From positions 1,240,001-1,304,000 of the forward strand of contig NZ_CP048405.1 of NCBI RefSeq assembly GCF_014084125.1: a stretch of 64,000 nt of DNA. The letters are read 5' to 3'. Numbering within the stretch: position 1 is the first letter of the stretch; each line of letters begins with the position of its first letter. A program made the translations under genes and the position numbers. The DNA is from Streptacidiphilus sp. PB12-B1b. Its GTDB lineage: Bacteria > Actinomycetota > Actinomycetes > Streptomycetales > Streptomycetaceae. A model generated the notes under the pieces. The model was not told the origin of the DNA. It made no database searches and saw nothing but the letters and a program-made list of their open reading frames with translations. Shown in pieces: positions 1-64,000 of the stretch.

Positions 1-1371
1 CACGAGCGCGAGGCGCAGGTCGTCGCCCAGGCCGGGCGCAAGGGCGCGGTCACCGTGGCCACCAACATGGCCGGCCGCGGCACCGACATCATGCTCGGCG
101 GCAACCCCGAGCACCTGGCCTCGGCCGAGCTGGCGCAGCGCGGGCTCTCCCCGGTGGACACCCCCGAGGAGTACGAGGCCGCCTGGCCGGACGCGCTGGA
201 GAAGGCCAAGGCCGCGGTCAAGGCCGAGCAAGAGGAGGTCCAGGAGCTGGGCGGCCTCTACGTGCTCGGCACCGAGCGGCACGAGTCCCGCCGGATCGAC
301 AACCAGCTGCGCGGCCGTTCCGGCCGTCAGGGCGACCCGGGCGAGTCCCGCTTCTACCTGTCGCTGGGCGACGACCTGATGCGCCTGTTCAAGGCGGGCA
401 TGGTCGAGCGCGTGCTGTCGATGGCCAACGTCCCCGAGGACGTGCCGATCGAGTCGAAGATGGTCACCCGGGCCATCGCCTCCGCGCAGACCCAGGTCGA
501 GCAGCAGAACTTCGAGATCCGCAAGAACGTCCTGAAGTACGACGAGGTGCTGAACCGCCAGCGCGAGGTGATCTACGGCGAGCGCCGCCGCGTCCTGGAG
601 GGCGAGGACCTGCGCGAGCAGATCGACCACTTCATGGACGACACGGTCGAGGCCTATGTGAAGAACGCCACGGCGGACGGCTTCGCCGAGGAGTGGGACT
701 TCGACAAGCTCTGGACGGCTCTGGGCCAGCTGTACCCGATCAGCCTGACCGTCGAGGACCTGGAGGAGGAGCACGGCGACCGCTCCGGCATCACCGCCGA
801 CCTGCTGGCCGAGGCGGTCCGCGAGGACCTGCACGCCAAGTACGTCGAGCGCGAGCAGCAGCTCGGCGAGCCGGTGATGCGGGAGCTGGAGCGCCGGGTC
901 GTGCTCTCGGTGCTGGACCGCCGCTGGCGCGAGCACCTCTACGAGATGGACTACCTCCAGGAGGGCATCGGCATGCGGGCCCTGGCCCAGCGCGACCCCC
1001 TGGTCGAGTACCAGCGTGAGGGCTTCGACATGTTCTCCGCGATGATGGAGGGCATCAAGGAGGAGTCCGTCGGCTACCTGTTCAACCTGGAGGTCCAGGT
1101 CGAGCAGCAGGTCGAGGAGGTCCCCCTGCCCGACGCCGACGCGGTCGAGCTGGAGAAGCCGCTGGACGGCAACCGTCCGGAGATCCGCGCCAAGGGCTTG
1201 GAGGCCCCGCAGCGTCCGGACCGGCTGCACTACACCGCCCCGTCGGTGGACGGCGAGGGCGGCGTGATCGAGGGCGACTTCCTCAACGACGACGAGGCGG
1301 TCGAGGACGGCGTGACGGAGACCCGCGCGGACCGCCGCCGGGCCGCCAAGGGCCGTCGCCGCAAGAAGTAG
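1..1371 (+). CDS. secA: SecA preprotein translocase ATPase, C-terminal part
   Basis: SecA is the cytosolic motor ATPase that drives unfolded preproteins through SecYEG. Only the last 456 residues lie here; the frame is open from base 1 and continues off the left edge. The start of the visible part holds helicase motifs of nucleotide-binding domain 2 ([14 protein letters not shown], then [20 protein letters not shown]), followed by the helical scaffold/wing domain. The tail is acidic and then Lys/Arg-rich (ends GRRRKK). It lacks the Cys-rich zinc-binding SecB-docking motif of proteobacterial SecA, as I expect for actinobacteria. A hairpin at 1401-1440 probably terminates the transcript. Identification is secure; the start is outside the window. 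Confidence 0.97.
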
Positions 1372-1400
1372 CCACCGCAGCACCCGTAGCAGCACCGTCA

Positions 1401-1440
1401 TGGCGGTTCACCACCTGGTTTCCAGGGCGGTGAACCGCCA
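1401..1440. terminator. Bidirectional hairpin between secA and the convergent Rv3235-family gene
   Basis: A perfect 12-bp outer stem (1401-1412 with 1429-1440) encloses an inner CCTGG/CCAGG stem. It overlaps the last codons of the minus-strand gene. There is no T-tract, which is common for streptomycete terminators. Confidence 0.6.
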
Positions 1441-1863
1441 TGTGCCGTTCCGGTGGCGCGGGGCGCGGCGCAGCTCCAGCCGGAACGCCAGCATCTCCAG
1501 CCGGTCGCCGACCCGCACCGACGCGGCCACCTCCAGCACCCCGGGCGCGGGGGAGTCGTCGAAGACCTTCCAGAGCACCGGCCGGGTGCCGCCGGGGCCG
1601 AGCAGGCAGCGGCGGCGGACCAGGGTGCGGACGTCGTCGTGGACCTCCTCGGTGGACAGGGCGGTCAGCTGCTCGCACACCCGGTGCCCGCTGAGCACCT
1701 CCAGCAGCCGCTGGGCGTAGCGGCTGGCCAGCAGGTTGGCGTCGGTGCGGGTGGGGGCGGGGTCGCAGTGCCGGAGCCGGCCGGCGCCCACGCCGTGGAG
1801 CCGTCCGAGCCGCACCGCGCCCGGTGCGGGAGCGACGGCCTGCTGGATCTGGGTCTCGACCAT
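1408..1863 (-). CDS. Rv3235-family hypothetical protein
   Basis: Small actinobacterial protein of about 151 residues, convergent with secA. The ATG at 1863 is chosen because an AGGGG ribosome-binding site lies about 8 nt upstream and the product then begins MVETQIQQAV; the frame stays open to 1992, but those residues look like non-coding translation. The region containing LLASRYAQRLLEVLSGHR, followed by a beta-rich half with repeated Arg and aromatic residues, fits the Rv3235 family found beside secA in mycobacteria and streptomycetes. No catalytic residues, signal peptide or membrane segment are visible. Function is unknown; position next to secA is the main clue. Confidence 0.75.
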   Translation of the reverse strand: MVETQIQQAVAPAPGAVRLGRLHGVGAGRLRHCDPAPTRTDANLLASRYAQRLLEVLSGHRVCEQLTALSTEEVHDDVRTLVRRRCLLGPGGTRPVLWKVFDDSPAPGVLEVAASVRVGDRLEMLAFRLELRRAPRHRNGTWRFTALETRW

Positions 1864-2225
1864 GGTGGCAACCCCTGTCGTCGGTGTGAACGCGAAAGTG
1901 TGTGCGGCTGGGTCTCGGCGGCGGAGTCCCTGCGGCGGAGTCCTGCTGCTGAGCGTGAGCACAGTGGTACTCGCTGCCACTGACAGCAACAAGCACCCGC
2001 TGTCGGACGCGGCTCACCCTGCGAAGTTCACCTATCCGAGTGCAACAGAGGCTCTGACCTGCGCGAACATCCGTCAGCTGTGCGATCCGGCGTTTACCCA
2101 CAGCTATCGGAACCCACCCGATCGATCACGCTGCGGGGCCGTCCGGGTGATCCGGCGGGCGGCGGGCGGCGGACGCCTATGCTGGGCGCAGGAACTTCCT
2201 CCCCGACCTCCCCCGGAGCGCCCCG
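1864..2225. other. Divergent intergenic region
   Basis: This 362-bp gap separates the Rv3235-family gene from the DUF6912 gene. A TATGCT hexamer at 2178-2183 is a likely -10 for the rightward gene, giving a leader of about 35 nt with a CCGGAG ribosome-binding site. No convincing -35 and no small gene was seen. Confidence 0.4.
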
Positions 2226-2741
2226 ATGCGCGTGTACGTCCCGACCACCCTGAACGCCCTGGCGCAGGCGCATGCCGAGGGGAGCCTCGGCCAGGCTCCG
2301 CTGCGCGCGTATGCGGTCACGCCCGCGCTTCGGGAGTGGTATCTCAGCGACGACATCGAGGAGTTGGAGTACGCGGCGCTGGTCCGCGCGGCCCAGTCCT
2401 CGCTGCGGCTGCTCGCCGACGACGCCAAGGCGCCGCGCCGCCGGGTGGTGGTCGCGGTGGACGTCCCCGACCGCGCGGTCGGCCTGCAGGTCGACATCGA
2501 GCACGAGCACCCGGCCGCCCTCGGCGCGGTGACCCTGTCCGAGCCGCTGCTGCTGGCCAAGGCCGCCGCGGTGCACGCCGACGCCGACGACGCCGAGGTC
2601 CTGGACGACGTCGCGGCCGCCGCCGCCGCGGTGGCCGCCGCCGACGCCGGGGACGAGGACGCCCGCTTCACCGTGGACGGCGCCGAGGACCACGAGCTCC
2701 TCTGGTACGCCATCCAGGAACTCCCCGCCCTGCTCCCCTGA
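2226..2741 (+). CDS. DUF6912 family protein
   Basis: Conserved actinobacterial protein of 171 residues and unknown function. It starts MRVYVPTTL and contains the family-typical RAYAVTPALREWY and DDIEELEYAAL segments. The C-terminal third is Ala/Asp-rich (about residues 115-150) and ends near HELLWYAIQEL. There is no signal peptide or membrane helix, so it is probably cytosolic. The ATG at 2226 has CCGGAG 8 nt upstream. The HAD hydrolase begins 49 nt downstream from its own likely promoter, so the two need not be one operon. Confidence 0.85.
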   Translation: MRVYVPTTLNALAQAHAEGSLGQAPLRAYAVTPALREWYLSDDIEELEYAALVRAAQSSLRLLADDAKAPRRRVVVAVDVPDRAVGLQVDIEHEHPAALGAVTLSEPLLLAKAAAVHADADDAEVLDDVAAAAAAVAAADAGDEDARFTVDGAEDHELLWYAIQELPALLP

Positions 2742-2778
2742 GCGCTGCCCGATGCTTCCGGCTGTCAGTGCCCCCGGA

Positions 2779-2784
2779 TACGGT
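2779..2784 (+). promoter_or_regulatory. -10 element (TACGGT) of a probably leaderless HAD gene
   Basis: The hexamer fits TAnnnT and ends exactly 6 nt before the ATG at 2791, so transcription would begin at or next to the start codon. No good -35 is visible. Confidence 0.45.
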
Positions 2785-2790
2785 CCTTCC

Positions 2791-3465
2791 ATGCGTGTAC
2801 ACCTCGTCTGGGACTGGAACGGCACCCTCTTCGACGACATCGACGCGGTGGTGGCGGCCAGCAATGCCGCCTTCGCCGAGCTGGGCCTCGGCCCGCTCAC
2901 CGTGGAGCAGTACCGGGAGACCTACCGGGTTCCGGTGATCGACTTCTATGAGCACCGGATGGGGCGCAGCCTCGCCCGGGAGGAGTGGGAGCAGATGGAC
3001 GCCTGCTTCCACGGCCACTACACGGCCCTGCGCGACGGCTGCCGGCTCACCGTCGGCGCCGAGGGCCTGCTGGCCGCCTGGCTGCTGGGCGCGGGCGAGC
3101 GGACGCAGTCGTTGCTGTCCATGTACGGGCACGACGAGCTGGTCCCGCTGATACGCAGCCTGGGCCTGCAGCGGCACTTCCTCCGGGTCGACGGCCGGGA
3201 CGGCACCGGCGGCGTCTCCGGCAAGGCCGAGTACCTGGTCCGGCACCTGCAGGCGCTGGCGGCCGAGCAGGTCAGCCCGGCGCGCACGGTGCTGATCGGC
3301 GACGCCCTGGACGACGCCCGCGCCGCCGCGCACGCCGGGGCGCACGCCGTGCTGTTCACCGGCGGCTCGCACAGCCGCCGGGAGCTGGAGCGGTTCGGCG
3401 TGCCGGTGGCCGACACCCTGGCCGAGGCGGTCGCCTACGCGGAGGAGCTGGTCGCCGCGGGCTGA
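2791..3465 (+). CDS. HAD-family hydrolase
   Basis: Haloacid-dehalogenase-superfamily phosphatase of 224 residues. Motif I is DWNGTLFDD at residues 7-15: the nucleophilic Asp is followed by Asn where most members have the acid/base Asp (DxD), a variant that also occurs in active HAD subgroups. A helical cap follows, and a C-terminal GDALDDARAA (about residue 170) supplies the motif IV acidic pair that binds Mg2+. The ATG at 2791 is preferred over an in-frame upstream ATG at 2752 because it gives the canonical MRVHLVWDWNGT start and lies 6 nt after a -10 hexamer. Substrate is unknown; phosphoglycolate-phosphatase-like is the broad class. Confidence 0.9.
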   Translation: MRVHLVWDWNGTLFDDIDAVVAASNAAFAELGLGPLTVEQYRETYRVPVIDFYEHRMGRSLAREEWEQMDACFHGHYTALRDGCRLTVGAEGLLAAWLLGAGERTQSLLSMYGHDELVPLIRSLGLQRHFLRVDGRDGTGGVSGKAEYLVRHLQALAAEQVSPARTVLIGDALDDARAAAHAGAHAVLFTGGSHSRRELERFGVPVADTLAEAVAYAEELVAAG

Positions 3466-3917
3466 CGCCGGGCTGACGCCGGACGGACGCCGGACGGACG
3501 GGCGGGCTGCCTGCGGGGGAGGGCCGATGCCCGGCTGTCTGACCGGTGGTCAGGGCGCGGATGCGGGTGCGGACCCGGGCACGGCCCCGAGGGGGCGCGT
3601 TCGCGGGGCCCGCTCCGGCAGGGTCAGGGGTGGGCCGTCGGACGTTAGGGGTTGCCCGCACACCCGGTCCACAGATGCCACCTGGACAACTCGTACACGT
3701 GGGACCAAAGATCCTGACGCACTGCTCCGATCCGGCCCCTGACAGTCCCCCTTACCCCCGTTAGGCTCGCCGTGAAACCTCGTCGATGGGCGGGATTCGC
3801 CGGGTCATTCGCTTCCGTTACCGGACATGCGGGAGGATACGGGCAGTCTCGGCGGTCTCGTGCAGCAGACGAATACCACCGAGTCACGCAACGGCGCGCG
3901 ACAGGAGCCAGATAACC
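3466..3917. other. Intergenic region upstream of gdhB
   Basis: This 452-bp gap has short direct repeats of GACGCCGG and GGACGG at about 3463-3500, then ordinary GC-rich sequence, then the gdhB promoter at 3739-3767 and a leader of about 145 nt. I see no riboswitch-like structure in the leader. Confidence 0.4.
3739..3767 (+). promoter_or_regulatory. HrdB-type promoter for gdhB
   Basis: A -35 CTGACA (3739-3744; one mismatch to TTGACA) and a -10 TAGGCT (3762-3767; fits TAnnnT) are separated by exactly 17 bp. Transcription would start near 3774. This is the best-formed sigma-70 promoter in the window. Confidence 0.65.
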
Positions 3918-6900
3918 ATGCAGACCCAGCTGGACGCAGCCAAGGCCGACCTGCTCAGCAAGGCCGCTCAGGGGGAGCCGCTCGGCGAGGGTGCCCTGGC
4001 CTCGTACCTCCGGCACTACTACCTGCACACGGCACCGGAGGACCTGCTCGACCGCGACCCGGTCGACATCTACGGAGCGGCGGCATCCCACTACGGCTTG
4101 GCGGCGAACCGCCCGCAGGGCACGGCGGAGGTGCGGGTGTACACCCCGGCCTCCGAGGAGGACGGCTGGTCCTGCGGCCGTACCGTGGTCGAGGTGGTCA
4201 CCGACGACATGCCGTTCCTGGTGGACTCCGTCACCAACGAACTCTCCCGGCTCGGGCGCGCGATCCATGTGGTGATCCACCCGCAGCTGCTGGTCCGCCG
4301 CGACATCACCGGCAAGCTGCTGGAGATCCTCGACGTCGACGCCTGCACCACGGACAAGCCGCAGGACGCCCTGCTGGAGTCCTGGATGCACATCGAGATC
4401 GACCGCGAGACCGAGCGCGAGCAGCTCACCGCCGTCGAGGCCGACCTGCGCCGGGTCCTGGTGGACGTCCGCGAGGTCGTCGAGGACTGGACGAAGATGC
4501 GCGAGAGCGCCCTGCGCCTGGCCGACGACCTGCACGGCGAGCCCCCGGCCGAGCTGCCGCGGACCGAGGTCGAGGAGGCCCAGGAGCTGCTGCGCTGGCT
4601 TGCTGACGACCACTTCACCTTCCTCGGGTACCGCGAGTACGACCTGGTCCAGTCCGAGGAGGGCGAGGACGTGCTGCACGCCGTCCCCGGCACCGGCCTC
4701 GGGGTGCTGCGCTCCGACCCGCGCGCCCACGCGCACGCCGGGGACGCCATGTCCTCCGCCTCCTTCAGCCGTCTCGCCGCGCCGGCCCGCTCCAAGGCCC
4801 GCGAGCGGAAGCTGCTGGTGCTGACCAAGGCCAACAGCCGCGCCACCGTGCACCGGCCGTCCTACCTGGACTACGTGGGCGTCAAGAAGTTCGACGCCCA
4901 GGGCAACGTCATCGGCGAGCGCCGCTTCCTCGGCCTGCTGACCGCCTCCGCCTACACCGAGTCGGTCACCCGCATCCCGGTGGTGCGCGGCAAGGTCGCC
5001 CAGGTCGTCGCCGACTCCGGCTTCACCCCGGAGAGCCACGACGCCCGCGACCTGGTCCAGATCCTGGCGACCTACCCCCGCGACGAGCTGTTCCAGACCC
5101 CGGCCGACGAACTGCTCCAGGTCGCGCTGAACGTCCTCTACCTCCAGGAGCGCCGCAAGCTGCGGCTGTTCCTGCGTCAGGACGAGTACGGCCGCTACTT
5201 CTCCGCGCTGGTGTACCTGCCGCGTGACCGCTACACCACTCGCGTCCGGCTGCGGCTGATGGACCTGCTGATGCAGGAGCTCGGCGGCTCCGCCATCGAC
5301 TACACCGCGTGGAACACCGAATCGGTGCTCGCCCGGCTGCACTTCGTGGTCCGGGTACCGGCCGGCAGCGAGCTGCCGCAGCTGACCGACGCCGACGTGG
5401 AGCGGCTGGAGGCCAAGCTGGCCGAGGCCGCCCGCTCCTGGGTGGACAACTTCAACGAGGAACTGGCGCTGCTCTACAGCGACGAGGAGGCCGCGCTGGC
5501 CTCGCGCCGCTACGCCGGGGCCTTCCCCGACGGCTACCGCGCCGACTTCACCCCGGCCCAGGCCGTCGCCGACATGCACCGGCTGGAGTCGCTGACCGGC
5601 CCGACCGACTTCCGGCTGAACCTCTACCAGGTCGAGGGCGCGCCCGCCGACGAGAGCCGCTTCAAGATCTACTGGGTGGGCGGCTCGGTCTCGCTCAGCG
5701 AGGTGCTGCCGGTGCTGCAGCGCCTGGGCGTCGAGGTCCTCGACGAGCACCCGTACGAGCTGTCCCGAAGCGACGGCACGGCCGCCTGGGTGTACGACTT
5801 CGGCCTGCGGCTGCGGCCCGACGTGGCCGGCAACATCACCGAGGACGCCCGCGAGCGCTTCCAGGAGGCGTTCGCCGCCGCCTGGACCGGCAAGGTCGAG
5901 AACGACGGCTTCAACTCGCTGATCCTGCGCGCCGGGCTGACCTGGCGCCAGGCCGTGGTGCTGCGCGCCTACGCCAAGTACCTGCGCCAGGCCGGGTCCA
6001 CCTTCTCCCAGGACTACGTGGAGGACGCGCTCACCAACAACGTCCACGCCACCCACCTGCTGGTGAACCTGTTCGAGGCGCGGCTGTCGCCCGCCCACCG
6101 GCAGGGCGCGGACGAGCTCACCGAGGGCATCCTGGAGGAGCTGGACGGCGCGCTCGACCAGGTCGTCAGCCTGGACGAGGACCGCATCCTGCGCTCCTTC
6201 CTCACCCTGATCAAGGCGACGCTGCGGACCAACTTCTTCCAGCGCGACCCGCAGACCGGCGAGCCGCACTCCTACGTGTCGATGAAGTTCGACCCGCAGG
6301 CCATTCCGGACCTCCCCGCGCCCCGCCCGGCGTACGAGATCTGGGTGTACTCGCCGCAGGTCGAGGGCGTGCACCTGCGCTTCGGCAAGGTCGCCCGCGG
6401 CGGCCTGCGCTGGTCCGACCGCCGCGAGGACTTCCGCACCGAGGTGCTGGGCCTGGTCAAGGCGCAGATGGTGAAGAACACGGTGATCGTGCCGGTCGGC
6501 TCCAAGGGCGGCTTCGTCGCCAAGCAGCTGCCCGACCCGAACGTGGACCGCGCCGCCTGGATGGCCGAGGGCATCGCCTCCTACAAGACCTTCATCAGCG
6601 GCCTGCTGGACATCACCGACAACCTGATCGCCGGCACCGGCGTCGTCCCGCCCAAGGACGTCGTCCGGCACGACGGCGACGACACCTACCTGGTCGTCGC
6701 CGCCGACAAGGGCACCGCGACCTTCTCCGACATCGCCAACGAGGTCGCCGAGTCGTACGGCTTCTGGCTCGGCGACGCCTTCGCCTCCGGCGGCTCCGCC
6801 GGATACGACCACAAGGGCATGGGCATCACCGCCAAGGGCGCCTGGGAGTCGGTCAAGCGGCACTTCCGCGAGCTGGGCCACGACACCCAGAGCGAGGACT

Positions 6901-8849
6901 TCACCGTCGTCGGCATCGGCGACATGTCCGGTGACGTCTTCGGCAACGGCATGCTGCTCAGCGAGCACATCCGGCTGGTCGCGGCCTTCGACCACCGGCA
7001 CATCTTCGTGGACCCGGACCCGGACGCGGCGACCTCCTTCGCCGAGCGCAAGCGGCTGTTCGACCTGCCGCGCAGCTCCTGGGAGGACTACGACAAGGCG
7101 CTGGTCTCGGCCGGCGGCGGGATCTTCCCGCGGACCGCCAAGTCCATCAACATCACCCCGCAGATGCGCGAGGCGCTCGGCATCGCCGACGGCACCACCC
7201 GGCTCACCCCGGCCGAGCTGATGAAGGCGATCCTGCTCGCCCCGGTCGACCTGCTGTGGAACGGCGGCATCGGCACCTACATCAAGGCGGCCGCGGAGAA
7301 CAACGCCGAGGTCGGCGACAAGGCCAACGACGCCATCCGGGTCAACGGCTCCGAGCTGCGGGTCAAGGTCCTCGGCGAGGGCGGCAACCTCGGCGCCACC
7401 CAGCTCGGCCGGATCGAGTTCGCCACCAGCGGCGGCCCGCTCGGCCCCGACGGCGAGCCGACCGGCGGCGCGGTCAACACCGACGCCATCGACAACTCGG
7501 CCGGTGTCGACACCTCCGACCACGAGGTCAACATCAAGATCCTGCTCAACCGGGTCGTCAACGAAGGCGGCATGACGGTCGAGCAGCGCAACGCCCTGCT
7601 GGCCGAGATGACCGAGGACATCGGCGAGCACGTCCTGCGCAACAACTACGCGCAGAACGTCGCCCTGGCCAACGCCCTGGCGCAGGCGCCGAGCATGCTC
7701 AACGTCCACGCCCGGATGATGCGCAAGCTGGTCGCCGACGGGCACCTCAACCGGGCCCTGGAGTTCCTGCCGAGCAATGCCCAGCTGCGCGAACGCTCCA
7801 GCGCCGGGCGGGGGTTGACCCAGCCCGAGATGTCGGTGCTGCTCGCCTACACCAAGATCACGCTGTCGGACGAGATCCTGGCCTCCGACCTGCCGGACGA
7901 CCCGTACCTGCGCGGCAAGCTGCACCGCTACTTCCCCTCGCAGCTGCAGGAGCGCTTCGCCGAGCAGATCGACGCGCACGCCCTGCACCGCGAGATCATC
8001 ACCACGGTGCTGGTCAACGAGACCATCAACCGGGGCGGTTGCACCTTCGCCTTCCGGCTGAAGGAGGAGACCGGCGCGACGTACGAGGAGATCGTCCGCT
8101 CGCACACCGCCGCCCGCTCCATCTTCGACCTCAAGGGCATGTGGGCCGAGATCGAGGACCTGGACAACAGCGTCCCGGCCGAGTTGCAGACGCAGATGCG
8201 GCTGCACAGCCGGCGCCTGGTCGAGCGCGCCACCCGCTGGCTGCTCAACAACCGCCGCCAGCCGCTGGACATCGCCGAGACCATCACGTTCTTCCGGGAC
8301 CGCTGCAACGAGGTCTGGTCCCTGCTGCCGGACCTGCTGCACGGCTCCGACCGCGAGTGGTTCGACAGCGTCTACCAGGAGTTGGCGTCGGCCGGGGTGC
8401 CGGTGCTGCTGGCGACCCGGATGGCCGGGCTCTCCTCGGCCTTCCCGACGCTCGACATCGTCGAGGTCGCCGACCGCACCGGGCAGGACGTCCGCACCGT
8501 CGCCGAGGTCTACTACGACCTCGCCGACCGGCTGCAGATCTCCGGCCTGCTGGACCGGATCATCGAGCTGCCGCGCGACGACCGCTGGCAGTCCATGGCG
8601 CGCGCCGCCATCCGCGAGGACCTCTTCGCGGCGCACGCGGTGCTCACCCAGGACCTGCTGGACCACGGCGGCCAGGGAGCCACCCCGGAGCAGCGGTTCA
8701 CCGCCTGGGCCGAGGACAACTCCACGCTGGTCACCCGGGCGCGGGCCACGCTCGACGACATAAGGGGTGCGGAGTCGTTCGACCTGGCCAACCTGAGCGT
8801 CGCCATGCGGGTCATCCGCACGCTGCTGCGCACCGGTTCGATGCGCTGA
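3918..8849 (+). CDS. gdhB: NAD-specific glutamate dehydrogenase, large 180-kDa type
   Basis: Catabolic NAD-dependent glutamate dehydrogenase of the L_180 family: glutamate + NAD+ to 2-oxoglutarate + NH4+. The product is 1643 residues, close to the roughly 1650 of the Streptomyces clavuligerus enzyme. A long N-terminal ACT-like regulatory region (about residues 1-700) precedes the catalytic core, where RGGLRWSDRREDFRTEVLG and VKNTVIVPVGSKGGF (about residues 825-875) carry the substrate-binding lysines. VGIGDMSGDVFGNGML (about 995-1010) is the nucleotide-binding segment. A 300-residue helical C-terminus follows. The ATG at 3918 has AGGAG 10 nt upstream; the frame extends to 3786 without support. 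A promoter is visible at 3739-3767. Gene symbol is by homology only. Confidence 0.96.
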   Translation: MQTQLDAAKADLLSKAAQGEPLGEGALASYLRHYYLHTAPEDLLDRDPVDIYGAAASHYGLAANRPQGTAEVRVYTPASEEDGWSCGRTVVEVVTDDMPFLVDSVTNELSRLGRAIHVVIHPQLLVRRDITGKLLEILDVDACTTDKPQDALLESWMHIEIDRETEREQLTAVEADLRRVLVDVREVVEDWTKMRESALRLADDLHGEPPAELPRTEVEEAQELLRWLADDHFTFLGYREYDLVQSEEGEDVLHAVPGTGLGVLRSDPRAHAHAGDAMSSASFSRLAAPARSKARERKLLVLTKANSRATVHRPSYLDYVGVKKFDAQGNVIGERRFLGLLTASAYTESVTRIPVVRGKVAQVVADSGFTPESHDARDLVQILATYPRDELFQTPADELLQVALNVLYLQERRKLRLFLRQDEYGRYFSALVYLPRDRYTTRVRLRLMDLLMQELGGSAIDYTAWNTESVLARLHFVVRVPAGSELPQLTDADVERLEAKLAEAARSWVDNFNEELALLYSDEEAALASRRYAGAFPDGYRADFTPAQAVADMHRLESLTGPTDFRLNLYQVEGAPADESRFKIYWVGGSVSLSEVLPVLQRLGVEVLDEHPYELSRSDGTAAWVYDFGLRLRPDVAGNITEDARERFQEAFAAAWTGKVENDGFNSLILRAGLTWRQAVVLRAYAKYLRQAGSTFSQDYVEDALTNNVHATHLLVNLFEARLSPAHRQGADELTEGILEELDGALDQVVSLDEDRILRSFLTLIKATLRTNFFQRDPQTGEPHSYVSMKFDPQAIPDLPAPRPAYEIWVYSPQVEGVHLRFGKVARGGLRWSDRREDFRTEVLGLVKAQMVKNTVIVPVGSKGGFVAKQLPDPNVDRAAWMAEGIASYKTFISGLLDITDNLIAGTGVVPPKDVVRHDGDDTYLVVAADKGTATFSDIANEVAESYGFWLGDAFASGGSAGYDHKGMGITAKGAWESVKRHFRELGHDTQSEDFTVVGIGDMSGDVFGNGMLLSEHIRLVAAFDHRHIFVDPDPDAATSFAERKRLFDLPRSSWEDYDKALVSAGGGIFPRTAKSINITPQMREALGIADGTTRLTPAELMKAILLAPVDLLWNGGIGTYIKAAAENNAEVGDKANDAIRVNGSELRVKVLGEGGNLGATQLGRIEFATSGGPLGPDGEPTGGAVNTDAIDNSAGVDTSDHEVNIKILLNRVVNEGGMTVEQRNALLAEMTEDIGEHVLRNNYAQNVALANALAQAPSMLNVHARMMRKLVADGHLNRALEFLPSNAQLRERSSAGRGLTQPEMSVLLAYTKITLSDEILASDLPDDPYLRGKLHRYFPSQLQERFAEQIDAHALHREIITTVLVNETINRGGCTFAFRLKEETGATYEEIVRSHTAARSIFDLKGMWAEIEDLDNSVPAELQTQMRLHSRRLVERATRWLLNNRRQPLDIAETITFFRDRCNEVWSLLPDLLHGSDREWFDSVYQELASAGVPVLLATRMAGLSSAFPTLDIVEVADRTGQDVRTVAEVYYDLADRLQISGLLDRIIELPRDDRWQSMARAAIREDLFAAHAVLTQDLLDHGGQGATPEQRFTAWAEDNSTLVTRARATLDDIRGAESFDLANLSVAMRVIRTLLRTGSMR

Positions 8850-8877
8850 CCGGCCGACCGCCGGCAGGTGCACGCAC

Positions 8878-8912
8878 GCAGGGCCGCCCCCGAACGTCGG
8901 GGGCGGCCCTGC
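8878..8912. terminator. Bidirectional terminator between gdhB and the FHA-FtsK gene
   Basis: Perfect 16-bp stem (8878-8893 with 8897-8912) with a 3-nt loop, placed between two convergent genes. No T-tract. Confidence 0.8.
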
Positions 8913-8996
8913 GCCGTCACAGCACCGGCTCGGCGCTCGCGGCAGCGGCCCGGGTGCCCGCAGCAGCGGCCCGGATGCTGGCAGCGGCGGCAGTGC

Positions 8997-11852
8997 TCAG
9001 AGCAGCGGCGGCGGGGGCGGGGCGTCCAAGGTCTCGGCGGCCCGTTGCAGGGCGCTGGCGAGCAGCGCCAGATCGGTCGGGCCGTTGCCCAGCTCGCGCA
9101 CCGGGCGGCGGGCCGGGGGATCGCCCATGGCCGCCCAGTCCAGCGGGGCCACGGTCGGCCGCAGCGTGGCCGTGCGCGGGATGCGCCCGCTGACCCGCGC
9201 GCCCTGGAAGCCGGTCACCCGGCCGTCGGCGTAGCGGACGTAGCCGCGCCCCGGGTGCTCCTCGGTGACGGTCGCGGCGTCCTCCACGTGGATCAGCAGG
9301 GACGACAGCCGCGGGTCGTCCACCCGCAGGGCCACCCGCAGCTGCGCCGCCTCGTCCAGCTCGCTGCCGCTGCTGCGGTCCGGGTGGCCGGTGGCCACCG
9401 CGAGGTGGACGCCGAGGCGCGGCCCGCGCAGGGCGACCGCGTCCAGGGCGGCGGCCAGCGCGGCCCGCTCCCTGCCCGGCAGCAGCAGTTCGTCGTGGTC
9501 GTCGACGACCACCAGCAGCCGCGAGGGCGGGGCGGTGTCCAGGACGGTCCGGCCGGCGCCCGGGGGCCGCGGGTAGTCGTCGGGGGCGCGCCTGGGGGGC
9601 GCCAGCCGGGACAGCGCGCGCTCGGCGTGCCAGGAGGCGAACGAGCGCCCCTGGAGCAGCAGTTCGCGCCGGTCCAGCTCGGCGGTCAGGGCCTGGGCGG
9701 CGTGCAGCAGCCGCAACTCGTCCGAGCCGTCGACGTATCCGGTGACCTGCGGCAGCTCCAGGCAGGGGCGCAGGCCGCGGGCCTGGTCCTGCGGCGGCCG
9801 GGCCTCGATCAGCAGCACCCCGAGCCGGTCCGGGCGTTCGGCCACCGACAGCGACGCCAGCAGGGTGCGCAGCAGCTCGGTGCGGCCCGATCCGGGTGCG
9901 CCGCCGATCAGCAGGTGGTCGCTCAGGTCCAGACCGCAGGGGCCGTCGCGGTCCGCGCCGACCACGGCGGCCGGCAGCGTCCCGGAGGCCAGCTGCAGGT
10001 CGGTCCAGCGGCTGGAGATCTGGGCCGGGGTGACCACGTCCAGGCCGAGCAGGTCGAGCAGCCGGGGGGCGTCGGGAAGGGCGCCGCGACCGGGCCGGTG
10101 GCCGCTGTCGGCCTCCCGCAGCGGGGCGAGCGCGCGGGCCAGCCCCTCCGCCCAGGCGGCGGAGACCGCGTCCAGGGCGATGCCCTCGATCAGCTCGCGC
10201 GCCGGGTGGGCCCGGTGGTGGCCGCCGGAGGCCGAGGGGTAGGGCGGCGCGACCGGGCGCTCCAGCGTCAGCAGCGTGCCGACCTCGCCGGTGACCGCGG
10301 CGGTGGCGCCGCAGCCGCGCGGCAGCAGGTCGGGGTGGTCGGCGAGGCAGATGGCGTGCACGCCGGAGGCGGGGCCCTCGGCCAGGACCCGGGCCAGGTC
10401 GTTGCGGGCGGCGACGCTGCCCGGATCGCCGTCGACCAGCAGCACGGTGGCGCCGCCGGCCCGCTGCACCGGTCGGCGCAGCTCGGCCAGCCGGGCCTGC
10501 GCCTGCTCCGGCTCGAGCGCGGTCAGCAGCCGGCACGCCTGGCCCCGGCCGGGCCGCAGCTGCGGCAGCCAGTACAGCCAGGACCAGTCGCCGCCGCGCT
10601 CCCCGGTCGGGCGGGCGGGGTCGGCGCTGACCAGGACCAGCTCCAGCACGCTCGGGCCGTGCAGCACCGCGAGCTGGGCGAGCAGCGCCCGGGCGAGGCC
10701 GGTGAGCCGGTGGCGCGGCCCGGTCAGGCCGAGGCTGCCGACGGCGCGCAGGTCCAGCACCACCGGCGCGGCCGGGCGGCTGGTGCTGCCCAGGCGCAGC
10801 GCCAGGGTGTCGGGGTGGTCGAGCCCGCGCTCCCACAGCCGGGGGCCCGGGCCGAGCGCGGTGAGCAGCAGCTCGGCCGGGTCGGGCCAGCGGGTGGAGC
10901 GCACCGCCGGGGTGAGCGCCGGGAGGCGTACGCCGGAGGCCGGGGTGGGGGTGCTGGAGCTGCTCACGGCGGCGCTGCCGCCCTGGGCGGCGAGCGGCGG
11001 GTCCAGCGGCGCACCGGGGCGCGGCACGCGCCCCCTGAGCGTCAACAGACCCCGCGCGCGGGAGGCCAGCGGGCGTGCGGCGGGCTCCGGCGCGCCCGCC
11101 CCGGTGCCGGTCGCGGTCCGGCCGCGCGGCCCGCTGGGCACCGGCGGTGCCGGTCGCGGCACCAGCTGCACCTGGCCCTGGCCGTCCGGGATCAGGTCGG
11201 CCCGGTCCAGGTGGCCGGGCGCGATCCGCAGCACCGACTCGCCGAGGCCGATCAGCGCCCCGGGCGGGACCGTGCGCGGCTCCGGGCCGACCGGGCGGCC
11301 GTCCAGGGTGGTGCCGTTGGTGGAGCCGCTGTCGGCGACCGTCACCCGGCCGTCCTCGGAGACGTCGAGCAGCAGGTGGAACCGGGAGACGTCGGGATCG
11401 TCCAGCGGGACGTCGGCGGCGGAGGAGCGGCCCACCCGGACCTGACCGGCCTGCAGCAGGTGGATTCCCCCCGCGTCCGGCCCGCCGACGACCCGCAGCT
11501 CGGCCGGGGAGTCCTCCAGGGAGAGCGGGACGTGGTCCGGATCGGGCTCGTCCAGCCGCAGCAGCGCGCCGTCCACCAGCGGCGGGTGCCCGAGCACGGC
11601 GCGCTCGTCCAGCCGCTGGTCGCCCGCGTACAGCTGGACGTGGGTGGCCGCCCGGCCGCCCCGCGCGCCCTGGCGGCCGCCGACCGCGCCCGCGAGCGCG
11701 CCCGCCACCGCCCCCAGCGCCGTCCCGGCCGGGGCGGTCACCAGGACGTCCACGACCTGCGACGACGCCGGTACGGCGGCCTGCGCCTGGCCGTGCGCCG
11801 GTAGCGGCGGCACCCCGTCCCGCGGGCCGCACACGCTCAGCCGGATCTGCAT
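8997..11852 (-). CDS. FHA domain and FtsK/SpoIIIE-type ATPase-like protein
   Basis: A 951-residue cytosolic protein. A ubiquitin-like or EssC-like N-terminus (MQIRLSVCG) leads to a forkhead-associated phosphothreonine-binding domain at about residues 130-195, with the expected GRSS, SRFH and STNG motifs. An FtsK/SpoIIIE-like ATPase region spans about residues 600-830. Its P-loop is GGAPGSGRTE, with Arg in place of the catalytic Lys, and its Walker B is LLVVVDDHDEL, so ATP hydrolysis is doubtful. The ATG at 11852 has GGAAGGGG 9 nt upstream. It diverges from two Ser/Thr kinases, which suggests that the FHA domain reads phosphorylation by them. EssC-like type VII secretion is an alternative, but no WXG100 gene is present here. 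Confidence 0.85.
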   Translation of the reverse strand: MQIRLSVCGPRDGVPPLPAHGQAQAAVPASSQVVDVLVTAPAGTALGAVAGALAGAVGGRQGARGGRAATHVQLYAGDQRLDERAVLGHPPLVDGALLRLDEPDPDHVPLSLEDSPAELRVVGGPDAGGIHLLQAGQVRVGRSSAADVPLDDPDVSRFHLLLDVSEDGRVTVADSGSTNGTTLDGRPVGPEPRTVPPGALIGLGESVLRIAPGHLDRADLIPDGQGQVQLVPRPAPPVPSGPRGRTATGTGAGAPEPAARPLASRARGLLTLRGRVPRPGAPLDPPLAAQGGSAAVSSSSTPTPASGVRLPALTPAVRSTRWPDPAELLLTALGPGPRLWERGLDHPDTLALRLGSTSRPAAPVVLDLRAVGSLGLTGPRHRLTGLARALLAQLAVLHGPSVLELVLVSADPARPTGERGGDWSWLYWLPQLRPGRGQACRLLTALEPEQAQARLAELRRPVQRAGGATVLLVDGDPGSVAARNDLARVLAEGPASGVHAICLADHPDLLPRGCGATAAVTGEVGTLLTLERPVAPPYPSASGGHHRAHPARELIEGIALDAVSAAWAEGLARALAPLREADSGHRPGRGALPDAPRLLDLLGLDVVTPAQISSRWTDLQLASGTLPAAVVGADRDGPCGLDLSDHLLIGGAPGSGRTELLRTLLASLSVAERPDRLGVLLIEARPPQDQARGLRPCLELPQVTGYVDGSDELRLLHAAQALTAELDRRELLLQGRSFASWHAERALSRLAPPRRAPDDYPRPPGAGRTVLDTAPPSRLLVVVDDHDELLLPGRERAALAAALDAVALRGPRLGVHLAVATGHPDRSSGSELDEAAQLRVALRVDDPRLSSLLIHVEDAATVTEEHPGRGYVRYADGRVTGFQGARVSGRIPRTATLRPTVAPLDWAAMGDPPARRPVRELGNGPTDLALLASALQRAAETLDAPPPPPLL

Positions 11853-12228
11853 CGTGGTCCGCCCCTTCCGCCCAGCCAATACCCGGACCTGGTGTCGCCC
11901 ACCGCCGCGCTCAGGCACAACACATCACCCCCGTACGCGAGGTGGGCGCAACGGTGCTGAAGGCATCCTCCCATCCGCCACCGACAACACGACCACGGCA
12001 CCCAAAGCAGTGATCTTGGGAACTTACCTCCCCGGCCCCGGCGTCCACCGGGTATACGCATGGAGCAGCAGCATGTGGCAGGGAAGTATGCCGCGGGACC
12101 GCAGGGGAAGCCCCGCGGATCGAACGCCATTAGAGTTGCCGAACACGAACACGCAGACAGGCAGACAGCTGGAGCGGGGCCGGGGGGACCGGCACCCAAC
12201 GGCGCAAGGCACGACGAGGAGCGCACGG
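11853..12228. other. Divergent promoter region between FHA-FtsK gene and kinase pair
   Basis: A 376-bp gap. TAGAGT at 12132-12137 is a plausible -10 for the rightward kinase (leader of about 85 nt). The ribosome-binding site GAGGAGCG sits just before the GTG at 12229. No convincing element was resolved for the leftward gene beyond its GGAAGGGG ribosome-binding site. Confidence 0.35.
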
Positions 12229-14232
12229 GTGCGTCCGGTTGGCAGCAAGTACCTGCTGGAGGAGCCGCTCGGCCGCGGCGCCACCGGTACCGTCTGGCGC
12301 GCCCGGGTACGGGACGAGGCCGGCGGCCCCGGCGACCAGGTCGTCGCCATCAAGGTCCTCAAGGAGGAGCTGGCGACCGACCCGGACATCGTCATGCGCT
12401 TCCTGCGGGAGCGCTCGGCGCTGCTGCGGCTGGTCCACCCCAACATCGTCCGGGTCCGCGACCTGGTGGTCGAGGGCGAGCTGCTGGCCCTGGTCATGGA
12501 CCTGGTCGACGGCCCCGACCTGCACCGCTACCTGAGCGCACAGGGCCCGCTGAGCGCCGTCGCGGGCTCGCTGCTGATGGCCCAGGTCGCCGACGCCCTC
12601 GCCACCAGCCACGCCGACGGCATCGTCCACCGCGACCTGAAGCCCGCCAACGTGCTGCTGGCCACCCTGCGCAGCGAGGACGGCACCGAGCAGATGCACC
12701 CGCTGCTCACCGACTTCGGCATCGCCCGGCTCGCCGACTCGCCCGGCATCACCCGCACCCACGAGTTCGTCGGCACCCCGGCGTACGTCGCCCCGGAATC
12801 CGCCGAGGGCCGCGAGCAGACCGCGGCCGTGGACGTCTACGGCGCCGGGATCATGCTGTACGAGCTGGTCACCGGGCGGCCGCCGTTCCACGGCGACGGG
12901 CCGCTGCAGATCCTGCAGGCGCACCTCAGCCAGGAGCCCGAGCGGCCCCGGAACCTGCCCGAGCCGCTGTGGACCGTGATCGAGGCCTGCCTGCGCAAGG
13001 ACCCGACCGCCCGGCCGACGGCGGTGACCCTGGCCACGGCGCTGCGCACGGTCGCCTCCGGCGTGGGCGTGCACGCCTCGCCCGCGGCCATCGACGCGGC
13101 CTTCGCCGTCGGCGCGCTGCTGGCCCCGGCCGCCCCGGCGGTCGACCCGCGCGGGGCGACCGTCCCGGACGGCCTGCGCTACGACCCGGCCGCGACCACC
13201 GTGCTCGCCGGCGGCTCGGGCCCCGGCGAGGGCTCGGGCCAGGGCTCCGGTCTGGACGGCGCGGGCCCGGAGGCCCGTACCGCCTTCCTGCCGCAGACGG
13301 GCCGGCCGGGGCAGACGGGCCAGGCAGGGCAGACGGCGCAGTTCGCGCAGACCGGGCAGCACGGCCAGTTCGGCTCGGCCGACCCGACCCAGCTGCTGCC
13401 CCCGGGCGCGGCTGACCCCACCCGGGTGCAGCCCGCCTTCCAGCAGGCCGGGCAGCAGACCACCCGGCAGCCCTGGGTGGAGCCGCAGGACGCCCCGGGG
13501 CAGCCCGAGGGCCCGCACCCGTGGCAGAGCCAGCTGCGGGCCGCCCGCACCCGCAACGAGCAGACCCAGATCGGCTACCCGGCCCCGGCCGAGCCGCAGC
13601 AGCGCTCCCGGCCGCAGGTGGCCCCGCCGCCGTACCGGGCCGCGCCCGGCGGCTACCAGGACGGCGGTCACCAAGGCGGCGGCTACCAGGACGCCGGATA
13701 TCAGGACGCCGGCTACCAGGCGGACCCGTACCAGCCGCAGCCGCAGCACCGTCCGGGCCAGAACGGGCAGGGCGGCCAGAACGGCCAGACCAGCCAGGAC
13801 GCCCGAGCCAGGGGCCGGTCCGGCGCGTACCCGCCGCAGTCCCCGCCGCCGCGGGCGCGGGAGCGGGCCGGGGGGCACATCCCGGAGCGCATCGCCGAGC
13901 CCGAGCCCGAGCGGGCACCGCGCTCCGCGCCGCCGCGCGAGCCGGAGCCCGAGCCGCGCCCGCGGCGCGAGCCGAGGCCCGCGCGCCGTCGGCGGATGCG
14001 CATCCCCGGTTCGGGCTGTCTGCGCACGCTGCTGATCCTGGCCGTCATCGTGGCCGTGATCTGGTACTTCACGCCGGTCCAGCACTGGATCCAGAACGTG
14101 GAGGGCTGGTGGCACCAGGTGAACCACTGGTTCCACAGCATCACCGGCGCGGCCGGCAGCGCCGCCAACAAGATCAAGAACGCCACCCCGACGCTGCCGT
14201 CGACGCCCTCTCTGCCGTCGGTCGGCAACTGA
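12229..14232 (+). CDS. Membrane Ser/Thr protein kinase, PkaA-like
   Basis: Hanks-type eukaryotic-like Ser/Thr kinase of 667 residues. Kinase domain at about residues 5-265: Gly-rich loop GRGATGTVW, catalytic Lys in VVAIKVLK (about 41), HRDLKPANVLL (about 134), TDFGIARL (about 161) and GTPAYVAPE, so it should be active. A 330-residue Gln/Pro/Gly-rich linker with GYQDGG-type repeats follows, then one membrane helix (about 596-615) and a 50-residue external tail. The GTG at 12229 is chosen for the GAGGAGCG site upstream. It lies directly before a second kinase and prfB, as remembered for S. coelicolor pkaA-pkaB-prfB. Substrates are unknown; the adjacent FHA protein is a candidate partner. Confidence 0.9.
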   Translation: MRPVGSKYLLEEPLGRGATGTVWRARVRDEAGGPGDQVVAIKVLKEELATDPDIVMRFLRERSALLRLVHPNIVRVRDLVVEGELLALVMDLVDGPDLHRYLSAQGPLSAVAGSLLMAQVADALATSHADGIVHRDLKPANVLLATLRSEDGTEQMHPLLTDFGIARLADSPGITRTHEFVGTPAYVAPESAEGREQTAAVDVYGAGIMLYELVTGRPPFHGDGPLQILQAHLSQEPERPRNLPEPLWTVIEACLRKDPTARPTAVTLATALRTVASGVGVHASPAAIDAAFAVGALLAPAAPAVDPRGATVPDGLRYDPAATTVLAGGSGPGEGSGQGSGLDGAGPEARTAFLPQTGRPGQTGQAGQTAQFAQTGQHGQFGSADPTQLLPPGAADPTRVQPAFQQAGQQTTRQPWVEPQDAPGQPEGPHPWQSQLRAARTRNEQTQIGYPAPAEPQQRSRPQVAPPPYRAAPGGYQDGGHQGGGYQDAGYQDAGYQADPYQPQPQHRPGQNGQGGQNGQTSQDARARGRSGAYPPQSPPPRARERAGGHIPERIAEPEPERAPRSAPPREPEPEPRPRREPRPARRRRMRIPGSGCLRTLLILAVIVAVIWYFTPVQHWIQNVEGWWHQVNHWFHSITGAAGSAANKIKNATPTLPSTPSLPSVGN

Positions 14233-14369
14233 CCTTTCCCGGCATCGGGATTGACGCTTTGTCGACTTACGGCACGAAGTAACCGCACCTGGTTCACCCA
14301 AGCGGCCCTACTCCGCGTACGTTGGTGGCTGACACACGGCCAGCCACCTCATCCGCGCACGGAGCAGCC

Positions 14370-15842
14370 TTGGCACGCAAGATCGGTAGCCGCTACACCG
14401 CGCACCAGGTGATCGGCCGCGGCTCGGCGGGGACAGTCTGGCTCGGCGAAGGCCCCGAGGGCCCGGTGGCCATCAAGCTGCTCCGCGAGGACCTGGCCAT
14501 GGACCAGGTCCTGGTCGGCCGCTTCGTCCAGGAGCGCACCGCGCTGACCAGCCTGGACCACCCCCGGGTGGTCGGTGTGCACGACCTGGTCGTCGACGGC
14601 GACGACCTCGCGCTGGTGATGGAGCTGGTCCACGGCGCCGACCTGCGCTCCCGGCTGGACCGCGAGGGCCCGCTGACGCCGCAGGCCGCCGTCTCCATCG
14701 CCGCGGACGTCGCCGAGGGCCTCGCCGCCGCCCACGCCGCGGGCATCGTCCACCGGGACGTGAAGCCCGAGAACATCCTGCTCGACCAGGCCTCCTCGCC
14801 CGGCCCCGGCGGCGCGCCCCGGGCCAAGCTCTCCGACTTCGGCATCGCCCGGCTGGTGGACGCCCCCCGGCGGACCAGGGCCACCCGGATCATCGGCACC
14901 CCCGACTACCTCGCCCCCGAGGTCATCGAGGGGCTGGAGCCGCGCGCGGCCGTCGACATCTACGCCCTGGCCACCGTCCTGTACGAGCTGCTGGCCGGTT
15001 TCACGCCCTTCGGCGGCGGCCACACCGGCGCGGTGCTGCGCCGCCACGTCACCGAGGCCGTCGCGCCGCTCCCGGGCCTGCCCGAGGAGCTGTGGAAGGT
15101 GATAGCCCAGTGCCTGGCCAAGGCACCGGCCTCGCGGCTGCGCGCCGCCGAGCTGGCGACCCGGCTGCGCGAGCAGCTGCCCTCGCTGGCCGGGCTGCCC
15201 AGCCTGGACGTCGCGCACCCGGCGCTGCCGCCCGCCGTCCTGGACTACCGGGAGGACGAGGACGAGGAGGAGCAGCGGGTCCAGCCGCGCCGCCGCGGAC
15301 CGGCCGTCCCGCTGGTGCCCGGCGCGCAGCCCGACTCCAGCCGGGACACCCACACCAGCCTGCGCCGCCCCAGCGCCGAGGAGCTGGCGTCCTTCGCGGC
15401 GGCCTCCCGCGCCGAGCGCGGGTCCTCGGAGCGGGCCGCCGAGCGCCCCGGCGGCGCCGCCCACCGGCACGGCGGCACGCGCCGGGCCGGCCCGGGGCCG
15501 GTGGTGCGCAGGCGCCGCCTGGTGGTCGGCGCGGTGCTGGCGGTGCTGGTCGCGGCCGGGGCGGTCGGGGCGTACGAGGCGCTGGACGGCAGCGGCGGCC
15601 GGGGCGCCGGCGGCGCCGGTGCCAGCGACAGCCCGGCCCCGGGCAGCTCCGGCGACTCGGCCGCCGACACCCCCGCCGCCCACCTCCCGCCGGTCGACCC
15701 GGGCAGGGCCGATCCCGGCGGGGGCGGCCTCGCGCAGGCCGGGCCCGGAGCCCCGGCCGGACGCACGGTCGCCGCCACGGTCACGGTCCGGGCGGCCCTG
15801 CCCGGCCGCGCCCGGGGCGGCGCGCCCACCCCGACGGCGTAG
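14370..15842 (+). CDS. Membrane Ser/Thr protein kinase, PkaB-like
   Basis: Second Hanks-type kinase, 490 residues. The chosen start is a TTG at 14370, five nt after GGAG, giving MARKIGSRYTAHQVIGRG; the frame is open further upstream (TTG 14322, GTG 14325) without a good ribosome-binding site. Kinase motifs: GRGSAGTVW, VAIKLLRED (about residue 33), HRDVKPENILL (about 129), SDFGIARL (about 157) and GTPDYLAPE, all intact. An acidic and Arg-rich juxtamembrane linker leads to one transmembrane helix (about 384-405) and a short Gly/Ala/Pro-rich external tail without PASTA domains. It is 137 nt downstream of the first kinase and could be co-transcribed or use a local promoter (TACGTT at 14318). Confidence 0.88.
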   Translation: MARKIGSRYTAHQVIGRGSAGTVWLGEGPEGPVAIKLLREDLAMDQVLVGRFVQERTALTSLDHPRVVGVHDLVVDGDDLALVMELVHGADLRSRLDREGPLTPQAAVSIAADVAEGLAAAHAAGIVHRDVKPENILLDQASSPGPGGAPRAKLSDFGIARLVDAPRRTRATRIIGTPDYLAPEVIEGLEPRAAVDIYALATVLYELLAGFTPFGGGHTGAVLRRHVTEAVAPLPGLPEELWKVIAQCLAKAPASRLRAAELATRLREQLPSLAGLPSLDVAHPALPPAVLDYREDEDEEEQRVQPRRRGPAVPLVPGAQPDSSRDTHTSLRRPSAEELASFAAASRAERGSSERAAERPGGAAHRHGGTRRAGPGPVVRRRRLVVGAVLAVLVAAGAVGAYEALDGSGGRGAGGAGASDSPAPGSSGDSAADTPAAHLPPVDPGRADPGGGGLAQAGPGAPAGRTVAATVTVRAALPGRARGGAPTPTA

Positions 15843-15991
15843 CCGGGCACCGGCCCGACGGCCGCCCGGCCCGGCCGGGCATGCCGTTGGCGCGGGGTCG
15901 CCCGGCCCGGCGCAGGGGCCCGACGGCCGTCGCCGCGCCCCTGCGCGGGCCTCGCGGGGGCCTCGCGGCTCAGTCCACCGGCCGGAACCAT

Positions 15992-15997
15992 TAGGCT
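15992..15997 (+). promoter_or_regulatory. -10 element (TAGGCT) of probably leaderless prfB
   Basis: TAGGCT is followed by 6 nt and then the GTG start of prfB. There is no ribosome-binding site in those 6 nt, which supports a leaderless mRNA. The -35 is not recognisable. Confidence 0.5.
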
Positions 15998-16003
15998 GGT
16001 GGC

Positions 16004-17113
<1,110 letters not shown>

Positions 17114-17150
17114 GCCCGTACCGGCCCGCACGGGACCGCAGCGCATATTT

Positions 17151-17206
17151 CCTGACGTCAACGGCGATCTGCCCGCGAAAGCGGACAGATCGCCGTTGAC
17201 GTCAGG
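17151..17206. terminator. Exceptionally long perfect terminator hairpin after prfB
   Basis: A perfect 21-bp stem (17151-17171 with 17186-17206), one C-A mismatch, then CCGC/GCGG closed by a GAAA tetraloop. ATATTT precedes it and CTTTTC follows, so it can act on both strands. Confidence 0.9.
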
Positions 17207-17276
17207 TGCCGCTTTTCACCATGCTGACCGCGCAGTGCCCGCGCCTGCGGGCACCCGTGTGGCGAGAGGGGCGGTA

Positions 17277-17930
17277 GTGCGAAACGGACACCGAAGAAAA
17301 CCTGGGGGCCTACGCTCCCGGGCGGCGCGCATCGCCGGTGCGGCGCTGGTGCTGTCCGGAGCGGGCCTGACGGTGACGGGGGTGGCCGAGGCGGTCTCCG
17401 TGCCCGGGGTCGCGCCCAACCAGGCGGTCATCGGCACCGACGGCAGCGGCTCGGACGCCACCGGCCCGGGCGTCACCGGCGCCGACACCGGGACCGGCGC
17501 GGCCACCGACCCCGGCACCGCTCCGGCGGACCCGACCGACCCGACCGGGGCGTCCACCGACCCGGCGGGCGACACGCCCACGGGCGCGCCCACCGACACC
17601 GGCGCGCCGACGGCGGCGCCGACCACCGCCCCCACCGCTCCGACCGCCCCCACCGGCACGGCCACCGGCGGCGGCTCGCTCCCGGCGAGCCCCTCGGCCC
17701 CGGCTTCGGCCTCGATCCCGGCCCCGACGCCCTCCGGGTCGGCCGCCGCCTCCTCAGCGCCCGCAGGCGGCGCGCAGGGCGGAATGAGCGCCCCTCCGGT
17801 CCGGCAGACCCTCGCCGAGACCGGGACGGACCGGAGCGTCCCGCTGCTGCTGGGCGGCAGCGCGACCCTGATCGCCGGCGGCCTGGTGTTCCGCTTCGGC
17901 CCCCGCCGGGCCGCCCGCACCCGCGGCTGA
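17277..17930 (+). CDS. LAETG-anchored, Pro/Thr/Ala-rich surface protein
   Basis: Secreted wall-linked protein of 217 residues. The N-terminus is basic (VRNGHRRKPGG) followed by a hydrophobic signal (about residues 20-42). The mature part is almost entirely Thr/Pro/Ala/Asp/Gly low complexity with no recognisable folded domain. The C-terminus has a sorting signal: LAETG (about residues 179-183), a hydrophobic helix, then RFGPRRAARTRG. LAxTG is the motif known for class E sortases of streptomycetes. GTG at 17277 follows GAGAGGGGCGG. No sortase gene is in the window. Role is unknown; the short stalk-like body suggests a spacer or decoration of the wall rather than an enzyme. Confidence 0.7.
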   Translation: MRNGHRRKPGGLRSRAARIAGAALVLSGAGLTVTGVAEAVSVPGVAPNQAVIGTDGSGSDATGPGVTGADTGTGAATDPGTAPADPTDPTGASTDPAGDTPTGAPTDTGAPTAAPTTAPTAPTAPTGTATGGGSLPASPSAPASASIPAPTPSGSAAASSAPAGGAQGGMSAPPVRQTLAETGTDRSVPLLLGGSATLIAGGLVFRFGPRRAARTRG

Positions 17931-17940
17931 CGCCGGCCCC

Positions 17941-17984
17941 CGAACCCGGCGCGGCCCCGAACCCGGCGCGGTCCTCGAACCCGC
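17941..17984. repeat. Short tandem repeat of about 17 bp
   Basis: Two copies of CGAACCCGGCGCGG plus a partial third lie just after the LAETG gene stop. Non-coding. Confidence 0.5.
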
Positions 17985-18031
17985 GGTTCTTCCGGAACTC
18001 AGCGCGCCGCAGAGACACCGCAGACGTACCG

Positions 18032-18068
18032 CAGGCGCGGCCCCCGGGCATCCCGGGGGCCGCGCCTG
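18032..18068. terminator. Bidirectional terminator between LAETG gene and zinc-ribbon gene
   Basis: Perfect 17-bp GC-rich stem (18032-18048 with 18052-18068) with a CAT loop, between convergent genes. Confidence 0.8.
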
Positions 18069-18091
18069 TCGAATGTCGGTCGGATCAGCGG

Positions 18092-18292
18092 CTACGCGAA
18101 GGCGTGCCGGGCTATCAGCGCGCACGCGACCAGGGCCGCGATCAGCGCGATCAGGGCCATGGGGGAGAGCGAGCCGAAGAGTCGCTGCTGCTCCTGCTCC
18201 TCCAGCTGCCGCCGACTCGCTCGGCAGGTGGGGCACCGCCCCTCGCTCACCGGTCCCGCACAGTTGGCGCACACCAGACGGTCGAACGTCAC
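18092..18292 (-). CDS. Small zinc-ribbon membrane protein
   Basis: A 66-residue protein of unknown function. The GTG at 18292 is selected because GGAGGAGGAG lies 7 nt upstream. The N-terminal half has two CxxC pairs (CANC and CPTC, about residues 7-20), typical of a zinc ribbon. A Gln/Glu-rich helix follows, then one membrane helix (about 43-62, rich in Ala, Leu and Ile). The protein probably sits in the membrane with the ribbon on the cytosolic side. I recall small proteins of this kind near prfB-ftsE in Streptomyces, but cannot name a function. Confidence 0.75.
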   Translation of the reverse strand: MTFDRLVCANCAGPVSEGRCPTCRASRRQLEEQEQQRLFGSLSPMALIALIAALVACALIARHAFA

Positions 18293-18675
18293 AACGATCT
18301 CCTCCTCCGACCTGCCCAACGAGACACCATGCCGGGTGGGTTCCCTCCACTGTGCCACGTCGAACACAATCCGGCCGGGTTCCGCTTCAGCAGATGATCG
18401 CACTGCGTCACCATCCCGGTGAATCCATGGCGAAACCCCGTTTCTTTGGTGCGTTTTATGCCTATATGTCCGTGAACTCCCGCACTATTCGCGGCCTGAA
18501 CCTGCACGCCGGTGTCCGCGTCGCGTAAGGTCGGCCAACCGGGGGAGCTCTGCGTCGTCCTGCGGTGCGGCTCCGCCGTCTGCCCCGTCCCTGCCCGCGA
18601 AGAGGGTGTGAAGGTCCCGCAACACGGGAACTGCACCGCCGCCCTCCACCTAGACTGGCCGACCGTGATGCAGCC
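18293..18675. other. Intergenic region upstream of ftsE with an AT-richer patch
   Basis: This 383-bp gap includes an unusually AT-rich stretch at about 18427-18490. TAGACT at 18651-18656 is a good candidate -10 for ftsE (leader of about 13 nt). A 33-codon ATG frame at 18427-18528 crosses the AT-rich patch but has no ribosome-binding site, so it is not called as a gene. Confidence 0.35.
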
Positions 18676-19365
18676 GTGATCCGATTCGACAACGTCTCCA
18701 AGACGTATCCCAAGCAGAACCGTCCCGCGCTGGACAACGTCTCGCTAGAGATCGAGAAGGGCGAGTTCGTCTTCCTGGTCGGCTCCTCAGGTTCCGGCAA
18801 GTCGACGTTCCTGCGGCTGATCCTGCGCGAGGAGCGGCCCAGCACCGGCGACGTGCACGTGCTCGGCAAGGACCTGGCCAAGCTGTCCAACTGGAAGGTC
18901 CCGCAGATGCGGCGCCAACTGGGCACGGTCTTCCAGGACTTCCGCCTGCTGCCGAACAAGACCGTCGGCCAGAACGTCGCGTTCGCGCTGGAGGTCATCG
19001 GCAAGCCGCGCTCGGTCATCGGCAAGGTCGTGCCCGAGGTGCTGGAGCTGGTCGGCCTGGCCGGCAAGCAGGACCGCATGCCCGGTGAGCTGTCCGGCGG
19101 TGAGCAGCAGCGCGTGGCCATCGCCCGCGCCTTCGTGAACCGCCCGATGCTGCTGATCGCGGACGAGCCGACCGGAAACCTGGACCCGCAGAATTCCGTC
19201 GGCATCATGAAGCTGCTGGACCGGATCAACCGGACCGGCACCACCGTGCTGATGGCCACGCACGACCAGGCCATCGTCGACCAGATGCGCAAGCGCGTCA
19301 TCGAACTGGACCAGGGCCACCTGGTCCGCGACCAGTCCCGCGGCGTGTACGGGTACCAGCACTGA
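18676..19365 (+). CDS. ftsE: Cell-division ABC ATPase FtsE
   Basis: ATPase partner of FtsX; the FtsEX complex controls peptidoglycan hydrolases at the septum. 229 residues with Walker [10 protein letters not shown] (about 36), signature [14 protein letters not shown] (about 139) and Walker [13 protein letters not shown] (about 158), all intact. GTG at 18676 gives the canonical [12 protein letters not shown] start; no strong ribosome-binding site, and TAGACT 19 nt upstream of the start suggests a very short leader. It is followed after 70 nt by ftsX, the conserved order. Confidence 0.97.
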
Positions 19366-19435
19366 CCTGCCGCCCGACCGCACCTCGGCACATCGGCGTC
19401 CGCACCACGGCGGCGCCCCGACCAGCTAGGAAGTC

Positions 19436-20356
19436 ATGCGAGCACAGTTCGTCATGTCGGAGATCGGTGTAGGTCTCCGGCGCAATCTGACGATGACCAT
19501 CGCGGTCATCGTGAGCGTGGCGCTCTCGCTGGCGCTGGCGGGGGCGGCCATCCTGCTGAACGCCCAGGTCGGCAACATGCGCGGCTACTGGGACAGCCGG
19601 GTGGAGGTCTCGGTCTTCTTCTGCAACCACACCGACGCGGGCAACGTGAAGATGTACCCGGGCTGCGTCTCCGGCCAGGCGACGGCCGCGCAGATCTCCG
19701 CGGTGCGCTCGCAGCTGCAGTCCAGCGGCCTGGTCCAGACGATCTACACCGAGACCCAGCAGCAGGCGTTCGACAACTACAAGCAGGAGTCGCCGAACAA
19801 CCCGCTGCTGGCCGGGCTCACCCCGGACCAGATGGAGTACTCGCTCCGGGTGAAGCTGTACGACCCGCAGAAGTACGACCAGATCACCAGCATGGTCGCC
19901 GGGCAGCCCGGGGTCAGCCTGGTCCAGGACCAGAGCGAAGTGCTGAAGCCGCTGTTCAACCTGCTCAACGGGGCCCAGGTGGTGGCCTGGACGATCATGG
20001 CGATCATGCTGGCGGTGACCATGCTGCTGGTCGTCAACACCGTCCGGGTGTCGGCCTTCAGCCGCAAGCGCGAGACCGGGATCATGCGGCTGGTCGGCGC
20101 GTCCAACTTCTACGTGCAGATGCCGTTCATCGCCGAGGCGGCCTTCGCCGCCGTGGTCGGCGCGGCGCTGGCCTCCGGGATGCTGGCGGTCGGCAAGTAC
20201 CTGCTGGTGGACCAGTTCCTGAGCAAGCAGATCGCCCTGATCAACTTCATCGGCTGGGGCCCGGTCTTCAAGGTGATGCCGCTGATCCTGGTGATCGGTG
20301 TGGGCATGTCCTCGATCGCCGCCTTCCTCACCCTGCGCAAGTACCTGCGGGTCTGA
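19436..20356 (+). CDS. ftsX: Cell-division permease FtsX
   Basis: Integral membrane partner of FtsE, 306 residues. Topology: a cytosolic N-terminus ([17 protein letters not shown]), membrane helix 1 (about 21-45), a large external domain of about 140 residues that in this family docks wall hydrolase regulators, then three helices at about 180-205, 230-255 and 275-298. Two Cys (in FFCNHT and YPGCVSG) in the external domain may form a disulfide. ATG at 19436 has TAGGAAG upstream. Directly downstream of ftsE and followed by smpB. Confidence 0.96.
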
Positions 20357-20441
20357 CCGCTCCCGGACGCCGGTCGGCCCGGCCCCCGCCGGACAACTCC
20401 GGTGCCGACCGGCGCCCCCGGGTGCGACAATGACCCGCATC

Positions 20442-20927
20442 ATGGCCAAGGTAAAAGAACCCGGACGCAAGATCATCGCGCAGAACAAGAAAGCGCGGCA
20501 CGACTACAACATCCTGGACGAGATCGAGTGCGGCCTGGTGCTCACCGGCACCGAGGTGAAATCGCTGCGGGCCGGCCGGGCCTCCCTGGTGGACGGCTTC
20601 GCGGAGATCACCGGCGGCGAGGCGTGGCTGCACAACGTGCACATCATGGAGTACGCCCAGGGCACCTGGACCAACCACGCCGCCCGGCGCAAGCGCAAGC
20701 TGCTCATGCACAAGGAGGAGATCCGCAAGCTGGACTCCAGACTGCGCGAATCCGGATTCACCCTGGTGCCGCTCTCGCTGTACTTCAAGGACGGCCGGGC
20801 CAAGCTGATGCTCGCCCTGGCCCAGGGCAAGAAGCTGCACGACAAGCGGCAGACGCTGCGCGAGAAGCAGGACCGCCGCGAGACCGACCGCGCCCTGGCG
20901 GCGGTGCGCCGCCGCTCCCAGGGGTAA
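20442..20927 (+). CDS. smpB: SsrA-binding protein SmpB
   Basis: SmpB binds tmRNA and mimics the anticodon arm during trans-translation. 161 residues: the beta-barrel core contains [31 protein letters not shown] and RKRKLLMH, and the basic tail [20 protein letters not shown] becomes helical in the mRNA channel. ATG at 20442 ([10 protein letters not shown]) fits the family start; an in-frame ATG at 20430 is also possible and neither has a strong ribosome-binding site. The tmRNA gene lies 120 nt downstream, the usual pairing. Confidence 0.96.
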
Positions 20928-20932
20928 TGAAC

Positions 20933-20962
20933 TGGACCCCCGCGTCGGCGTGGCCGTAGGAT
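20933..20962 (+). promoter_or_regulatory. Possible promoter for ssrA
   Basis: TGGACC (20933-20938) and TAGGAT (20957-20962) are 18 bp apart. This would give a precursor with about 80 nt of 5' leader for RNase P to remove. A perfect TTGACA at 21025 is too close to the mature 5' end to serve as the -35. Confidence 0.4.
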
Positions 20963-21047
20963 GAAGGTGCTCCACCGGTCCCCCCAGGTCCGCGCGGAGC
21001 TGCGGTGGCTGGAACAGACCCGCATTGACAAAAGAACAGCACCCCAT

Positions 21048-21417
21048 GGGGGTGATCGGTTTCGACTGGGGATGTCGATCCAGGGGAAGCGAGCCGAGGA
21101 ACGCGGCAATGATCTCGTAAACCACGGGCCGCAAACTATAATCGCCAACTCCAAGCGCGATTCCTTCGCCCTCGCCGCCTGAGCGAGTAACCGAAGGTGT
21201 CAGACCGGGCGCGTTCCCGTCCCGGACCCTGGCATAATCTAGGGAACTCCACCGTCGTATCCGGTCACGGGGTGCGGCGGAAAATCAAACAGTGACTGGG
21301 CCTGTCGGCGGCTTGTCCGCGTGACTGCCGGGGCCGAGAAAAGCACAGCGGACTGCGCTCGGAGAAGCCCTGGTTCCGCACCACAGGACGCGGGTTCGAT
21401 TCCCGCCACCTCCACCA
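21048..21417 (+). ncRNA. ssrA: Transfer-messenger RNA (SsrA)
   Basis: tmRNA rescues stalled ribosomes. The 5' GGGGGTG (21048-21054) pairs with CACCTCC (21407-21413), leaving discriminator A and an encoded CCA at 21415-21417. The third pair is G21050-U21411, the G3-U70 identity element for alanyl-tRNA synthetase. The T-arm (GGTTCGATTCC-like) precedes the acceptor strand. The tag frame is 21144-21179 followed by TGA and encodes ANSKRDSFALAA, ending in the ClpXP-type ALAA degron. Length is 370 nt. Upstream smpB supports the call. The tag is shorter than the ANTKRDSSQQAFALAA I remember for S. coelicolor. Confidence 0.97.
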
Positions 21418-21426
21418 CACCCCATG

Positions 21427-21476
21427 GCAGCAACGCCTCCGCCCAGCCGTTCCCGGCCGGTCGGGGGCGTTGCTGC
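21427..21476 (+). terminator. Terminator after ssrA
   Basis: An 11-bp perfect stem (21427-21437 with 21466-21476) with a 28-nt GC-rich loop region, starting 10 nt after the tmRNA CCA end. Confidence 0.65.
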
Positions 21477-21497
21477 GTTCCGGGCCGGGCCGGGCCG

Positions 21498-21503
21498 TAG
21501 CGT
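21498..21503 (+). promoter_or_regulatory. -10 element (TAGCGT) of a probably leaderless HTH_42 gene
   Basis: TAGCGT is followed by 6 nt and then the ATG at 21510, which leaves no room for a ribosome-binding site. Confidence 0.5.
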
Positions 21504-21509
21504 ACGGGC

Positions 21510-22646
21510 ATGGAGAAGCTGAGCGCCCGCGCACTGAACCGCGCCCTGCTCGCCCGGCAGCGGCTGCTGGCGCGGGAGCCGCATGGGGTGCTGGAGACCG
21601 TCGAGCACCTGGTGGGCCTGCAGTCGCAGGTGCCCGCCGCGCCCTACACCGGCCTGTGGACGCGGCTGAGCGGCTTCGACCCGGAGGAGCTGTCCCGGCT
21701 GATGACCGGACGGGCCGCGGTGCGGATCTCCACCCTGCGCGGCACCATCCACCTGCACAGCGCCGCCGACGCGCTGGCGCTGCGCCCGCTGTGCCAGCCG
21801 GTGAACGACCGGGGGCCGTACGGCCGGGCGGTCTACCGCCGGGCGCTGGCCGGAGTGGAGCCGGAGCGGCTGGCCGCCGTCGCCCGGGAGCTGCTCGCGG
21901 ACCGGCCGCTGACCAACGCGCAGCTCGGCGCGGCGCTGCTGGAGAGCTTCCCCGGCCGCGACCCGTCCACCCTGGCCTGGGCGGTGCGCGACGGGCTGCC
22001 ACTGGTGCAGGTGCCGCCGCGCGGGCTGTGGGGCCGCAGCGGGCAGGCGGCCTCCACCACCGCCGAGCACTGGCTCGGCCGCCCGCTGGAGCCCGACCCC
22101 TCGCCGGACGCGCTGGTCCTGCGCTACCTGGCCGCGTTCGGCCCGGCGGGCGTCCGCGACGCGCAGGCGTGGTGCGGGCTGACCCGGCTGGCCGAGGTGT
22201 TCCAGCGGCTCCGCCCGGGGCTGCGGGTCTTCGCCGACGCCGCCACCGGCCGCGAGCTGTTCGACCTGCCCGATGCGCCGCGCCCGGACCAGGACACCCC
22301 CGCGCCGGTCCGGCTGCTGCCGGTCTACGACAACGCCGTGCTCGGCCACGAGGACCGCGCCCGCATCGTCGCCGCCGCGGATCTGCCGCTGCTCGCCCAG
22401 GGCAACGGCTACCGGCCCGCGTTCCTGGTCGACGGCCGGATCCGGGGCACCTGGGCGCTGCAGACCGGGCGCGGCGCGGCGACGCTGACCCTGCGCCCGT
22501 TCGCGCCGCTCGCCGACGCCGACCTGTCCGCGCTGCACGCCGAGGCGCAGGCCCTGCTGCGGTTCCACACCGCGTCCGACGCCCCGGGGACGGCGCCGGA
22601 CGCGGCCGGGCGGGTGGTGCTCGAGGACGCCCCCGCAGGTCGCTGA
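21510..22646 (+). CDS. Winged-helix DNA-binding protein, HTH_42 (AlkX/AlkZ-like) family
   Basis: A 378-residue member of the HTH_42 superfamily. Related AlkZ and YcaQ/AlkX proteins are DNA glycosylases that unhook interstrand crosslinks and remove bulky alkyl bases. The N-terminal part carries VGLQSQVPAAPYTGLW: QSQ fits the catalytic QxQ motif described for AlkZ. Three tandem winged-helix domains are expected; STLRGTIHLHSAADALAL (about residues 72-90) and VRLLPVYDNAVLGHEDR (about 265-281) are family hallmarks. Many members remain unassigned, so glycosylase activity is inference. Start ATG 21510 lies 6 nt after a -10 hexamer. Confidence 0.85.
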   Translation: MEKLSARALNRALLARQRLLAREPHGVLETVEHLVGLQSQVPAAPYTGLWTRLSGFDPEELSRLMTGRAAVRISTLRGTIHLHSAADALALRPLCQPVNDRGPYGRAVYRRALAGVEPERLAAVARELLADRPLTNAQLGAALLESFPGRDPSTLAWAVRDGLPLVQVPPRGLWGRSGQAASTTAEHWLGRPLEPDPSPDALVLRYLAAFGPAGVRDAQAWCGLTRLAEVFQRLRPGLRVFADAATGRELFDLPDAPRPDQDTPAPVRLLPVYDNAVLGHEDRARIVAAADLPLLAQGNGYRPAFLVDGRIRGTWALQTGRGAATLTLRPFAPLADADLSALHAEAQALLRFHTASDAPGTAPDAAGRVVLEDAPAGR

Positions 22647-22743
22647 GGCTCCGCTGCCCCCTCCGGGCGGGCGATGGCGTAGGGTTGCCCGTCCCCCTTT
22701 GCGCCATGGGGACGCAATGCAGACCACGTACGACAGGGGGCCC

Positions 22744-25134
22744 ATGTCCGCGCCCAGCAGGACCGGCGGTACCAGCAGATCCGGCGACACACCGGCGACC
22801 GGCGACACACCGGCGACCGCGGAGGCACCGGCGGCGTCGCGCACGCCCGCCGACGCGCACGCGCACGCCGAGACGCTGCGCGACCGCGAGATCGCCGTGG
22901 AGCAGCTCCACCTCGACCAGGTGTACCACCGCCTGGAGGAGAAGCTCGCCGAGGCCGAGTTCATCCTCGACGACGCCAGCCGCAAGTTCCAGGTCGGCAC
23001 GCCCGGCGCGCTGGCCGAGCGCGACGCGCAGGTGTTCCAGGCCGGAGCCCATCTGAACCGGCTGAACAGCGAGTTCGAGGACTTCCTGTTCGGCCGGATC
23101 GACCTGCAGCAGCCCGACCGCCCGGAGGAGGACGGCTTCCCCTCGCAGACGCCGCTGGACCCGGCCGACCCGGTCGTCGCCGAGTCGCTGCACATCGGCC
23201 GGATCGGGGTGCTGGACGCCGAGTACGGGCCGCTGGTCATCGACTGGCGCGCGCCCGCCGCCGCGCCGTTCTACCGGGCCACCCCGCTGCAGCCGGGCCG
23301 GGTGCTGCGCCGCCGGGTGATCCGCTCGCGCGGCCGACGGGTGCTCGGCGTCGAGGACGACCTGCTGCGCCCCGAGCTGGAGCCGCTGCTGGACGGCCAG
23401 CCGCTGGCGGTCATCGGCGACGGCGCGCTGATGGCGACCCTGGGCCGGGCCCGCAGCCACACCATGCGCGACATCGTCTCCAGCATCCAGCAGGAGCAGG
23501 ACATCGTGATCCGGGCCGCCGCGGCCGGGGCGACCCTGGTCACCGGCGGCCCCGGGACCGGCAAGACCGCCGTGGCGCTGCACCGGGCGGCGTTCCTGCT
23601 CTACCAGGACCGGCGCCGGTACGCGGGCGGCATCCTGGTGGTCAGCCCGACGCCGCTGCTGGTCTCGTACACCGAGGGCGTGCTGCCCGCGCTGGGCGAG
23701 GAGGGCCAGGTGGCCATCCGCGCCGTGGGCAGCCTGGTCGACGGCATCGAGGCCGACGCCTACGACAGCCCGGAGGCGGCCCGGGTCAAGGGCTCCTCGC
23801 GGATGGTGGCGCTGATGCGCCGCGCCGCCCGGGCCGCCCTGGACGTCGACGACACCCCCGCCGAGCTGCGGGTGGTCGCGCTCGGGGAGGTCCTGCGGCT
23901 GGACGCCAACGCGCTGCGCGGCCTGCGCCGCACCGTGCTGGGCACCGGCGGCACCCCCGTCAACCTGCTGCGCCCGCGCGCCCGCAGGCTGCTGCTGGAC
24001 GCCCTGTGGTCGCTGCTGCTGCGCACCCGGCCGCGCAGCGGCGAGCGGGTCGACCGCGAGCAGCAGCAGCGCGAGCGGGAGGCGTTCGACGAGCACGTCA
24101 GCGACGACGACGCGTTCCTGGCCTTCCTGGACGCCTGGTGGCCCGCGCTGACGCCGCGCCGGGTGCTGGCGACCCTGCGCGACCAGCGCCGGATCGGCCG
24201 GCTGGTGCGCGGCGAGCTGAGCCAGCAGGAGTCCCGGCTGATCGCCGGCTCCTGGCGGCACCTGGACGACGAGGGCCGGGGCAGCGTCACCGCGCACGAT
24301 GTGGCGCTGCTGGACGAGCTGGGGCTGCTGCTGGGCGAGGCCGCACGGCCGCGCGCCCGGGAGGTGAACCCGGTGGACCTGCTGACCGGCCTGGAGGAGG
24401 TCACCACCTTCGCCGAGCGCACCCGCCGCTCCTGGGACCAGCGCCGCGAGCCGGTGGAGCGCACCGAGTACGCGCACGTCATCGTGGACGAGGCGCAGGA
24501 CCTCACGCCGATGCAGTGGCGGATGATCGGCCGCCGCGCCCGCCAGGCCACCTGGACGATCGTCGGCGACCCGGCGCAGAGCTCCTGGATCGATCCGGCC
24601 GAGGCGCAGGCCGCGATGGACGAGACCCTGGGCGGCAAGCAGCGCCGCCGCTACACGCTCACCACCAACTACCGGAACCCGGCCGAGATCGCCGAGGTGG
24701 CGGCGCGCATCCTGGCGCAGGCCGCGCCGGGCACGGAGGCGCCGAACGCGGTGCGCTCCACCGGCGTCCACCCGCGGTTCGTCTCGGTGGCGCAGGAGGA
24801 GCGGGTGGGGGCGGCGGCCCGGGCCGAGGTCGAACGGCTGCTGGCGGAGGTGGACGGCACGGTCGGCATCGTCGTCCCGATGGACCGCCGGGAGGAGGCC
24901 GCGGGCTGGATCGCCGGGCTGGGGACGCGGGCGGTGGCGCTGGGCAGCCTGGAGGCCAAGGGCCTGGAGTACGACGCCACCGTGGTCGCCGACCCGTCCG
25001 GCATCGCCGGGGAGTCCGACGCGGGGCTGCGGGTGCTGTACGTGGCGCTGACCCGGGCGACCCAGCGGCTGACCGTGCTGTCCGGGCCGCTGGACCTGCC
25101 GGACGCGGACGGGGTGCCCGCCCTGCTGCAGTGA
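22744..25134 (+). CDS. HelD-type RNA polymerase-associated superfamily 1 helicase
   Basis: A 796-residue UvrD/Rep-like ATPase of the HelD family, which pulls stalled RNA polymerase off DNA and in streptomycetes includes rifamycin-resistance HelR proteins. A Thr/Ala-rich disordered N-terminus (about 1-45) precedes the HelD coiled coil (HLDQVYHRLEEKLAEAEF) and the IGRIGVLDAEYGPLVIDWRAP segment. Walker A is GGPGTGKTAVALHRAA (about 268) and Walker B VIVDEAQDLTPMQWRMIGRRA (about 580); the C-terminal LYVALTRATQRL motif VI is intact. ATG 22744 is chosen over 22699 because it follows GACAGGGGGCCC. I looked for the palindromic rifamycin-associated element upstream and did not see it. Confidence 0.88.
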   Translation: MSAPSRTGGTSRSGDTPATGDTPATAEAPAASRTPADAHAHAETLRDREIAVEQLHLDQVYHRLEEKLAEAEFILDDASRKFQVGTPGALAERDAQVFQAGAHLNRLNSEFEDFLFGRIDLQQPDRPEEDGFPSQTPLDPADPVVAESLHIGRIGVLDAEYGPLVIDWRAPAAAPFYRATPLQPGRVLRRRVIRSRGRRVLGVEDDLLRPELEPLLDGQPLAVIGDGALMATLGRARSHTMRDIVSSIQQEQDIVIRAAAAGATLVTGGPGTGKTAVALHRAAFLLYQDRRRYAGGILVVSPTPLLVSYTEGVLPALGEEGQVAIRAVGSLVDGIEADAYDSPEAARVKGSSRMVALMRRAARAALDVDDTPAELRVVALGEVLRLDANALRGLRRTVLGTGGTPVNLLRPRARRLLLDALWSLLLRTRPRSGERVDREQQQREREAFDEHVSDDDAFLAFLDAWWPALTPRRVLATLRDQRRIGRLVRGELSQQESRLIAGSWRHLDDEGRGSVTAHDVALLDELGLLLGEAARPRAREVNPVDLLTGLEEVTTFAERTRRSWDQRREPVERTEYAHVIVDEAQDLTPMQWRMIGRRARQATWTIVGDPAQSSWIDPAEAQAAMDETLGGKQRRRYTLTTNYRNPAEIAEVAARILAQAAPGTEAPNAVRSTGVHPRFVSVAQEERVGAAARAEVERLLAEVDGTVGIVVPMDRREEAAGWIAGLGTRAVALGSLEAKGLEYDATVVADPSGIAGESDAGLRVLYVALTRATQRLTVLSGPLDLPDADGVPALLQ

Positions 25135-25194
25135 CGTTGCGCCTGCCGTTCCTGCCGTGACGTCGCGCCTGCCGTGACGCCGCGGCAGGAACGA

Positions 25195-25229
25195 CGAAGG
25201 CTCCCCACCGGTGGGGTGGGGAGCCTTCG
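25195..25229. terminator. Strong bidirectional terminator
   Basis: Perfect 15-bp stem (25195-25209 with 25215-25229) with a 5-nt loop. It can end the HelD transcript from the left and the candidate minus-strand RNA from the right. Confidence 0.85.
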
Positions 25230-25334
25230 CTGACGGTCAGTGCGACACCGACCCGCCATGCTCGCCTCGCGGCAAGTGGTCGCTCGAAGCGACTAAGGTT
25301 GGGCCCGGGGGCTTGGATCGAGCCGGTGTCGCAC
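25195..25334 (-). ncRNA. Candidate structured small RNA, about 140 nt
   Basis: Read on the minus strand, GUGCGACACCG (25334-25324) pairs perfectly with CGGUGUCGCAC (25250-25240), closing a domain of about 73 nt. Inside are GUCGCU-UCG-AGCGAC and CUUGCC-GCGA-GGCGAG hairpins, the second with a GNRA loop. The strong hairpin at 25229-25195 follows as terminator. A -10 hexamer TAGTCT lies at 25344-25339, placing the 5' end at about the first paired base. I do not recognise the family; it is not 6S, SRP, RNase P or tmRNA by eye. Plus-strand folding is equally possible from sequence alone. Confidence 0.5.
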
Positions 25335-25338
25335 ACCC

Positions 25339-25344
25339 AGACTA
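25339..25344 (-). promoter_or_regulatory. -10 element for the candidate small RNA
   Basis: TAGTCT on the minus strand fits TAnnnT and sits about 6 nt before the first base of the outer helix. The -35 is weak. Confidence 0.4.
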
Positions 25345-25509
25345 ACAAAGCCTCCCGGGAACGCATTCCCTTCGCCGGAGAAACTTCCGCACCGTGATCA
25401 CGACCGGTGCCCGCGCGCCGCCCCCGGGGCCCCCGTTCGGCCGCTGTTTCCCCCGTGGCCACGGGGATTTCGGCCGATCCCGGGCTGTCCGCGCAGTGGA
25501 ACAATATTT

Positions 25510-25531
25510 CCACTTACCCGCTGGTAGGTGG
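25510..25531. promoter_or_regulatory. Palindromic operator-like site upstream of malic enzyme
   Basis: CCACTTACC (25510-25518) and GGTAGGTGG (25523-25531) form a 9-bp dyad with one wobble position and a 4-nt centre, about 60 bp before the gene, in a locally AT-richer stretch. Confidence 0.3.
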
Positions 25532-25591
25532 GATCATCGAAGCGAAATCTGCGACCGAGCACAGCGAACAGCGCCCATGGAAGAAGGAACG

Positions 25592-27043
25592 ATGGCAACG
25601 GTGCCAAGCGTGTCGAACTCGATCACGGTTCGTATGGAGGTCCCGGCCCGTGGCAACGCGGTGAGCCAGATCACCACCCTGGTGGAGTCCTCCGGCGGGT
25701 CCGTCACCGGCCTCGACGTCACCGCTTCCGGCCTCGAGGCGCTGCGCATCGACGTCACCATCGCCGCCGCCTCCGTGGCCCACGCCGAGGAGATCGTCGA
25801 CAAGCTGCGCACCATCGACGGCGTCGAGATCGGCAAGGTTTCCGACCGCACCTTCCTGCTGCACCTCGGCGGCAAGATCGAGATGTCGTCCAAGCTGCCG
25901 ATCCGCAACCGCGACGACCTCAGCATGATCTACACCCCCGGGGTCGCCCGGGTGTGCATGGCCATCGCCGAGAACCCGGAGGACGCCCGCCGGCTCACCA
26001 TCAAGCGCAACAGCGTCGCCGTGGTGACCGACGGCTCGGCCGTGCTCGGCCTCGGCAACATCGGCCCGATGGCCGCGCTGCCGGTGATGGAGGGCAAGGC
26101 CGCGCTGTTCAAGCGCTTCGCCGGGATCGACGCCTGGCCGATCTGCCTGGACACCCAGGACAGCGACGAGATCGTCGCCATCGTCAAGGCCATCGCGCCG
26201 GGCTTCGCCGGGATCAACCTGGAGGACATCTCCGCGCCGCGCTGCTTCGAGATCGAGGCCCGGCTGCGCGAGGCCCTGGACATCCCGGTCTTCCACGACG
26301 ACCAGCACGGCACCGCCATCGTCGTCCTGGCCGCGCTCACCAACGCGCTGCAGGTGGTCGGCAAGGAGATCGGCGACGTACGGGTGGTCATGTCCGGCGC
26401 CGGGGCGGCCGGCACGGCCATCCTGCGGCTGCTGCTGGACGCCGGGGTGCGCCACGCCACCGTCGCCGACGTGCAGGGCGTCGTCCACCTCGGCCGGGAG
26501 GACCTGGACGACTCGCTGCGCTGGATCGCCGAGAACACCAACCGCAGCAACCGCACCGGCACGCTGAAGGAGGCCGTGCGCGGCGCCGACGTCTTCATCG
26601 GCGTCTCCGCGCCCAACGTGCTGGACGGCGAGGACATCGCCGCCATGGCCTCGGACGCCATCGTCTTCGCGCTGGCCAACCCCGACCCGGAGGTGGACCC
26701 GGCGGTGGCCCGGCAGACCGCCGCCGTCGTCGCCACCGGGCGCAGCGACTTCCCCAACCAGATCAACAATGTACTGGTGTTCCCGGGCGTCTTCCGCGGC
26801 CTGCTGGACGCGCAGAGCCGCACCGTCAACAGCGAGATGATGATCGCCGCCGCCCGGGCGCTGGCCGCGACCGTCGCCCCCGAGCAGCTCAACGCCAACT
26901 ACATCATCCCCAGCGTGTTCCACCCGGACGTCTCCAAGACCGTGGCCGCCGCCGTCCGCGAGGCCGCCCAGGCGGCGGGTGAGGCGCAGGCCGCACCGGT
27001 GTCGGCGGGCGAGCCGGGCGGCGCCCCGGTGGTCCACGTCTGA
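25592..27043 (+). CDS. NAD(P)-dependent malic enzyme with N-terminal ACT domain
   Basis: Decarboxylates malate to pyruvate. 483 residues: an ACT regulatory domain (about 8-85, SNSITVRMEVP to IGKVSDRTFLLHL) typical of actinobacterial and archaeal-type malic enzymes, then the catalytic domain with YTPGVARVC (about 112), GKAALFKRFAGIDAWPICLD and DDQHGTAIV, and a Rossmann domain with MSGAGAAGTAI (about 266). Two starts are possible: ATG 25577 (MEEGTM) and ATG 25592 (MATVPSVSN). The second follows GAAGGAAC and matches the family start. NAD versus NADP use cannot be decided by eye. The ACT domain suggests allosteric control by a small ligand. Confidence 0.93.
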   Translation: MATVPSVSNSITVRMEVPARGNAVSQITTLVESSGGSVTGLDVTASGLEALRIDVTIAAASVAHAEEIVDKLRTIDGVEIGKVSDRTFLLHLGGKIEMSSKLPIRNRDDLSMIYTPGVARVCMAIAENPEDARRLTIKRNSVAVVTDGSAVLGLGNIGPMAALPVMEGKAALFKRFAGIDAWPICLDTQDSDEIVAIVKAIAPGFAGINLEDISAPRCFEIEARLREALDIPVFHDDQHGTAIVVLAALTNALQVVGKEIGDVRVVMSGAGAAGTAILRLLLDAGVRHATVADVQGVVHLGREDLDDSLRWIAENTNRSNRTGTLKEAVRGADVFIGVSAPNVLDGEDIAAMASDAIVFALANPDPEVDPAVARQTAAVVATGRSDFPNQINNVLVFPGVFRGLLDAQSRTVNSEMMIAAARALAATVAPEQLNANYIIPSVFHPDVSKTVAAAVREAAQAAGEAQAAPVSAGEPGGAPVVHV

Positions 27044-27602
27044 CCCGCACGTCCGACCCGCCGGACGGCCCCGGCCCCGGGGCGTCCCAGGGCGTCCCAG
27101 GCCGTCCCAGGGCCGTTCGGGGGGCGTGCAGGGCCGTCCCAGGGCCGTTGCCGGGCCGTTCGGGGCCGTCCCAGGGGTTTCCCAGGGAACTCCCAGGGAC
27201 GTCCCGCCATGTCCATGGAACGTCCCCGTTTGGGCGGTTCTCGTCCCAGGGCGTACGGTGTCCCTGGACCAGCGTGCCGTGCCCGCGTGCGGGGCGGCCG
27301 CCGCGGTCTCCGCCGAGAGTCGCAGCGGCCCACCCCAGCCGGGGGTCGGGCCGGTACGGACACGGTGTCACGGTGCTCGGCATGTGGCGCTGTTCGTGTG
27401 ACTCTCACGGGTGCCGGATTCGCTTTCCCGGCGGTAGTGGGGGCAGGATTCGTGCCAAGGCAAGAGATTTGCGCAGCCTGGGGCATCGAACGAGATCCCC
27501 CATCGTCTGTCGGGAGTCACCCGAGTGGGTGGCTCGGCAGCCGAGGCGGCGGTCCTTTGGGGCAGCCGAGGATCGCAACGCGACAGACCACATGGAGTAC
27601 AT
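27044..27602. other. Long leader/intergenic region upstream of hupA
   Basis: This 559-bp gap contains the GTCCCAGGG-type repeat cluster (27079-27215) and about 390 bp of sequence with many alternating short G and C tracts. No ORF with a ribosome-binding site and no clear promoter was resolved. Confidence 0.35.
27079..27215. repeat. Degenerate GGGCGTCCCAGGG-type repeat cluster
   Basis: At least nine variants of a short unit built on GTCCCAGG or GGCCGTTCGGGG occur head to tail between the malic enzyme stop and hupA. Because CCCAGGG and GGGACGTCCC are self-complementary, the block can fold into many alternative hairpins. Confidence 0.6.
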
Positions 27603-27884
27603 ATGAACCGCAGTGAGCTGGTGGCCGCTCTGTCCGAGCGCGCCGAGGTGACCCGCAAGGACGCCGACGCCGTTCTGGCCGCGCTCGCCGAGGTCGTCGG
27701 CGACGTCGTCGCCAAGGGCGACGAGAAGGTCACCATTCCCGGCTTCCTGACCTTCGAGCGCACCCACCGCGCCGCGCGCACCGCGCGCAACCCGCAGACC
27801 GGCGACCCGATCCAGATCGCGGCCGGCTACAGCGTGAAGGTCTCCGCGGGCTCCAAGCTCAAGGAAGCCGCCAAGGGCAAGTAG
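27603..27884 (+). CDS. hupA: HU-family nucleoid protein HupA
   Basis: Histone-like DNA-bending protein, 93 residues, the short HU form lacking the Lys/Ala-rich tail of HupS. MNRSELVAALSERAEVTRKDADAV is the dimerisation helix region; GFLTFERTHRAARTARNPQTGDPI forms the DNA-binding beta arm, with the conserved RNPQTG tip containing the intercalating Pro; ends SKLKEAAKGK. ATG at 27603 follows GGAG at 27593. It is preceded by a long repeat-rich region and followed by two hairpins, so it is probably a single-gene transcript. Confidence 0.96.
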   Translation: MNRSELVAALSERAEVTRKDADAVLAALAEVVGDVVAKGDEKVTIPGFLTFERTHRAARTARNPQTGDPIQIAAGYSVKVSAGSKLKEAAKGK

Positions 27885-27900
27885 GCCTCTCGGCAGCACC

Positions 27901-27948
27901 CACCGCGCCGGGTCCGTCCTCCCACCGGAGGAGGGGCCCGGCGCGGTG
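27901..27948 (+). terminator. hupA terminator
   Basis: A 12-bp perfect outer stem (27901-27912 with 27937-27948) with an inner TCCTCC/GGAGGA pairing, 17 nt after the hupA stop. Confidence 0.75.
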
Positions 27949-27984
27949 CCGTTCCGGCCGCCTGCGGGCCGCCCGCGAACGCCG

Positions 27985-28013
27985 ACGGCCGCGGATCACC
28001 GATCCGCGGCCGT
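27985..28013. terminator. murA terminator (bidirectional hairpin)
   Basis: Perfect 13-bp stem (27985-27997 with 28001-28013) and a 3-nt loop, 36 nt beyond the minus-strand murA stop. Confidence 0.7.
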
Positions 28014-28048
28014 TCGCAGCGCCAGGGGCCCGGCACGGCCCCCGGGGG

Positions 28049-29377
28049 TCACTCCTGCCCGGGCAGCGCCACGTGCGCGCCGAGCGCCCGCAGCTTCTCC
28101 ATGAAGTTCTCGTAGCCCCGGTTGATCAGGTCGATGCCGTGGACGCTGGAGGTGCCCTGCGCGGCCAGCGCCGCGATCAGGTAGGAGAAGCCGCCGCGCA
28201 GGTCGGGGATGACCAGCTCGCCGCCGAGCAGCTTGGACGGCCCGGAGACGACCGCCGAGTGCAGGAAGTTGCGCTGCCCGAACCGGCAGGGCGTGCTGCC
28301 CAGGCACTCGCGGTAGAGCTGGATGTGAGCGCCCATCTGGTTGAGCGCGGAGGTGAAGCCCAGCCGCGACTCGTACACGGTCTCGTGCACGATGGACAGG
28401 CCGGTGGCCTGGGTCAGCGCCACCACCAGCGGCTGCTGCCAGTCGGTCTGGAAGCCGGGGTGGACGTCGGTCTCCAGTGCGATGGCGTTCAGCTCGCCGC
28501 CGGGGTGCCAGAAGCGGATGCCCTCGTCGTCCACCTCGAACGCCCCGCCGACCTTCCGGAAGGTGTTGAGGAAGGTCATCATCTCCAGCTGGCGCGCGCC
28601 GTGGACGTAGATGTTGCCGCCGGTGGCCAGCGCCGCGCAGGCCCAGGAGGCGGACTCCAGCCGGTCCGGCAGCGCCCGGTGGTTGTAGCCGGTGAGCCGG
28701 TCCACGCCGGTGACCAGGATGGTCCGGTCGGTCCCCATGGAGATGATCGCGCCCATCTTCTGCAGCACGCAGATCAGGTCGACGATCTCCGGCTCGATGG
28801 CCGCGTTGCGCAGCTCGGTGACGCCCTCGGCGAGGACGGCGGTCAGCAGCACCTGCTCGGTGGCGCCGACCGAGGGGTAGGGCAGCTCGATCTTGCAGCC
28901 GCGCAGCCGCTGCGGGGCCGTCAGAACCGTTCCCTGCGGGTGCTTCTCGATGACCGCGCCGAACTGCCGCAGCACGTCGAAGTGGAAGTCGACGGGGCGT
29001 CCGCCGATGTCGCAGCCGCCCAGGCCGGGGATGAAGGCGTGGCCGAGGCGGTGCAGCAGCGGCCCGCAGAACAGGATCGGGATGCGCGAGCTGCCCGCGT
29101 GCGCGTCGATGTCGGCGACGTTGGCGCTCTCCACGTGCGAGGGGTCCAGCACCAGCTCCCCGGGCTCGTCGCCGGGCAGGACGGTGACCCCGTGCAGCTG
29201 GAGCAGGCCGCGGACGACCTTGACGTCACGGATGTCCGGGACGTTGCGGAGCCGGCTCGGCTCCTGCCCGAGCAGGGCGGCCACCATGGCCTTGGGCACG
29301 AGGTTCTTCGCGCCGCGGACACGGATCTCGCCTTCCAGCGGGTTGCCGCCGTGGACAAGCAGGACGTCGTCGGTCAT
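28049..29377 (-). CDS. murA: UDP-N-acetylglucosamine 1-carboxyvinyltransferase MurA
   Basis: First committed step of peptidoglycan synthesis: adds enolpyruvate from PEP to UDP-GlcNAc. 442 residues with the EPSP-synthase-like double inside-out barrel. The catalytic Cys that fosfomycin alkylates is present in GLGGCDIGGRPVDFH (about residue 120). RGAKNLVPKAMVAALL near the N-terminus carries the conserved Lys and Asn. ATG at 29377 (MTDDVLLVHGGNPLEG) follows AGGATCGAG; the longer open frame upstream is unsupported. Divergent from the yqgE-like gene. Streptomycetes usually carry a second murA paralogue elsewhere. Confidence 0.96.
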   Translation of the reverse strand: MTDDVLLVHGGNPLEGEIRVRGAKNLVPKAMVAALLGQEPSRLRNVPDIRDVKVVRGLLQLHGVTVLPGDEPGELVLDPSHVESANVADIDAHAGSSRIPILFCGPLLHRLGHAFIPGLGGCDIGGRPVDFHFDVLRQFGAVIEKHPQGTVLTAPQRLRGCKIELPYPSVGATEQVLLTAVLAEGVTELRNAAIEPEIVDLICVLQKMGAIISMGTDRTILVTGVDRLTGYNHRALPDRLESASWACAALATGGNIYVHGARQLEMMTFLNTFRKVGGAFEVDDEGIRFWHPGGELNAIALETDVHPGFQTDWQQPLVVALTQATGLSIVHETVYESRLGFTSALNQMGAHIQLYRECLGSTPCRFGQRNFLHSAVVSGPSKLLGGELVIPDLRGGFSYLIAALAAQGTSSVHGIDLINRGYENFMEKLRALGAHVALPGQE

Positions 29378-29748
29378 GGTCTCGATCCTGGGGAGGGATA
29401 AGGGGGGCGCTGCGGGTGGGTGTTCGGCGCGCGAGGGTTCCAACACCTCAGGAGTCCAACACCTGAGAAGATGGTAGTGCGCACGGCGACGGTTCCCGGG
29501 CGGTGCGGGTGTTTGCCGGGGCTGCCGGGGTGGGCAGGAGGAGCGGGGGGCTGCCTGTGTGGTGAAGCTCTCATCGGACTGGGCCTTGCCGGAACAACTT
29601 TCGCACGGCTGTCCGCGTACGGCCCGATCTGGCACTCCGGCGGGGTGGCTGCGTGTCGCGCCGCAGCCGGGGCGGCCCGTTGCGCCGACCGCCGTGTCGG
29701 CCGCCGTTCCGTTGCCCGCCCGCGGGAAAGTGCGGGATCATTTCTGCC
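29378..29748. other. Divergent region between murA and the yqgE-like gene
   Basis: A 371-bp gap with a pair of TCCAACACCT direct repeats (29439-29464) in the likely murA promoter region. No ORF with a convincing ribosome-binding site was seen in the rest. Confidence 0.35.
29439..29467. promoter_or_regulatory. Paired TCCAACACCT direct repeats upstream of murA
   Basis: Identical decamers at 29439-29448 and 29455-29464 are 16 bp apart and interlock with a CTCAGG/CCTGAG inverted pair (29447-29452, 29462-29467). The site is 60-90 bp upstream of murA, consistent with an operator or activator site. Confidence 0.35.
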
Positions 29749-30318
29749 ATGACCGAGGCCGTCTCGCTGGCGGGCAGGCTGCTCGTGGCAACGCCCGCGC
29801 TGACCGATCCCAACTTCGACCGTGCGGTGGTGCTGCTGCTCGACCATGACGCCGAGGGCACCCTGGGCGTGGTCCTGAACCGCCCCACCGGCGTGGAGGT
29901 CGGCTCGGTGCTGGAGAGCTGGGGCGGGCTGGCCGGGGAGCCCGCCGTGGTGTTCCAGGGCGGCCCGGTGGCGCTGGACTCCGCGCTGGGCCTGGCGGTG
30001 GTGCCGGGGGAGTGGCCGGCCGGGGAGTTCCTCGGCTGGCGGCGGGTGCACGGGGCGATCGGCCTGGTGGACCTGGAGTCCCCGCCGGAGCTGCTGGCCC
30101 CCGAGCTGGGTTCGCTGCGGATCTTCGCCGGCTACGCCGGATGGGCCCCCGGGCAGCTGGAGGACGAGCTGCTGGAGGGCGTCTGGTACCTGGTCGAGTC
30201 CGAGCCGGGGGACGTCTCCTCGCCCGACCCGGAGCGGCTGTGGCGGGCGGTGCTGCGGCGGCAGCGCGGCGAGCTGGCGCTGGTGGCCACCTATCCGGAC
30301 GACCCCTCGCTGAACTGA
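29749..30318 (+). CDS. YqgE/AlgH family protein (UPF0301)
   Basis: A 189-residue cytosolic protein of a widespread family without a firmly assigned biochemical role. Family landmarks: MTEAVSLAGRLLVATPALTDPNFDRAVVLLLDH, GTLGVVLNRPTG, VFQGGPVALDS and LRIFAGYAGWAPGQLEDEL. No catalytic motif is obvious. ATG at 29749 gives the canonical N-terminus. Divergent from murA and 39 nt upstream of the DUF3039 gene, which has its own -10. Confidence 0.9.
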   Translation: MTEAVSLAGRLLVATPALTDPNFDRAVVLLLDHDAEGTLGVVLNRPTGVEVGSVLESWGGLAGEPAVVFQGGPVALDSALGLAVVPGEWPAGEFLGWRRVHGAIGLVDLESPPELLAPELGSLRIFAGYAGWAPGQLEDELLEGVWYLVESEPGDVSSPDPERLWRAVLRRQRGELALVATYPDDPSLN

Positions 30319-30357
30319 TTCCTGCGCGGCGCGGCACGAGTTCTAGACTGGTGTGCC

Positions 30358-30663
30358 ATGAGCACCCTTGAGCCCCAGCACCAGCCCGAGCGCGGCGGCA
30401 GCACCGGCACCCTGGTGGAGCCGGTCCCCCAGGTATCCCACGGCGACGGCGATCACGAGCGGTTCGCGCACTACGTGAAGCGCGACAAGATCATGGACAG
30501 CGCGCTGTCCGGCTCGCCGGTCGTGGCGCTGTGCGGCAAGGTCTGGGTGCCCGGGCGCGACCCGAAGAAGTACCCGGTCTGCCCCATGTGCAAGGAGATC
30601 TTCGAGGGCCTCGACGGCGGCGGGGACAAGGACAAGGCCGGCAAGGGCGGCAAGGACAGCTGA
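30358..30663 (+). CDS. DUF3039 family protein
   Basis: A 101-residue actinobacterial protein of unknown function. The N-terminal 30 residues are disordered; the conserved part runs from HERFAHYVKRDKIMDSALSG to CPMCKEIFEG. Three Cys (VALCGK and CPMC) could bind zinc. The tail is Lys/Gly/Asp-rich. TAGACT at 30344-30349 lies 8 nt before the ATG, so the mRNA may be leaderless or nearly so. Small DUF3039 genes are commonly close to yqgE-like genes in actinobacteria, in line with this position. Confidence 0.88.
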   Translation: MSTLEPQHQPERGGSTGTLVEPVPQVSHGDGDHERFAHYVKRDKIMDSALSGSPVVALCGKVWVPGRDPKKYPVCPMCKEIFEGLDGGGDKDKAGKGGKDS

Positions 30664-30752
30664 CCCGCGCCCGGGGCGGCTGCCCCCGGGATGCGTCCGG
30701 CCCCTGGATAGGTCTGGACCATTGGCGGCGCAGCGGGGCAGGATGGCTTCTC

Positions 30753-32432
30753 ATGGACCTCATACCTGCCCCGCTGTCCCTGGAGAGCCCCGCCCGGCCC
30801 GGCGTCTTCCGCCTGGACGCGGCCACCACCCTGGACGGCGGCCCGGGGACCGAGGGGGTCAGGCGCCGGCTGCGCGCCGAGCTGGGGGCGGCGACCGGCT
30901 ACGAGCTGCTGCCCGCGACCGGCGGCGGCGCGGCCACCGCCGTCGAGCTGGAGCTGGCGGACGGCCTGGAGCCGGAGGGCTACCGGCTGGAGGTGACCGC
31001 CGACCGGGTGCGGATCACCGGCGGGGCCGCCGCCGGGCTGTTCTGGGGCGCGCAGACGCTGCGTCAACTGCTCGGCCCCGAGGCCCACCGGCGCGCCCCG
31101 CTCAGGTGCGACGGCTGGACCGTCCCCTGCCTCACCGTCGCCGACCGGCCCCGCTTCGGCTGGCGCGGCGTGCTGCTAGACGTCGCCCGGCACTTCCTGC
31201 CCAAGGCCGACGTGCTGCGCTACCTCGACCTGCTGGCCGCGCACAAGCTCAACGTGCTGCACCTGCACCTCACCGACGACCAGGGCTGGCGGATCGAGGT
31301 GCGGCGCTACCCCCGGCTGACCGGGGCCGGGGCCTGGCGCGAGCGGTCCATGGTCGGCTACCGCGGCGGCGTCCCCGACGGCCTGCTGCCCGAGGGCGTC
31401 GCCGGAACCCCCCGGGACGGCCGCCGACGCGACGACCGGCCGCACGGCGGCTTCTACACCCAGGACGACCTGCGCGAGATCGTCGCCTACGCCGCCGAGC
31501 GGCAGATCACCGTCGTCCCCGAGATCGACGTCCCGGGCCACGCCCAGGCCGCCATCGCCGCCTACCCGGAGCTGGGCAACCACGACGTGGTGGACACCGC
31601 CGCGCTGGCCACCTGGACCGACTGGGGCATCAACCACAACGTGCTCAACGTCGAGGACGGCACGCTGCGCTTCTACGAGCACGTGCTGGAGGAGGTCCTG
31701 GAGATCTTCCCCTCGACCTTCATCCACCTCGGCGGTGACGAGTGCCCCAAGGAGCAGTGGAAGGCCAGCGCCTCCGCCCAGGCCCGGATCGAGGAGTTGG
31801 GGCTGGCCAACGAGGACGAGCTGCAGAGCTGGTTCATCCGGCACTTCGACGCCTGGCTGGCCGCCCGCGGACGCCGGCTGATCGGCTGGGACGAGATCCT
31901 CGACGGCGGCCTGGCCCCCGGCGCGGCCGTCTCCTCCTGGCGCGGCTACCGGGCCGGGATCACCGCCGCCCGGGCCGGCCACGACGTGGTCATGTGCCCG
32001 GAGCAGCAGGTCTACCTGGACCACCGGCAGGCCCCGGGCGAGGACGAGCCGGTCCCGGTCGGCTGGGTGCGCTCGCTGGAGGACGTCTACCGGTTCGAGC
32101 CGCTGCCGCCGGAGCTGCGCACCGACCCGGACGCCGCCGCGCATGTGATCGGCACTCAGGCCAACCTGTGGACGGAGTTCATGGACGACGCCCGCGACGT
32201 GGACTACCACGCCTTCCCCCGGCTGGCGGCCTTCGCCGAGGTGGCCTGGTCGCAGCTGCCGCAGCAGTCCGCCGAGCGGGACTACGCCGGATTCGAGGCC
32301 CGGCTGCGCGGCCACCTGGCCCGGCTGGACGCGCTCGGCGTCGAGTACCGCCCGCAGTCCGGGCCGCACCCGTGGCAGCGCCGCCCGGGGGTGCCGGGTC
32401 GTCCGATCGAGGGGCTGCCGCCGCTGGTCTGA
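30753..32432 (+). CDS. Beta-N-acetylhexosaminidase, glycoside hydrolase family 20
   Basis: Removes terminal GlcNAc or GalNAc from chitin-, peptidoglycan- or glycan-derived oligosaccharides by substrate-assisted catalysis. 559 residues: an N-terminal GH20b domain (about 1-135), then a TIM barrel starting RPRFGWRGVLLDVARHFLPK. The catalytic Asp-Glu pair is in HLGGDECPKEQW (about residues 328-331). VPEIDVPGHAQAAIAAYPEL and TEFMDDARDVDYHAFPRLAAFAEVAWS are family signatures. No signal peptide is visible, so it is probably intracellular. ATG at 30753; CAGGAT eight nt before it may be a -10. Confidence 0.94.
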   Translation: MDLIPAPLSLESPARPGVFRLDAATTLDGGPGTEGVRRRLRAELGAATGYELLPATGGGAATAVELELADGLEPEGYRLEVTADRVRITGGAAAGLFWGAQTLRQLLGPEAHRRAPLRCDGWTVPCLTVADRPRFGWRGVLLDVARHFLPKADVLRYLDLLAAHKLNVLHLHLTDDQGWRIEVRRYPRLTGAGAWRERSMVGYRGGVPDGLLPEGVAGTPRDGRRRDDRPHGGFYTQDDLREIVAYAAERQITVVPEIDVPGHAQAAIAAYPELGNHDVVDTAALATWTDWGINHNVLNVEDGTLRFYEHVLEEVLEIFPSTFIHLGGDECPKEQWKASASAQARIEELGLANEDELQSWFIRHFDAWLAARGRRLIGWDEILDGGLAPGAAVSSWRGYRAGITAARAGHDVVMCPEQQVYLDHRQAPGEDEPVPVGWVRSLEDVYRFEPLPPELRTDPDAAAHVIGTQANLWTEFMDDARDVDYHAFPRLAAFAEVAWSQLPQQSAERDYAGFEARLRGHLARLDALGVEYRPQSGPHPWQRRPGVPGRPIEGLPPLV

Positions 32433-32669
32433 CCCGGCCCGGGAGCCGCGGCGGCGCCGCCGCACAGAGCCGGACCGGTCGCCCGCCAATTCGGGCAAAA
32501 GCCACGAAAACCGGGTCAACTCACTGGCGGGGGAGGGGATCACGGCCGCGCCCAGGTGTGTCAGAGTTGCCCCACCGCAACTCGCGGGGTGCGCGTACGG
32601 CGCGTTTCCACGTACGGTACGGGCGAGAAGCGGCAGCGGTGTGTGCAATCCGAGCTCGGTGGGACACAG

Positions 32670-33530
32670 GTGAACCAAACGATCATGCTCCCGTCCTCGC
32701 TGGACGAGGCCGTCGCGGCACTGGCGGCCTCGCCCGCCGCCGTGCCCGTGGCCGGCGGGACCGACCTCATGGGCGCCGTCAACGCGGGTCTGCTGCGCCC
32801 GATGGCACTGATCGGGCTGGGACGCATCAACGAGCTGCGCGGCTGGCAGTACCAGGACGGCTCGGCGCAGCTCGGCGCCGGACTCACCCACGCCCGCATG
32901 GGCCGCCCCGACTTCGCCGCGCTGATGCCCGCCCTGGCCGCCGCCGCCCGCACCGCCGGCCCGCCGCAGGTCCGCAACGCCGGGACGCTGGGCGGCAACA
33001 TCGTCACCGCCGACCCGGCCGGGGATACCCTGCCGGTGCTGGCGGCGCTGGAGGCGTCGGTCACCCTGGTCGGCCCGGAGGGCGCCCGCGAGGTCCCGGT
33101 CAGCCACCTGCTCACCGGCCTCGACCCGCTGCGCGGCGGCGAACTCCTCGGCTACGTGCGGATTCCGCTGCTGCACGCCCCGCAGGTGTTCCTCAAGGCC
33201 ACCAACCGGACCGGGCCCGCCCGGGCCTCCGCCTCGGTCGCGCTGGTGCTGGACCCGGCCCGGCGCGCGGTGCGCTGCGCGGTCGGCGCGGTCGCCCCGG
33301 TGCCGCTGCGGCCGCTGGAGGCCGAGCAGTGGGTCTCCGGCTGCATCGACTGGGACGGCGACCGGGCCATAGACCCCGCTGCCGCGGCGGCCTTCGGCGA
33401 GTACGTCGCCTCGGCCTGCGTCCCGGAGCCGCCCGGCGGCCCGGACGGGGGGGCGGCCGTCACGGTCGCCCGGCTGCGTCGTACCGTGGCTGTACTGGCC
33501 CGCCGCGCACTCGGGAGGGCGCTCGCGTGA
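32670..33530 (+). CDS. Molybdenum hydroxylase FAD-binding subunit (CoxM/XdhC type)
   Basis: Medium subunit of a three-subunit xanthine dehydrogenase/CO dehydrogenase-type oxidoreductase, 286 residues. FAD-contacting motifs VAGGTDLMGAVNAG (about 27) and RNAGTLGGNIVTADPAGDTLPVL (about 107) are intact. A C-terminal CO_deh_flav_C domain follows (FLKATNRTGPARASASVAL). GTG at 32670 follows GGTGGGACACAG. The stop overlaps the next gene by 4 nt (GTGA), indicating translational coupling in an operon ordered FAD, 2Fe-2S, Mo. Substrate cannot be predicted. Confidence 0.92.
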   Translation: MNQTIMLPSSLDEAVAALAASPAAVPVAGGTDLMGAVNAGLLRPMALIGLGRINELRGWQYQDGSAQLGAGLTHARMGRPDFAALMPALAAAARTAGPPQVRNAGTLGGNIVTADPAGDTLPVLAALEASVTLVGPEGAREVPVSHLLTGLDPLRGGELLGYVRIPLLHAPQVFLKATNRTGPARASASVALVLDPARRAVRCAVGAVAPVPLRPLEAEQWVSGCIDWDGDRAIDPAAAAAFGEYVASACVPEPPGGPDGGAAVTVARLRRTVAVLARRALGRALA

Positions 33531-34810
33531 CTGACTTTCTGGCAACTTCGGCGATGACCGCGCCCGCCTCCGGCAACGGCGGTTTTGGTACGGACGAGTC
33601 GCCCCGGGCCTCGTACACGCTGCGGGTCAACGGGGTGGAGCGGCCGGTCGCGGACGCCTGGATCGGCGAGAGCCTGCTGTACGTGCTGCGCGAGCGGCTC
33701 GGCCTGGCGGGCGCCAAGGGCGGCTGCGACCAGGGCGAGTGCGGCGCCTGCTCGGTGCAGCTGGACGGCCAGCTGACGGCGGCCTGCCTGATCCCCGCGG
33801 CGCTGGCGGCGGACAGCGAGATCCGCACCGTCGAGGGGCTCGCCGACGACGGCACCGCCTCGGACGTGCAGCGGGCGCTGGCCGGGAGCGGCGCGGTGCA
33901 GTGCGGCTACTGCGTGCCCGGCCTGGCGATGGCCGTGCACGACCTGCTGGAGCGCAACCACCAGCCGACCGAGCTGGAGTCCCGCGAGGCGCTGTGCGGC
34001 AACCTGTGCCGCTGCACCGGATACCGGGGCGCGCTGGCGGCCGTGCAGGCGGTGGCGCAGAGCCGGGCGGAGCAGGCGGAGGCCGACGCCGAGCCGGACG
34101 AGAGCACCGCTCCGGTCGCGGAGCAGCAGTCTCCCCAGCCCCCGGCGTCCGGACTGCCGCTGCCCAAGCAGTCGGCCTCCGAACCGCTGCCGTCCGAGCA
34201 GCTGCCGTTCGAGCCGCAGCCGTCCGGTGTGCCGCAGGCCGCCGAGGAGCCCTCGGCGGTCGGCCCCGGCCAGCCGCCCCACCCGGAGCAGCAGCCCTAC
34301 CCGGCCGGTCCCGCCGGCTACCCGGAGCCGGGCTACCCGGCCGACCAGGGCTACCCCGGCGGCCCGCCCTACCCGGGCGAGCAGCCCTTCACCGGCGACC
34401 AGTTCCCCGGCGAGCAGTTCTCCGGTGACCCGTTCACCGGCGAGCAGCCGTTCCCGGGCGGACCGTTCACCGGCGAGCAGCCCTTCCCCGAGCCGCAGTT
34501 CGCCGGGCACGGACACGGCCAGGCACACGGCCAGGCGCAGAGCCACAGTCAGAGCCAGGGCCACGGCCAGGCGCAGAGCCAGGGCCACGGCTACGGCGGC
34601 CAGGCCCCGTACGTCGAGCTGCCGCAGCAGCAGGGCCCGCCCGAGGACCGGCCGCAGCCGCAGGGCCCGCCCGAGGACCGGCCGCAGCCGCAGTACGAGT
34701 ACCAGCCCACCACCGGTGTGTACCCGGACGCGGCCGGCTACGGCGCCGACCCCGGCACGTATGCCGTGCCGCACCAGCAGACCCCCGCCGCCCCGGAGGC
34801 CGGAGCATGA
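33527..34810 (+). CDS. Molybdenum hydroxylase 2Fe-2S subunit with long low-complexity C-terminal tail
   Basis: Small subunit carrying two [2Fe-2S] clusters. The first 180 of 427 residues are canonical: plant-type ferredoxin motif CDQGECGACSVQLDG (about 67-82) and helical-cluster motifs CGYC (about 126) and CGNLCRCTGYRGAL (about 158-170). The rest is extraordinary for the family: about 245 residues of Pro/Gln/Gly/Phe/Tyr low complexity with repeats of the type PFTGEQPFPG, GHGQAQSHSQSQ and GPPEDRPQPQ. Family members normally end near residue 160-180. The frame and codon bias stay intact to a stop that overlaps the next gene (ATGA), so the tail is translated unless processed. Confidence 0.9.
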   Translation: MTDFLATSAMTAPASGNGGFGTDESPRASYTLRVNGVERPVADAWIGESLLYVLRERLGLAGAKGGCDQGECGACSVQLDGQLTAACLIPAALAADSEIRTVEGLADDGTASDVQRALAGSGAVQCGYCVPGLAMAVHDLLERNHQPTELESREALCGNLCRCTGYRGALAAVQAVAQSRAEQAEADAEPDESTAPVAEQQSPQPPASGLPLPKQSASEPLPSEQLPFEPQPSGVPQAAEEPSAVGPGQPPHPEQQPYPAGPAGYPEPGYPADQGYPGGPPYPGEQPFTGDQFPGEQFSGDPFTGEQPFPGGPFTGEQPFPEPQFAGHGHGQAHGQAQSHSQSQGHGQAQSQGHGYGGQAPYVELPQQQGPPEDRPQPQGPPEDRPQPQYEYQPTTGVYPDAAGYGADPGTYAVPHQQTPAAPEAGA

Positions 34811-37227
34811 CCACCCCAGCCAGCGAAGGCGAGAGCCTGGGGCCCCTCCCCGGCGTACCGCAGGGCGCCCCCGGCAGCGCGACCGGCGCCGCCCTGGGCA
34901 CGGTGGTCGGCGCCGCCCCCGCCGCCTCGGCGACCCTGGCCGGGCTGCCGGAGCAGAAGTCCTCCGACAACGGCCTGGGCTCCTCGCCGATGCGCGCCGA
35001 CGCCCTGGCCAAGACCATGGGCGTCTACCCGTACGCCGCCGACCTGTGGGCCGAGGGCCTGCTCTGGGGCGCGGTCACCCGCTCCCCGTACGCCCACGCC
35101 CGGATCGTGTCGGTGGACATCGGCCCGGCCCTGGCCGTCCCCGGCGTGCACGCCGTGGTCACCGCCGCCGACCTGCGCCCGGGCCCGGCGGGCCTGCCCG
35201 ACGGCGCGCCCAGCGGGCCGATCGCCCAGGACCGGCCGGTGTTCGCGGTCGACGTGGTGCGCCACCACGGCGAGCCGGTCGCCGCCGTGGCCGCCGACCA
35301 CCCCGACACCGCCCGGCTCGCCGCGGCGGCCGTGGTCGTCGTCTACGAGCCGCTGGAGCCGCTGACCGACCCCGAGCAGGCGTTCGCCGCCCCGGCGATC
35401 CACCCCGACGGCAACCTCTTCCGCCACCTGCCGGTGCGCTTCGGCGACCCGGAGGCGGCCGGGGCGGTCGTGGTCGAGGGCCTGTACCGGGTGGGCCGCC
35501 AGGACCCGGCGCCGATCGGCGCCGAGGCGGGCCTGGCCGTGCCGCGCCCGGACGGCGGCGTGGAGCTGCACGTCGCCAGCACCGACCCGCACGGCGACCG
35601 CGACCGGGCCGCGCACTGCCTGGGGCTGGAGCCGGACCGGGTCCGGCTGGTCGTCAGCGGCGTCCCCGGCGCCACCGCCGACCGCGAGGACGTCGGCTTC
35701 CAGGTGGCCCTGGGCCTGCTGGCGATCCGCACCGGGCACCCGGTGAAGATGGTGCTGACCCGCGAGGAGTCCTTCCTGACCCATGCGCACCGCCACCCGG
35801 CGCTGCTGCGCTACCGGCACCACGCCGACGTCGAGGGCCGGCTGGTGAAGGTCGAGGCGCAGCTGCTGCTGGACGGCGGCGCGTACGCCGAGGTGTCCAG
35901 CGAGGCGCTGGCGGCGGCCGCCGCCCTGGCCGCCGGGCCGTACGTGGTGCCGCACGTCTTCGTGGACGCCTGGGCGGTGCGCACCAACAACCCGCCGGCC
36001 GGGCGGATGCGCGGCGAGGGCGCGCTGCAGACCTGCTTCGCCTACGAGTCGCAGCTGGACCAGCTGGCGGCCGCGCTCGACCTGGACCCGCTGGAGATCC
36101 GCCGCCGCAACGCCATGTCCACCGGCGACCTGCTGCCCACCGGCCAGGCCGTGACCTGCCCGGCGCCGGTCCGCGAGCTGCTGGACGCGGTCGCCGCCGA
36201 GCCGCTGCCGCCGTTGCCGGTGGACCAGCCGGACGACGAGTGGCTGCTGCCCGGCGGCCCCGGCGGCGCGGGCGATCCGGCCGCGGTGCGGCGCGGCATC
36301 GGCTACGCCGTGGGCATGGTGCACATGCTCGGCGCGGAGGGCGCCGACGAGGTCTCCACCGCGTCGGTACGGGTCACCGGCTCGCAGGCGTCGGTGATGT
36401 GCACGGCCGTGGACACCGGCACCGGCTTCTCAACGCTGGCCCGGCAGATCGTCCAGGACGTCCTGGGCGTCACCGACGTCTACATCGCGCCGGTCGACAC
36501 CGACCAGCCCGCCGCCGGGCCCTCGGCACGCGGACGGCAGACCTGGGTGTCCGGCGGCGCCGTCGAGCGCGCCGCGCTGATGGTCCGGCACCAGCTGCTG
36601 CAGCCGCTGGCGGTGCAGTTCGGCATGTCGCCGGAGCTGCTCACCATCAGCGACGGCAAGATCACCTCCTACGACGGGGTGCTCGGCATGCCGGTGCTGC
36701 AGGCCCTGGAGGACAAGGACCTGTGGGCCACCGCGCAGTGCCGCCCGCACCCGACCGAGCCGCTGAACCCGGAGACCGGGCAGGGCGACGCCTTCGTCGG
36801 GCTGGCGTTCTGCGCCATGCGCGCGGTCGTGGACGTGGACGTGGAGCTGGGCACGGTACGGGTGGTGGAACTGGCCGTGGCGCAGGACGTCGGCCGGGCG
36901 CTGAACCCGGAGCAGATCGCCGCCCGGATCGAGGCCGGGGCGACCCAGGGCCTGGGCCTGGCGCTGATGGAGGAGCTGGTCAGCGACGGCGGACGGATCG
37001 TCAACCCGTCCTTCACCCGCTACCGGCTGCCGACCGCGCTGGACGCCCCCGAGGTGCGGATCGCGGCGCTGCTGGAGGAACGCGACGTGGTCGCGCCGTT
37101 CGGCGCCAAGGCGGTCGGCGCCGCCCCGGCGGCGGTCTCCCCGGCGGCGGTGGCGGCGGCGGTGCGGGCGGCCACCGGCCGACCGGTGAACCGGCTGCCG
37201 ATCCCGCCGGAGGACATCGCGGGGTGA
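34807..37227 (+). CDS. Molybdenum hydroxylase large (molybdopterin) subunit, divergent active site
   Basis: Large subunit of the same complex, 806 residues. The a/b hammerhead domain begins near residue 60 (MRADALAKTMGVYPYAADLWAEGLLWGAVTRSPYAHARI) and LTREESFLTHAHRHPALLRYRHHA and RRRNAMSTGDLLPTGQ place it in the XdhB/PucD-like family. However, the usual GGxFGGKE/RED loop reads PGATADRED, RGFGA reads RGEGA, and the C-terminal GVGE that carries the catalytic Glu reads AVGAAP. The protein may be a non-catalytic or altered-function paralogue. ATG overlaps the upstream stop (ATGA). Confidence 0.88.
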   Translation: MTTPASEGESLGPLPGVPQGAPGSATGAALGTVVGAAPAASATLAGLPEQKSSDNGLGSSPMRADALAKTMGVYPYAADLWAEGLLWGAVTRSPYAHARIVSVDIGPALAVPGVHAVVTAADLRPGPAGLPDGAPSGPIAQDRPVFAVDVVRHHGEPVAAVAADHPDTARLAAAAVVVVYEPLEPLTDPEQAFAAPAIHPDGNLFRHLPVRFGDPEAAGAVVVEGLYRVGRQDPAPIGAEAGLAVPRPDGGVELHVASTDPHGDRDRAAHCLGLEPDRVRLVVSGVPGATADREDVGFQVALGLLAIRTGHPVKMVLTREESFLTHAHRHPALLRYRHHADVEGRLVKVEAQLLLDGGAYAEVSSEALAAAAALAAGPYVVPHVFVDAWAVRTNNPPAGRMRGEGALQTCFAYESQLDQLAAALDLDPLEIRRRNAMSTGDLLPTGQAVTCPAPVRELLDAVAAEPLPPLPVDQPDDEWLLPGGPGGAGDPAAVRRGIGYAVGMVHMLGAEGADEVSTASVRVTGSQASVMCTAVDTGTGFSTLARQIVQDVLGVTDVYIAPVDTDQPAAGPSARGRQTWVSGGAVERAALMVRHQLLQPLAVQFGMSPELLTISDGKITSYDGVLGMPVLQALEDKDLWATAQCRPHPTEPLNPETGQGDAFVGLAFCAMRAVVDVDVELGTVRVVELAVAQDVGRALNPEQIAARIEAGATQGLGLALMEELVSDGGRIVNPSFTRYRLPTALDAPEVRIAALLEERDVVAPFGAKAVGAAPAAVSPAAVAAAVRAATGRPVNRLPIPPEDIAG

Positions 37228-37249
37228 GCGGGGCGCGGGAGCGCGCACG

Positions 37250-37283
37250 AAAAGGTCCGGCCACTGCGATGGCCGGACCTTTT
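37250..37283 (+). terminator. Terminator of the molybdenum hydroxylase operon
   Basis: Perfect 14-bp stem (37250-37263 with 37270-37283), 6-nt loop, A-tract before and T-rich run after: a classic rho-independent terminator. Confidence 0.9.
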
Positions 37284-37297
37284 CTGTTTTCTCTCCC

Positions 37298-37350
37298 GAA
37301 TGCGCGGGAATTGCACGCCGAATAAAGGCGTGCGCAATTCCCGCGCATTC
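37298..37350 (-). terminator. Terminator of the tRNA-Cys transcript
   Basis: A 17-bp perfect stem (37298-37314 with 37334-37350) continues through a 2-nt bulge into ACGCC/GGCGT with a GAATAAA loop. It lies 17 nt beyond the tRNA 3' end. Confidence 0.8.
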
Positions 37351-37366
37351 CTGGTTGTTCCTTCGG

Positions 37367-37438
37367 AGGCCATGACCGGATTCGAACCGGTGTAAACCGC
37401 TTTGCAGGCGGTCCCCTGAACCACTCGGGCACACGGCC
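37367..37438 (-). tRNA. tRNA-Cys (GCA)
   Basis: On the minus strand, GGCCGTG (37438-37432) pairs with CATGGCC to form the acceptor stem, including one G-U pair; the anticodon loop CTGCAAA contains GCA, and the T-arm GGTTCGAATCC is standard. Discriminator is U73, the tRNA-Cys identity base. Mature length is 72 nt; no CCA is encoded. A small Cys-rich ORF lies 53 nt upstream in the same direction. Confidence 0.97.
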
Positions 37439-37491
37439 GTGCGGCGACCGGGACGGTCGCGCAGGTGTTGGGCGGGGTGGGTGTCAGACCC

Positions 37492-37593
37492 TCAACAGGC
37501 CGGACAGGAGGCGGCGGAACAGCGACACGCCGCGCCGGTACAGGGGGTGGCGCAGGCGGCGTACGGCGCGGTGCGCTCGGCCTTCCTGTCCAT
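37492..37593 (-). CDS. Putative cysteine-rich 33-residue small ORF in the tRNA-Cys leader
   Basis: ATG at 37593 follows CAGGGGTGTTCCG, giving an AGGGG site about 8 nt upstream. The 33-residue product starts MDRKAERTAPYAAC and has six Cys at positions 14, 18, 23, 25, 30 and 33. Five of the six Cys codons are TGT, rare in this genome, although other third positions are mostly G or C. A -35/-10 promoter at 37677-37647 would drive both this ORF and the tRNA-Cys that begins 53 nt after its stop. Leader peptide, small metal-binding protein and chance frame are all possible. Confidence 0.4.
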   Translation of the reverse strand: MDRKAERTAPYAACATPCTGAACRCSAASCPAC

Positions 37594-37646
37594 CGGAACA
37601 CCCCTGTCGTCGGCAGTTCTCCCCGGCCGCTCCGGCCGTTGAATTC

Positions 37647-37677
37647 ACTGTACGCGAATACGCCCCCCGGCCGTCAA
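37647..37677 (-). promoter_or_regulatory. Promoter for the Cys-rich ORF and tRNA-Cys
   Basis: Minus-strand TTGACG (37677-37672) and TACAGT (37652-37647) are separated by 19 bp. The start would be near 37640, about 47 nt before the small ORF and 200 nt before the tRNA. Confidence 0.55.
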
Positions 37678-37792
37678 TACTTTCCGTGAATTGATTGCGG
37701 GTGCGAGCGGCCGTCGGCGGCCCGCCGGTCCTACGCCGTCCGGCCCAGGCGGCATCCGCCGCAGGACAGGGGTCAAACCGAGCTGCGGGCCT

Positions 37793-37798
37793 TACCAT
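37793..37798 (+). promoter_or_regulatory. -10 element (TACCAT) of a probably leaderless MFS gene
   Basis: TACCAT is 7 nt before the GTG start at 37806 and no ribosome-binding site intervenes. Confidence 0.4.
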
Positions 37799-37805
37799 AG
37801 CTCCG

Positions 37806-39218
37806 GTGACCACCCCAGCCCCCGGCTCGACGAAGCCGTCCGAACCCGTTCCGCCGGCCGTCCCCGACCCGGACACCGGCGGGGTGCTCAGCGGCCGCTA
37901 CCGCGCGCTGACCCTCGGCATCGTCTCCTGCGTGCTGCTGGTCGCCTTCGAGGCCACCGCCGTCAACACCGCCATGCCGGTCGCCGCCCGCGCCCTGCAC
38001 GGCCTGGGGCTGTACGCCTTCGCCTTCTCCGGCTACTTCACCGCCAGCCTGCTGGCGATGGTCGTCTCCGGCGAGTGGGCCGACAAGCGCGGCCCGCTCG
38101 GGCCGCTGGCGGCCGGCATCGGCACCTTCGGCGTGGGCCTGGTCGTCGCCGGGACCGCGCAGTCCATGGGGATCTTCGTCGCCGGGCGGGCGGTCCAGGG
38201 CCTCGGCGGCGGGCTGCTGATCGTGGCCCTGTACGTGGTGGTCGGCCGCGCCTACCCGGAGCGGCTGCGGGCGTCGGTCTTCGCGGCCTTCTCCGCCTCC
38301 TGGGTGCTGCCCTCGATCGTCGGCCCGGTGATCTCCGGCACGGTCACCCAGCACCTCGGCTGGCGCTGGGTGTTCCTGTCCATCCCGGTGCTGGTGCTGC
38401 TGCCGGTGGTGCTGATGCTGCCGCAGCTGCGACGGCTGCAGGCCGAGGACGCCGGGGAGCGCAGCTGGGCGCTGGACCGCCGCCGGATCCTGCTCGCGGT
38501 CGCGCTCGCGGCCGGCGCGGGCCTGCTGGAGTACGCCGGGCAGCTGCTCGACCCGCTGGCGCTGCTCCCGGCCGCCGCCGGGCTGCTGCTGCTCGTCCCG
38601 GCCGTGCTGCGGCTGCTGCCGCGCGGCACCCTGCGCGCCGGGCGCGGCCTGCCGACGGTGATCCTGCTGCGCGGGATGGCCGCCGGGAGCTTCTTCGCCG
38701 CCGAGGCGTTCATTCCGCTGATGCTGGTCACCCAGCGCGGCCTGTCGCCGACGCTGGCGGGGCTCTCGCTCACCAGCGGCGGCCTCAGCTGGGCGCTGGG
38801 CTCCTGGATCCAGGGCCGCCCGGGCGCGGACCGGCACCGGGCCCTGCTGATCCGCTGCGGCCTGGTGATGTCGGGGCTGGCCATCGCCGGGGCCGGGCTG
38901 GCGCTGCTGCACTCCGTCCCGGCGTACGTGGTCGCCTGCGCCTGGGCGGTCGGCGGCGCGGGCATGGGGATGACCGTCTCCTCGGTCGGGGTGCTGATGC
39001 TGGGGCTGTCCGCGCCCGAGGAGACCGGCGAGAACTCCGCCTCGCTGCAGGTCAGCGACGCCCTCGGGAACGTGCTGCTGACCGGCGTGGCCGGGGCGCT
39101 GTTCGCCGCCCTCGGCACCGGCTCGCCGCGCGGCTTCGGCGCCGTCTTCGCCACCATGGCCGCCGTCGCCCTGGCCGCCGCCGTCCTCTGCTCCCGCGCC
39201 CGGCCCCGGCCCAGGTGA
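37806..39218 (+). CDS. MFS transporter, drug-exporter-like
   Basis: Major facilitator superfamily membrane protein, 470 residues, 12-14 helices. A 35-residue cytosolic leader precedes helix 1 (ALTLGIVSCVLLVAFEATAV). The loop 2-3 signature is GEWADKRGPL and VAGRAVQGLGGGLLIVAL resembles motif C-region drug antiporters. The two halves are linked by a short basic segment (QAEDAGERSWALDRRR). The closing ETGENSASLQVSDALGNVL segment is common in actinobacterial DHA-type exporters. Substrate is unknown. GTG at 37806 is the likely start; transcription may be leaderless. Confidence 0.9.
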   Translation: MTTPAPGSTKPSEPVPPAVPDPDTGGVLSGRYRALTLGIVSCVLLVAFEATAVNTAMPVAARALHGLGLYAFAFSGYFTASLLAMVVSGEWADKRGPLGPLAAGIGTFGVGLVVAGTAQSMGIFVAGRAVQGLGGGLLIVALYVVVGRAYPERLRASVFAAFSASWVLPSIVGPVISGTVTQHLGWRWVFLSIPVLVLLPVVLMLPQLRRLQAEDAGERSWALDRRRILLAVALAAGAGLLEYAGQLLDPLALLPAAAGLLLLVPAVLRLLPRGTLRAGRGLPTVILLRGMAAGSFFAAEAFIPLMLVTQRGLSPTLAGLSLTSGGLSWALGSWIQGRPGADRHRALLIRCGLVMSGLAIAGAGLALLHSVPAYVVACAWAVGGAGMGMTVSSVGVLMLGLSAPEETGENSASLQVSDALGNVLLTGVAGALFAALGTGSPRGFGAVFATMAAVALAAAVLCSRARPRPR

Positions 39219-39340
39219 GCGCGCTGCCGCCCGCCGGACACGCGGATGACATCGCGGCGGCGGGCGCCGCCGGTAGGCTGGGCGGGTTGTCCGAAGACCG
39301 TCTGTGACACCTGTCCTGCCGCCGACCCAGCCCGGAGACC

Positions 39341-41125
39341 GTGAGTACCGCAGCCGCCTCCCACCATCTGTCCCCCGCCTTCCCCGGCCGGGCCCCCTGG
39401 GGCACCGCCGGGAAGCTCCGCGCCTGGCAGCAGGCCGCGATGGAGCGCTACGTCGAGCAGCAGCCGCGGGACTTCCTCGCGGTCGCCACCCCCGGCGCCG
39501 GGAAGACCACGTTCGCGCTGACGCTGGCGTCGTACCTGCTGCACAACCACGTCGTGCAGCAGATCACCGTGGTCGCCCCGACCGAGCACCTGAAGAAGCA
39601 GTGGGCCGAGGCCGCCGCGCGGATAGGGATCAGGCTGGACCCGGGCTACAGCAGCGGACCGCTGTCGCGCGACTACCAGGGCATCGTCGTCACCTACGCC
39701 GGTGTCGGGGTCAACCCGATGCTGCACCGGAACCGGGTCGAGCAGCGCAAGACCCTGGTGATCATGGACGAGATCCACCACGCCGGCGACTCCAAGTCCT
39801 GGGGCGAGGCCTGCGCCGAGGCGTTCGAGCCGGCCACCCGCCGGCTCGCGCTCACCGGCACGCCGTTCCGCTCCGACACCAACCCGATCCCCTTCGTCAG
39901 CTACGAGGCCGGCAACGACGGCATCCGCAAGAGCGTCGCCGACTACACCTACGGCTACGGCCATGCCTTGGCCGACCACGTGGTCCGGCCGGTGATATTC
40001 CTGTCGTACAGCGGCAACATGCGCTGGCGCACCAAGGCCGGGGACGAGGTCGCCGCCCGGCTCGGCGAGCCGATGACCAAGGACGCCGTCGCCCAGGCGT
40101 GGCGCACCGCGCTCGCGCCGCAGGGCGAGTGGATGCCGAACGTGCTGCGCGCCGCCGACCGGCGGCTGACCGAGGTCCGCAAGGGCATCCCGGACGCGGG
40201 CGGGCTGGTCATCGCCACCGACCAGAACGTCGCCCGGGCCTACGCCAAGATGATCCGGGAGATCACCGGCGAGGGCGTCACGCTGGTGCTGTCCGACGAG
40301 GCCGAGGCGTCCCAGCGGATCTCCGACTTCTCCGAGGGCACCCAGCGCTGGATGGTGGCCGTGCGCATGGTCTCCGAGGGCGTGGACGTGCCCCGGCTGG
40401 CCGTCGGCGTGTACGCCACCTCCATCTCCACACCGCTGTTCTTCGCCCAGGCCGTCGGCCGCTTCGTCCGGGCCCGCAAGCGCGGTGAGACCGCCTCGGT
40501 GTTCCTGCCGTCCGTGCCCACGCTGCTGACCTTCGCCAACGAGATGGAGATCCAGCGCGACCACGTCCTGGACCGCAAGAAGACCAAGGAGGACGGCCTC
40601 TTCGACGAGGAGGACGCGCTGCTCGCCGAGGCCGAGAAGACCAAGGACGAGGCCGACGGCGGCATGGACGACCTGCCCTGGGAGGCACTGGAGTCGGACG
40701 CGGTCTTCGACCGGGTGCTGTACGACGGCAACGAGTTCGGCATGCAGGCCCACGCGGGCTCCGAGGAGGAGGAGGAGTACCTCGGCATCCCCGGCCTGCT
40801 GGAGCCCGACCAGGTGCAGATGCTGCTCCAGCGGCGGCAGACCCGGCAGATCCAGCGCAGCAAGGCCAGGCCCGCCGAGGAGGCCGACCTGATCGAGCTG
40901 CCCGCCGAGAAGCGCCCGGTGGTCACCCACAAGCAGCTGCAGGAACTGCGCAAGGAGCTGAACGGCCTGGTCGGCGCCTGGCACCACCGCACCAACCAAC
41001 CGCACGGCACCATCCACAACGAGCTGCGCCGGGTCTGCGGCGGGCCGCTGACCGCGCAGGCCACGGCGGGCCAGCTGCAGGCGCGGATCAAGAAGATCCA
41101 GGAGTGGGCCACCCGCGTGTCGTGA
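39341..41125 (+). CDS. DEAD/DEAH-box superfamily 2 helicase
   Basis: A 594-residue ATP-dependent helicase-like protein. Walker A ATPGAGKTTFALTLAS (about 48), motif II VIMDEIHHAGD (about 142), motif III LTGTPFRSD (about 169), and C-terminal QAVGRFVRARKRG motif VI (about 368) are intact. The C-terminal 200 residues are charged and helical with no recognised domain. GTG at 39341 follows CCCGGAGACC. TAGGCT at 39274-39279 is a likely -10. XPB/Rad25-like architecture suggests a DNA repair or RNA polymerase role, but nothing specific can be assigned. Confidence 0.9.
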   Translation: MSTAAASHHLSPAFPGRAPWGTAGKLRAWQQAAMERYVEQQPRDFLAVATPGAGKTTFALTLASYLLHNHVVQQITVVAPTEHLKKQWAEAAARIGIRLDPGYSSGPLSRDYQGIVVTYAGVGVNPMLHRNRVEQRKTLVIMDEIHHAGDSKSWGEACAEAFEPATRRLALTGTPFRSDTNPIPFVSYEAGNDGIRKSVADYTYGYGHALADHVVRPVIFLSYSGNMRWRTKAGDEVAARLGEPMTKDAVAQAWRTALAPQGEWMPNVLRAADRRLTEVRKGIPDAGGLVIATDQNVARAYAKMIREITGEGVTLVLSDEAEASQRISDFSEGTQRWMVAVRMVSEGVDVPRLAVGVYATSISTPLFFAQAVGRFVRARKRGETASVFLPSVPTLLTFANEMEIQRDHVLDRKKTKEDGLFDEEDALLAEAEKTKDEADGGMDDLPWEALESDAVFDRVLYDGNEFGMQAHAGSEEEEEYLGIPGLLEPDQVQMLLQRRQTRQIQRSKARPAEEADLIELPAEKRPVVTHKQLQELRKELNGLVGAWHHRTNQPHGTIHNELRRVCGGPLTAQATAGQLQARIKKIQEWATRVS

Positions 41126-41186
41126 CCGCCGCCGCCCGGAAGCCCGGCCGGTCCCGCCGCCCGGCCGCGCTTCCTGACAGCAGGCT

Positions 41187-41242
41187 GGGGAACCGGACGC
41201 GGAACGGTAACGGTTCCGCTGCTGCTTCTGTCCGGTTTCCCC
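41187..41242. promoter_or_regulatory. Nested inverted repeats between helicase and IclR gene
   Basis: Outer arms GGGGAACCGGAC (41187-41198) and GTCCGGTTTCCCC (41230-41242) enclose a second dyad GCGGAAC/GTTCCGC (41199-41205, 41213-41219). It may end helicase transcription or be an operator for the IclR regulator about 120 bp downstream. Confidence 0.45.
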
Positions 41243-41361
41243 GTCTTGTCCGGGTCGTTGGCAACGATCGTGACCGAATTCTGGACGGCCCCTTCCGCAG
41301 AGCGGTACTCCCTGGCTAGCGTCCCCGCCACAGTCACCACCGGCGGAAGGGAACGCGCGCC

Positions 41362-42036
41362 GTGACCGCCGAGACCTCGCAGACCCTGGACCGGGGCGTC
41401 CGGGTGCTCAAGCTGCTCGCCGACTCCGAGCGCGGCCTGACCGTCACCGAGCTGGCCGCCCGGCTGGAGGTGAACCGGACCGTCGTCTACCGGCTGCTGG
41501 CCACGCTGGAGCAGCACGGGCTGGTGCGCCGGGACCTCGGCGGCCGGGTCCGGGTCGGGCTGGGCGTGCTGCGGCTGGCCAACCGGGTGCACCCGCTGCT
41601 GCGCGAGGCGGCGCTGCCCGCGCTGCGCGGCCTCGCCGAGGACCTCGGCGCCACCGCCCACCTGACCCTGGTGGACGGCGCGGACGCGCTGGTGGTGGCC
41701 GTGGCCGAGCCCAGCTGGACCGACTTCCACGTCGCCTACCGGACCGGGCTGCGGCACCAGCTGGACGACAACGCCGCCGGACGCGCCATCCTGGCGGCCC
41801 GGGCCCTGCGCTACGGCGGCCACTACGGCGACCGGCCCGACGGGCAGCCGGACCCGGGCTTCACCGTCAGCGGCCCGGACGAGCGCTCCGGCGCCTCGGG
41901 CGCGGCGGCGGCGCTGCCGGGGCTGACCGGCATCGAGGGCAGTGTGGGCGTGGTGCTGCTGGGCGGGATGGTCCCGGAGCGGGTCGGCCCGAGGGTGGTC
42001 GAGGCCGCCGCGCAGGTGGCCGAGGCGCTGCGCTGA
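41362..42036 (+). CDS. IclR-family transcriptional regulator
   Basis: DNA-binding regulator, 224 residues. N-terminal winged helix (LDRGVRVLKLLADSERGLTVTELAARLEVNRTVVYRLLATLEQHGLV, about 9-56) and a C-terminal GAF-like effector domain (about 75-220) in which DDNAAGRAILA is the family signature. The effector domain is shorter than usual because of a Gly/Pro-rich stretch near residues 152-175. GTG at 41362 follows GGAAGGGAACG. Its neighbours are a helicase and a protease; regulation of the nearby hppD aromatic pathway is only a guess. Confidence 0.9.
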   Translation: MTAETSQTLDRGVRVLKLLADSERGLTVTELAARLEVNRTVVYRLLATLEQHGLVRRDLGGRVRVGLGVLRLANRVHPLLREAALPALRGLAEDLGATAHLTLVDGADALVVAVAEPSWTDFHVAYRTGLRHQLDDNAAGRAILAARALRYGGHYGDRPDGQPDPGFTVSGPDERSGASGAAAALPGLTGIEGSVGVVLLGGMVPERVGPRVVEAAAQVAEALR

Positions 42037-42148
42037 GGCCGCACCGCACGCCCGCGCCTGCCGCCGGGCCGGTCGCCGGGCCCGCACCGGGCGCGGATTC
42101 CGCGAGCCGACCGGCACGCGCGGCGGCGGGTGTGTTTGGATTCCGGGT

Positions 42149-42970
42149 GTGTCGTTCTCTCTGTCTGCGCTTCCCCGCCGCCCGCTGATCCTCGCTCTGT
42201 GCACGGCCGTGGTCGCGGCGCTGGTCGCCGTCGCCGCGTTCGTGCCGCTGCCGTTCACGATCATGTACCCGGGGATCACCGTGAACACCCTCGGCGGCTA
42301 CGACGGCCAGAAGGTGATCACCATCACCGGGCACCCGCTCCGGCAGACCAGCGGCGAGCTGCGGATGGTGACGATCGCGGCCACCCCGCCGCAGGACTCC
42401 GTCTCCATCGGGGCCGCGCTGCGGGCCTGGCCCGACCCGAGCGAGGCGGTGGTGCCCCGGGACGCGGTCTACCCGGCGGGGCAGTCGGTGGCGCAGGTCA
42501 ACGCCGTCAACCAGCAGGAGATGACCGACTCGCAGGACGCCGCCACCACGGCCGCGCTGGACTACCTCAAGCTGTCCCCGTCCACGGTCAAGGTGCAGCT
42601 CAGCCTGGCCGGCGTGGGCGGGCCCAGCGCCGGGCTGCTGTTCACCCTGGGGATCATCGACGAGCTGGACGGCAACGGCACCGGCAAGCCGGGCGCGGCC
42701 GGGGACCTCACCAACGGCGCGACCATCGCCGGCACCGGCGAGATCGACGGCTCGGGCGCGGTCTCGCAGGTCGGCGGGGTGGCGCTGAAGACCAAGGCGG
42801 CCGCGCGGGACGGCGCGACGGTGTTCCTGGTCCCGCAGGCCGAGTGCGGCGACGCCGAGGCGGGCCTGCCCAAGGGGCTGCGGCTGGTCCCGGTGACCAG
42901 CCTGCAGGACGCGCTGAGCGCGCTGCACGCGCTGCAGACCGGCACGGGCACCGTCCCGTCCTGCTCCTGA
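42149..42970 (+). CDS. Membrane-anchored Lon-like (S16) serine protease without PDZ domain
   Basis: Related to YlbL-type Lon-like proteases, 273 residues. One N-terminal membrane helix (about 12-35) is followed by PFTIMYPGITVNTLGGYDG and the LRMVTIAATPP and VVPRDAVYPAGQS segments of the family. The catalytic Ser is in GVGGPSAGLLFTLGIID (about 157) and the Lys in VALKTKAAARDGATVFLVP (about 215). Typical relatives have a PDZ domain between the N-terminal segment and the S16 core; here ALDYLKLSPSTVKVQ leads straight to the protease domain. GTG at 42149 has only a weak ribosome-binding site. Convergent with an Lrp-family gene 10 bp downstream. Confidence 0.82.
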   Translation: MSFSLSALPRRPLILALCTAVVAALVAVAAFVPLPFTIMYPGITVNTLGGYDGQKVITITGHPLRQTSGELRMVTIAATPPQDSVSIGAALRAWPDPSEAVVPRDAVYPAGQSVAQVNAVNQQEMTDSQDAATTAALDYLKLSPSTVKVQLSLAGVGGPSAGLLFTLGIIDELDGNGTGKPGAAGDLTNGATIAGTGEIDGSGAVSQVGGVALKTKAAARDGATVFLVPQAECGDAEAGLPKGLRLVPVTSLQDALSALHALQTGTGTVPSCS

Positions 42971-42980
42971 CCCGGCCGGT

Positions 42981-43466
42981 TCAGCCCGCCGCCGCAGCCG
43001 ACGCGGCGGCCTCCGCGACCAGCGGCAGCACCCGGTAGGGCACCGGGTTCTCCAGGGCGATGGCGGTGGAGGCGCGGACGATCCCGTCGAAGCCGACCAC
43101 CAGGTCGATCACCCGCTGCAGGTCGGCATTGGAGCGGGCGACGATCCGGCACAGCATGTCGCCCATGCCGGTGATGGTGTGCAGCTCCAGCACCTCCGGC
43201 ACCGACGCCAGGTGCGCCCGGACGTCCGCGCCCTGCCCCTGGGAGATCTCCAGCGTGGCGAAGGCCGTCACCGGGTAGCCCAGCGCGCCCGGGTCCAGCT
43301 CCGGCGCGAAGCCCCGGATCACCCCGCGCGCCCGCAGCCGGTCCAGCCGCGCCTGCACCGTCCCCCGCGCCACCCCCAGCCGCCTGGAGCATTCCAGCAC
43401 GCCGGGGCGCGGATCCTCGGCGAGCATGGCGAGCAGCGCGCCGTCCAGCTGGTCGATTCCGGACAC
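42981..43466 (-). CDS. Lrp/AsnC-family transcriptional regulator
   Basis: Feast/famine regulator, 161 residues: N-terminal HTH (LDGALLAMLAEDPRPGVLECSRRLGVARGTVQARLDRLRARGVI, about 7-52) and C-terminal RAM ligand-binding domain (about 70-145), with an Ala-rich tail. GTG at 43466 follows AGGAGG. It diverges from hppD, with a CCAGTGAT/ATCACTGG dyad in the shared gap, so it is probably the local regulator of tyrosine catabolism and may respond to an aromatic amino acid. Confidence 0.92.
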   Translation of the reverse strand: MSGIDQLDGALLAMLAEDPRPGVLECSRRLGVARGTVQARLDRLRARGVIRGFAPELDPGALGYPVTAFATLEISQGQGADVRAHLASVPEVLELHTITGMGDMLCRIVARSNADLQRVIDLVVGFDGIVRASTAIALENPVPYRVLPLVAEAAASAAAAG

Positions 43467-43491
43467 CGGGCCTCCTGACTGGGCAGTGTGT

Positions 43492-44722
<1,231 letters not shown>

Positions 44723-44854
44723 CCGCCCCCGGTACCGCCCCGGTACCGCGACTCCCGGGGCAGGACTGGACGGGCCCCTCCCGGCGTGGCTGGATGGACC
44801 CGGGCCGTGTCCGCCCGGCCGCCCGGGCCGGAGAGTCGTACGAGGAGCGAGACG

Positions 44855-46246
44855 ATGAGCGAGCGATCTGAGCCGTCGGAGCCGCAGCGCCTGGTGGAGC
44901 TGCTCCGTGCGGGCCTGCCGGAGGGGGCGGTGGTCGTCGACCCGGACGTCACCGACGCCTACCGGCACGACATGGCCGGCTTCTGCGAGGCCGGAGCCCC
45001 GGCGGTGCTGGTCTTCCCGGACACCGTCGAGCAGGTCCAGCACGTGATGCGGACCGCGACCGCGCTGCGGGTGCCGGTCGTCCCGCAGGGCGCGCGCACC
45101 GGGCTGTCCGGCGCGGCCAACGCCGTGGAGGGCTGCATCCTGCTCTCGCTGGTGCGGATGAACCGCATCCTGGAGATCGACCCGGTCAACCGCACCGCGG
45201 TGGTCGAACCGGGCGTGATCAACGCCGAGCTGTCCCGGGCCGCCGCCAAGTACCGGCTCAGCTACCTTCCCGACCCGTCGAGTTGGGAGAGCTGCACCAT
45301 CGGCGGCAACATCGGCACCGGCTCCGGCGGCCTGTGCTGCGTCAAGTACGGCGTCACCGCCGAGTACGTGCTCGGGCTGGACGTCGTCCTCGCCGACGGC
45401 GAACTGCTGCGGACCGGGCGGCGCACCGCCAAGGGCGTCGCCGGGTACGACCTGACCCGGCTGATCGTCGGCTCCGAGGGCAGCCTGGGCGTGGTCGTCC
45501 GGGCCGTGCTGGCGCTGCGGCCCACCCCGCCGCCGCAGTTGGCGCTGGCCGCCGAGTTCCCCAGCACCGACGCCGCCTGCGCCGCCGTCTGCACCATCAT
45601 GGAGTCCGGGCACACGCCCTCGCTGATGGAGCTGATGGACACGGTGACCGTACGGGCCGTCAACTCCCTTGCCAAGATGGGTCTCCCGGACTCCACAGCG
45701 GCGCTGCTGCTGGTCGCCTTCGACACCGTCGACCCGGCCACCGACCTCGCCGCCGTCACCGACCTGTGCCGGGCCGCGGGCGCCACCGAGGTCGTCCCGG
45801 CCGCCGACAGCGCCGAGTCCGACCTGCTGCTGCAGGCCCGCAGGCTGGTGCTGACCGCGATGGACGCGCTCGGCACCACCATGGTCGACGACGTCGCCGT
45901 GCCCCGCAGCGCGCTCGCGCCCATGCTGCGCGGCGTCGCCGAGATCGCCGAGCGCTTCGACCTGACCATCGGCACCTGCTGCCACGCGGGCGACGGCAAC
46001 ACCCACCCGGTGGTGGTCTTCGACGCCGACGACCAGGACGAGGCGGCCCGCGCCCGCGCCTCCTTCGACGAGATCATGGCGCTGGGGCTGGAGCTCGGCG
46101 GCACCATCACCGGCGAACACGGCGTCGGGCTGCTGAAGAAGGACTGGCTGGCCCGCGAACTCGGGCCGCTGGGGCTGGAGTTGCAGCGCCGGGTGAAGGC
46201 CGCGTTCGACCCGCTGGGCCTGCTCAACCCGGGCAAGGTGCTGTAG
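44855..46246 (+). CDS. FAD-binding oxidase, GlcD/D-lactate dehydrogenase type
   Basis: Flavoprotein oxidoreductase of the VAO/PCMH superfamily, 463 residues. FAD_binding_4 domain: VVPQGARTGLSGAANAVEG, DPSSWESCTIGGNIGTGSGGLCCVKYGVT and AKGVAGYDLTRLIVGSEGSLGVV. The C-terminal FAD-oxidase_C domain ends GEHGVGLLKKDWL and DPLGLLNPGKVL. The CHAGDGNTHPVVVFD motif supplies the metal/substrate His residues. D-lactate or glycolate is the likely substrate class. ATG 44855 follows GAGGAGCGAGACG. It is 132 nt after hppD and may be co-transcribed. Confidence 0.93.
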   Translation: MSERSEPSEPQRLVELLRAGLPEGAVVVDPDVTDAYRHDMAGFCEAGAPAVLVFPDTVEQVQHVMRTATALRVPVVPQGARTGLSGAANAVEGCILLSLVRMNRILEIDPVNRTAVVEPGVINAELSRAAAKYRLSYLPDPSSWESCTIGGNIGTGSGGLCCVKYGVTAEYVLGLDVVLADGELLRTGRRTAKGVAGYDLTRLIVGSEGSLGVVVRAVLALRPTPPPQLALAAEFPSTDAACAAVCTIMESGHTPSLMELMDTVTVRAVNSLAKMGLPDSTAALLLVAFDTVDPATDLAAVTDLCRAAGATEVVPAADSAESDLLLQARRLVLTAMDALGTTMVDDVAVPRSALAPMLRGVAEIAERFDLTIGTCCHAGDGNTHPVVVFDADDQDEAARARASFDEIMALGLELGGTITGEHGVGLLKKDWLARELGPLGLELQRRVKAAFDPLGLLNPGKVL

Positions 46247-46264
46247 CCGCCGCGCGGTGCGGGC

Positions 46265-46858
46265 TCACGGACCCCAGGTCTGCACCATGGGGGCGTGGCC
46301 GTTCCAGGTCACGTAGAAGATCGAGTCGGCGGTGCCCTGGTCGAAGTCCACCCGCAGCCAGTCGTCGCCGGTCCAGGTGTGCATGGACCAGCCGGTGTCG
46401 GCGGTGGCCGAGACCAGGCTCGCCGACGACGCCCCCATCGCCACCACGATCCGGCCGCCCGGCCGGGTGTAGCTCTGGATGTCCCCGCTGTCGGAGACCC
46501 CGGCCCCGCCGGTACCGCCCGAACTGCTGTTACTGCCCGAGCTGCTGGTACCGCCGGTACCGCCGGTACCGCCGGTGCTGCCGGTGCCGCCCGCGCCGCC
46601 CGGGCTGTGCCGGGGCGCCGGGCTCCGGGACGCCTGCGCGGTGGCCGAGGCGCCCGGCGTCGGCTGCGCCCGCTCCGAGGCCGAACCGATCGCGGTCGGC
46701 AGCGGCGGCGCCGCCGGCGAGCCCGCGGCCTGCACCGCCACCAGCATCCGCGGCTGCTCGTACGAGGAGTCCCCGAGCACCCGGTGCACCCCGAGCCAGG
46801 CCACGGACACGGCCGCCGCCGTCGCCGCCGCCCACGCTCCCGCCCGGACCGGACCCAT
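46265..46858 (-). CDS. Secreted or membrane-anchored Gly/Ser/Thr-rich protein
   Basis: Unassigned 197-residue protein. The N-terminus MGPVRAGAWAAATAAAVSVAWLGVHRVLG is a signal peptide or anchor. A Pro/Ala/Ser segment leads into a collagen-like GGTG low-complexity run (about 95-125), then a compact C-terminal domain of about 75 residues (SYTRPGGRIVVAMG to APMVQTWGP) with several Trp. The ATG at 46858 is chosen; a GTG two codons upstream is possible. Transcribed away from the two-component system, with only 66 bp between the start of the regulator and this gene. I do not recognise the domain. Confidence 0.7.
   Translation of the reverse strand: MGPVRAGAWAAATAAAVSVAWLGVHRVLGDSSYEQPRMLVAVQAAGSPAAPPLPTAIGSASERAQPTPGASATAQASRSPAPRHSPGGAGGTGSTGGTGGTGGTSSSGSNSSSGGTGGAGVSDSGDIQSYTRPGGRIVVAMGASSASLVSATADTGWSMHTWTGDDWLRVDFDQGTADSIFYVTWNGHAPMVQTWGP
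46547..46600. repeat. Trinucleotide-phased tandem repeat (ACCGCCGGT)
   Basis: Four to five copies of a 9-bp unit, three perfect, encode the GGT/GGTG run of the minus-strand secreted protein. Copy-number changes here would stay in frame. Confidence 0.7.
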
Positions 46859-46926
46859 TCGCACCCGCCCAGTATGGCCTCTCGCGGCTGTCCGCCCGGC
46901 ACCCGAATGGCGTACCGTCACACCCC

Positions 46927-47649
46927 ATGGCAACGGTCCTGGTGGTCGAAGACGACCCCTTTGTGCGATCCGCCCTGATACGTCATCTTTCGGGAGCGGG
47001 ACACGCGGTGCGCAGCGTCGGCACCGCCCTCGAGGCGCTGCGCGAGGTCGCCCAGATCGGCTGCGACGTGGTCATCCTCGACCTCGGCCTGCCCGACCTG
47101 GACGGCAGCGAGGCGCTGAAGATGATCCGGGGCCTGACCGACGTCCCGGTGATCATCTCCACCGCCCGGGACGACGAGGCCGAGATCGTCCGGCTGCTCA
47201 ACGCCGGTGCCGACGACTACCTGGTCAAGCCCTTCTCCGGGGACCACCTCAGCGCCCGGATGGCCGCCGTGCTGCGCCGCGCCGGATCCGCCCCCGGCAG
47301 CGGGCAGCTGCTCCAGGTCGGCGGGCTCTGCATCGACCTGCAGCGCCGCGAGGTCACCCTGGACGGCGCCGACCTCGACCTCACCCGCCGCGAGTTCGAC
47401 CTGCTCTCCTTCCTCGCCGCCCGGCCCGGCGTGGTCGTCCCGCGCCGGGAGCTGCTGGCCGAGGTCTGGCGGCAGCCCTACGGCACCGACCAGACCATCG
47501 ACGTGCACCTCTCCTGGCTGCGCCGCAAGCTCGGCGAGACCGCCTCCCAGCCGCGCTACCTGCACACCGTGCGCGGCGTCGGCGTCCGGCTGGACGTGCC
47601 GCACAACAGCGCCGAGCCCGCAGCCGCCGACGGGCAGCCCACGCCGTGA
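46927..47649 (+). CDS. OmpR-family response regulator
   Basis: DNA-binding response regulator, 240 residues. The receiver domain (about 1-115) has the acidic pair VVEDD, phospho-acceptor Asp in VILDLGLPDLDG (about 55), the Thr/Ser switch IISTARDD and Lys in LVKPFSG (about 102). A winged-helix effector domain (about 130-225) ends LSWLRRKLGETASQPRYLHTVRGVGVRL. ATG at 46927 directly follows ACCCC. The stop overlaps the histidine kinase start (GTGA), so the two proteins form a coupled two-component system. Confidence 0.96.
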   Translation: MATVLVVEDDPFVRSALIRHLSGAGHAVRSVGTALEALREVAQIGCDVVILDLGLPDLDGSEALKMIRGLTDVPVIISTARDDEAEIVRLLNAGADDYLVKPFSGDHLSARMAAVLRRAGSAPGSGQLLQVGGLCIDLQRREVTLDGADLDLTRREFDLLSFLAARPGVVVPRRELLAEVWRQPYGTDQTIDVHLSWLRRKLGETASQPRYLHTVRGVGVRLDVPHNSAEPAAADGQPTP

Positions 47650-49058
47650 GATGGGCCCTGGTCAAGGTCTGCATCGCGGTGACCACCATGGTCGCGCTGG
47701 CCTTCCTCATCCCGCTCGGGCTGATGGTCCGCGAGACCGCCCGCGACCGGGCCTTCAGCGGAGCCGAACGCCAGGCCGCCGCCCTCGGCCCGGCGCTGGC
47801 CATCACCACCGACCAGAACGCCCTGCAACGCGCCGTCGCCACCCTCCAGGGCAGCGGCCCGCAGGCCCAGGGCGGCGGCGCCGGCTGGGAGACCGCCGTC
47901 CACGTGCCCACCCGCACCGGCCTGGTGACCATCGGCGACACCCGCAGCACCGCCGCCGAGATCAGCAGCGCCGCCGCCGACGGCCGCAGCGGCACCGTCA
48001 CCGTCCCCGGCGGCTACGCCTACCTGCAACCGGTCGCGGTGGCCAGCGGGGGAGTGGCGGTGGTGGAGGTGTTCATCCCCGACGCCCAGCTGGACCAGGG
48101 CGTGGCCGCCGCCTGGCTGGTGCTCAGCGGGGTGGCCGTGGTGCTGGTGCTGATCTCGGTCCTGGTCGCCGACCGGCTGGGCACCCGCATCGTCGGCTCC
48201 GCCCGCCGCCTCGCCGGCGCCGCCCGGGCACTGGGCGCGGGCGACCTGGCGGTGCGCGTCCCGCAGGCCGACGACTCCCCGCCGGAACTGCGCGACGCCG
48301 CCGCCGCGTTCAACGCCATGGCCGACCGGGTGGTGCAACTGGTCGTCGCCGAACGCGAGCTGGCCGCGGACCTCTCGCACCGGCTGCGCACCCCGCTGAC
48401 CGTGCTCCGGCTCAACGCCGCCTCGCTGGGCACCGGCGACGCCGCCGAGCAGACCCGGCACGCCGTCGCCCAGCTGGAACGCGAGGTCGACCAGATCATC
48501 CGCACCGCACGCGGCCGGGACGACCGCTTCGCCACCGCCCCCGCCCCGCTGAGCTGCGACGCCGCCGAGGTCATCCGGGACCGGGTCGGCTTCTGGTCCG
48601 CCCTGGCCGAGGACGAGGCCCGGCACTGGCAGCTGGTCGGGGACGCCGGTCCGGCCGTCGTCCCGGTCGGCGCGGCCGATTTGGGCGCGGCCCTGGACGC
48701 GCTGCTCGGCAACATCTTCCGGCACACCCCCGAGGGCACCGGCTTCACCGTGGACGTCCACGCCCGGCCGGAGGCGGTCACCATCCTGGTCAGCGACGCC
48801 GGACCGGGCATCGACGACGCCGACTCCGCGCTGCTGCGCGGCCACGGCCACGGCGGCGAGGGCTCCACCGGCCTCGGCCTGGACATCGTCCGGCGGGTGG
48901 CGCAGTCCACCGGTGGCGGGGTCGCGGTCGGCCGCTCGGTGCTGGGCGGCACCGAGATCCAGCTGGTGCTGCACACCGCCGCGGCCGAGCCCGGCCCCCG
49001 CGCCCCGCGCGAGCGCGGCCGGCGCCGCGCCACCCCCCGGGTGCGGCTGGTCCGCTGA
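47646..49058 (+). CDS. Sensor histidine kinase
   Basis: Membrane sensor kinase paired with the upstream regulator, 470 residues. Helix 1 (about 8-28), a short external sensor of about 125 residues without a recognised domain, helix 2 (about 155-180), a HAMP linker (GTRIVGSARRLAGAARALGAGDLAVRVP), then the HisKA dimer with phospho-His in LAADLSHRLRTPL (about 243) and the ATPase with N-box LDALLGNIFRHTPEG (about 350) and G-boxes DAGPGIDD and GLGLDIVRRVA. GTG at 47646 overlaps the regulator stop. The external stimulus is unknown. Confidence 0.95.
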   Translation: MRWALVKVCIAVTTMVALAFLIPLGLMVRETARDRAFSGAERQAAALGPALAITTDQNALQRAVATLQGSGPQAQGGGAGWETAVHVPTRTGLVTIGDTRSTAAEISSAAADGRSGTVTVPGGYAYLQPVAVASGGVAVVEVFIPDAQLDQGVAAAWLVLSGVAVVLVLISVLVADRLGTRIVGSARRLAGAARALGAGDLAVRVPQADDSPPELRDAAAAFNAMADRVVQLVVAERELAADLSHRLRTPLTVLRLNAASLGTGDAAEQTRHAVAQLEREVDQIIRTARGRDDRFATAPAPLSCDAAEVIRDRVGFWSALAEDEARHWQLVGDAGPAVVPVGAADLGAALDALLGNIFRHTPEGTGFTVDVHARPEAVTILVSDAGPGIDDADSALLRGHGHGGEGSTGLGLDIVRRVAQSTGGGVAVGRSVLGGTEIQLVLHTAAAEPGPRAPRERGRRRATPRVRLVR

Positions 49059-49269
49059 CGGCCTGTTGCGGCGTCGGTTGCGGACCTGTTGCGGGGCCTG
49101 ATCCTTAAGGGCGCCGTAAGGGAGCCACACCCCTGTCTGAGCGGCCGCTTTCCGCCCCGGGGCGGCCGGTAGCGTCGGCGGCGGCCGGAGCGGGCGCGTC
49201 CCACGGACGCCCAGCCCCCTGCGCGGCTCCCGCGGTCCGGCCCCCGACCTGCTCCATGGAGGTACCTGA

Positions 49270-50799
49270 ATGACGCCGTCAGAACACAGCCGCAGCACCC
49301 GGGGCTCACGCCGCCGCCGCTCCCGCCGGGCCACCCTCGTCGGCGCCTCCGCCGTCGCGGCCGCCCTGGTCGGCGGCACGGTGGTGGCCCTCGCGGCCTC
49401 CGCCGGAGCAGCCACCGTCGGCGCCGTCTACTCCACCACCAGCGACTGGGGCAGCGGCTACAGCGGCCAGTACGACGTCAGCAACGCCACCAGCTCCACC
49501 GTGAACGGCTGGTCGCTGACGTTCGACCTGCCCTCCGGAGCGAAGATCAGCTCGCTGTGGAACGCCTCCTACACCGCCAGCGGACAGAAGATCACGGTCA
49601 CCCCGGCCGCCTGGGACAGCACCTTGACGACCGACCAGCACGCCGTCGTGGGCTTCGTCGTCCAGGGCACCGGCGCGCCCACCGGCTGCACCATCAACGG
49701 CGCGGACTGCTCCACCGGCACCGCGCCCACCCCCAGCGGCCAGCCCTCCACCCCGCCGCCCACCAGCCCCACACCCACCGCCCGGCCCACGCCGACCAGC
49801 ACCCCCACCCCCACCGGCGCGCCCACCAGCCCGACCCCCACCGCCGCGCCGACCACCGGCACCGGCTCGGGCACCAGCGCCGACGCGGCCTTCTCGCCCT
49901 ACGTCGACACCTCCCTGTGGCCGCCCTACGACACGGCCGCCGCCGCCAAGGCCGGAGCCGCCAAGGACGACAACCTCGCCTTCATCACCGCCGGCAGCGG
50001 CTGCACCCCCGAGTGGGGCGGCGTCTCCACCCTCGCCGACACCCCCGACCCCGGCCAGATGAACGAGCTGCGGGCGGCCGGAGGCGACGTCCGGGTCTCC
50101 TTCGGCGGGGCCAACGGCACCGAGCTGGCCGAGTCCTGCACCTCCGTCAGCTCGCTGGCCGCCGCCTACCAGCAGGTCATCACCGCCTATCGACTGACGA
50201 AGATCGACTTCGACGTCGAGGGCGCCGCCGCGAGCGACACCGCCGGCATCACCCGCCGCGATCAGGCCATCGCCCAGCTCCAGGCCGCCGCCAAGACCCA
50301 GGGCAGGACCCTGGACGTCTCCTTCACCCTGCCGGTGCTGCCCTCCGGCCTGGTCCAGTCCGGCACCGACCTGCTCCAGGACGCCAAAGCCAACGGGGTG
50401 GACATCTCCGCCGTCAACATCATGGCCATGGACTACGGCGACTCCGCCGCACCCGACCCCAGCGGCCAGATGGGCACCTACGCCATCGACGCCGCCACCG
50501 CCACCGAGGCCCAGATCAAGAGCATCTTCGGCTGGACCGACGCGCAGGCGTGGGCCCACGTCGCCGTCACCCCCATGATCGGCGTCAACGACACCAGCGA
50601 CGAGGTCTTCACCGTCGCCGACGCCACCCAGCTGGCGGCCTTCGCCACCGGCAAGCACCTGGCCTGGCTGTCCATGTGGTCCGCCGCCCGCGACCAGGAG
50701 TGCTCCGGCGGGGCCCAGAGCTACGCCTCGCCGAGCTGCAGCAGCATCGTCCAGACGCAGTACGCCTTCGCCAAGGCCCTGGGCGCCTACACCGGCTGA
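49270..50799 (+). CDS. Secreted chitinase-like protein with CBM2 and GH18 domains
   Basis: A 509-residue exported protein. Arg-rich twin-Arg-containing N-terminus and hydrophobic signal (about 15-46) are followed by a CBM2-like carbohydrate-binding domain (about 48-140, with conserved Trp in SDWGSGY, NGWSLTF and SSLWNAS), a Thr/Pro linker (about 155-200) and a GH18-type barrel. KIDFDVEG (about 311-318) matches the DxDxE catalytic motif, so hydrolysis of chitin or a related polymer is likely. GGVSTL, VRVSFGGANGTE and INIMAMDYGD-like strands support the fold. ATG 49270 follows GGAGGTACCTG. A two-component system lies upstream and may regulate it. Confidence 0.92.
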   Translation: MTPSEHSRSTRGSRRRRSRRATLVGASAVAAALVGGTVVALAASAGAATVGAVYSTTSDWGSGYSGQYDVSNATSSTVNGWSLTFDLPSGAKISSLWNASYTASGQKITVTPAAWDSTLTTDQHAVVGFVVQGTGAPTGCTINGADCSTGTAPTPSGQPSTPPPTSPTPTARPTPTSTPTPTGAPTSPTPTAAPTTGTGSGTSADAAFSPYVDTSLWPPYDTAAAAKAGAAKDDNLAFITAGSGCTPEWGGVSTLADTPDPGQMNELRAAGGDVRVSFGGANGTELAESCTSVSSLAAAYQQVITAYRLTKIDFDVEGAAASDTAGITRRDQAIAQLQAAAKTQGRTLDVSFTLPVLPSGLVQSGTDLLQDAKANGVDISAVNIMAMDYGDSAAPDPSGQMGTYAIDAATATEAQIKSIFGWTDAQAWAHVAVTPMIGVNDTSDEVFTVADATQLAAFATGKHLAWLSMWSAARDQECSGGAQSYASPSCSSIVQTQYAFAKALGAYTG

Positions 50800-50836
50800 C
50801 CGGCCGCAGGCCGACCGCCACCACCCCCATGGTCCG

Positions 50837-50870
50837 CGGGCCCTCCGATCCCAGGAGATCGGAGGGCCCG
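50837..50870 (+). terminator. Terminator after the GH18 gene
   Basis: Perfect 14-bp stem (50837-50850 with 50857-50870) with a CCAGGA loop. Confidence 0.85.
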
Positions 50871-50974
50871 CTGTCCGTTGTCACACCGGCATGGTTGGCT
50901 GGACTCGCCCCACCCACCGGAGGAGCACAGAGATCCGCTAGGGTCACCCACGGTATGCACACAGGGAGGGTCGC

Positions 50975-52399
50975 GTGACGAGTCTCGGCCAGAGCGCCGG
51001 CCCGGACACCGAGGACGGCGCCACCGCCGCACCCCCGGCGCTCCTGCGCATGCCCGCGCCCCTGCGCAGCGCCGTCACCGCCGTCCGCGACGCCCCCCGG
51101 CGGCCGACGCTGGCCGCCCTCTGGGCCGCGCTCGGCTCACTGCTGCTCTACGCCGTGGTCCGCCACCTGGCCCACGTCTCCATGATCGACATGGTGGTCT
51201 ACCGGGCCGAGGGCGGCGCCGTCGCCCACGGCCACGACCTGTACGACCTGCGGGTCACCCAGTACGCCCTGCCGGCGACCTACCCGCCCTTCGCCGCCAT
51301 GCTGTTCACCCCCACCACCTGGATCCCGGTCGACCTGCTGCGCCCCCTGGTCACCTGCGCCAACCTGGTCCTGCTCGGAGCCTTCGGCTACCTCTCCGCA
51401 CTGCTCGCCGACTGGCCCAGACGCGCCATGCGCCCCGCGCTGGTACTGCTCACCGTCGGCCTCGGCGTCTGGCTGGAGCCCGTCTTCACCACCCTGCGCT
51501 ACGGGCAGATCAACCTGCTCATCGGCGTCCTGGTGCTCTACGACCTCACCCGCCCGGACAGCAGCCGCAGCAAGGGCATCGCCCTCGGCCTCGCCGCCGC
51601 CATCAAGATCACCCCGGGCCTGTTCGCCGTCTACCTGCTGATCAGCGGCCGGACCAGGGCCGCCGTCACGGCCGGGCTCAGCTGCCTGGGGACGATGGTG
51701 ATCGGCGCCCTCGTCCTGCCGCACGCCTCCGTCGAGTTCTGGACCGGCGACCTCTACGACACCACCCGGGTCGGCAAGGAGTACATCGTCGACAACCAGT
51801 CCCTGCGCGGCGTCCTGGACCGGGTCCTGCACACCACCCACAGCGGCACCAGCACCCTGCTGCTCAGCGCCGCCGTCGCGGTCCTCGGCCTCACCGTCGC
51901 CGTCGGCATCCACCGCAGCGCCGGGGACCTCCCGCGCGCCCGCGCCTGGTCGGTGCTCTGCTGCGCCGTCACCGCCCTGCTGATCTCCCCGATCAGCTGG
52001 ACCCACCACTGGGTCTGGTGCGTCCCGCTGATCGTGCTGCTCTGCGCCGAGGCCGCCCACGAGCGCGCCCGCCACCGTGCGGGCGGCCCGCGCCGGCTCA
52101 GGTGGCGCGCCACCGCCGCCGCCACCGGCCTCGCCTTCTGCTCCTTCGCCATGTGGACCGTCCCGCACAAGGGCCTCAGCAACCTGCGCATCCCCTACGC
52201 CCTGCAGCCCATAGCCGCCCTCTACCCGATCCTCGGCCTCGCCTTCCTGCTCCTCGCCGGAGAACGCCTGCGCCGCTGCCGGCGCCGACGACGGCGGCGC
52301 CCGACCGCGCACGCCGCGTCAGTGCCCGGCCAGGAGGGCGGCCAGCGCCCCGTCCAGGTCCAGGGCGTCCTCCTCCCGGCCGGCCGGGACCAGCCGTAG
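50975..52399 (+). CDS. GT87-family polyprenol-dependent mannosyltransferase-like membrane protein
   Basis: Multi-spanning GT-C glycosyltransferase (GT87/DUF2029), 474 residues, about ten helices. First loop carries SMIDMVVYRAEGGAVAHGHDLYD with the acidic residues expected at the active site; ATYPPFAAMLFTP and GQINLLIGVLVLYDLTR are family signatures. Relatives such as mycobacterial PimE use polyprenyl-phosphate mannose outside the membrane. The C-terminal 70 residues are Arg-rich and probably cytosolic. GTG at 50975 follows GGAGGGTCGC. The 3' end overlaps the convergent ssgG by 81 bp, so the last 27 residues are encoded antisense to it. Confidence 0.9.
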   Translation: MTSLGQSAGPDTEDGATAAPPALLRMPAPLRSAVTAVRDAPRRPTLAALWAALGSLLLYAVVRHLAHVSMIDMVVYRAEGGAVAHGHDLYDLRVTQYALPATYPPFAAMLFTPTTWIPVDLLRPLVTCANLVLLGAFGYLSALLADWPRRAMRPALVLLTVGLGVWLEPVFTTLRYGQINLLIGVLVLYDLTRPDSSRSKGIALGLAAAIKITPGLFAVYLLISGRTRAAVTAGLSCLGTMVIGALVLPHASVEFWTGDLYDTTRVGKEYIVDNQSLRGVLDRVLHTTHSGTSTLLLSAAVAVLGLTVAVGIHRSAGDLPRARAWSVLCCAVTALLISPISWTHHWVWCVPLIVLLCAEAAHERARHRAGGPRRLRWRATAAATGLAFCSFAMWTVPHKGLSNLRIPYALQPIAALYPILGLAFLLLAGERLRRCRRRRRRRPTAHAASVPGQEGGQRPVQVQGVLLPAGRDQP

Positions 52400-52765
52400 C
52401 GAGCGCTCCAGCCAGGACGCCAGCACCCCCGACGGAGCCTCGATCAACGCGTCCCCGGCGGGGGAGCTGAGCGCCAGGCACATCACACTGCGCCCGCCCA
52501 ACCGCGTCGGCCAGACCCGCACGTCCCCGTGCCCGCACGCCCGGAACACCCCCTCGATCAGCAGATCCCGGGCGAACACCCAGCTCACCGGGGAGTCCTG
52601 GCCCAGGTGGAAGGTGATGTGCACCGCGTACGGGTCCGCCGCCCGGTAGACCAGCAGCGCGGGCACGGGCACGCTCCGGTCCGGTGCGAGCACCAGGCTC
52701 ACCGTCAGCTCCTGGCGCACCTCGCGCTCGACGCCGCCCCGCACACCCTCGTCGCCGTCCGTCAT
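52319..52765 (-). CDS. ssgG: SsgA-like sporulation/cell-division protein, SsgG-like
   Basis: SsgA-like proteins are confined to morphologically complex actinobacteria and steer septum placement and wall remodelling in sporulation. 148 residues: VREVRQELTVSLVL begins the conserved core and VPVPALLVYRAADPYAVHITFHLGQDSPVSWVFARDLLIEGV is the family hallmark; DVRVWP and SSPAGDALIEAP follow. The gene's neighbourhood (downstream of hppD, before the RDD genes) resembles S. coelicolor ssgG (SCO2924, from memory), hence the symbol; the exact paralogue is less certain than the family. ATG at 52765 follows GAGAGGGGCAGGGCG. Confidence 0.9.
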   Translation of the reverse strand: MTDGDEGVRGGVEREVRQELTVSLVLAPDRSVPVPALLVYRAADPYAVHITFHLGQDSPVSWVFARDLLIEGVFRACGHGDVRVWPTRLGGRSVMCLALSSPAGDALIEAPSGVLASWLERSLRLVPAGREEDALDLDGALAALLAGH

Positions 52766-53822
52766 CGCCCTGCCCCTCTCCGTCACGCGCCGGAGCCGCA
52801 ACCGGACCCCGTACCGGTGGAGAGTGCGCGGGACGCCGACTCTTACAGCAGTTCGCCGCATGTTCGCCGGAGTTCGCGGCAGCGGTCCCGGAAAGGGCCT
52901 TCTCCGGGCGCGTTGTCCGACAAAAGGCCCGTGCTGCGCCGCCCGGGTACTACGCTTTGTCACGGCTCGATGACTGGGCGCATTCCGATCCCCACCAGTG
53001 CGCCGTCCGGCAACGCAGACGAAGCAGGTCCATCTCCATGTCGGTTCCATCCTCCGCAGGGTCCGAGGCCTACGGCCGCCCTTCGGCCGGCTACTACCCC
53101 GACCCCTCGATCCCCGGCTACGTCCGCTACTGGGACGGGGATCGCTGGCTGCCCGGGACGAGCCGCCCCGCGCCGCCGGACGGCGAGGAGCTCCCGCCGC
53201 CGCGCGCGACGGCACGCCCGATCACGCCCTCGATGAGCGTCCCGCCGCCGTCGCCGCAGCTGCCCCCGGACCGGCCCGCCCGGCCGGAGCAGACCGCCGG
53301 GCCGGACGAGTCCGGGCCGATCTACCTGGACGGGACCGGCGGTCTGCCCACCACCCTGCCCGGCCCGGAGGAGCAGCCGGACGACGACGGCGCCGCCGGG
53401 AGCCGCTGGCACGCCGACGCGCAGCAGCAGCGGGGCCTGATGGAGACCGGCCGCGTGCCGCGCTGGGTCTCCTGGGGAGCCCCCGAGCACGCCCCGCCGG
53501 GCGCAGGCCCGCAGGGGCCGGTGGCCGCCGCAGGCCCGGAGCCGCTCCCGGGCGGGCGCGGCGGGTACGCGACGCCCTGGCCGGAGGCGTCCGCCGACGG
53601 CATGGCCCCGGCGGCGTCCGGCCCCGGCCCGGAGGCCGCCCCGGCGTACGGCGGCAGCCCGCTGCGGCTGGAGCCCGCCCCCGATCCCGTGCCGCCCGCC
53701 GCCCGGATCGCCGCCCAGCCGCCCGCGCCCCGCCCGGCCCCGGTCGCGCTGTCCGTGGTCCCCGACGAGCCCGACCCCCGGCCGTCCGGCGGCGAGCGCC
53801 GCCCCCGGGCTGCCTATCCGCC

Positions 53823-53996
53823 CGCCGCGCGCCCGGTCCCTGACCCCTTCGCCGAGGAGCCCGCGCCGGTGCCCGGCCCGCAGCCGTTCCCCGACACCCG
53901 TGCGGCCCGCCACTCCTTCGCCCCGGCGGCCCGGCCGGTCCCGGACCCCTTCGCGGAGGAGCCCGCGCCGGTGCCGGGCCCGCAGCCCTTCCCGGT
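53823..53996. repeat. Duplicated coding segment of about 70 bp in Pro-rich linker
   Basis: Segments at about 53823-53892 and 53928-53996 encode nearly the same 23 residues (PVPDPFAEEPAPVPGPQPFP core) and differ mostly at third codon positions, which supports translation of this frame. Confidence 0.75.
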
Positions 53997-54284
53997 CGGC
54001 GGCGGCCGTCCGGCCCGCAACCCCTTCCGGCCGGACGCCTCCGGCCGGAACCCCTTCGCCGCCCCGGAGGCCGCCGCCCCGCCCGCCCCGGCACCGGCCG
54101 CGTCGGTCGCCCCGACCGCAGCCGGGTACGCCCCACCGGCCCCGGCCCCGGCCCCGGCTGCCGCGCCCGCGCCGCAACCGCCCGCGCCCGCACCGGCCGC
54201 CCCCGCCGCCACCGCCCCCGGCGCCGACACCGCCCCGGCACCGCCGACCCCGACCCCGACGACGCCGCGCCGCCACGGCGGCGG

Positions 54285-54812
54285 ATGCGGGCCGTGGGCG
54301 GGCGGTCCAGCGGCCCCCGCCCCGCGCTGCTCGGGCGGCGGATGGCGGCCCGGTTGTTCGACATGGTGGTCGTGGCCGCCGTGGTCACCCCGATCGCCGT
54401 CCCGCTGGTCGCCTCCGTGCAGACCCACCTCCAGCAGAAGGTGGACCTCGCGCGGGATCTGGACGGCCGGAGCACGGTCTGGCTGGTGGATCCCACGGTG
54501 CTGGGGAGCGTCGGACTGCTGGTCGCGGCGGTGCTCGCGGTCGGCTTCGTGTACGAGGCGCTGCCGACCGCCGTCTGGGGGCGGACCCTGGGCAAGGCCA
54601 TCTGCGGCCTGCGGGTGCTGGACCTGCGCTCCAAGCAGAAGCCCGGCTTCGGCCGGGTGCTGGCCCGCTGGCTGTCCTACCAGTTGCTGGTACTGCTGCT
54701 GGTGGGCGCGGCCGACCTGCTGTGGTGCATGGTGGACCGGCCGTGGCGGCAGTGCTGGCACGACAAGCTGGGCCGGACCTTCGTCACCTCCGCCGCCGCA
54801 CAGCGGCGCTGA
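54285..54812 (+). CDS. RDD-family membrane domain (C-terminal part of the split gene)
   Basis: A 175-residue stretch in a different frame from the upstream Pro-rich coding region. It contains PALLGRRMAARLFDMVVVAAVVTPIAV (first helix with the R..D signature), a second helix (SVGLLVAAVLAVGFVYEALPT), RTLGKAICGLRVLD and QLLVLLLVGAADLLWCMVDRPWRQCWHDKLGRTFV, the RDD hallmarks with the D..R pairs. ATG 54285 has no ribosome-binding site, so independent initiation is doubtful. Upstream and downstream neighbours, including a second RDD gene, support a conserved membrane pair of unknown transport or stress function. Confidence 0.75.
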   Translation: MRAVGGRSSGPRPALLGRRMAARLFDMVVVAAVVTPIAVPLVASVQTHLQQKVDLARDLDGRSTVWLVDPTVLGSVGLLVAAVLAVGFVYEALPTAVWGRTLGKAICGLRVLDLRSKQKPGFGRVLARWLSYQLLVLLLVGAADLLWCMVDRPWRQCWHDKLGRTFVTSAAAQRR

Positions 54813-54896
54813 CGGGCGGCGCGCCGCTCACCCGATTGGACGGCCGTCGGGCGTCTGCTCCCGCTATGTCGGCATATCAGATGATCTACTCGATTC

Positions 54897-55529
54897 ATGA
54901 CGACACCTGAGCCGCCCGACGGGCCGACCCCGCCCTCGTTCGAGAAGCCCGCCCCGGGCGGTTCGTCGTACGGCCAGGCCCCGCCGCCGTACGGTCAGCC
55001 GCCGTCCGGCGGCCCCTACTACAACCCGGACCCGTACGGCACCAACCCGTACGGTCCCAGCACCGCCGGGCCCGGGCCGGTCGCCGAGATGCCGCCGCTG
55101 GGCGGGCTGGGGCACCGGCTGCTCGCGCGGATCATCGACACCGTGCTGCTCGCCGTCGTCGGGGTGCCGCTGACGCTGCTGCTGCTCACCGGCCACACCC
55201 ACAGCTCCGGCCGCGCGGCGGCGGCCGAGGTGACCCTCGTGCTGCTGGGCTTCGTCTACGAGGGGCTGATGCTGACCCTGTCGCACGGTCAGACGCTGGG
55301 CAAGAAGGCCATGCGGATCAGGGTGGCGGTGCTGGCCAACGGCTCCGCGCCGACCGGCAGCACCGGGTGGATCCGGTCCGCCGTGTACTGGCTGCCGGGC
55401 CTGCTGAGCTTCCTCTGCATCCCGGCGCTGTTCTCGCTGCTCAACATCCTGTGGTGCACCTGGGACCGCCCCTACCGCCAGTGCCTGCACGACAAGGCCG
55501 CCAAGACGGTCGTGGTGAAAGCAGTCTGA
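54897..55529 (+). CDS. RDD-family membrane protein
   Basis: A 210-residue protein: a Pro/Gly/Tyr-rich cytosolic N-terminus with PYG repeats (about 1-60), then an RDD domain: LGGLGHRLLARIIDTVLLAVVGVPLTLLLL (helix 1), VTLVLLGFVYEGLMLTLSHGQTLGKKAMRIRV (helix 2) and YWLPGLLSFLCIPALFSLLNILWCTWDRPYRQCLHDKAAKTVVVK (helix 3 and end). It parallels the split RDD gene just upstream and looks like its paralogue. Function of RDD proteins is mostly unknown; some act as ion antiporters. ATG 54897 overlaps the end of the upstream out-of-frame ORF (stop 54900). Confidence 0.9.
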   Translation: MTTPEPPDGPTPPSFEKPAPGGSSYGQAPPPYGQPPSGGPYYNPDPYGTNPYGPSTAGPGPVAEMPPLGGLGHRLLARIIDTVLLAVVGVPLTLLLLTGHTHSSGRAAAAEVTLVLLGFVYEGLMLTLSHGQTLGKKAMRIRVAVLANGSAPTGSTGWIRSAVYWLPGLLSFLCIPALFSLLNILWCTWDRPYRQCLHDKAAKTVVVKAV

Positions 55530-55546
55530 CCGACCGTCACCTCACG

Positions 55547-55590
55547 GGCCCGGGGCCGGCGTCCGGACTGTCCGGTGCCGGCCCCGGGCC
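55547..55590. terminator. Bidirectional terminator after the RDD gene
   Basis: Perfect 14-bp GC-only stem (55547-55560 with 55577-55590) with a 16-nt loop, between convergent genes. Confidence 0.8.
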
Positions 55591-55601
55591 TCGTGCCGCG
55601 G

Positions 55602-55904
55602 CTATCGCCTGCTGCCCTCGTGCTCCGGGATCGACTCGTAGCCCGACGCCGCGGTGTGCCGCGCCTGCGCCGGACGGTTGCGGGCCACCAGCAGGCTGCT
55701 GCGGCGGCGGGCGGCGGTGTGCCCGCGCCGGTCGGGCGCGGTGATGGCCAGGGCGGCCGCGATCGTCCCCAGGGTGATCCCGAGAATCGCCATCAGCGCC
55801 GTGGTGAGCAGGCTGTGCGTGCCGGAGGCGGCCAGGAGCGCGACCGTGGCGATGACGACGGCGAGGGTGCCGTAGCAGATCTGAGCGGGGGTCAGGCGTG
55901 GCAT
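55602..55904 (-). CDS. Small two-helix membrane protein
   Basis: A 100-residue hypothetical protein. ATG at 55904 (MPRLTPAQICYGTLAVV) follows GAAGGACGG. Two membrane helices (about 10-28 and 32-53) connected by ASGTHSLLT are followed by a basic cytosolic tail (DRRGHTAARRRSSLLVARNRP). I do not recognise a family. It faces the long repeat-containing region before the phospholipase-like gene. Confidence 0.7.
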   Translation of the reverse strand: MPRLTPAQICYGTLAVVIATVALLAASGTHSLLTTALMAILGITLGTIAAALAITAPDRRGHTAARRRSSLLVARNRPAQARHTAASGYESIPEHEGSRR

Positions 55905-56120
55905 GGCTGTTCCGTCCTTCGCGGCGGGGGAGTCGGGACGTTCTCCTGCGGTGTACCCCTGGGCGGACCCGACGACCCCAGGGTAAGGACTCGGCTTGAG
56001 GGGCACACGGGGGCGCACGGACTCATCGAACAGGCGGACGGCCCGACTATGCCGCTGGCAGCTCCGCGTGCCGCCCCTGCCGCCCGATCGCCCCGCCCGT
56101 CCGCCATGCCGCTGCTGAAC

Positions 56121-56189
56121 GCGGGTAGACAGGTGGTCGTGCGCCGCTCATTGGTCGTCGGTTCCGGGCGGTCTACGCGCGTGGTCTCC
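56121..56189 (+). repeat. Repeat unit 1 upstream of PLD-like gene
   Basis: GGTAGACAGGTGGTCGTG, a 27-nt spacer, then CGGTCTACGCGCGTGGTC. The left and right blocks also contain GTAGAC and GTCTAC as an inverted pair. The GTGGT cores are 48 bp apart (56133, 56181). Confidence 0.65.
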
Positions 56190-56364
56190 TAGCGGCGCAC
56201 CGGCCCGGCCCCGATCGGCGTATGCCCCACTGTCACGGCGGGCACACATGATGTTCACCTTCGGCGCCCCGGGGCCGGGGCGGTTCCGGGGCGCCGCCGC
56301 TGCGGGCGTGGTCGCAGGCGTTCGCGCAGCCCGCGTCGGACGGTGCGTACCCGGTCGATCGTAC

Positions 56365-56433
56365 GCGCGTAGACAAGTGGTCATGACAAGTTAACCGAGC
56401 AGGTATTCCCACCGGTCTACGCGCGTGGTTCTC
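56365..56433 (+). repeat. Repeat unit 2 upstream of PLD-like gene
   Basis: CGTAGACAAGTGGTCATG, a 27-nt unrelated spacer, then CGGTCTACGCGCGTGGTT. The GTGGT cores are again 48 bp apart (56377, 56425); ACGCGCGTAGAC (56363-56374) and GTCTACGCGCGT (56415-56426) form a perfect 12-bp inverted repeat. Offset from unit 1 is 244 bp. Confidence 0.65.
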
Positions 56434-56491
56434 TGGATAGCGCATTGGTCCCGACGGGCTGATGATCCATCAAGTGTCTTGGGAGACACAC

Positions 56492-57475
56492 ATGTTGCGC
56501 ACATCTGTACGCCGTGCCGGGATAGCCATGGCCGCCTGCGCCGCTGCGTTCAGCACCGCCCTCCCCGCCCACGCCGCCAGCACCTACTCGGCATTCACTT
56601 TTGCTCTGGGCACGAGCGAGCCGACGATCTACTCCTTCATCAACTCCGCGACCTCCACGCTCGACATGACCATGTACGAGCTCAAGGACACCACCGCGGT
56701 CAACGACCTGATCGCCCGCGAGAAGGCCGGCGTCAAGGTCCGGGTCATCCTGGACCGCGAGGAGACCTCGACCAACTCCTCCGCCTACTCCGCCCTCAAG
56801 GCGGCCGGCGTGGGCGTCGTCTACTCCTCCTCGTCGTTCACCTACACCCACCAGAAGACGATCACCGTCAACGGCGACGAGTCGCTGATCCTGACCGGCA
56901 ACCTGACCTCCGAGTACTACCCGACCAGCCGCGACTACGGGGTCTTCGACAACGACCAGACCGACGTCGCCGCGATCGAGAAGGTCTTCGCCGCCGACTA
57001 CGCGCACACCTCGATCACCCCGAGCGACGGCGACAACCTGCTGTGGTCGCCGACCACCGCCCAGAGCCGGCTGCTGTCCGTGATCAACGGCGCGACCACC
57101 ACCCTGGACGTCGAGGAGGAGGAGTTCAGCGACACCGCCGTGGTCAACGCGATCGTCGCCGACGCGGAGCGCGGCGTCACCGTGCGCGTCGTGCTGGAGA
57201 CCCCCTCCGACTACTCCTCCGAGGTCAACAAGGTCGAGGACGCGGGCGGCACGGTCGTCGGCTACTCCTCCAGCACCGGCTTCTACATCCACGCCAAGGC
57301 GATCGTCGCCGACTACGGCCTGTCCACCCAGAACGTCGAGGCCGGGTCGATGAACATCACCAGCAACTCGCTCGGCAGCAACCGCGAGCTGGGCATCATC
57401 CTCAAGGACTCGGGCGTCGCCTCGGTCATCGAGACCGCCTTCAACAGCGACTACGCGGGCGGCGGCGCGGCCTAG
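56492..57475 (+). CDS. Secreted phospholipase D-like protein
   Basis: A 327-residue exported member of the PLD superfamily. Signal peptide MLRTSVRRAGIAMAACAAAFS with a likely AHA-A cleavage site near residue 29. Two HKD-type halves: the first is HQKTITVNGDES...TGN (about 122-140) with Asn where HxKx4D has Asp; the second, HAKAIVADYG...GSMN (about 265-286), is canonical. The fold also includes the repeated STLDMTMYELKD and TTLDVEEEEFSD strands. It may cleave phosphodiesters of lipids or nucleic acids. ATG 56492 follows GGGAG; it is preceded by an unusual paired-repeat region. Confidence 0.88.
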   Translation: MLRTSVRRAGIAMAACAAAFSTALPAHAASTYSAFTFALGTSEPTIYSFINSATSTLDMTMYELKDTTAVNDLIAREKAGVKVRVILDREETSTNSSAYSALKAAGVGVVYSSSSFTYTHQKTITVNGDESLILTGNLTSEYYPTSRDYGVFDNDQTDVAAIEKVFAADYAHTSITPSDGDNLLWSPTTAQSRLLSVINGATTTLDVEEEEFSDTAVVNAIVADAERGVTVRVVLETPSDYSSEVNKVEDAGGTVVGYSSSTGFYIHAKAIVADYGLSTQNVEAGSMNITSNSLGSNRELGIILKDSGVASVIETAFNSDYAGGGAA

Positions 57476-57558
57476 CCGCCGCAGCGCCCGGCCCGTCCGG
57501 CCGCTTCGGGGCCCGCAGACCCCGAGGCACCGGTCCGGACGGCGCCCTGCGGGAGCGG

Positions 57559-57591
57559 GCCGTGCGCACCGGAGCCTCCCCGGTGCGCACG
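57559..57591. terminator. Hairpin between PLD-like gene and pncA
   Basis: Perfect 13-bp stem (57559-57571 with 57579-57591) and a 7-nt loop between convergent genes. Confidence 0.7.
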
Positions 57592-57656
57592 GCGCGCGCG
57601 AAGCAGGTGCCTTCCAAGCACTTGGCCGCAAAGGCAAAGCCTCCCCGGTGCGCACG
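57573..57656. repeat. Direct repeat of 18 bp with CCAAGCACTTGG core between copies
   Basis: GCCTCCCCGGTGCGCACG occurs at 57573-57590 and again at 57639-57656. A near-palindrome CCAAGCACTTGG (57614-57625) lies between them. Confidence 0.6.
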
Positions 57657-57670
57657 ACGGCACCCCGCCG

Positions 57671-58267
57671 TCAGCCCGCGGCGAGCACCACCGGCGTGCC
57701 GGTCAGCACCACGCCCGCCGCCTGCAACTGCTCCAGCGCGGCCTCGGTCGTCTCCTTGGCCACCCCCGCCGTCAGGTCCAGCAGGACGCGGGTGGTGAAG
57801 CCCTCGCGGGCGGCGTCCAGGGCGGTGGCCCGGACGCAGTGGTCGGTGGCGATGCCGACCACGTCGACCTCGGTGACCCCCCGCTCGCGCAGCCACCCGG
57901 CCAGCGTCTCGCCGTTCTCGTTGGCGCCCTCGAAGCCGCTGTAGGCGGCGGAGTACGCGCCCTTGTCGAACACCGCCTCGATCGCGCCGGAGGTCACCGA
58001 GGGGGCGAAGTTGGGGTGGAAGCCGACGCCCTCGGTGCCCGCGACGCAATGCACCGGCCAGCTGCTGACGAAGTCCGGGGTGTCCGAGAAGTGTTCGCCC
58101 GGGTCCACATGGTGGTCGCGGGTGGCGACCACGTGCCGGTATCCGGCGGAGGACTCGGCGACCAGGTCGGTGATGGACGCGGCAACCTCCGAGCCCCCGC
58201 TCACCGCGAGGCTGCCGCCTTCGCAGAAGTCGTTCTGCACGTCGACGACGATCAGTGCGCGGTGCAT
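57671..58267 (-). CDS. pncA: Nicotinamidase (isochorismatase family)
   Basis: Converts nicotinamide to nicotinate in NAD salvage. 198 residues: catalytic Asp in VVDVQNDFCEGGSL (about 8), Lys in VFDKGAYSAAYSGFEG (about 101) and the nucleophilic Cys in VGIATDHCVRATALDA (about 144), with metal-binding Asp/His in ATRDHHVDPGEHF. ATG at 58267 gives MHRALIVVDVQNDF. It follows pncB on the same strand after 176 nt, so the two genes form the nicotinamide to NaMN branch. Pyrazinamide would be a predicted prodrug substrate. Confidence 0.95.
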   Translation of the reverse strand: MHRALIVVDVQNDFCEGGSLAVSGGSEVAASITDLVAESSAGYRHVVATRDHHVDPGEHFSDTPDFVSSWPVHCVAGTEGVGFHPNFAPSVTSGAIEAVFDKGAYSAAYSGFEGANENGETLAGWLRERGVTEVDVVGIATDHCVRATALDAAREGFTTRVLLDLTAGVAKETTEAALEQLQAAGVVLTGTPVVLAAG

Positions 58268-58443
58268 CGGGGGACCTCGCTTACAGGGGGCTCAGCGGCC
58301 GGACGGAAAACGGTGGGGCGGACATGTGCGGGTGCGCGGACGTGTGCGGGTGCTGGGACAGAGCGTAGGGACCGCGCCGGACGCTGGGGAAGAGCAGCGC
58401 GCGCCGCATGAGCCCCGACGCCCGTCATCACCCGCCTCCACCG

Positions 58444-59835
58444 TCAGCCGGCGTGACCCGAACGGGTCACGTACTCGGTCGGGATCACCGGCTCACCCTT
58501 CGACAACTGCGTCGCCGACATGGGCAGCTGCTCGCGCGAACGCAGGTGCCTCGCACGCGCGTCCGCCAGCGGCTCGCGGCCGACGATCTCGCCCCCGCGT
58601 ACCAGGGTACGGTGCAGCAGCCGGTCGCCGAGATCGTGCGGGACCGGTCCGACGCCGACGACCTCGGCCTCGGCTACGCCCTCGGCGTCCAGCCGCCGGG
58701 CCGCCCACTTGCGCCCGCCACGGCTCCCCTTGGCCCCGGCGGAACGTTTCGCCACCGGCACCAGCGGCGCCTGCGGATCAGCCGAGGAGGCCCGGGCGAC
58801 CAGCTTGTAGACCATGGCGCAGGTCGGCTGCCCGCTGCCGGTGACCAGCGAGGTGCCCACCCCGTAGCCGTCGACCGGTGCGCTGCCCAGCGCCGCGATG
58901 GCGTACTCGTCCAGATCGCTGGTGACCGTGATCCGGGTCTCCTTGGCGCCCAGCTCGTCCAGCTGCCGGCGGACCCGGTGCGCCAGCATCAGCAGGTCGC
59001 CGGAGTCGATCCGGACCGCCCCGAGCCCCGGCCCGGCCACGTCGATCGCGGTGCGGACCGCCTCGTCCAGGTCGTAGGTGTCGATGAGCAGGGTCGTCCC
59101 GCGCCCCATCGACTCGATCTGCGCGGTGAACGCGTCCCGCTCGCTGTCGTGCAGCAGGGTGAACGCGTGCGCGCTTGTCCCCCTGGTGGGGATGCCGTAG
59201 CGGAAGCCCGCCTGCAGGTCCGAGGTGGCCGCGAAGCCCGCCACATAGGCGGCCCGGGCCGCCGAGACCGCCGCCAGCTCGTGCGCCCGGCGCGCGCCCA
59301 TCTCGATCAGCGGCCGGGAGCCCGCCGCGGCCGACATCCGCGAGGCCGCGGCGGCGATCGCCGAGTCGTAGTTGAGGATCGACAGGATCGCCGTCTCCAG
59401 GATCACCGCCTCGGCGAAGCTCCCCTCGACCACCAGCACCGGCGAGCCCGGGAAGTAGCACTCGCCCTCGCCGTAGCCCCGGATGTCGCCGCGGAACCGG
59501 TAGTCCGCCAGCCAGGCCAGGGTGGCGTCGTCCACGATCCGCTCGTCGGCGAGCCAGTCCAGCTGCGGGGCGGTGAAGCGGAACGCCTCCACCGCGTCCA
59601 GCACCCGGCCGATCCCGGCGGCCACGCCGTAGCGGCGGCCCTCCGGCAGGCGGCGGGTGAAGACCTCGAAGACCGAGTGGCGCCGCGCCGCGCCGCTGCG
59701 CAGGGCGGCCTGCAGCATGGTCAGCTCGTAGCGGTCGGTGAGCAGCGCGGTGGAATCCGCGGGCGCGGCGGCGTACGCCGCCGGGGCACGCGCGGGGAGG
59801 TCCGTGGCACTCGCGGAGAGGGAAGCGGCGTCCAT
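58444..59835 (-). CDS. pncB: Nicotinate phosphoribosyltransferase
   Basis: Makes nicotinate mononucleotide from nicotinate and PRPP, the step after PncA. 463 residues: LLTDRYELTMLQAALRSG (about 31), the FEVFTRRLPEGRRYGVAAG loop, GTSAHAFTLLHDSERDAF containing the phospho-His region, LLIDTYDLDEAV, VRIDSGDLLMLAHRVR and VTSDLDEYAI are family signatures. The N-terminal 25 residues are Ala-rich. ATG at 59835 is 6 nt after TAGCAT, so it is probably leaderless. Orthologous Streptomyces proteins have similar length. Confidence 0.95.
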   Translation of the reverse strand: MDAASLSASATDLPARAPAAYAAAPADSTALLTDRYELTMLQAALRSGAARRHSVFEVFTRRLPEGRRYGVAAGIGRVLDAVEAFRFTAPQLDWLADERIVDDATLAWLADYRFRGDIRGYGEGECYFPGSPVLVVEGSFAEAVILETAILSILNYDSAIAAAASRMSAAAGSRPLIEMGARRAHELAAVSAARAAYVAGFAATSDLQAGFRYGIPTRGTSAHAFTLLHDSERDAFTAQIESMGRGTTLLIDTYDLDEAVRTAIDVAGPGLGAVRIDSGDLLMLAHRVRRQLDELGAKETRITVTSDLDEYAIAALGSAPVDGYGVGTSLVTGSGQPTCAMVYKLVARASSADPQAPLVPVAKRSAGAKGSRGGRKWAARRLDAEGVAEAEVVGVGPVPHDLGDRLLHRTLVRGGEIVGREPLADARARHLRSREQLPMSATQLSKGEPVIPTEYVTRSGHAG

Positions 59836-59841
59836 AGGACG

Positions 59842-59847
59842 ATGCTA
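59842..59847 (-). promoter_or_regulatory. -10 element (TAGCAT) of probably leaderless pncB
   Basis: On the minus strand TAGCAT is followed by exactly 6 nt and the ATG at 59835. The 6-nt interval has no ribosome-binding site. Confidence 0.5.
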
Positions 59848-60012
59848 CCGCGAATACTCGTCACTCTGACGATTTCTCCTCCGGGTGAGCCCCGGATCGC
59901 TTCGGCATCCCCCGGATGGCAGCATGGACAGGTACGGCACAACCCTCCCACCAGCCTTCGGTAGCCGCCCGCCGGCCGCTTCCGGGGAACCCACCGAACA
60001 GGAGCCACCGCC

Positions 60013-60315
60013 GTGAGTGTCGCGCCGGTCGAGATCGAGCGCACCGAGTCGGATTCGGCGCCCCAGGCGGTGCAGGAACCCGACCTCCCGTGGGTGACGA
60101 TCGTCCACGACGACCCGGTGAACCTGATGAGCTACGTGGTCTACGTCTTCCAGTCGTACTTCGGCTACCCCAAGGACAAGGCCCGGGCGCTCATGATGGA
60201 CGTCCACCACAAGGGCCACGCCGTGGTCTCCAGCGGAACCCGCGAGGAGATGGAGCGCGACGTCCAGGCCATGCACGGCTACGGGCTCTGGGCCACGCTG
60301 CGGCACGACAAGTGA
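60013..60315 (+). CDS. clpS: ATP-dependent Clp protease adaptor ClpS
   Basis: Adaptor that delivers N-end-rule substrates to ClpAP/ClpCP. 100 residues: a disordered 25-residue N-terminal extension, then the core LPWVTIVHDDPVNLMSYVVYVFQSYFGYPKDKARALMMDVHHKGHAVV with the substrate-pocket Asn/Asp and His (HDDPVNLM, DVHHKG). The C-terminal HGYGLWATLRHDK is typical. GTG at 60013 follows AGGAGCCACC. It is followed after 62 nt by a DUF2017 gene, the conserved actinobacterial order. Confidence 0.96.
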   Translation: MSVAPVEIERTESDSAPQAVQEPDLPWVTIVHDDPVNLMSYVVYVFQSYFGYPKDKARALMMDVHHKGHAVVSSGTREEMERDVQAMHGYGLWATLRHDK

Positions 60316-60377
60316 CGCACCGGCACCACCCTGCCCCGCCCAGCACGACGAACCCGAAAGGCGTCACCGAACTCCTC

Positions 60378-60977
60378 ATGTCCGGACTCTTCAAGCCCGT
60401 CCGCCACGGCGGTGCCGCGATCACCCTGGACCAGGTCGAGGCATCCATCCTGCGGAGCTTCGCCGTCCAGATGCTGGAACTCATCGGCCCCGGCGACGAG
60501 GCCGCGGACAGCGACGACCCGCTCGCGCGCCTCTTCGCCACCGGCCCCAGCAAGGCCCCGGATGACCCCGCCCTGGCCCGGCTCTTCCCCGACGCCTACG
60601 GCGACGGACCCGACGCCGCCGAGGGCAGCGAGGACCTCCGGACCGCCGAGTACTCCGCCGAGTTCCGCCGGTTCACCGAGAACGACCTGCGCGCCCGCAA
60701 GCGCGAGGACGGCCTGGCCCTGGTCCGCAGCCTCGACCAGGCCCCCACCGGCCGCCGGGGCCGGGTCGAGCTCACCCTGGACGACGAGGGCTGCCGCCAC
60801 TGGCTCGGCGCCCTCAACGACCTGCGGCTCACCCTCGGCAGCCGGCTCCAGGTCACCGGCGACCACGACGCCGACCCCTACGTCCTGGCCGACGAGGACC
60901 CGCGCAAGCCGCTGCTCATGGCCTTCGTCTGGCTCGGCCAGCTCCAGGAGAGCCTGCTCGACGCCCTCACCCGCTGA
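60378..60977 (+). CDS. DUF2017 family protein
   Basis: A 199-residue conserved actinobacterial protein of unknown function that always seems to follow clpS. Landmarks: FKPVRHGGAAITLDQVEASILRSFAVQMLELIG and FTENDLRARKREDGLALVRSLDQA, LTLDDEGCRHWLGALNDLRLTLGSRL, and LLMAFVWLGQLQESLLDAL at the end. No membrane segment. ATG 60378 gives MSGLFKPVRH; the ribosome-binding site is weak (AAAGG 15 nt away). Proximity to clpS suggests a role in protein quality control, but that is inference. Confidence 0.88.
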   Translation: MSGLFKPVRHGGAAITLDQVEASILRSFAVQMLELIGPGDEAADSDDPLARLFATGPSKAPDDPALARLFPDAYGDGPDAAEGSEDLRTAEYSAEFRRFTENDLRARKREDGLALVRSLDQAPTGRRGRVELTLDDEGCRHWLGALNDLRLTLGSRLQVTGDHDADPYVLADEDPRKPLLMAFVWLGQLQESLLDALTR

Positions 60978-61000
60978 CCGCTGGCGCTCTGACCCCTGAA

Positions 61001-61056
61001 CCCCGCTGCCCCGCTGCCCCGCTGCCCCGCTGCCCCGCTGCCCCGCTGCCCCGCTG
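61001..61056. repeat. Octamer tandem repeat CCCCGCTG, seven perfect copies
   Basis: Seven exact head-to-tail copies, then diverged ends. It lies between the DUF2017 stop and the mec promoter, so it is non-coding, and copy number could vary by slippage. Confidence 0.85.
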
Positions 61057-61109
61057 ACCTCTGGCCCTGCCGACCCCGCGCCCGCCCGGGCGCCGGGCGG
61101 GCGGCGTCC

Positions 61110-61115
61110 TATCCT
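61110..61115 (+). promoter_or_regulatory. -10 element (TATCCT) of a probably leaderless mec gene
   Basis: TATCCT is followed by 6 nt and then the ATG at 61122. There is no ribosome-binding site. Confidence 0.5.
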
Positions 61116-61121
61116 GGCGCC

Positions 61122-61550
61122 ATGCTGACCATCACCCGCGCCCTGCACGACCAGATCGTCGCCCACGCCCGCGCCGACCACCCCGACGAGGCATGCGGCG
61201 TTGTCGCCGGACCGGCCGGGAGCGGGCGCCCCGAGCGCTTCATCCCGATGCTGAACGCGGCCCGCTCGCCCACCTTCTACGAGTTCGACTCCGGCGACCT
61301 GCTCAAGCTCTACCGGGAGATGGACGACCGGGACGAGGAGCCGGTGGTCGTCTACCACTCCCACACCGCCACCGAGGCGTACCCCTCGCGCACCGACGTC
61401 TCCTACGCCTCCGAGCCGCAGGCGCACTACGTGCTGGTCTCCACCGCCGAATGCGGCAACGACGACGGCCCGTTCCAGTTCCGCTCGTTCCGCATCGTGG
61501 ACGGCGTGATCACCGAGGAGGACGTCCGGATCGTCGACGACCCCGCCTGA
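61122..61550 (+). CDS. mec: JAMM/M67 metallopeptidase, Mec+ type
   Basis: Zn-dependent protease of the JAB1/MPN fold, 142 residues. In mycobacteria Mec+ releases cysteine from the CysO-cysteine adduct made by CysM. The JAMM signature is visible as HSHTATEAYPSRTD (about 85-98) with a conserved acidic residue near the N-terminus (DEACGVVAG, about 23). ACGVVAG and EFDSGDLLKLYREMD are family features. The gene stands 100 nt upstream of the cysO leader peptide, and 289 nt before cysO, matching the conserved mec-cysO-cysM grouping. ATG at 61122; probably leaderless. Confidence 0.93.
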   Translation: MLTITRALHDQIVAHARADHPDEACGVVAGPAGSGRPERFIPMLNAARSPTFYEFDSGDLLKLYREMDDRDEEPVVVYHSHTATEAYPSRTDVSYASEPQAHYVLVSTAECGNDDGPFQFRSFRIVDGVITEEDVRIVDDPA

Positions 61551-61637
61551 CCGGCCGCCCCGGCGTGACATCCCACACACCGGGACGAAAGCGCCCACCA
61601 GGCAAGACGGCCATCCCGCAGCCCGCTCGGGAATCTA

Positions 61638-61643
61638 TACGAT
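61638..61643 (+). promoter_or_regulatory. -10 element (TACGAT) of the cys leader peptide
   Basis: TACGAT is followed by 6 nt and then the ATG at 61650, so the leader-peptide mRNA is probably leaderless. Confidence 0.5.
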
Positions 61644-61649
61644 GACCGC

Positions 61650-61754
61650 ATGCGTTACCTCGACGTGAGCCCTCCCGCCGCAGGCATCCGCCTCGTGGCG
61701 CGGCTGCACGTCGACCTGTGCCGCCTCGCCAGCGCGATCTGTCGCGCCCGCTGA
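61650..61754 (+). CDS. Putative leader peptide of the cysO-cysM operon
   Basis: A 34-residue ORF starting MRYLDVSPPAAGIRLVARLH. It has two Cys (in DLCRLASAICRAR) near the C-terminus and ends in TGA. Short Cys-containing leader peptides of this type precede sulfur genes in streptomycetes and are annotated as putative leader peptides. Two Cys codons in the last ten would sense Cys-tRNA supply, allowing attenuation of cysO-cysM. Translation begins 6 nt after a -10 hexamer. The stop is 84 nt before cysO; the intervening GC-rich stretch (including a CGCCCGCGGGCG dyad at 61789-61800) may hold the attenuator. Confidence 0.75.
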   Translation: MRYLDVSPPAAGIRLVARLHVDLCRLASAICRAR

Positions 61755-61838
61755 CCGCCCCGCCCGCGCGGCCCACACCCGCTCCGCCCGCCCGCGGGCG
61801 ACCACCCCGCCCGCCCCGCCACCCTCTGGAGTGCAGCC

Positions 61839-63085
<1,247 letters not shown>

Positions 63086-63395
63086 CCGGCCCCGCGCACA
63101 CCCCGCAACACCCCGCACACGACCCCGGCAGGGGCCCGGCGACAAGCCGCGCCCCAGGCCGCGATCGGATGTTCCCCTGCCCCCCGCACGTACGAGCACA
63201 TACCGGGCCGCACCATGGGGACTCCGCTCGCGGCCTTTTATATATCCGTATTCTGACCCCAAACCGTAACAGAACGACGACAAGGGACATTCCTCCGCTT
63301 TGCCCCCGCGCCTCTGGAAAAAGGTGGGAGCAGAACAGCCGACCCCGCCGCGCACCGAACGGCGCTGGTCACGCACCCATCGGAGGAGGGACGTC
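63086..63395. other. Intergenic region with an AT-rich stretch
   Basis: This 310-bp gap holds a hairpin at 63206-63239 followed by TTTTATATAT, and then AT-rich sequence to about 63300 that is unusual for the window. No ORF with a ribosome-binding site was identified. Confidence 0.4.
63206..63239 (+). terminator. Terminator of the cysO-cysM operon
   Basis: GGCCGC (63206-63211) pairs with GCGGCC (63230-63235) around an 18-nt loop and is followed by TTTTATATAT. Confidence 0.5.
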
Positions 63396-63596
63396 ATGAG
63401 TCCTCGCAGTGGCGAACTCTGGTCCTATGTGCAGATCGCAGCCCACATCGGCGTCCAGCCGGACACCGTCAAGTCCTACCGCCGCCAAGGCGTCCTGCCC
63501 GAACCCGACGTCGTCACCGTCCTCGGCCAGCCCCGCTGGTACGCCGAAACCATCCGCGCCTGGAGCGCCCGACGCCCCCGCAACCGGGACCGCTGA
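63396..63596 (+). CDS. Small helix-turn-helix protein
   Basis: A 66-residue DNA-binding protein. ATG at 63396 has GGAGGAGGG 6 nt upstream, the strongest ribosome-binding site in the region. The sequence SGELWSYVQIAAHIGVQPDTVKSYRRQGVLPEPDVV is a MerR/excisionase-like helix-turn-helix with the turn GVQPDTVKSY, then a wing (TVLGQPRWYAETIRAW) and a basic tail. It resembles small actinobacterial winged-helix regulators such as BldC in size but not clearly in sequence. Function unknown. Confidence 0.8.
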   Translation: MSPRSGELWSYVQIAAHIGVQPDTVKSYRRQGVLPEPDVVTVLGQPRWYAETIRAWSARRPRNRDR

Positions 63597-63771
63597 CCCG
63601 CCACTCGCACACCGCCCGTACAGGGGAGCGCCCCGCGCCCCCCGTACTGGTGATTCCGACCACAACCGGCCCCGCGGACGACTGCGAAACCATACCGCCG
63701 CCTTACTCTCGACTCTCACGCACGAACGCAATGAAGCGGCAGCACCGGTACCGGCAGGCGGAGGACGCGGC

Positions 63772-64000
63772 ATGGATCTGACCGTGGTGGGATGCTCGGG
63801 GAGCTTCCCGTCAGCCGACTCGCCCTGCTCCTGCTACCTGCTCCAGGCCGACGGATACCGGCTGGTCATCGACCTCGGCAACGGCGCCCTCGGCGCCCTC
63901 CAGCGCTACTGCGGCCTCTACGAGGTCGACGCGGTCCTGCTCAGCCACCTGCACGCGGACCACTGCATCGACATGTGCGCCTACTACGTCGCCCGCAACT
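63772..64000 (+). CDS. Metallo-beta-lactamase-fold hydrolase, N-terminal part
   Basis: The frame is open from ATG 63772 (ribosome-binding site GGAGGACGCGGC) to the right edge, giving 76 residues. MDLTVVGCSGSFPSADSPCSCYLLQADGYRLVID is the canonical N-terminus of the RNase Z-like/MBL-fold group; SHLHADHCIDMCAYYVAR contains the metal-binding HxHxDH motif. Cys-rich early residues (CSGSFP, PCSCY) are usual for this subfamily in streptomycetes. Product class is clear; substrate is not, and the C-terminus is outside the window. Confidence 0.9.
   Translation, partial: MDLTVVGCSGSFPSADSPCSCYLLQADGYRLVIDLGNGALGALQRYCGLYEVDAVLLSHLHADHCIDMCAYYVARN

Follow-up and report, generated by a model that had tools for sequence, protein, structure and literature searches.

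A predicted structured RNA gene between helD and the malic enzyme gene of Streptacidiphilus: relatives across the Actinomycetes and a sigmaR/SigH-type promoter motif

We start with the intergenic interval at positions 25135 to 25576 of a 64,000-nucleotide stretch of the Streptacidiphilus sp. PB12-B1b genome (the window; contig NZ_CP048405.1, positions 1,240,001 to 1,304,000). On one side of the interval is a gene for a HelD-like RNA polymerase recycling helicase (SCO2952 homologue, 22720-25134, plus strand) and on the other side a gene for a malic enzyme with an ACT domain (25577-27043, plus strand), both of them outside the RNA gene considered here. An earlier note, made from the sequence letters, had proposed that the minus strand of this interval carries a self-contained RNA gene. 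The surroundings hold three further features. The helD 3' region (25138-25195) contains short repeated TGCCGTGACG-like units, which are hairpin-capable and a source of chance Rfam matches; an imperfect palindrome (TTACCCGCTGGTAGG, 25512-25532), perhaps an operator, lies shortly upstream of the malic enzyme gene; and the window also has a tmRNA gene (21048-21417, plus strand; RF00023, 157 bits).

The predicted RNA gene occupies positions 25194 to 25336 on the minus strand, as delimited by the fold and a covariance model match, and has about 140 to 145 nt including a terminator hairpin; the core without the terminator has about 110 nt and two inner hairpins. Its 5' end is placed near 25334-25337 from the promoter position and the start of the outer helix, and its 3' end is an estimate as well. 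The minus-strand fold of 25190-25336 has an energy of -87.7 kcal/mol, compared with -58.1 for shuffled sequences (z = -7.9). Because both strands of 25195-25344 fold well (z = -6.4 for the minus and -5.3 for the plus strand), the choice of strand had to rest on comparative data.

The fold is closed by the outer helix P1 (16 bp; 5' arm 25319-25334, 3' arm 25240-25255, minus strand), which is defined by the fold and by covariation. The 11-bp perfect helix reported in the earlier note is part of it, 25240-25250 (GTGCGACACCG) and 25324-25334 (CGGTGTCGCAC) being exact reverse complements of each other. The two inner stem-loops reported with it, one having a GNRA loop, both appear in the minus-strand fold: P3 (GUCGCUUCGAGCGAC, 25279-25293) is a UNCG-like hairpin with one covarying pair, and P4 (CUUGCCGCGAGGCGAG, 25261-25276) has the GNRA loop GCGA and is assigned from fold, conservation and the covariation tally. 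The minus-strand segment CCCCCGGGCCC (25301-25311) falls on invariant columns of the 59-sequence alignment described below; it is near-invariant and unpaired in the family consensus, CCCCGGG-YYCCA. As to the terminator proposed at one end, the fold contains a near-palindromic, terminator-like hairpin of 16 bp (25194-25230, minus strand), separate from P1, but a clean U-tract is absent in this genome. This hairpin may double as the helD terminator on the plus strand.

The next question is whether relatives preserve this fold. The covariance model (R1) is built from an alignment (A1) of 59 diverse members, in which 23 columns are invariant, and it matches the window at 25228-25345 on the minus strand with 77.9 bits (E 1.4e-15). 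In a 98-member alignment, whose counts lean towards the structure because it was fitted to the model, 13 of the 20 pairs have changes on both sides, standard base pairs make up 96.9% of the cells in these pairs, and there are 223 compensatory cells compared with 58 after shuffling; the signal collapses once the partners are shifted by 1 to 3 columns. The first alignment, which was not fitted to the model, gives a similar covariation result. P1 has double-sided compensatory changes in all nine modelled pairs, while P3 has one pair that covaries between C-G and U-A (both sides changed in 35 of the 98 sequences) and is otherwise mostly invariant. When mutual information is calculated with no structure prior, the top ranks go to P1, to P3 and to P2, a short inner helix. 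The same measure finds no covarying partner for the near-invariant CCCCGGG segment, and a pseudoknot involving this segment was dropped for that reason. Covariance analysis of homologous loci, a check suggested in the earlier note, has returned many compensatory changes.

The strand follows from the wobble pairs: the helix cells contain 79 G-U and 3 A-C, an asymmetry that identifies the RNA as the minus strand of the window. Some relatives have a U-tailed terminator directly 3' of the RNA on the same strand, and hairpins of at least 8 perfect base pairs are found 3' of it in 30 of 141 relatives, compared with 1.2% of shuffles. Loop lengths differ by 1 or 2 bases, so that no reading frame is preserved. 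A coding gene is ruled out by these differences, which are not multiples of three. With compensatory changes, a predicted promoter and terminator of its own and no conserved frame, the element has the sequence characteristics of an independent structured non-coding RNA gene; the reading of the earlier note is upheld by the compensatory changes, and its choice of the minus strand by the G-U to A-C asymmetry.

The element is not confined to this genus. Nucleotide searches detect it in 36 of the 37 Streptomycetaceae searched and in 57 of 198 genomes taken from across the class. With the covariance model it is detected in 254 of the 395 class genomes (a lower bound, as laxer filters bring out more divergent members in the order), including 40 of 40 Streptomycetaceae, with one copy per genome as the rule. 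In the rest of the phylum the model gives two marginal matches alone (E about 0.01). The carriers include Streptomyces, Kitasatospora, Cellulomonas, Microbacterium, Leifsonia, Brevibacterium, Rothia, Kocuria, Nocardioides, Jiangella and [Mycobacterium] manitobense. A plasmid search finds Rhodococcus as the sole plasmid carrier; its copies (six loci) are on large, mostly linear plasmids, have GGAAT-N18-GTT upstream where checked, and occupy five matching places on one plasmid of 984 kb. A phage search gives no match. In the viral collection IMG/VR a single contig, which may be virus or host DNA, bears the motif (12476-12523). There is also a divergent subfamily of about 140 nt with an extended P3 hairpin (eleven loci, seven of them from the same order), which some genomes of the Streptomyces family have as their second copy. 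One genome has three extra copies, and in a further family of the order no other copy was found. The extended-P3 copies that were read have a promoter GGAAC/GGGAAG-N16-18-GTT in front.

We now consider the promoter. The sequence GGAAT-N18-GTT is present at genome positions 1265344-1265369 (minus strand), giving a predicted -35 GGAAT at 25365-25369 and a predicted -10 GTT at 25344-25346 of the window, both assigned by match to the consensus of sigmaR/SigH-type (ECF) promoters. The predicted -10 overlaps the TAnnnT -10 described in the earlier note, which is indeed there as TAGTCT (25339-25344, minus strand). The element agrees with the published consensus of sigmaR, GGAAT-N18-19-GTT (PMC9205884; PMC2375139), and with that of SigH (PMC10012870); by sequence, the site has the upstream promoter of a sigmaR/SigH regulon member. 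This genome contains 131 sites of this kind (N17-19) over 15.3 Mb of strand; at this density, one would fall by chance within 40 positions of the start of the RNA with a probability near 3e-4. Among 142 non-redundant loci, GGAAY-N17-19-GTT lies upstream in 54 (0.6 expected), with a sharp peak at a spacing of exactly N18 (40 occurrences). The motif is found in 38 of 46 Streptomycetaceae and, with N18, in all same-genus loci inspected, and the divergent second copies in Streptomycetaceae have an ECF-type motif too. TAnnnT is present in 114 of the 142 loci, together with the ECF-type motif in 36; the Rothia and Nocardioides loci are mostly sigmaA-type in appearance. Since the ECF-type motif is missing in 88 of the 142 loci, stress control would not be universal. 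In S. coelicolor, 75 of 105 sRNAs are under HrdB.

The genes next to the RNA change from family to family. In Streptomycetaceae the RNA precedes the malic enzyme gene, in the same direction in 42 loci and in the opposite direction in 37, and the promoter travels with the RNA. The orientation is largely clade-wise, opposite in Kitasatospora-like genomes and the same in most Streptomyces, in a comparison that includes 50 loci and named Streptomyces loci. HelD adjoins the RNA in Streptomycetaceae only. In two mycobacteria-like loci the RNA follows a WhiB-like gene, which we take to resemble WhiB6, with an EVE-domain gene close by and GGAAT-N18-GTT upstream. In several Micrococcales and Propionibacteriales the neighbours resemble genes of a PitA/DUF47 phosphate system. 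A conserved protein of 200-240 aa with the motif HRP..F...DP also adjoins the RNA in these two orders (six loci), and no Pfam match is found for the two such proteins tested. On the Rhodococcus plasmids the neighbours are mIHF, Lsr2, Rep or DNA ligase genes. These shifting neighbours and orientations, like the class-wide spread, the sigmaR-type promoter and the plasmid copies, were absent from the earlier note.

Combining this information, we favour a reading that we regard as probable, in which the minus-strand element is a gene in its own right whose product, a structured non-coding RNA about 140 nt long from a family spread over the class Actinomycetes, would act in trans under stress-sigma control here and in many lineages, with protein binding likelier than antisense pairing. 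From the promoter sequences, transcription by sigmaR/SigH (the ECF factors of thiol-oxidative and heat stress) would be expected in this genus, in most Streptomycetaceae, in the mycobacteria-like loci, on the Rhodococcus plasmids and in many Micrococcales; sigmaA, using TAnnnT, would probably contribute alongside, and in the remaining lineages it would act alone. The RNA would bind a protein or a ribonucleoprotein and alter its activity under stress. Protein binding seems the more likely mode because P3 and P4 have invariant residues in stem and loop alike, for which antisense pairing would have no need; as it draws on conservation only, we hold it with less certainty than stress induction. 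More specifically, and tentatively, the product may be a compact protein-binding RNA, controlled by sigmaR/SigH, that under thiol-oxidative stress modulates a core machine, be it the ribosome, RNA polymerase or a nucleoid protein; this proposal takes in the long-P3 paralogues and the plasmid copies next to nucleoid-protein genes.

The main rival is a trans-acting antisense sRNA, in which the exposed CCCCGGG-YYCCA would be the seed for mRNAs under stress and the helices would just display it. Many stress sRNAs act through antisense seed pairing, and the segment has suitable properties, being nearly invariant, unpaired in the consensus and free of a covarying partner. However, the seed model leaves the equal invariance of the P3 and P4 residues without a use, and a 7-mer rich in C and G would find many sites in GC-rich genomes; we regard this reading as somewhat doubtful, though a serious competitor. 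An RNA polymerase-binding RNA of the 6S/Ms1 kind is improbable. The long outer helix around a loosely paired centre is reminiscent of it, as is the RNA polymerase recycling factor gene that adjoins the RNA in Streptomycetaceae, but helD is no neighbour beyond this family, and the RNA is too short (about 110 nt without the terminator, compared with at least about 160 nt; PMC9130861). Moreover, Ms1 of S. coelicolor is scr3559, from a different interval, and in the text of a native RIP-seq study in this species scr3559 and scr0792 alone are named as strong RNA polymerase binders (PMC11077062). Identity with 6S/Ms1 was dropped on length, locus and the missing model match.

Two further readings would deny the RNA its independence or its existence, and both are given very little probability. 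As a cis element, it would be a riboswitch or leader of the malic enzyme gene or a structure in the helD 3' UTR, and in nearly all inspected Streptomycetaceae loci it does lie directly between these two genes. Yet its orientation to both varies by lineage while RNA and promoter stay together, in this genus its strand is opposite to that of both flanking genes, and in other families the neighbours are unrelated; a cis role is unlikely on these grounds, and a riboswitch or leader was rejected because the element keeps neither a fixed place nor a fixed strand with respect to any gene that it might regulate. As a DNA element (a cruciform, a protein-binding repeat or a mobile cassette), it would account for the inverted-repeat architecture, the changes of orientation and the Rhodococcus plasmid copies. 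Against this, the 79 to 3 asymmetry marks a single-stranded RNA of one strand, a promoter and a terminator are predicted at the flanks, and one copy per genome is the rule, so that we find this reading hardly credible. Mobile DNA was set aside on the lack of a phage match, the single IMG/VR contig, the restriction of plasmid copies to Rhodococcus and the usual single copy, and inversion in situ between the P1 arms is ruled out by the promoter, which moves with the RNA in both orientations.

The trans-acting, stress-controlled RNA that we favour would be of interest for several reasons. Few bacterial RNAs combine class-wide conservation with more than 20 invariant positions, and those that do (tmRNA, 6S/Ms1, SRP, RNase P) have central jobs. 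This one is present in most Actinomycetes sampled, among them antibiotic producers, mycobacteria-like species and skin and soil genera, and is outside Rfam. The thiol-oxidative stress promoter motif in many lineages poses a concrete question, namely what role a sigmaR/SigH-controlled structured RNA would have upon thiol oxidation. The covariance model would let genome annotators detect the RNA.

How the element relates to known RNAs can be seen from databases and the literature. Neither the element of the window nor any of about 40 relatives, which come from many families, reaches the gathering threshold of an Rfam 15 family. This bears out the impression in the earlier note that it belongs to no recognisable RNA family; at E <= 10 the window gives nothing relevant, the matches being ones that the terminator hairpin and the repeats in the helD 3' region produce by chance. 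The note also held a vague memory of a small RNA in the homologous S. coelicolor interval, which scr2952 fits by its name, by the identity of HelD and by verified expression. According to PMC8388888, scr2952 (Vockenhuber et al. 2011) is an expression-verified sRNA with no assigned function and with conservation in over half of the tested Streptomyces; the paper also places it in Rfam, yet no Rfam 15 family matches this interval. As scr3559 and scr0792 demonstrate, an sRNA called scrN is encoded between the genes SCO(N-1) and SCO(N); SCO2952 is HelD (PMC8655204), which puts scr2952 in the homologous interval. Matched by name, interval and conservation alone, scr2952 is very probably the homologue of this RNA, which in Streptomyces has then very probably been observed already. 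A search of the openly available literature, in its main texts, finds no SigR/SigH-dependent or class-wide actinobacterial sRNA, and the main texts of three structured-RNA surveys have no evident counterpart. The transcript is therefore already named, while its family, structure, class-wide spread and promoter class appear to be undescribed in the searchable literature.

The closest known system is scr2952 itself, which resembles the element in being expressed, conserved and, by name, located in the helD/malic enzyme interval; it differs in that it stands as one transcript without function, for which we find no description of a family across the class, of a consensus structure or of a sigmaR-type promoter. 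The tmRNA (RF00023) is likewise a conserved structured RNA, also present in the window, but unrelated in sequence and structure. The 6C RNA (RF01066) is another widespread actinobacterial sRNA with conserved C-rich residues, but it consists of two stem-loops with C-rich loops, and we know of no closing outer helix in it; its only local match here scores 18.2 bits, where the threshold is 47, and falls for the most part within the terminator hairpin. The 6S RNA and Ms1 (scr3559 in S. coelicolor) exceed the element in length, come from other intervals and are abundant RNAs that bind polymerase, and no Rfam 6S match occurs here; they share with the element a long outer helix with an open centre and an independent gene, and Ms1 is likewise Actinobacteria-wide.

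Follow-up and report, generated by a model that had tools for sequence, protein, structure and literature searches.

A palindrome shared by the promoters of a PLD-like gene and of nucleoside genes in Streptomycetaceae: probable operators of a nucleic-acid scavenging regulon

The PLD-like gene and the repeat units upstream of it

The window, by which we mean the whole 64-kb stretch of a Streptacidiphilus genome that was analysed, contains a gene for a PLD-like protein (Table 1) preceded by two 60-bp units that lie 244 bp apart. Farther upstream are two adjacent RDD-family genes (54285-54812 and 54897-55529) and, near them, a minus-strand open frame (55602-56018) that looks membrane-like. Each unit is built from a block A (GTAGACrrGTGGTCrTG, at 56125-56141 and 56369-56385), identical between the units at 15/17 positions, and a block B (CGGTCTACGCGCGTGGT, at 56169-56185 and 56413-56429), identical at 17/17, with the GTGGT cores spaced by 48 bp in both units. 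The spacer at 56142-56167 agrees with its counterpart at just 9/26 positions and the outer flanks of the units at 7/30 and 8/32, all of which is about what chance would give at this base composition. An exact 17-mer repeat arose in 0/300 dinucleotide shuffles of positions 55531-56490. The repeated paired units reported in the first-pass annotation are therefore real, as is its observation that their spacers are unrelated.

Homologs of the PLD-like protein are present in 14/14 Streptacidiphilus genomes, and the window protein has a signal-like N terminus, as judged by eye from the sequence. Two HKD motifs together with the PLD fold of the predicted structure (pTM 0.80) place it in the PLD superfamily. 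The H and K of both motifs and the D of the second are invariant in 23 homologs, and an N replaces the D of the first motif in the window protein. Its closest folds are a phospholipase D, polyphosphate kinases and the PLD3 exonuclease, with Salmonella Nuc aligning over one domain; a nuclease is not singled out among these matches. Similarity to NucT lies below the curated cut-off, and similarity to Nuc is weak. The nuclease role is predicted because these weak similarities coincide with the company of the co-regulated genes described below, and on this basis the protein is likely to be a secreted nuclease of the regulon that we propose.

Table 1. Positions of the PLD-like gene and of the putative regulatory features in front of it
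Feature	Position	Strand	Remarks
Operator 1, degenerate GAACGCGGGTAG, distal pair	56117..56128	-	Matrix score 15.1, weakest of the four window sites
Operator 2, CTACGCGCGTGG, distal pair, centre 56 bp from operator 1	56173..56184	+	Exact-pattern and matrix matches
Operator 3, GTACGCGCGTAG, proximal pair	56361..56372	-	Same place upstream of L004, L006, L007, L011, L013 and L015
Promoter block GGTCATGACAAGTTAACCG between operators 3 and 4; possible PHO box	56379..56397	+	Conserved in the 16-region alignment
Operator 4, CTACGCGCGTGG, proximal pair, centre 56 bp from operator 3	56417..56428	+	Best conserved alignment block: TCTACGCGCGTGGT
Likely ribosome-binding site, GGGAGA	56481..56486	+	Sequence reading and conservation
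Gene for a secreted PLD-like protein, likely a nuclease	56492..57475	+	PLDc_2; weak NucT and Nuc similarity; PLD fold

A conserved palindrome within the units

A genome search for the motif pair in its literal form, the two-block pattern GTAGACNNGTGGTCNTG, returned only the two window units as matches in 7.67 Mb (reversed control, 0). Because the literal pattern is confined to these two sites, the motif was derived from homologs instead. Comparison of the regions upstream of PLD-like homologs indicates that the true conserved core is a 12-bp palindrome, CTACGCGCGTAG, within which ACGCGCGT is the conserved part. Each unit holds two copies of it, not all of them perfect, at a centre-to-centre distance of 56 bp. 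Block A forms the right half of an operator beginning 8 bp earlier, and block B contains CTACGCGCGTGG. A weight-matrix scan of the window gave four sites with scores of at least 15, which are operators 1-4, a result that is partly circular since the matrix was built in part from these sites. An alignment of 16 upstream regions has, besides the most conserved block at operator 4, a second block, TGG.CATG...A.TTAACCG, between the operators.

Two cores 56 or 57 bp apart occur in the window and in the six homologous regions listed for operator 3 in Table 1, out of 24 upstream regions compared (a set that excludes L025 and L028). Among the remaining regions, L018 has two cores 90 bp apart, 11/24 have one exact core and 5/24 have none. 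The distal pair is present as a pair in the window genome only, among the upstream regions compared, and L004 and L006 have one additional core, located 180 bp upstream of their pair. In named records, a site was found within 600 bp upstream at 21/30 PLD-homolog loci, a set that includes two distant Mesorhizobium matches and several loci from species already in the genus set; the reversed matrix found 0/30.

The first-pass annotation had suggested that the repeats bind a dimeric or looping regulator or are remnants of element ends. Classical looping is disfavoured because the 56-57 bp between centres make about 5.3-5.4 helical turns, a non-integral number, and the frequency of homologous upstream regions with one exact core or none likewise speaks against it. 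Element ends are not supported either: they would be expected to flank a mobile element or to shift position between relatives, whereas the copies sit at conserved promoter positions of host genes across Streptomycetaceae. It might still be argued that the units are nothing more than the product of an old tandem duplication, or the remains of mobile-element ends, with no regulatory function, since two similar units do lie 244 bp apart and the window genome alone has the distal pair as a pair. This account leaves unexplained why the blocks are conserved while spacer and flanks are at chance identity, and why the core recurs at promoter positions of homologs and of unrelated nucleoside genes, and we consider it very improbable. 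A recent segmental duplication as the sole explanation meets the same difficulty with spacer and flanks, and homologs in other species have the arrangement of the second unit. That the window has two units rather than one may nonetheless reflect an old duplication. The idea of binding sites for a dimeric regulator has fared better, in that the palindrome is conserved and common to functionally linked genes, and a dimer would be expected to bind it.

The block between the operators can also be read as two 11-nt direct repeats. Its match to a GTTCACC-type PHO box is 10/14, a fit reached by 10/100 shuffles, and the fit is better in three of five promoters of PLD paralogs, where it is reached by 0-3/100 shuffles. 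These paralog promoters (L016, L021, L022, L023 and L024) have GTTCAAC-type 11-nt repeats resembling a PHO box before a GCTACGCGCGTTGC site, and a TANNNT hexamer precedes that site in at least some of them. A PHO (PhoP) box inside the operator pair is possible but weak.

Taxonomic range and associated genes

The pattern TCTACGCGCGTAG has 27 matches in 14 Streptacidiphilus genomes compared with 1 in the reversed control, and the one-sided pattern TCTACGCGCGT has 151 compared with 30 in the same congeners. Beyond the genus, the palindrome is present in 182/182 Streptomycetaceae genomes of an order-level sample, at 2-6 copies each (control, 0-3), and in 3/15 of the genomes from other families. 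In a class-level sample the palindrome is present in 44/44 Streptomycetaceae and in 13/349 other genomes. The matches inspected outside the family (9/13 in the class sample and 3/3 in the order sample) fall within coding sequence, next to unrelated genes or where no called gene is adjacent, and they look like chance occurrences. No site was found within 300 bp before punA (0/10) or add (0/11) in genomes outside Streptomycetaceae.

Among the best matches listed, a nucleoside-related gene lies at most 1 kb downstream at 65/68 distinct loci with a perfect palindrome. These are punA at 28 loci, add at 23, a nucleoside ABC transporter ATPase gene at 12, and deoC and a 5'-nucleotidase gene at one each, the other 3/68 being off theme, so that within this set one palindromic operator precedes several genes of nucleoside uptake and catabolism, as expected of a nucleoside-catabolism regulon. 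The target enzymes of the window genome were confirmed by profile searches. In the clusters inspected, perfect and one-sided sites share a region with genes for nucleoside-binding lipoproteins, a transporter, cytidine deaminase and thymidine phosphorylase and with add, deoC and punA; in the window genome the same genes are scattered over several places. Outside the 68 loci, a perfect palindrome in G121 (L168:7242) lies about 340 bp before a gene for a long secreted-looking protein, directly behind another gene and with no nucleoside link seen.

One-sided sites extend the list toward secreted enzymes. Genes preceded by such sites in the window genome and in G002 or G003 encode an ExeM/NucH-like secreted nuclease, a HAD class-B acid phosphatase and a 2',3'-cyclic-nucleotide phosphodiesterase/nucleotidase, and further sites there precede a purine permease gene, a gene for a PnrA-like protein, a carbon-nitrogen hydrolase operon, a sugar-type ABC transporter, purS and purF. 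Three genomes of another, large Streptomycetaceae genus, which its share of the family suggests is most likely Streptomyces, yielded 60 stretches with 65 sites, 42 of them extragenic. The extragenic sites stand before genes for an orthologous nucleotidase and for ExeM/NucH-like and GmrSD_C-domain proteins in 3/3 of these genomes, and before those for an acid phosphatase, a second nucleotidase and an RNase Sa-like ribonuclease in 2/3. A recurrence of the motif before other secreted genes had been proposed as a check, and one-sided sites do recur before genes for secreted nucleases (ExeM/NucH-like, RNase Sa-like and GmrSD_C-domain), nucleotidases and an acid phosphatase. Several of the profile matches behind these assignments are strong yet below the curated cut-offs, partly because the ends of the stretches cut genes. 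The site reading covered G127 at its punA cluster, left out four single sites of G121 and one of G201, and dropped intragenic sites before grouping.

A lone one-sided site is weak evidence and may be a chance match, because control counts are high: the one-sided 10-mer has 133 matches in four genomes against 63 in the control, and with one mismatch allowed the window genome has 29 against 22, which is barely above. Some CTACGCGCGT sites are off theme and unexplained by scavenging, namely those before rpoB and the genes for an M23 peptidase and a DUF4429 protein in 3/3 genomes of the second genus and before an M4 protease gene in 2/3 (L423, L447, L467; L421, L444, L464; L417, L448, L462; L426, L440). 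Operator-like one-sided sites also occur before purS and purF in several congeners (L115:7918 and 1496; L125:9995 and 17549; L130:4663 and 13188; L177:5104). If these are operators, they would link purine synthesis to the same regulator.

The placement of the sites bears on what the bound protein might do. With gene starts from a simple caller, and thus approximate, the palindrome of the window genome ends 16 bp before the called start codon of add and 22 bp before that of punA. Sites this near a start codon leave too little room for a classical activator, whereas repressors typically bind there, and from their position we infer that the operator-bound protein represses. The same regulon might instead be governed by an activator, or the paired sites might serve activation at the PLD promoter, where operator 3 precedes the putative core promoter and a conserved block sits between the two sites. 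Sequence by itself does not reveal function, and it is chiefly the spacing at add and punA that makes activation seem unlikely to us. We give still less credence to the notion that the motif is a sigma-factor promoter element and not a regulator site. It would account for sites near start codons and for half sites such as GTAGACT that resemble -10 hexamers, but the palindromic core is conserved on both sides, both orientations occur, and -10-like TANNNT hexamers lie downstream of the palindrome at add and punA. The sites are moreover paired, with centres 13 bp apart at the acid phosphatase and ExeM-like genes of the window genome, 14 bp at nucleotidase genes (L131 and L415), 25 bp at a nucleotidase gene in L458, 42-43 bp at ExeM-like genes (L414 and L451) and 56-57 bp at the PLD-like gene. 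A repressor remains our preferred reading, and the pair geometry would fit dimers able to bind in pairs.

A proposed regulon, its candidate regulators and known systems

In our view the repeats probably serve as operators of a Streptomycetaceae-wide regulon for nucleic-acid scavenging, to which the PLD-like gene would belong. The motif, how well it is conserved, the genes it accompanies and the taxa that carry it are observed; a protein that binds it, repression by that protein, the effector and the cleavage of DNA or RNA by the PLD-like protein are predicted. According to this proposal, a dimeric DNA-binding protein, probably a repressor, would bind the palindrome and would most likely be released by nucleosides or their (deoxy)ribose-phosphate products. 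It would control the uptake and salvage of nucleosides through purine nucleoside phosphorylase (PNP), adenosine deaminase, DeoC and a nucleoside ABC transporter, and probably cytidine deaminase and thymidine phosphorylase as well, and would place secreted nucleases, nucleotidases and phosphatases under the same control as salvage. At the PLD-like gene, the core promoter would lie between two operators 56 bp apart, with the second, partly decayed pair 244 bp upstream. More tentatively, an undescribed master regulator specific to Streptomycetaceae might sense nucleosides and switch on secreted DNases, an RNase Sa-like ribonuclease, nucleotidases and phosphatases as well as uptake and salvage, possibly along with purine synthesis and, together with PhoP, phosphate recovery, in one programme for recycling the DNA and RNA of dying mycelium; we rate this larger scheme as an open possibility that falls somewhat short of probable.

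One candidate for the regulator is a DeoR-family gene whose distance to punA is 2.2-2.7 kb in five clusters and about 10 kb in G012. Its orthologs are 80-100% identical in 10/10 Streptomycetaceae genomes searched. The CTACG palindrome is absent from its own promoter at six loci, and autoregulation is common for such regulators, not obligatory. Another imperfect inverted repeat, ACGGTC..GTTACYGT, is conserved at the start of the gene (L122, L124, L165, L166, L169 and L179) and is perhaps its own operator. Orthologs of 58-70% identity with a nearly unchanged recognition helix occur in G254, G231 and G240, genomes that have no palindrome and no site before punA or add, so the operator does not follow this regulator. 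The evidence on the DeoR-family candidate points both ways.

The LacI family was surveyed because its operators are palindromes with a central CpG, a feature also present in CTACGC|GCGTAG and one that other families permit as well. A full operator was found before none of the LacI-family genes in G000 (19), G201 (20) and G094 (6). One LacI-family gene is conserved in all three genomes and has the half site GCGTAG 33-34 bp before its matched helix, which is possibly just a -10 hexamer; it too is a candidate with evidence both ways. BldM/WhiI motifs had been considered as the identity of the site and were dropped once the targets proved to be nucleoside genes.

The palindrome offers a sequence-defined handle on the control of DNA and RNA recycling in Streptomyces and its relatives, for example from lysed mycelium, and could serve as bait for finding the cognate regulator. 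Nucleic-acid recycling has been tied in the literature to development and to phosphate-limited antibiotic production, and the proposal predicts that the RNase Sa-like ribonuclease and other secreted enzymes are controlled together with nucleoside salvage.

The operator CTACGCGCGTAG had no description that we found in the open-access literature, the scope being its text as distinct from figure logos and subscription papers. SdrA of S. avermitilis, possibly an ortholog of the DeoR-family gene near punA by our assumption, is reportedly a DeoR-family developmental regulator, and to our knowledge it has no known operator; SCO4920 is presumably the punA neighbour. Open-access text on SdrA and SCO4920 contained no operator that we could find. 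An inferred network centred on SCO4920 carries no nucleoside terms in the accessible part of its source (PMC3224704). Another study reports that S. coelicolor has more of both adenosine deaminase SCO4901 and nucleases than S. lividans does (PMC7244524), an observation consistent with joint control, and a third reports less DeoC in an argR mutant (PMC3293853).

Among characterised systems, the PhoP regulon has PHO boxes made of 11-nt direct repeats, as described in PMC6784220 and PMC7244524. Such repeats may lie inside the PLD-like promoters here, but the palindrome CTACGCGCGTAG is no PHO box and the PHO-box score is weak. XdhR of Streptomyces coelicolor is a purine salvage regulator described for xdh and the actinorhodin genes (PMC6627660). 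It resembles the proposed regulator in controlling purine salvage within the same bacterial family, a likeness in role and lineage. PurR regulons cover purine salvage genes, as the present one does, and purS and purF would be included here through one-sided sites; the operators differ, and one-sided sites are weaker evidence. The CytR and DeoR regulons of Escherichia coli are similar in that one operator family precedes genes of nucleoside uptake and catabolism, among them nucleoside phosphorylases, cdd and deoC, but their operator is different, and the regulon proposed here seems to extend to secreted nucleases, nucleotidases and phosphatases.
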